Source of the DNA: a bacterium
Lineage (GTDB): Bacteria; ARS69
DNA length: 16,990 nt
Direction of reading: 5' to 3'
Assembly: GCA_025774805.1 (NCBI GenBank)
Contig: JALGZR010000126.1
Coordinates: forward strand, 481 to 17,470
Part shown: positions 1-16,990 of the stretch, piece after piece
Numbering within the stretch: the stretch's first letter is position 1
Layout of the letters: each line of letters begins with the position of its first letter
Notes under the pieces: generated by a model
Told to the model about the DNA's origin: nothing
Database searches by the model: none
What the model saw: only the letters and a program-made list of their open reading frames with translations
Position numbers and translations under genes: made by a program

Positions 1-370
1 GAGGGCCGAGAATGACGAAGTCATTGTACATGACGGGCACGCGCGACACGCCGAAACCACGGCGGACGAATTCCTCCTCGGCAGCGGGCGCGTGGACCAT
101 CACGACGTCGACGTCGCCGTGCTCTCCGTGCTTGAGAGCGGCGCCGGTGCCGACGGCGAGGTAGTCGACGTGAATCCCCGTCCCCTTCTCGAAGGCGGGA
201 AGCAGATCGTCGAGAAGACCGCTGTTCGCGGTCGACGTCGTCGTGGCCAGGAGAACGCGTGAGGGGGGAGCGGGGAAGGGAGCCTCCTCGCCGGTGCCGG
301 AGCAGGTGGAGAGAAGGACCGGCGCGGCAAGGGCGAGAGGGAAGTTGAGGGCGAGGCGCAAGGGCTTCAT
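1..370 (-). CDS. tupA: TupA-like tungstate ABC transporter substrate-binding lipoprotein, 3' end outside window
   Basis: Only the first 123 codons lie in the window; the gene runs off the left edge. The product is the extracytoplasmic binding protein of a TupABC-type tungstate importer, which captures the oxyanion and passes it to the membrane permease. The N-terminus has a positively charged start, a hydrophobic stretch and a Cys at residue 23 in a lipobox-like context (LLSTC), so membrane anchoring by lipidation is likely. The TTTS motif at residues 43-46, characteristic of TupA, is followed by GLLDDLLPAFEKGTGI, an AVGTGAALK segment, DVDVVMVHAP and VMYNDFVILGP, all matching the family in order. 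The start codon at 370 precedes the signal sequence; its Shine-Dalgarno is weak. It is divergent from fdhD. A molybdate- or vanadate-binding relative is possible, but the motif order favours TupA. Confidence 0.88.
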   Translation of the reverse strand, partial: MKPLRLALNFPLALAAPVLLSTCSGTGEEAPFPAPPSRVLLATTTSTANSGLLDDLLPAFEKGTGIHVDYLAVGTGAALKHGEHGDVDVVMVHAPAAEEEFVRRGFGVSRVPVMYNDFVILGP

Positions 371-454
371 CTGGCAGGTCCCCGGGAAGAGTGGAAGGAG
401 CTCACGCGGACGCCCCCGAATCGGAACGGAGGTGACGAAGGAGAGGGTGGGAGG

Positions 455-476
455 ATTGTGCCATTCTTGACACAAT
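455..476. promoter_or_regulatory. Inverted repeat overlapping the fdhD -35 box (candidate operator)
   Basis: ATTGTG (455-460) and CACAAT (471-476) are perfect inverted 6-bp arms separated by 10 bp. The right arm covers part of the TTGACA box of the fdhD promoter, a position where a bound protein would block polymerase. It also lies in the region expected to hold the divergent tupA promoter. The arm spacing is 2 bp too wide for a standard CRP/FNR-type site. The ModE-like regulator encoded at 2614-2988 is an attractive but untested ligand-responsive binder. Confidence 0.4.
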
Positions 477-495
477 ACTATCCGGCCCGTAATCT
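467..495 (+). promoter_or_regulatory. Sigma-70-type promoter of fdhD
   Basis: TTGACA at 467-472 is followed, after exactly 17 bp, by TAATCT at 490-495. The -35 is a perfect consensus and the -10 matches at four of six positions, rare in such GC-rich DNA. Transcription would start near 502 and give a leader of about 170 nt before the chosen fdhD start at 671. I see no recognisable riboswitch in that leader. Confidence 0.6.
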
Positions 496-670
496 GAGTC
501 AAACCCTTCCGGAAGAATCAACGCGGAATCCGGGATCGATACGGGATTCGGGATGCGGGCCGCCGCCGCGGGAGGGCCCCGGAACGCCGGGGGCCGCGCC
601 TCCGTTCGCGCCGACGATCCAAGCCCGGCTCGCCCCGGCTCCTCCCGACCCCACGCTCGAGAGACCGCTC

Positions 671-1471
671 ATGGACGCCCCCGGAACCGAAAACCTCCTG
701 CGGACCTGCCGCATCACGCGATTCGGATCGAACGGTGCGGAGCGTTGCGAGGACGTCCTCGTCCGGGAGGAGCGCTACGATCTTCATCTCAACGGGGAGC
801 GACTGATCGCTCTCGTCTGTCTTCCCAGCGATCTCGAGGAGTTCGTCGTCGGCTTTCTCGTAAGCGAAGGCATTCTCGAGGCCCCCTACGACATCGAGGT
901 CTCCATCGACGAGTCGGAAGGGCGCATCGACGCGCGGGGTCACTTCCCGGAGCAGGCCATTCGCGACTTCTTCGAGAAGAAGACGCTGACGTCGGGCTGC
1001 GGCGGAGGTGTCGCGGGGAAGAGCCTCGAAGAGCCGACGCGCTGCCTGGAGATCGACACGGATCTCCGCGTCCGGCGCGACACGATCGCCGCGTTCATGC
1101 GGGTGCTCAAGGCCGAGGCCTCCCTCTATCAGGTCACCGGGGGCGCGCACATCGCCGCCCTGGCGGACTCCCGCGGTGAGCTTCTCCTGACCGCCGAGGA
1201 CATCGGGCGCCACACCGCGGTGGACAAGGTCATCGGCAAGGCGATCCTGGCCGACCTCGACCCGGGGAAGTGCGTTCTCTACTGCTCGGGCCGGCTCTCC
1301 TCGGAGATCACCGTGAAGGCGATCCACGCCCGGACACCGGTTCTCGTCTCGCGGGCCGCTCCGACCGAGATGTCGGTCAAGCTGGCCCGACGCTTCCTTT
1401 TGACGCTCGTGGGATTCGCTCGGGGAAAGCGGATGAACGTCTACTCCGTGCCCGAGCGGATTGTGGCGTAG
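671..1471 (+). CDS. fdhD: FdhD, formate dehydrogenase sulfurtransferase
   Basis: FdhD receives sulfur from a cysteine desulfurase and transfers it to the molybdenum or tungsten bis-MGD cofactor of formate dehydrogenase, a cytoplasmic step needed for activity. The 266-aa product is close to the usual length. Visible landmarks are LTSGCGGG around Cys110 (the persulfide-cysteine loop), TGGAHIAAL (156-164), AEDIGRHTAVDKVIG (175-189), CSGRLSSEITVKA (205-217), SRAAPTEMSVKLA (227-239) and RGKRMNVYSVPERI near the C-terminus. The loop has a single Cys (CGGG) where E. coli has CxxC. The frame stays open upstream to 458, but the extra 71 residues are low-complexity Pro/Gly/Arg, lie within the promoter and leader, and resemble no FdhD, so ATG 671 is preferred. 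The stop codon lies inside a palindromic repeat shared with the convergent desulfurase gene. Confidence 0.93.
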   Translation: MDAPGTENLLRTCRITRFGSNGAERCEDVLVREERYDLHLNGERLIALVCLPSDLEEFVVGFLVSEGILEAPYDIEVSIDESEGRIDARGHFPEQAIRDFFEKKTLTSGCGGGVAGKSLEEPTRCLEIDTDLRVRRDTIAAFMRVLKAEASLYQVTGGAHIAALADSRGELLLTAEDIGRHTAVDKVIGKAILADLDPGKCVLYCSGRLSSEITVKAIHARTPVLVSRAAPTEMSVKLARRFLLTLVGFARGKRMNVYSVPERIVA

Positions 1472-1509
1472 CCCGCATATCTCACCACGCTCGTGGAATA
1501 TGCAGGCTA
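1469..1509. repeat. Short copy (A) of the GCATATCTCACC palindromic repeat between convergent genes
   Basis: A 41-bp imperfect palindrome. The left half begins TAGCCCGCATATCTCACCA, and the reverse complement of the right half begins TAGCCTGCATATTCCACGA. The TAG at 1469-1471 is the fdhD stop, and the TAG read on the minus strand at 1509-1507 is the desulfurase stop, so one element supplies both stop codons. It could also act as a bidirectional terminator hairpin, though it lacks a T-tract. The arms match the ends of the longer copies at 13288 and 16015. Confidence 0.7.
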
Positions 1510-2617
1510 GCCCGCGCCGATCTCCTCGACCGCTTCCGCGATCCGTTCGACGGCCTCCGACACCTCCTCGACGGAGGTCTCGTGCCCGAGCGAGAATCGA
1601 ACGGCACCCCGGGCGAGTGTCTCGGGGATCCCCTGGGCGAGAAGCACGTGCGAGTGATCGTCGGACCCCGCCTTGCAGGCCGCGCCGGTGGAGGTGGACA
1701 GGCCCTTGAGGTCGAGGAGCTGCACGAGAACGGTTCCCTCCAGCTCCGGAAACGCGACGTAAGACGTGTTCGCGACGCGTTCCGCTTCCCGTCCGATCAG
1801 CACGGCGCGCTTCGAAACGGTCGCGTTTCTTCGCGACAATGGTCGAGTAAGTTGCGGCCCGCTCCGACGCGAGCTCCGCTGCCTTCCCGAAACCGACGAT
1901 GGCGACGACGTTTTCGGTGCCGGCCCGGACGCCGCCTTCCTGGCCGCCTCCGTGGAGGATGGATTGCGGGGTGCAGCCCTCTCGGGCCCAAAGCGCGCCG
2001 GCCCCCTTCGGTCCGCCGATCTTGTGTGCGCTGAGGGTCAGCAGGTCGACGCCGAGATCGTCCACCCGCACCGGCATCTTGCCGACGGCCTGCACGGCGT
2101 CCGTGTGAAGGAGTACGCCGCGGGACCGCGCCTTCCGGGCCAGAATCCCGACGGGTTGAATGCAGCCGGTCTCGTTGTTGACCAGCATGAGACTCGCGAG
2201 CCTCGTCCCGCGTTCGAGGGCTCCCAGAAACCGCTCGGGGTCGACCGTCCCCGACGGGTTCGGATCGACGCGGCACACCTCGTGGCCCCGATCCTCCAGG
2301 TGTGCGGCGCAATCGAGAACGGACGGGTGCTCGATCGCCGAGATGACGAACCGGTCCGTGGTCCCCGCGAGCGTGCCCGCGACGGCGAGGTTGTTCGCTT
2401 CCGTTCCTCCGGAGGTGAAGGTGATCTCATCGGGTCGCGCACCGATCAGATCGGCCACCGCGGCCCGCGCTCTCTCGACGGCCTCGCGGGCGCGGCGCCC
2501 GCCCTCGTGGAGGGTCGAGGGATTCCCGGGCAGGTCGCGGAGGGCGGCGGTCATCGCCTCCCGGACCGCGGGCTCCAGTGGCGTCGTGGCATTGTGGTCG
2601 AGGTCGATGCGCCTCAT
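1507..2617 (-). pseudogene. Cysteine desulfurase (NifS/IscS family), reading frame broken near 1804
   Basis: A PLP enzyme family that releases sulfur from cysteine as an enzyme-bound persulfide. The N-terminal frame (start 2617) gives LDHNATTP, TSGGTEANN, EHPSV with the PLP-stacking His97, VNNETG, HTDAVQAVGK and SAHKIGGPKG with PLP Lys199, and stays correct to about residue 271. At position 1804 homology jumps to another frame running from 1803 to 1507: VLIGREAERVANTSYVAFP, then STGAACKAGS with the catalytic Cys codon at 1677-1675, then RGAVRFSLGHETS. Against IscS about six to eight residues are missing at the junction, so a deletion of 3n-1 bases fits better than a single-base error, though an assembly error is possible. 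Unrepaired, the protein would lose its active Cys. ATG 2617 overlaps the modE stop by 4 bp. The natural partner is FdhD, encoded convergently. Confidence 0.85.
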
Positions 2618-2988
2618 GTTCGCTTTCGCCGTTTCCGTTCCCGGACTCGAAAGATCTCCTCGAGATTCCGACGGTACGCCTCGTCCGAGACCGCATACAC
2701 CTGGCGAACCGTTGCCTCGTACCGGTCGAGGAGGCGGGTCGCCGCCGCGGTCAACTTCGTACCGCCTCCCGATCCCCCGCCGGGCCTGGAGTCGGTGAGC
2801 GCGAGCCCCAATCGCCGTTCCGAGTGCCGCAGTCTCCCCCACAGACCTCGATAGGACATCCCGAGACTCTCCGCGGCCGCTTTGATCGAGCCGTAATCCC
2901 GGATCGCCTCGAGGATGCGCTGGCGGCCGAGGCCGTACAGGACGCGACCCTGTTCGTCTTCGATCCAGACATTCGTTCGAATCCGCAT
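2614..2988 (-). CDS. modE: ModE-family DNA-binding regulator, HTH domain only
   Basis: ModE-type proteins regulate molybdate/tungstate transport and molybdoenzyme genes. The 124-aa product matches the ModE N-terminal winged-helix domain: LGRQRILEAIRDYGSI (20-35), the recognition region AAAESLGMSYRGLWGRLRHSERRLG (about 37-61), then the wing PGGGSGGGTKLT (69-80) and an LLDRYEA dimerisation-type helix. The C-terminal Mop/TOBE molybdate-binding domains are absent, so metal sensing would need another protein or mechanism; single-domain ModE proteins are common. ATG 2988 was chosen because AAGGAG lies 7-8 nt upstream and the domain begins there; residues upstream in the same frame are Pro/Ser/Arg-rich noise. 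The stop overlaps the desulfurase start (ATGA), implying translational coupling. The tail after about residue 105 is very basic. Confidence 0.85.
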   Translation of the reverse strand: MRIRTNVWIEDEQGRVLYGLGRQRILEAIRDYGSIKAAAESLGMSYRGLWGRLRHSERRLGLALTDSRPGGGSGGGTKLTAAATRLLDRYEATVRQVYAVSDEAYRRNLEEIFRVRERKRRKRT

Positions 2989-3412
2989 CGCGCCACTCCT
3001 TCTCGAGGCCAGTGTACTCGATGAGGGGCAAGAGTGCGGGGCGGAGGGGCAGGGTCTCGGCGCGGGGTGCCGCACGCCGGGGATAAGCCTTTGCGTCCTC
3101 CCGATCCGGGGAATCACGAAGGCGCAGCCCCCCGTTACTCGCCCGGACTATTCATGAAGGGCCGTCGCGAGATCGTGGAGACGCCCACCGGACGGGCACC
3201 CGCAGGGGCTCGAACCCGAGTCGTATCTGAACGATACGTCGCAGGGTGCGAGACGTCGTTCATGAATAGTCCGGGCCAGGAAGTGCGAGTCGACTCGAGC
3301 GCCCGGGGAGGTGCGTAACGGATTGGCCTGAAGACATGGGTGACACTTTCGGTTGTTTGCCGAAGACGGTGCGGCTGCAGGCTGGCTTGATGCCGAGAGG
3401 GAGAATCGTTCG
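2989..3412. other. 424-bp gene-free interval holding a fold-back element
   Basis: The left end carries the modE Shine-Dalgarno (minus strand) and presumably its promoter, which I could not define with confidence. The middle is the fold-back element at 3141-3276. The right end (3277-3412) is the upstream region of the PEP mutase-family gene and ends with a GAGGGAG ribosome-binding site near 3396-3402. No credible coding frame is seen. Confidence 0.5.
3141..3276. mobile_element. 136-bp fold-back/MITE-like element with 18-bp perfect terminal inverted repeats
   Basis: GCCCGGACTATTCATGAA at 3141-3158 is exactly repeated in inverse orientation at 3259-3276. The interior is also nested-palindromic: GCACCC (3196-3201) pairs with GGGTGC (3244-3249), and GTATC (3223-3227) with GATAC (3233-3237). 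It contains no credible ORF. The layout fits a non-autonomous miniature inverted-repeat element or a cruciform-forming intergenic repeat. No clear target-site duplication is visible. Confidence 0.75.
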
Positions 3413-4264
3413 ATGGTAGCCTTCGGAGAAGCACAGAAAGACAAAGCGATTGCCCTGCTCTCCCTCCACACCGGTGGTGGGCTCTTGATCCTTCCCAACG
3501 TCTGGAGTCCGATCGGCGCGCGGATCTTGCAGGCAAGGGGTTACCCGGCTGTCGCTACTGCAAGTGCCGCTGTTTCGAGTTCTCTCGGCTATAGGGACGG
3601 GGAGAGAATCAAGCGCGCCACCATGGTCGACATGATCGGGCGGATTGCTCGCAGTGTCGACGTTCCGGTGACCGCGGACATCGAATCCGGTTACGGCAGG
3701 ACTGTATCTGAACTGGAAGAGACGGTGCATGAGGTAATCAGCGCGGGTATCGTCGGGATCAATCTCGAGGACCAGCTTGGGCCGGATGGGGCGCTTCGAT
3801 CCGTCGAGGACCAGTGCCAAAGGATCGCAGCCGTGAGAGAGGTCGTGGGTCGCCAGGACCTGCCCTTTGTGATCAACGCGCGGGTCGACAGCTACCTGTC
3901 ACCGATCTTCCCGAGCACCGAAGCGGCAACCGAGGAGGCGGTGTCGAGGGCGTGGGCTTACTCAGAGGCGGGAGCTGACTGCATCTACCCGATTGGTCCC
4001 GGCGACGAGGAGACCGTCCGTGTGCTTCGGACCCGCATTGACGCCCCTCTGAACATCTTGGGGACGCGCGGGGGAGCACCGCTCCCGGTTCTCGAAGCCA
4101 TCGGGATCAATCGAGTCAGCTTCGGCCCGTTCGTTTTCCGAGCATGCCTGCGGAAGTTTGTCGACATCGCAGACGCTCTTTTGGACAAGAGGGACTATTC
4201 CTGCCTCGACGGCATGTTGTCCAAGACAGAGACCGAGGAGTATCTGTTCGACGGTTCGGAGTAG
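3413..4264 (+). CDS. Isocitrate lyase/PEP mutase superfamily protein
   Basis: A TIM-barrel enzyme of the family that makes or breaks C-C or C-P bonds next to a carboxylate (PEP mutase, methylisocitrate lyase, oxaloacetate hydrolase and relatives), with Mg2+ in the active site. The 283-aa protein has the metal-binding strand PVTADIESGYG (Asp89, Glu91), GINLEDQ (Glu119-Asp120), INARVDSYL (Arg157, Asp159), EAGADCIYPIGP and the barrel-closing GINRVSFGPF. The mobile catalytic loop that carries K-[KR]-C-G-H in isocitrate and methylisocitrate lyases is replaced by LGPDGALRSVED, so those activities are unlikely. The substrate is unknown; relatives are often annotated as carboxyphosphonoenolpyruvate phosphonomutase-like. 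ATG 3413 has a good GAGGGAG site; the 20-residue upstream extension has none. A fold-back element lies 136 bp upstream, and the base composition is milder than the neighbours'. Confidence 0.85.
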   Translation: MVAFGEAQKDKAIALLSLHTGGGLLILPNVWSPIGARILQARGYPAVATASAAVSSSLGYRDGERIKRATMVDMIGRIARSVDVPVTADIESGYGRTVSELEETVHEVISAGIVGINLEDQLGPDGALRSVEDQCQRIAAVREVVGRQDLPFVINARVDSYLSPIFPSTEAATEEAVSRAWAYSEAGADCIYPIGPGDEETVRVLRTRIDAPLNILGTRGGAPLPVLEAIGINRVSFGPFVFRACLRKFVDIADALLDKRDYSCLDGMLSKTETEEYLFDGSE

Positions 4265-4505
4265 GCTTGGCAGCATCGTGCCTGGCAACTGCAAGCGTCG
4301 GTATCCTCTGAATCCACTCCAATGCAGGCACCCCGCAGATCCCCACCGATCTCGCCTCTCGCTGCCCCAGGCAAACTACCGGTTGCCTACGACGGATCGC
4401 ATCTGGCACCTTCCTTGAGGACCACGCAGTGCGATCGGTGCGCCTGCCGCGGAAAGGTCGAACCACAGGACCCGAGATTCGGGCGACCTGAACCCATCAT
4501 ACCGG

Positions 4506-5036
4506 ATGGACCTCATGAACGAAGCGAACCGAGCCGCCTCCAAGACTTTTGTGGCCTACGCATTTCGTGAAACCAGCCCTCAGAAACTCGGCGCGACGAT
4601 GCTCTCTCTCGGGGCGCAAGAGAAGACCCTCCCGAACCCCTGGCCAGGTTGGTTTCTGGGGCCAAGCGCCCGACCTACTCTTGAATTCGACCTCATCGAG
4701 GATCTCGTCGCCTATACGATCGACCTCACGCTGGAGTCGTGGGGATGGTATGTCCCTTTGATCGAGGCAGTCGGCGCGGAGCTCGAGGCCGACGCGCTCG
4801 CGAGCGACCTCGACGAGGGTCTGATCTTGCTCGTTACCGTGCGCCCACAGCCCGAAGCTCTCGACGCCCTGCGCTCATTCACCGTCAAGCTCCTCGAGGT
4901 TCACCCGGGAGCGGTGAAGGACAGCAACACCGGTCAGGTCTGGACCCGGGAAGAGATCGCGGGCAATTCCACCCGGAGAGGCCGACGTTTCCTCGGCGAA
5001 GGTAGCTCTCCGACCGGAGGTGCGGGTCAGATCTGA
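4506..5036 (+). CDS. Hypothetical protein, 176 aa
   Basis: I do not recognise a family. The product is acidic in its middle (ELEADALASDLDEG), soluble, with no signal peptide or membrane segment. It has Trp-rich patches (NPWPGWFLGP near residues 43-52, LESWGWYVPLIEAVGAEL near 76-93), followed by an alternating LILLVTVRP strand and a short helical tail with TGQVWTREEIAG. The basic, Gly/Ser-rich C-terminus after about residue 155 may be disordered. Two in-frame ATGs (4506 and 4515) are possible starts, neither with a strong ribosome-binding site. It lies between the PEP mutase-family gene and an exported protein gene, all on the same strand but with 78-241 bp gaps, so co-transcription is uncertain. 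The compact size and acidic composition resemble small immunity-type proteins, but that is speculation. Confidence 0.55.
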   Translation: MDLMNEANRAASKTFVAYAFRETSPQKLGATMLSLGAQEKTLPNPWPGWFLGPSARPTLEFDLIEDLVAYTIDLTLESWGWYVPLIEAVGAELEADALASDLDEGLILLVTVRPQPEALDALRSFTVKLLEVHPGAVKDSNTGQVWTREEIAGNSTRRGRRFLGEGSSPTGGAGQI

Positions 5037-5114
5037 CGGCGATGTGCCGCTGACTGCCCGTGGCGTGGCTGCGAAGTCGCAGCGGAGACGACAAAACGAG
5101 GAGAGGACAAACGC

Positions 5115-5630
5115 ATGAAGAGACTCCCTGTTCTCGCCCTGGCGGCAGGGCTGTTGGCCTGTTTGGTCGCCCCAGGTTCTGCGCGGGAGAACACACTCTC
5201 TCTCGGCTCAGGGCAGCGCTCGCCGGAGGCTCGAATTGAAGAGGTAGAGTGGATTGCCGGGCACTGGACCGGCAGCGCCTTCGGCGGTGTCGGCGAGGAG
5301 GTCTGGTCGCATGCCCGTGGCCGCACAATGATGGGGATGTATCGACTCATCAAGGATGAGCACCTGGCTTTCTATGAGTTACTCACGATCACTGAAGAAG
5401 ATGGGACGCTCGTGCTGAGACTGAAGCACTTCAACGCCGACTTGACAGGATGGGAGGAGAGGGAAGAGGTCGTGACGTTCCCCCTGGTGAAGCTGGAACC
5501 CGATGCGGTCCATTTCGACGGGATGACGTTTCGCCGGGTGGACGAAGACAAGCTGCAGATCTTCGTGCGGCAGCGAGGAGAAGACGAGCGCCCTCGTGAG
5601 GTGGAGTTCGTGTACGACCGCGTCGAGTAG
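5115..5630 (+). CDS. Exported DUF6265-like protein
   Basis: A 171-aa protein with an N-terminal export signal: MKR followed by a hydrophobic core, and a plausible signal-peptidase site after Ala23 (GSA/RE). An alternative lipobox (LLAC, Cys16) cannot be excluded. The mature part fits the small single-domain beta-rich family I know as DUF6265: VEWIAGHWTGSAFGG…EEVWSHARGRTMMGMYR, then FYELLTITEEDGTLVLRLKHFN, then VKLEPDAVHFDGMTFRRV. Function is unknown; members are periplasmic or secreted, with a calycin-like beta pattern. The start is well supported by GAGGAGAGG about 8-10 nt upstream of ATG 5115. It has no obvious operon partner; the next gene is a small ORF interrupted by a mobile element. 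Confidence 0.75.
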   Translation: MKRLPVLALAAGLLACLVAPGSARENTLSLGSGQRSPEARIEEVEWIAGHWTGSAFGGVGEEVWSHARGRTMMGMYRLIKDEHLAFYELLTITEEDGTLVLRLKHFNADLTGWEEREEVVTFPLVKLEPDAVHFDGMTFRRVDEDKLQIFVRQRGEDERPREVEFVYDRVE

Positions 5631-5658
5631 CCAGGTCCCCGAGCCCCCTGCGGCAGTC

Positions 5659-5994
5659 TTGGCTCGAGCGGCGATCGAGAGGAGCCGATCGGATCGCAAG
5701 AGAGATGCGATTCTCTCGGGGATCCGCTACGCGCGATTGCGAATGGACTGGTGCCGGATGGCCCCGCCGGAGCGAGCCACCCGGAGCGAGGAACGAAGGC
5801 GGGCCCACGACTCGTTCATCGACGACTTGGACATCCCGAGCCGGCAGATGGCTGAGCTCGGCGAGGACAACTCCCGGAGGGCGGTCCCGGGCGACGACCG
5901 AATGCGGATCGGTGACTTCGCCTGCTCCGTGCACTGCATCCTGGGGAGCCGAGCTAGCCTTGATCTTCCAGAAAATCTCGGCGGAAACCGCTGA
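5659..5994 (+). CDS. Small conserved-looking protein whose C-terminus is replaced by a fold-back insertion
   Basis: The reading frame shows coherent helical sequence: RDAILSGIRYARLRMDWCRM, RSEERRRAHDSFIDDLDI, SRQMAELGEDNSRR, then RIGDFACSVHCILGSRA. From memory this resembles a small uncharacterised family ending in DFACYxHCLLGLRAR; I cannot name it securely. The native frame ends at Ala (codon 5953-5955), exactly where the fold-back element begins at 5956. Translation then runs 13 codons into the element before stopping at 5994. Joining 5955 to 6147 gives GCT-CGT-TAG, an Ala-Arg-stop ending. Several residues look degraded relative to the family as I recall it. The true start is unclear; TTG 5659 is a placeholder, and the frame is open back to GTG 5596, which overlaps the previous gene. 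Confidence 0.4.
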   Translation: MARAAIERSRSDRKRDAILSGIRYARLRMDWCRMAPPERATRSEERRRAHDSFIDDLDIPSRQMAELGEDNSRRAVPGDDRMRIGDFACSVHCILGSRASLDLPENLGGNR

Positions 5995-6146
5995 TGCTCG
6001 CACGATAGCACGTCATCCGCGACCGTGCTCGCCCTCGCCAATCCTCACTTATCGTGAGATATGCTCCGGTTGGCTCGGGCTGTGCGCGGCCCCGGCTGAC
6101 GCACTCTCGCGCGTTTCCACGCAAGATTCTCTGGAAGATCAAGGCT
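5956..6146. mobile_element. 191-bp fold-back/MITE-like element inserted at the 3' end of a small gene
   Basis: AGCCTTGATCTTCCAGA at 5956-5972 is perfectly inverted at 6130-6146, and similarity continues imperfectly for about ten more bases inward. The interior folds too: GCCCTCGCCAA (6031-6041) pairs with TTGGCTCGGGC (6070-6080) with a central mismatch, and CTCAC (6044-6048) with GTGAG (6054-6058). There is no transposase ORF. The flanks rejoin to complete the interrupted gene, which defines the ends to within a base or two; no clear target duplication remains. The interior GTGAGATATGC (6054-6064) also matches one end of the unrelated repeat family at 13288 and 16015. Confidence 0.75.
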
Positions 6147-6304
6147 CGTTAGCCGGAGGGGCGGCGGCCTTCCCGCCGGCCAGGTACCCTCTCGACCCCA
6201 CCCACCGGCCCCCTGACCCCCGAGGAAGACCGGTCGCGGGCGTCGCCCCGATCCGCTATGCTGGTCCGCCTGTGCCCGCCGTCCCCTGAACCTCGGGAGT
6301 CGCG

Positions 6305-7963
6305 ATGACCACCGTCGAAGAGCCACCCGCCGCCGAGAAAGCCGCTCCCGCGGCGTCCCCCCCGGAGGAGCACTCCACGTCGCTGCGCGACGTGCAACAG
6401 CTCGGTCTCATCCCCGCGATCAAGAGCCTCAGCTACGTCTTCTGGGTCTGCGGGGCGATGGAGATGGTCGAGCGCCTGGCCTACTACGGGGTGAAGGCGG
6501 TCGCCGTCCTCTACGTGACGGGCACGTTGATGATGGTCTTCGCCTTCGTCTCCTCGTTCCTTCCGATCTTCACCGGCGGGCTCTCCGACCGGTACGGCTA
6601 CAAAGAGACAATCTTCCTCTCGACGGTCGTGAAGATTTGCGGCTACCTCGTGATGGCCTGGTTCCACAGCTACGGCGGGTTCTTCCTGGGATGCATGCTT
6701 CTCGCAGCGGGGACCGCGATCTTCAAGCCGGGCATCCAGGGCACGCTCGTGAAGTCCACGAGCCGGAAGAACAGCTCCATCGCGTGGGGCATATTCTACC
6801 AGACGGTGAACATCGGCGGCTGGCTCGGCCCGCTCGTGGCGGCGCAGATGCGGGTCCTCGAGTGGCAGTACGTCTTCTATGCGTGCGCGTGCATCATCTG
6901 CCTGAACTTCCTGCTGCTGCTCACCTACCGGGAGGTCGGCATCGAGGAGCGCAAGGAGCGCGCCCGGCAGCGTAAGTCGGGCGTCGTGAAGACCGAGAGC
7001 CTCCCCCGGGAGTCGATTCGCGAGCTCTTGAAGCCGCACGTGTGGACTTACCTGCTGCTCTTCTCCGGCTTCTGGTTCATGTTCATGGCGCTTTTCGACG
7101 TGCTGCCCGCCCACATCCGGGATTGGGTCGACACGCGAGATATCGTTCGCACGCTGTCGGCGTCGGGCCAGGTGACCAACGAGTTCGTGAAGAAGGCGCT
7201 CGGCATGGATCCGACGGGATCGATCATCCTTCCGGAGGGCCTGGTGAACATCAACGCCGGGCTCATCATGATCACTTGCTTCCTCTTCGCGTTCCTCTCC
7301 GGAAAGATGCGTGCCACGACGAGCATGGTCGTCGGAACGCTCTTCGCGACGGTCGCCATGTTCGCGATCGGTTCCTCGGCGTTCGGCTGGCTCATGGTCG
7401 GCTCGATCGCGATCTTCTCGGTCGGCGAGATGCTCTCGTCGCCCAAGTTCAGCGAGTTCATCGGGAACTTCGCCCCGTCCGACAAGAAGGCGATGTACCT
7501 GGGCTTCTCCCAGATCCCCATCGCGATCGGGTGGACCCTCGAAGGCAAGGTCGCTCCGATGCTCTACGGGAAGTTCAGCTCGAAGGACGCCTTCTCCCGC
7601 GACATGATCGTCGAGCGAGTGCAGGCCGGGTCCGCGTCGGTTCCCGACGCCGTCACCGGAATGGCGGAGGCCGAGGCGTCGCGGGTGACGTCCTTGGCGG
7701 AAACCCACGGCCGGAGCGTGGATCAGCTCGATAGCTGGCTGCAGTCCGACCCGACGGCCTTCGCGGAGGCGATTCCGCAGGGTGAGGGGTTTGACTGGCT
7801 CGTGACGGTCACCGCGGACGCTCCGCGGGCGCTCACCGATGCGCTGTGGAATGCCCACAGCATCGGCACCACCTGGTACATCATGATGATCATCGGAGTG
7901 ATCTCGGCCGTCGGCATCGGGCTGTACGGGCGGTGGATCCTGACGTTGAAGGAGACCGACTGA
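6305..7963 (+). CDS. POT/PTR-family proton-coupled oligopeptide-type transporter (MFS)
   Basis: A 552-aa inner-membrane transporter of the proton-dependent oligopeptide (POT) branch of the major facilitator superfamily. The signature ExxERxxYYG appears as Glu53-MV-Glu56-Arg57-LA-Tyr60-Tyr61-Gly in helix 1, giving the proton-coupling residues. GGLSDRYGYK (91-100) is the MFS loop 2-3 motif, and FKPGIQG followed by FYQTVNIGGWLGP corresponds to the POT helix 4-5 motif region. Many hydrophobic helices follow. There is an N-terminal Pro/Ala/Glu-rich cytosolic tail of about 30 residues and, unusually, a hydrophilic segment of roughly 90 residues (about 430-520) before the last membrane helix. The substrate could be di/tripeptides or another small solute. 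ATG 6305 has a CGGGAG site upstream. Confidence 0.85.
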   Translation: MTTVEEPPAAEKAAPAASPPEEHSTSLRDVQQLGLIPAIKSLSYVFWVCGAMEMVERLAYYGVKAVAVLYVTGTLMMVFAFVSSFLPIFTGGLSDRYGYKETIFLSTVVKICGYLVMAWFHSYGGFFLGCMLLAAGTAIFKPGIQGTLVKSTSRKNSSIAWGIFYQTVNIGGWLGPLVAAQMRVLEWQYVFYACACIICLNFLLLLTYREVGIEERKERARQRKSGVVKTESLPRESIRELLKPHVWTYLLLFSGFWFMFMALFDVLPAHIRDWVDTRDIVRTLSASGQVTNEFVKKALGMDPTGSIILPEGLVNINAGLIMITCFLFAFLSGKMRATTSMVVGTLFATVAMFAIGSSAFGWLMVGSIAIFSVGEMLSSPKFSEFIGNFAPSDKKAMYLGFSQIPIAIGWTLEGKVAPMLYGKFSSKDAFSRDMIVERVQAGSASVPDAVTGMAEAEASRVTSLAETHGRSVDQLDSWLQSDPTAFAEAIPQGEGFDWLVTVTADAPRALTDALWNAHSIGTTWYIMMIIGVISAVGIGLYGRWILTLKETD

Positions 7964-8365
7964 GCCGTCCGCGACAGGACGGAACACCCGGCTCGTGACC
8001 GTCAGCGACCTCGGGACCTTCTTCGGACCGGGGATTGCGCGGGGGCACCCTCCCACAAGTTCCACTGGTCCTGATCGACGCAATACCTGCCCGACGAGTC
8101 AGCTAGTGTAACGCGCCCTTCTGGCGCTCGTCTCGACTTCGCAGCCCTCCGCTCCGCCATCGGATTCGGCCTTTCGCCGGGTGAATCGGCTCTCTCGGAA
8201 CCGACCACCCGCACTCCCTCGGGAGCGCTCATCGGGGCGCTTGCCTCGGCGCGCCCGTCCATGGTTCTGTCGACCCAGTCGAAGTGCTTCCCGGCCGGTC
8301 CGGATTCGATGCCGTACTCTCCTCGAATCCCCGTCATCCCTTCCCCTGCAGAAAGAGGTTGGGCG
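7964..8365. other. 402-bp intergenic interval
   Basis: Immediately after the transporter stop, CCGTCC (7965-7970), a 6-nt loop and GGACGG (7977-7982) form a hairpin that may end transcription, though no T-tract follows. The remainder holds no convincing gene. A 111-codon open frame on the minus strand (8337-8002) has mixed codon choice, no recognisable motif and no well-placed ribosome-binding site. The right end carries the AGAGG ribosome-binding site of the next gene. Confidence 0.4.
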
Positions 8366-9130
8366 ATGAGTTACCCGTACATGAAGCGAGGGGACGCTCT
8401 TCCGACCGTGGGCGTTCTGCAGCTCCTGCTGAACCGTACCGGAGCCCGCCTGGCCCTGGACGGCATCTTCGGTCCCAAGACCGAGGGAGCCGTGAAGGCC
8501 TTCAAGTCCGCGCGCAAGATGGGGATGAACGGAATCGTGGACCAGGCGACGTGGAAGCGGATCGCCGCGAGCGAGTCCCTTCCCGTCGTCGACTCCATCG
8601 ACGTCACGAATCCGGGCGACGTCGGCGAGATCAAAGACGCGCGCCGTGCCGGTGGGGCCGTGGTCTTCCGCGGCGGCATGTGCAACGGAGTCGCCCAGGC
8701 CATCCAGGACATCAAGGCCGGCGCCGCGGGCAAACTCTTTCTCGTGCGAATGCACGGCCACGGCACGTCCGGCAACATCGGCATCTCCGAGGGCCTCGAC
8801 ACCATGACCGGACACCGTGCCGGCCTCGACCTCAACAACCTCCGGAACGTCGAAGCCGATCTGCGCAAGCTGCGACCGGCCTTCGGACCCTACGGCAGCG
8901 TCCAGCTCATGGGCTGCAATACCGGCCAGGGGGCGCGGGGGAGAACGTTCCTGGCGAGATTGGCCGAGATCTGGGGCGTACCGGTCTCCGCGGGCGTGGA
9001 TACACAGCTGTCGGGACCGACGGGCATCTTTCGGTTCGAGGGGCGGGTGGTCACACGCTGCCCGGGCGGACGATCGCTGCGCGACTGGTGTCGTACGCGA
9101 CCCGAGTTCGCCGAGATGACGCCGGTCTGA
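8366..9130 (+). CDS. Peptidoglycan-binding domain fused to putative caspase-fold protease domain
   Basis: The first 70 residues are a PG_binding_1 domain: MKRGDALPTVGVLQLLLN, LDGIFGPKTEGAVKAFKSARKMGMNGIVDQATWKRI. After a short linker, residues about 95-235 look like a caspase-fold (DUF4347/CHAT-like) domain: LFLVRMHGHGTSGNIGIS places a catalytic-type His at 130 or 132, and VQLMGCNTGQGARGRTFLARLAEIWGVPVSAG places Cys184 after a hydrophobic strand, the usual His/Cys dyad layout. Substrate and role are unknown; options are a cell-wall-associated protease, a secreted effector or a stress-activated peptidase. No signal peptide is visible, which is odd for a wall-binding domain and suggests non-Sec export or a cytoplasmic role. 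ATG 8366 has an AGAGG site and starts the domain; upstream in-frame residues look like noise. Confidence 0.65.
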   Translation: MSYPYMKRGDALPTVGVLQLLLNRTGARLALDGIFGPKTEGAVKAFKSARKMGMNGIVDQATWKRIAASESLPVVDSIDVTNPGDVGEIKDARRAGGAVVFRGGMCNGVAQAIQDIKAGAAGKLFLVRMHGHGTSGNIGISEGLDTMTGHRAGLDLNNLRNVEADLRKLRPAFGPYGSVQLMGCNTGQGARGRTFLARLAEIWGVPVSAGVDTQLSGPTGIFRFEGRVVTRCPGGRSLRDWCRTRPEFAEMTPV

Positions 9131-9305
9131 TCCGTCGCCCGGCCGGCATCGCCATCATTCGGTGATCATGCGGTTCTCGTGGAGGTGGAGGCGCAGCTGG
9201 ATGGCACGGTCCGGGCTCTCGACGCGAGCCCCGCGGAGCGTGTGATCCCGGGCGGCTCCTCCCTAAGCCGCGAACGTCACCACTCCTCAACTTCAAGGAC
9301 CTCTC

Positions 9306-10301
9306 ATGGATCTCTTCTACGCCGCTGCCTGCCAGGTCGACCAACCGAACCCCGCAACCCGGACGGAGATGCCCCGAAACACCGCTCGCATGCTGCAGCT
9401 CTTGGAGCAGGCCGTCGTGGGCTACCGACCGTTCCACGACGTGAAGCTCGTCGTGTTTCCCGAGTTCGCTCATGCCGCACCCGTCTACCCGACGGCCGAA
9501 GAACTCCTGGAGAAGCTCGCGGTGCCGGTTCCGAACGAGCACACGGACCGCATCGCCGCGAAGGCCCGCGAGCTCGGCGTCTTCGTGCAGACGGGCAGCC
9601 TTCTGGAGGTCGACCCTCGCTGGCCGGACACCGTGTTCAACACCACCTGTCTCATCGGGCCCGGCGGTGTCCTCTCGAAGTACCGTAAGGTCAATCCCTG
9701 GATCCCCTGGGAGGTGCACGCCAGCCCGCACGACATCCCGGACTATCCCGACGACCCCCTCCCCGTCGTCGAGACGGAGATCGGGCGCGTCGGGGTCGCC
9801 ACCTGCTACGACTGGCTTTTTCCGGAGGTCACCCGGGAGCTGACCCTCAAGGGGGCCGAGATCCTGATCCGCATCTCAGCCTACATGGATCCCTGGGGCG
9901 CCACACCCCCGATGGATTGGTGGACCGTCGTCAACCGGTGTCGGGCGATCGAGAACTTGGCCTGTGTCGTCGCGGCCAATCAGGGAGCCCAATCCCGCCA
10001 CTATCCGCCGTTCTCCTGGCCCGGCGGCAGCATGATCGTCGACTGGGACGGACGCGTTCTGGCCGAGGCCCCGTCCGGACCGGGTGAGCGGATCGTGGTC
10101 GGACCCGTTCACCTGGCGGCGCTGCGGGAGGAGCGGCGAAGACGAGTGGGTCATACGATGCCGGCCCAGCTCCGCACCGAGCTCTACCCGCGGCAACGGG
10201 AGCCCGCCTATCCGGGGAACGTCGGTCCCGAGGCGCGGACGGTGGAAGCCCAGGAGCGTACGATCGCGCGGGCCAAGAGCGAACTCGGATTTTCTCGGTG
10301 A
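9306..10301 (+). CDS. Nitrilase-superfamily carbon-nitrogen hydrolase (amidase type)
   Basis: A cytoplasmic thiol hydrolase of the nitrilase superfamily that cleaves amide or nitrile C-N bonds. The Glu-Lys-Cys triad is visible: Glu53 in VVFPEFAH, Lys128 in KYRKVNP, and Cys167 in VGVATCYDWLFPEV. Supporting motifs are NTTCLIGPGG (112-121) and RAIENLACVVAANQG, followed by GGSMIVDWDGRVLAEAPSGPGERIVVG, the family's usual C-terminal strand pair. At 331 aa it is slightly long; the last 60 residues (Arg/Glu-rich, LYPRQREPAYPGN) form an extended tail seen in oligomeric members. Substrate cannot be told from sequence; Cys followed by YDW rather than the nitrilase CWEN favours amidase-type chemistry. 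ATG 9306 follows AAGGAC. The neighbours give no pathway clue. Confidence 0.88.
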   Translation: MDLFYAAACQVDQPNPATRTEMPRNTARMLQLLEQAVVGYRPFHDVKLVVFPEFAHAAPVYPTAEELLEKLAVPVPNEHTDRIAAKARELGVFVQTGSLLEVDPRWPDTVFNTTCLIGPGGVLSKYRKVNPWIPWEVHASPHDIPDYPDDPLPVVETEIGRVGVATCYDWLFPEVTRELTLKGAEILIRISAYMDPWGATPPMDWWTVVNRCRAIENLACVVAANQGAQSRHYPPFSWPGGSMIVDWDGRVLAEAPSGPGERIVVGPVHLAALREERRRRVGHTMPAQLRTELYPRQREPAYPGNVGPEARTVEAQERTIARAKSELGFSR

Positions 10302-10597
10302 GATCACCCGTCCTGGCTCGGTGACGCAACAGGCCGCCAACCGCAGCGAAGCCGTGATCCCGGCAGCGCCGGAACAGCGGGCCGGACGGGAGGAGCCGCG
10401 TACAAGAGATGCTCGTTGCCGGCCGCGAGACGGGTCGGCCGTAGCGCCGAATCCCCATCCTTCAGCACCCCGCTCGTGATTTGCCGCACACCCGTCGCGC
10501 GTCATGTCGCCCCGGGATCAAACGTGCTAGATTCCCCTCGCGAACTGCGCAGAAACCGCGAGCGCACGGAGAACGGCGACACGCAGGGGGAATCGTG
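10302..10597. other. Intergenic region with possible extended -10 promoter
   Basis: A 296-bp gap between the nitrilase and SLOG genes. TGCTAGATT at 10525-10533 resembles an extended -10 element (TGn plus TAGATT); no convincing -35 precedes it. Transcription would begin near 10540, giving a leader of about 58 nt that ends in an AGGGGG ribosome-binding site before ATG 10598. No coding frame or repeat is apparent. Confidence 0.35.
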
Positions 10598-11698
10598 ATG
10601 GACGGACCCACGATCGCGATCGTCGGGAGCGCACGCCAGGCGATCCTCGATGACACGGCCCAATCCGACCAGGTTCGAGAGGCGGCGGAGCAGATCGGAC
10701 GGAAGCTGGCCCTCAGCCAGTGTCGGATCATTGTCTACTCGAGCGATGAGGGGTTCATCGAACCCACCGTCGTCCGAGGGTTCTTGGGCGAGAATCCGGG
10801 AGAGAAGTCGATCATCTGCATCGCGAACGAGGAGTATCCGATCGAATACCAGGGCATGGACGACCCGAACGGTCCGTTCGAGACCTTCATCGATCCGAAT
10901 CCCGATTGGGAAATCGCTTTCTACCAGTCGCTGCACGATCGGGCGGATGGCGTCCTGCTCATCGGCGGCGGAGCCACGACCCTGGCCGCCGGTCTCGTCG
11001 CCGTGCATGCGAACAAGGCCCTTTACAGCGTTGCCGCCTTTGGCGGAGGCGCGAACACCGCGTGGAAGTACCTGAGCGCCAATCCTCATCTCGAGACGAG
11101 CGACGAGCGTCGGCACATGAAGATCTGGCAGGGTGAACCGTCCGCGGCCCGGTGTGTCGAGGCTCTGATCCGGCAGACTGGGGTTGCGGCCACGGAAAGC
11201 GCCAAGCGTGCCGCGCTCGAGAGCCGCCTCAAGGAGATGACCCGTCTGAAACGCCAGAACCTCCCGGCGTTGAGCACGGTGGCTCTCTTCGTCGCAATTC
11301 TCATCTTCAGTCTTTCCCGGCTGCCCGGATTCGGGACGACTTGGTTTTGGATCTCCCTCTTCTGTGTCCTGATGAGTGCCGGCCTGATGGGCTCGAGCGT
11401 TCGCCTGCTGTTGAGGCCCGTACTGACGCATCCGCGGGGAACGACCGCGGTCTTGGGGATCGTCGCCGGTCTCGTGGTCGGTCTTTCGTATCTTCTCCCT
11501 CAGCTCATCGCGGGATCGAGTGGAACCGTCAGTGCAACCGTCGCTGAATCGGACAAGACGAGTTCCACGATTGCCTACTTTCTCGCACCGGCGCTCATCG
11601 CGCTCTCGGCCGGCTTCGGCTTCGATTACGCATTCGAGAAGTGGCGAGAGACCAGCCGGGCGGACGTGGACACGGGATTCGGCACGGCGCGGGGCTGA
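10598..11698 (+). CDS. SLOG-domain protein with four C-terminal transmembrane helices
   Basis: Residues about 4-195 form a Rossmann-like SLOG (SMF/DprA-LOG superfamily) domain: TIAIVGSARQA at the first strand, RIIVYSSDEGFIEPTVVRGFL, then DGVLLIGGGATTLAAGLVA (118-136) with the nucleotide-binding Gly cluster, and YSVAAFGGGANTAWKYL. A charged helix (about 200-220) leads to four predicted membrane helices at about 222-240, 248-271, 283-304 and 324-345, with a short cytosolic tail. SLOG domains are known or predicted to bind nucleotides or NAD/ADP-ribose-type ligands, and TRPM channels join a related domain to a membrane pore. A ligand-gated membrane sensor or effector is therefore plausible, but this is inference. 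ATG 10598 has an AGGGGG site; the upstream in-frame extension is basic noise. It converges on the WD40 gene with a 20-bp gap. Confidence 0.72.
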   Translation: MDGPTIAIVGSARQAILDDTAQSDQVREAAEQIGRKLALSQCRIIVYSSDEGFIEPTVVRGFLGENPGEKSIICIANEEYPIEYQGMDDPNGPFETFIDPNPDWEIAFYQSLHDRADGVLLIGGGATTLAAGLVAVHANKALYSVAAFGGGANTAWKYLSANPHLETSDERRHMKIWQGEPSAARCVEALIRQTGVAATESAKRAALESRLKEMTRLKRQNLPALSTVALFVAILIFSLSRLPGFGTTWFWISLFCVLMSAGLMGSSVRLLLRPVLTHPRGTTAVLGIVAGLVVGLSYLLPQLIAGSSGTVSATVAESDKTSSTIAYFLAPALIALSAGFGFDYAFEKWRETSRADVDTGFGTARG

Positions 11699-11718
11699 GC
11701 GAGTGCTTGCACCCGGCC

Positions 11719-13023
11719 TCAGCGCAGCACCACCAGCTTTCGCGTCATCAACTGCACCCCGTCGGACAGGCTGGCGAAGTAGACGCCCGGGGCCACGCGC
11801 GCGCCGGAAGCGTTCCGCGCATCCCACAGGATCACATGGGCGCCGGCCGCGTGGGCGCCGTCAAGAAGAGTGGCGACCCGACGCCCCGACGCGTCGTGAA
11901 CGCTCAGGCGTACACCGGCCGCCTCGGACAGACGGAAGCTCAATCGCGTGCCCGCACGAAGCGGATTCGGCGCCGCCCGGAAGACCGGACGATCGGCCGC
12001 AAGGGCATCCGCGGCACTCGGCGTGACGGGATTGACTGCGTGGACCACATCGCCGAAGGCGCTGCCGTAGGCGAAGCTCGTCCCATCGGGCGAGTAGCCC
12101 AGATCGAGAGCCGAGGCATCGTACGATTGGATCAGCCCGCCGTCCGCGAGATCCCAGAACTTGAGAACGCCCTGGGATCCAGTGCGCCCCGAGGATAGCA
12201 AGGTCCCCCCGTCTGGAGAGAAGGCGAGCGCGTACACCCAGTCGCCGTGACCCTCCAGGGTGCGCAGCAGCTCTCCGTCCTCGACCCGCCAGATCTTGAT
12301 GGAGGAGTCGTCGGCGGGATCGTGGCCACCGGCGCCGGTCGCCAGGTACATCCCGTCCGGAGAGAACGCGACGGCACTGACATCGTCGTCGTGGGCGGCG
12401 ATCACTCCGTCGGGCTGGCCGGTGACCGGATCCCACAGCCGAGCGGCGTTGTCGGAGCCGGCGGTGGCCACCCGCGAGCCGTCCGGCGAGTAGGCCACGT
12501 CGAGGATGTAGCTGCCGGTGTAGATCGAGTGCAACTCGACGCCGTCGACGATGCGTGTGAGATCGAGATGGCGATTCACGCCCCCGCCGCCCGAGGCGAG
12601 GATCGCGCCATCAGAGGAGACATCGACGAAGCACCCACCGGCGGTGAACAGCTCGGTGCCGAGCTCCGGGTCCCAGACACCCGCCACCCCTCCGGGGGGA
12701 TAGCCGGAGACCACGTATCCGACGGCGATCAGGTCGGAGCCGGGCACGGCGGCCACGGAGTGGATGCCGTGGGGGGCGAGGGAGAACACGCCGGCCGGTG
12801 AGCCGTCGGCCGCGGACCAGAGGCGGAAGCTGCTGTCGGTGGGTCCGGCGCCCGAGATGATCCGGGTGCCGTCCTCCGTGAAGTCGATGCCCCGGACGCT
12901 CGCGCTGTGGTCGTCGCGCTGCCAGAGAATGGTCGGAGGTCCCTCGGCGAGGACGGCCGGGGCGCTCAGCACCAGAAGTCCGAGACCGATAATCGTGGGG
13001 TTTGCCGTTCGCATCGGATTCAT
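11719..13023 (-). CDS. Secreted WD40-repeat protein with C-terminal FlgD-like/sorting domain
   Basis: A 434-aa exported protein. Residues 1-26 are a signal peptide with likely cleavage at AVLA/EG. Residues 30-330 hold about six to seven WD40-type blades with recurring units such as VAYSPDGSRVATAGSDNAARLWD (176-198), VAFSPDGMYLATG…IKIW (218-245) and LAFSPDGGTLLSSG…LKFWD (267-291). Residues about 345-434 form a FlgD-like Ig domain: APNPLRAGTRLSFRLSEA, DASGRRVATLLDG, HVILWDARNASGARVAPGVYF and RKLVVLR. In FCB-type bacteria this tail is common on secreted or surface proteins and may act in sorting or anchoring. ATG 13023 follows GGGAGGGGAG; three upstream frames are less likely. The start overlaps the stop of a 40-codon ORF (ATGA), and a long GC-rich leader precedes it. 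Confidence 0.85.
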   Translation of the reverse strand: MNPMRTANPTIIGLGLLVLSAPAVLAEGPPTILWQRDDHSASVRGIDFTEDGTRIISGAGPTDSSFRLWSAADGSPAGVFSLAPHGIHSVAAVPGSDLIAVGYVVSGYPPGGVAGVWDPELGTELFTAGGCFVDVSSDGAILASGGGGVNRHLDLTRIVDGVELHSIYTGSYILDVAYSPDGSRVATAGSDNAARLWDPVTGQPDGVIAAHDDDVSAVAFSPDGMYLATGAGGHDPADDSSIKIWRVEDGELLRTLEGHGDWVYALAFSPDGGTLLSSGRTGSQGVLKFWDLADGGLIQSYDASALDLGYSPDGTSFAYGSAFGDVVHAVNPVTPSAADALAADRPVFRAAPNPLRAGTRLSFRLSEAAGVRLSVHDASGRRVATLLDGAHAAGAHVILWDARNASGARVAPGVYFASLSDGVQLMTRKLVVLR

Positions 13024-13142
13024 GACTGCTCCCCTCCCTGACCCGAGAGACACATCGCGGGGCGCCCGGGCCGTGACGCGGCGGCGAGTCCGATCGAGAG
13101 CAGGAAAACAGTCAGTCGCGGAACTACTTTCGGGCCATGCAC
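13020..13142 (-). CDS. Possible 40-aa leader ORF translationally coupled to the WD40 gene
   Basis: GTG at 13142 follows a perfect AGGAGG (13154-13149) with a 6-nt spacer, the best ribosome-binding site on this strand nearby. The frame runs 40 codons, includes a hydrophobic RLTVFLLSIGLAAAS stretch, and ends in a TGA that overlaps the WD40 start as ATGA. I recognise no family. It could be a regulatory leader peptide. Alternatively the AGGAGG is coincidental, or the ORF is a decayed second signal-peptide start. Confidence 0.35.
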   Translation of the reverse strand: MHGPKVVPRLTVFLLSIGLAAASRPGRPAMCLSGQGGEQS

Positions 13143-13389
13143 CTCCGGCCTCCTTTCGGGGGAGTACGACTCGGCCGTCCCCATGGACGGCCCGAGTGGC
13201 ACCAAGGGGGTCGCGGCAGGCCCGGTGACTCCCAGGCTTGCGTTCGCGGGTATTACACCTCGGGGGGGATTTTGTGACTTCCCCGTCTGGCCTGCATATC
13301 TCACCAGTCTCTGCTGCGGCAGCGGCTCGCGACGAGCCTCGTGAGAAATGCAGGCCAGGGAAACGAGCGGAGGAAGTTGACCGGTCCGC
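13024..13389. other. 366-bp leader/intergenic region upstream of the WD40 gene
   Basis: Read on the minus strand, the region holds repeat copy B (13357-13288), then a GC-rich segment with two predicted hairpins: GAGTCACC pairing with GGTGccACTC about 13230-13195, and GGCCGTCC-ATGG-GGACGGCC at 13192-13173 extended by CTCG/CGAG with one bulge. After these come CCGAAAGGAGG and the 40-codon ORF. An ACGCAAGCC motif near 13237 recalls c-di-GMP-I riboswitches, but the required upstream GGCAAACC segment is missing. It is best described as a possible structured 5' leader. Confidence 0.35.
13288..13357. repeat. Copy B of the GCCTGCATWTCTCACC palindromic repeat, 70 bp
   Basis: The ends are inverted: TGGCCTGCATATCTCACCA at the left, and GTGAGAAATGCAGGCCA at the right, which reads TGGCCTGCATTTCTCAC on the other strand. 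The core includes CTCTGCTGCGGCAGCGGC and GCTCGCGACGAGC, themselves able to fold. A 42-nt block starting at the left end is identical at about 41 positions to copy C in reverse. It lies 32 bp beyond the FecR gene stop, where it may also act as a terminator. Confidence 0.8.
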
Positions 13390-14223
13390 TCAGCGGGTCG
13401 ATCCGAGGGCCCGCTCGCCGTGCCGCGCCTCGAAGTCGAGCAGGTACTGCTCGTGCGGAGGCGCGATCTCCGTGAGGAGGGGCTCCCGGCGGTCGGCGTA
13501 GAGGACCATGCGCTTCCCGGGGGGAACGGGGGCGAGCTCGTCGGCGCTCCGTCCGACCTGTGCCGTCCCGTGCCGCACGCAGACGCACGTTCCCCCCTCG
13601 TCCCGAACGGCCGAGACGAGCGTCCCCGTGACGCGGATCAGGCCGTCGGGAGTCTCGACGTCGTACCGATCACCCCGGAAGTCGGGCCCGGTGAGGATCC
13701 GGATCTCCCCGCTCTCCAAGCGGCTTTCGGTCGATCGGCCGATCCACCGGCCCGGGGAGGCCGGTACGGTCGCCGTCGCCGACACGAGCTCGATGACCAA
13801 CTTCCCCGGAATCGCGACGGCCAGCGACGAGCCCTCGGCCAGCTCGAGTCGCGAACCCGACCGGACGGCCGCGGCGAGGCCCGCGCGGTCCCCGGAGTCG
13901 TAGACCTGGCCGTCCACGGTGACGGCTCCGGAGACGTCGACCACGGCGAACTCGGGGCCCCGATTCGTGGCGAGCGCCAAGAGCAGCAACGCGGCCGCGA
14001 ACGCGGGCACGAGGATCCGCGGCCAACGCCAGCCGCCCCGCCGTGGCGCGCGTTCCGGGAGCGCGGCCGATGACTCGTCACCGGCCTCCGCGAGACAGCC
14101 TTCGATGAAATCGGCCCTGAGCCGCTCGCGGAAAGCTGCGTCGGCCTTCACGCCGCCGAGGGCGCGCACCGCGTCGCGGGCTCGCGCCTCTTCGGAAGTC
14201 AGCTCAGGCTCGTTCGGACTCAT
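13390..14223 (-). CDS. FecR-like anti-sigma/regulatory membrane protein
   Basis: The 277-aa protein has a cytoplasmic N-terminal segment (1-68, charged, with an ADAAFRERLRADFIEG helix) of the type that binds ECF sigma factors. A single membrane helix follows at about 69-86 (ILVPAFAAALLLLALA), then a periplasmic FecR-type beta domain (about 110-235) with SGSRLELAEGSSLAV, LESGEIRIL, and VETPDGLIRVTGTLVSAVRDEGGTCVCVRHGTAQVG. The tail ends with VPPGKRMVLYADRREP. It probably holds the sigma factor inactive or relays an envelope signal. ATG 14223 lies inside the sigma gene: the two overlap by 20 bp, so they are almost certainly co-translated. No TonB receptor gene is nearby, so iron-citrate-type signalling is not indicated. 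Confidence 0.82.
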   Translation of the reverse strand: MSPNEPELTSEEARARDAVRALGGVKADAAFRERLRADFIEGCLAEAGDESSAALPERAPRRGGWRWPRILVPAFAAALLLLALATNRGPEFAVVDVSGAVTVDGQVYDSGDRAGLAAAVRSGSRLELAEGSSLAVAIPGKLVIELVSATATVPASPGRWIGRSTESRLESGEIRILTGPDFRGDRYDVETPDGLIRVTGTLVSAVRDEGGTCVCVRHGTAQVGRSADELAPVPPGKRMVLYADRREPLLTEIAPPHEQYLLDFEARHGERALGSTR

Positions 14224-14815
14224 CGTTCCACCAGTCCTTCAGTTCCTCGGCCAGCCGCGCCAGGGCGCGGGAGTACCGTTTGCGCACGGCGGCGTGACTC
14301 GCCCCGATCAGACGGCCGATCTCCTCGTGCCCTCGACCGTGCCAGTCGTGGAGCAGCACGACGATCCTCATGTCCTCGGGAAGCCGGGAGATCGCCGCCT
14401 GCACCGCGAGGTCACGCTCCCGGTCCAGTGTCAGGGTCTCGGGATCCGCCTCTCGGCCGGGAAGCCGATCCTCGCTCAGGACTTCGCCGTCAATGGGGAC
14501 GGCTCGACCGTGCGCCTTCCGCTCGCGGGTCCTCCAGATGTCCCGGACCACGTTGTACGTGATGACCGTGAGCCAGGCCATCGGATCGCGATCGGGATCG
14601 AGACGGTCGGCGGCGCGATAGACCTTGAGGAACACCTCCTGCGTAGCGTCCTCGGCCGCCGTTCGATCACCGAGCAATCGGGCGGCGAGCGAGTAGATGC
14701 GGTCGAAGCTGTAATCGAAGAGCTCGGCCAGTGCGTCGCGATCGCGATCGCGGACCCGCAGGAGGGTTTCACGCGGGAGACCTGCGTCCGTCCGCTCCTC
14801 GCTCGGCTTCTTCAC
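14204..14815 (-). CDS. ECF-type RNA polymerase sigma factor
   Basis: A 203-aa sigma-70 family protein lacking regions 1 and 3. Region 2 spans about residues 27-96: LFDYSFDRIYSLAARLLGD, then AEDATQEVFLKVYRAADRLD (region 2.2 core-binding helix) and MAWLTVITYNVVRDIWR (2.3-2.4). A variable linker (97-130) leads to region 4 (about 133-192): LPEDMRIVVLLHDWHGRGHEEIGRLIGASHAAVRKRYSRALARL, whose helix-turn-helix reads the -35 element. It starts at GTG 14815 with GAGGA 5-6 nt upstream. The following FecR-like gene overlaps it by 20 bp and is presumably its anti-sigma. Its target promoters are not evident in the window. Confidence 0.92.
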   Translation of the reverse strand: MKKPSEERTDAGLPRETLLRVRDRDRDALAELFDYSFDRIYSLAARLLGDRTAAEDATQEVFLKVYRAADRLDPDRDPMAWLTVITYNVVRDIWRTRERKAHGRAVPIDGEVLSEDRLPGREADPETLTLDRERDLAVQAAISRLPEDMRIVVLLHDWHGRGHEEIGRLIGASHAAVRKRYSRALARLAEELKDWWNDESERA

Positions 14816-15132
14816 GCGTTCCTCGACTCTTACGACGGGGACCCGGCCGGTGTGTCCGGCGACGGGCCGTCAACCGGTGTCCGAACATAGAGACTCGGCT
14901 CACCGATCGTCAAGAAACCCCGGAAAACGGGAACGGGTCCGGAAATCCGCAAGCCGGCATCTCTCTCCAGACCCGTCACGAGCCGCGGCCGAGGCGGGTG
15001 GGGGCGCAGGCCCTTTCCTCGTCACACGGGGAGCGGTCCGGCGTAGGGGGGCATCGCGCGCGCCCGGCTCCGGACGCGGAGCCTCCCGACCCGATCGGCC
15101 GATGGCCGGATCTCGACCTGGAGGATCATCCC
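14816..15132. other. 317-bp divergent intergenic region
   Basis: It separates the sigma factor gene (minus) from the spondin lipoprotein gene (plus). It holds the likely sigma-gene promoter (14884-14913) and, at its right end, GGAGG about 8-9 nt before ATG 15133. Beyond that I see only GC-rich sequence with no repeat or credible ORF. The promoter of the lipoprotein gene is not recognisable. Confidence 0.4.
14884..14913 (-). promoter_or_regulatory. Sigma-70-like promoter of the ECF sigma gene
   Basis: On the minus strand, TTGACG (14913-14908) and TATGTT (14889-14884) are separated by 18 bp. The -35 matches five of six consensus positions and the -10 four of six. Transcription would start near 14877, about 60 nt before GTG 14815. 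Confidence 0.45.
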
Positions 15133-15888
15133 ATGCTTCGTATGATGAATCCGCGCGTCCTCGCGGCGCTGACTCTGACTCTTCTCCCTCTGGTTCTTCT
15201 CCTCGGCGCCGGTTGCGGCGAGGATTCCCTTTCGCCCCTGGAAGCCGGCGCCGACGGCGGCGTGTTCGCCGAAGCCGACGATCTCGCACCCGATGGCTCG
15301 TTTCGGGCCTCCACGGAAGGAGACGTGGGCGTGCCCGAGGGCGCCCGCAGCTACGAGATCGTTCTCGAGAACCTCACTCCCGAGACGGGACCCGGATCGA
15401 GCCAGCCGTTCTCTCCGCCGGTGATCGCCGTCCACGACGGGCGCATCCGCGAGGACGCCGTCAACGGTCCGCTCGTCGACCGGCTCCGGGCGATGTCCGG
15501 CGTCGCCGACGTGATCGAGGGGAGCGGTGTCATCGTTCCCGGCGCGACCGACTCGTGGGTCGTTTCGGCCGACCGCTACACGGGCCGCCTGTCGATGGTC
15601 TTCATGCTCGTGAACACGAACGACGGCTTCGCGGGCACGACCTCTCTTCGGCTGCCGCAACGTGGGGAGGTCGTCCGCTACCTCCGCGCGCTCGACGCGG
15701 GATCGGAGGAGAACACCGAGCTCACCGCCCACATCCCGGGACCGTGCTGCGGCAGCCCCGGTGAGGGGATCGATACGATGGCTCGCATCCGGCCGCACTC
15801 GGGCATTCTGGGCGTCGGCGATCTCGATCCGATGGTCTGGGACTGGGACGGCCCCGTCGCGAAGCTGACGATCCGCGCGCTCGATTAG
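15133..15888 (+). CDS. Spondin-domain lipoprotein
   Basis: The 251-aa protein begins with a lipoprotein-type signal (MLRMMNPR, a long hydrophobic core, then LLGAG-Cys28) and an acidic low-complexity linker. Residues about 70-250 match the spondin_N domain: YEIVLENLTPETGPGSSQPFSPP at its start, a VSADRYTGRLSMVFMLVNTNDGFAG core, then SEENTELTAHIPGPCCG and the final HSGILGVGDLDPMVWDWDGPVAKLTIRAL. This beta-sandwich family occurs in bacterial envelope proteins of unknown function and in eukaryotic matrix proteins. Placement is probably outer-membrane or periplasmic. ATG 15133 was chosen because it follows GGAGG and begins the signal peptide; the long in-frame upstream extension lacks both. A strong hairpin follows the stop. 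Confidence 0.85.
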   Translation: MLRMMNPRVLAALTLTLLPLVLLLGAGCGEDSLSPLEAGADGGVFAEADDLAPDGSFRASTEGDVGVPEGARSYEIVLENLTPETGPGSSQPFSPPVIAVHDGRIREDAVNGPLVDRLRAMSGVADVIEGSGVIVPGATDSWVVSADRYTGRLSMVFMLVNTNDGFAGTTSLRLPQRGEVVRYLRALDAGSEENTELTAHIPGPCCGSPGEGIDTMARIRPHSGILGVGDLDPMVWDWDGPVAKLTIRALD

Positions 15889-15922
15889 CGGACGCAACCC
15901 GGTCCACGGTAGTTGCGGCCAG

Positions 15923-15952
15923 CGGCCGGCGGTCCCCGAGGATCGCCGGCCG
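15923..15952 (+). terminator. Strong hairpin after the spondin lipoprotein gene
   Basis: CGGCCGGCG (15923-15931) pairs perfectly with CGCCGGCCG (15944-15952). The intervening 12 nt extend the stem by a G-U pair and TCC/GGA, leaving a CCGA loop, so the stem is about 13 bp. It starts 35 nt after the stop codon. No T-run follows, so termination could be weak or factor-assisted. Confidence 0.55.
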
Positions 15953-16014
15953 TCCACTATCCGGCCTGCGAGGTCCGCTGAATGCAGCGCCTTCCCTTCG
16001 ACTCCGTTTCCCTC

Positions 16015-16093
16015 TAGCCTGCATTTCTCACCAGGCTCTTCGCGAGACGGTGGCGAGCCGCTGCCGCAGCAGAGGCTGGTGAGATATGCAGGC
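16015..16093. repeat. Copy C of the GCCTGCATWTCTCACC palindromic repeat, 79 bp, inverted relative to copy B
   Basis: Begins TAGCCTGCATTTCTCACCAG and ends CTGGTGAGATATGCAGGC. Reverse-complemented it matches copy B through the first 42 nt with about one difference, including CTCTGCTGCGGCAGCGGC, then carries about 10 extra bases (around CGTCTCGCGAAGAGCC) before the shared right end GTGAGAAATGCAGGC. It lies between the lipoprotein terminator hairpin and the short-chain dehydrogenase gene. Confidence 0.8.
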
Positions 16094-16148
16094 GAGGATG
16101 CCGGGTTCGTCGACGGCCCCGCACACAGGAAAGAACAGGAGAGAACCC

Positions 16149-16850
16149 ATGAAACTCGCGGATTCCATCGCCCTCGTGACCGGAGGCGGCTCCGGCATCG
16201 GCCTGGAGACGGCCCGCCTCTTGAAGCGGGAGGGTGCCCGGGTCGCCATTTGCGGTCGTACCCGGGCTCGGGTCGAGGCGGCCGCCGAGGAGCTCGACGT
16301 TCTGCCCCTCGTCGGCGACGTGGGGAACGAGGACGACGCGCGGCGCATGGTGGCCTCCGTCGTCGGGGAGCTCGGCGGCTACAACACGCTGATCAACAAC
16401 GCGGGGTGGGGAAGCTTCGGCACCCTCGTCGATCTCGAGCTGAGCGACTTCCGCGCCGTCATGGACACGAACGTGTTCGGGGCGATGCTCATGGCGCGGG
16501 AGTCCGCGAAGCATTTCATCCCGCACGGGGGCGGAAACATCGTGAACGTTTCGTCCACGGCGGGATCCAAGGGGTTCGCGGGGGGCACCGCGTACGTGGC
16601 CAGCAAGTTCGCGCTCGGGGGCATGACGGAGTGCTGGCGCGCGGAGCTGCGCAAGCACGAGATCCGGGTGATGCAGATCAACCCCAGCGAGGTTCTGACG
16701 AGCTTCGCCTCGAACACGGGCTACGAGCAGAAGCAGAGCCGGAAGAAGCTCCGCGCCGAGGAGATCGCGCACGCCATCGCCGCGATGCTGACCATGGATG
16801 ACCGGGGATTCACGACGGAGCTCACGGTGTTCGCGACGAATCCGGACTGA
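16149..16850 (+). CDS. Short-chain dehydrogenase/reductase (SDR)
   Basis: A 233-aa classical SDR. The Rossmann cofactor motif TGGGSGIG spans residues 11-18; Arg37 after strand 2 (ICGRT) suggests NADP(H) preference. NNAG at 83-86, catalytic Ser136 in NVSSTAG, and Tyr149-xxx-Lys153 (YVASK) complete the active site. INPSEVLTSFA after strand 6 and the short C-terminus resemble 3-oxoacyl-ACP reductase (FabG)-type proteins, but the substrate cannot be assigned; a stand-alone SDR acting on a small carbonyl compound is equally possible. ATG 16149 has AGGAGAG about 8 nt upstream. The nearest upstream neighbour is repeat copy C, and no fatty-acid gene is visible nearby. A possible convergent gene overlaps its 3' end by about 29 bp. 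Confidence 0.92.
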   Translation: MKLADSIALVTGGGSGIGLETARLLKREGARVAICGRTRARVEAAAEELDVLPLVGDVGNEDDARRMVASVVGELGGYNTLINNAGWGSFGTLVDLELSDFRAVMDTNVFGAMLMARESAKHFIPHGGGNIVNVSSTAGSKGFAGGTAYVASKFALGGMTECWRAELRKHEIRVMQINPSEVLTSFASNTGYEQKQSRKKLRAEEIAHAIAAMLTMDDRGFTTELTVFATNPD

Positions 16851-16990
16851 CGGGAGGCGGATCCTCCGGAGACTCCCACGTCACGCGCCACGTCCGGACC
16901 AGTCCTCCACGCAGGTCGCCGCGCTCGTCCACCCTGGTGAAATGCCCGAGCCCGGACCGCGTATCAGGATGCGCGCTGTGTCCCGCCCTC
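16822..16990 (-). CDS. Possible C-terminal end of a minus-strand gene continuing past the right edge
   Basis: An open frame runs from the window edge to TGA at 16824-16822 (55 codons visible). The middle reads like protein (HFTRVDERGDLRGGLVRTWRV), about three quarters of its codons end in G or C, and the competing frames look poorer. It would overlap the tail of the SDR gene by 29 bp. No family is recognised, and the assignment depends on sequence beyond the window. Confidence 0.3.
   Translation of the reverse strand, partial: RAGHSAHPDTRSGLGHFTRVDERGDLRGGLVRTWRVTWESPEDPPPVSPDSSRTP

Follow-up and report, generated by a model that had tools for sequence, protein, structure and literature searches.

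A probable IS1380-type MITE with CTAG-like target duplications at the 3' end of a small gene from an ARS69 bacterium

In the stretch of DNA analysed here (16,990 nucleotides, hereafter the window), a 187-bp fold-back element, CC...GG, separates the final two codons of a small gene; it occupies positions 5958 to 6144, and no strand is assigned to it. Judged by its ends and by the flanks of its copies, this element is very probably a non-autonomous MITE of the IS1380 type, presumably moved in trans by an IS1380 transposase at CTAG-like sites. It is a further member of an established class of mobile element: short, multi-copy and transposase-less, with terminal inverted repeats and target duplications of constant length, as is usual for MITEs. 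Movement would depend on an IS1380-family DDE transposase, which would bind the two inverted ends (CCTYGATC...), move the 187-bp unit and insert it where a CTAG-like target has been cut with a stagger, so that 4-bp duplications flank it; preferred targets would be YTAR-like sites, above all CTAG. In the present case, the target would have been CTCG or CTAG near the 3' end of the gene, and the element now supplies 12 residues and a new stop instead of the terminal Arg and stop.

The boundaries follow from a comparison of copies. Approximately 23 related copies, full or partial, were found across the organism's own 5.1-Mb genome (284 contigs searched), most of them 78–97% identical to the window copy; they have sharp common ends and diverge outside them, which fixes both ends of the element. 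Partial copies are broken off at varying points, and within the flanks that were fetched none of them continues into a longer interior closed by another end. When four genomes of the same family were searched for the element, only one partial copy was found, in genome G004 (contig C202, positions 128–214); it is diverged (83%), and its CTAG junction seems to provide the TAG stop of a gene reading toward the element.

At the left end lies a terminal inverted repeat (5958 to 5991, plus strand; CCTTGATCTTCCAGAAAATCTCGGCGGAAACCGC), which is matched at the right end by its counterpart (6111 to 6144, minus strand; starting CCTTGATCTTCCAGAGAATCTTGCG when read inward), and in both the terminal 12 nt are IS1380-like. 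An inverted-repeat search defined end arms of 36 nt that are 81% complementary. Aligned with its own reverse strand, the complete element gives a 66% match; it is a long, nearly full-length, imperfect palindrome. Folded as single-stranded DNA, the element gives z = -4.4, and none of 200 shuffles folds equally well; the fold-back structure is therefore more than chance. No open reading frame overlapping the element matches a protein family, and its 187 bp hold no transposase gene. This strong fold, together with 10 base pairs between the arms in which changes on both sides have been kept across the 12 copies compared, would suit a structured RNA or terminator-like repeat that is kept for its function and whose mobility is incidental. 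However, the paired changes mostly separate two subfamilies (nine copies vs. three) and thus represent few events, for which an RNA function is not required. Inverted arms are needed for transposition in any case, no Rfam match was obtained, and the sites of the copies are unrelated to one another and have target duplications at their borders, all of which makes a retained RNA highly improbable.

Fourteen copies retain both ends; 11 of these are flanked by identical 4-bp duplications, and the remaining three differ by one mismatch (CTAG/CTCG in the window copy, L001; TTAG/CTAG in L005; CTAG/CTAA in L010). The duplicated sequence is mostly CTAG, but CTAA and TTCA also occur, and the commonest junction has the form CT|AGCC...GGCT|AG. 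In this form alone, AG and CT could belong either to the element or to its target. The copies at other sites are decisive: L008 and L018 have CTAA on both sides and L011 has TTCA on both sides, and because the two flanks have changed together, AG/CT must be part of the duplication and the element proper must be CC...GG, 187 bp long. In the window, the left duplication is CTAG (5954 to 5957, plus strand) and the right one is CTCG (6145 to 6148, plus strand). CTAG is scarce in this DNA, with five occurrences in the 17-kb window, three of which touch these repeats.

The window sequence reads as the preliminary description has it: GGG-AGC-CGA-GCT up to 5955, AGCC...GGCT at 5956–6146 (taken there as a 191-bp element), and CGT-TAG at 6147–6152. 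That description placed the ends correctly except for the duplication; the unit proper is the 187 bp at 5958–6144, and as 191 bp is the sum of the element and one duplication, its removal rejoins the reading frame. The further statements that the element lacks an evident target duplication, and is in this respect unusual for a DDE-type MITE, do not hold: the family makes 4-bp duplications, the window copy retains three of four bases, and both ends and duplications match those of IS1380-family elements. In an alternative reading, AGCC...GGCT (191 bp) would have been inserted conservatively, with no target duplication, between CT and AG or CG by a site-specific recombinase acting on a circular form. 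Such a process would explain the window copy (CT|CG), L005 and L010 without later mutation and would fit an ancestral Arg codon (CTCG). Nonetheless, three copies (L008, L018 and L011) have an inner left dinucleotide other than AG, and in each of them it is identical to the right flank; L011 also has an inner right dinucleotide identical to its left flank. A duplication predicts this agreement, which would otherwise be a coincidence. By our count, approximately five changes would be needed, vs. three under duplication, and IS1380 elements with nearly identical ends do make 4-bp duplications. Conservative insertion is accordingly considered very unlikely. With transposition and duplication as the preferred reading, the Arg with which relatives of the gene end (see below) points to CTCG as the original target, the left duplication having changed later to CTAG; if the gene did end in Arg, this target was an untypical one. 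Alternatively, the target could have been CTAG in a gene ending in Ser, with a later change on the right side.

The assignment to IS1380 was based on annotated IS1380 elements from plasmids of mostly environmental and food bacteria, the ends of which were read by a script. Since this script favoured CC starts and equal flanks, single weak cases are not to be over-read, and it is the recurrence of a common right end that constitutes the evidence. In actinobacterial elements (plasmids of M. chubuense, Streptomyces, Rhodococcus, and Paenarthrobacter), the ends are of the form CCTCGATC(T/G)TTC and the 4-bp duplications are CTAG (2), TTAG (3), CTAA (2), and TTAT (1). In the M. chubuense element (pMYCCH.01), the ends CCTCGATCTTTCGTGAGTGAG agree with each other over at least 16 bases and the flanks are CTAG/CTAG; seven further actinobacterial elements have right ends of the CCTCRATYNTTC type, more diverged left ends, and duplications of CTAG (one), TTAG (three), CTAA (two), and TTAT (one). 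Of the 12 elements in the second batch, three (L151, L153 and L157) could not be assigned clear ends and two (L155 and L158) gave ambiguous readings. The window family shares 10 of its 12 terminal bases with these transposase-bearing actinobacterial elements and resembles them in its ends (CCTCGATC.TTC) and in its 4-bp CTAG/TTAG/CTAA duplications. The correspondence with an IS1380 parent extends to both the terminal sequence and the duplications, which in that family are 4–5 bp long and, in high-GC members, CTAG-like. Bacillota members are different, having CCTGAAT-type ends and, in the clear cases, 5-bp duplications. A 5-bp duplication is also known for IS1247, which belongs to the IS1380 family (PMC3281130).

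The element itself encodes no IS1380 transposase (NF033539/PF13701) and is therefore not an IS1380 insertion sequence but IS1380-type by its ends only; with its 187 bp, long palindrome and an interior unlike that of any insertion sequence found, it differs from its presumed parents. Within its own genome, the only transposase trace found is a degraded C-terminal fragment of an IS1380-family transposase (111 aa; contig C17, locus L138, 1306–1641; NF033539, E = 1.1e-19; PF13701, E = 1.1e-18), which adds to the IS1380 likeness; the end of this fragment has no similarity to the element beyond that of shuffled sequences. An autonomous insertion sequence with the ends of the element was found neither in this genome, nor in the four sister genomes, nor, by end-pattern search, among 84,980 species. 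The Gelidibacter matches of that search were discarded as chance, as the DNA read contained no CTAG context or second end. It appears that the mobilising IS1380 transposase is no longer intact in this assembly, although an assembly of short contigs can lose an autonomous partner. CTAG-like targets are also used by relatives of IS630, IS481, IS5, and IS701, and a MITE derived from another such family (IS701, IS5/IS427, IS630, or IS481) has to be considered on that account. It is nonetheless unlikely: the 10 of 12 terminal bases and the 4-bp CTAG/CTAA/TTAG duplications match IS1380, searches of the genome gave no IS701 match and no DDE_Tnp_1 above the cut-off, and TTCA/TTCA at L011 speaks against a duplication of TA only.

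The interrupted gene also speaks for insertion. Its body (RYARLR...IGDFACSVHCILGSRA) extends from 5659 to 5955 on the plus strand in frame 1 (...RYARLRMDW...AHDSFIDDLDIPSRQMAELGEDNSRR...RIGDFACSVHCILGSRA), and its start codon is uncertain, being either an in-frame GTG at 5596 or a TTG at 5659 (the latter chosen by eye). The upstream neighbour (5115–5630) encodes a DUF6265 protein (PF19780, E = 1.5e-39), the 3' end of which the small gene would overlap if it started at GTG 5596. As the preliminary description had it, the filled frame reads 13 alien codons, i.e., 12 residues (SLDLPENLGGNR) and a stop, and the gene's own final codon, CGT (Arg), and its TAG stop have been displaced to 6147 to 6152 on the plus strand. 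The uninterrupted orthologue that had been called for was found in genome G102 (55% identity, E = 2.6e-15) and terminates in IGDFACRLHCLLGLLAR-stop, i.e., ...GLLAR-stop; a distant relative from a Mammaliicoccus sciuri plasmid (29%, E = 7e-3) terminates in IGDFAVYLNYISGLNNR-stop, i.e., ...GLNNR-stop. In both proteins, and in the rejoined window gene (GSRA-R-stop), 12 residues follow IGDFA and the last of them is Arg, so that the proposed original ending ...A-R-stop is supported at matching length. That the gene naturally ends in the sequence of the element might be proposed, as no stop is met in the first 12 codons read inside it. However, the repeat is present at approximately 22 other sites, and the Arg and stop displaced here are where the sequence terminates in two relatives of the gene, which makes a natural ending extremely unlikely. 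The earlier reading of a mobile insertion that splits the last codons of a gene is thus upheld by the gene's conserved ending, by the duplications and by the common ends of the many copies, whose alignment, likewise suggested, yielded the exact ends (5958–6144) and the preference for CTAG-like targets.

The family of the small gene is rare, occurring in only two of 386 sampled genomes and being absent from the four same-family genomes searched, which therefore have no empty site at this locus; comparisons with Pfam, NCBIfam, PHROGs, PDB, and phages gave nothing significant. Searches of viral contigs yielded no relatives either; one match (L076) was rejected because it comprised 17 residues within an 868-aa protein. 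Judging from the reading frame, the insertion would exchange the terminal Arg for a 12-residue tail, and the product may be altered, whereas a loss of function is only conjectural.

Among dispersed repeats of bacteria, the element is comparable to MITEs such as MITEAba12, the Coxiella MITEs and TIMEs, which are short, multi-copy and non-coding, have inverted repeats and duplications, and are presumed to be mobilised in trans (PMC10969869; PMC4133298); it is similar to them in size class, copy number, inverted repeats, duplications, and lack of coding capacity. TIMEs, however, have Tn3 ends and 5–6 bp duplications (PMC4133298) instead of IS1380-type ends and 4 bp. REP/BIME sequences, which RAYT (Y1) transposases move, are likewise palindromic, dispersed and multi-copy, whereas the window element has target duplications and no Y1_Tnp protein (PF01797) was found in the genome. 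Membership in the REP/RAYT class is contradicted by this result, just as derivation from IS701 is by the lack of an IS701 transposase in the genome. No paper in the literature searched combines IS1380 with CTAG, and no IS1380-derived MITE is mentioned in the titles and abstracts that searches for IS1380 and MITEs listed; this is weak evidence of novelty.

Two other repeat families in the window have the CTAG-CC end in common with this element. The first is an abundant REP-like palindromic family (CTAGCCTGCATTTCTCACC...GGTGAGATATGCAGGCTAG) at 13287–13358, 16014–16096, and approximately 1464–1510; from 325 initial candidates across the genome, approximately 40 places were scored; the repeat exists as a short form (approximately 80–100 bp) and a longer one (approximately 180 bp), and its CTAG-CC ends weakly resemble IS1380-type ends (up to 9 of 12 bases). 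Eight of the 23 copies of the 187-bp family directly adjoin a member of this family whose ends supply the CTAG, whereas the local background predicts approximately 1.3 such cases (binomial p = 2e-5). The other is a fold-back element (CCCGGACTATTCATGAA...TTCATGAATAGTCCGGG) at 3139–3278, whose end matches the left ends of actinobacterial IS1380 elements at 9 of 12 bases; a second copy, in the organism's own genome (contig C55, L057), has CTAG before it and lacks the right side. It is tempting to suppose, though the chances are slightly below even, that at least three fold-back families of unrelated sequence in this genome (the 187-bp family, the CTAG-CCTGCATTTCTCACC palindromes and the CTAG-CCCGGACTATTCATGAA element) are MITEs with the CTAG-CC end and target of a single, since lost IS1380 transposase, the 187-bp family preferring the CTAG ends of the palindromes as landing sites.

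As an insertion it is unremarkable: a small gene has exchanged its final residue for a tail of 12. The analysis nonetheless gives, for a lineage of which few relatives have been sequenced, a MITE with precise boundaries, probably of IS1380 type. It also gives a target rule for high-GC IS1380 elements (4 bp, CTAG-type), and an intact mobilising IS1380 element would be expected to have the ends CCTYGATCYKYCAGAAAATCTCG. With a bounded MITE and a target rule, the transposase that dispersed the palindromic repeats of the genome can be sought.
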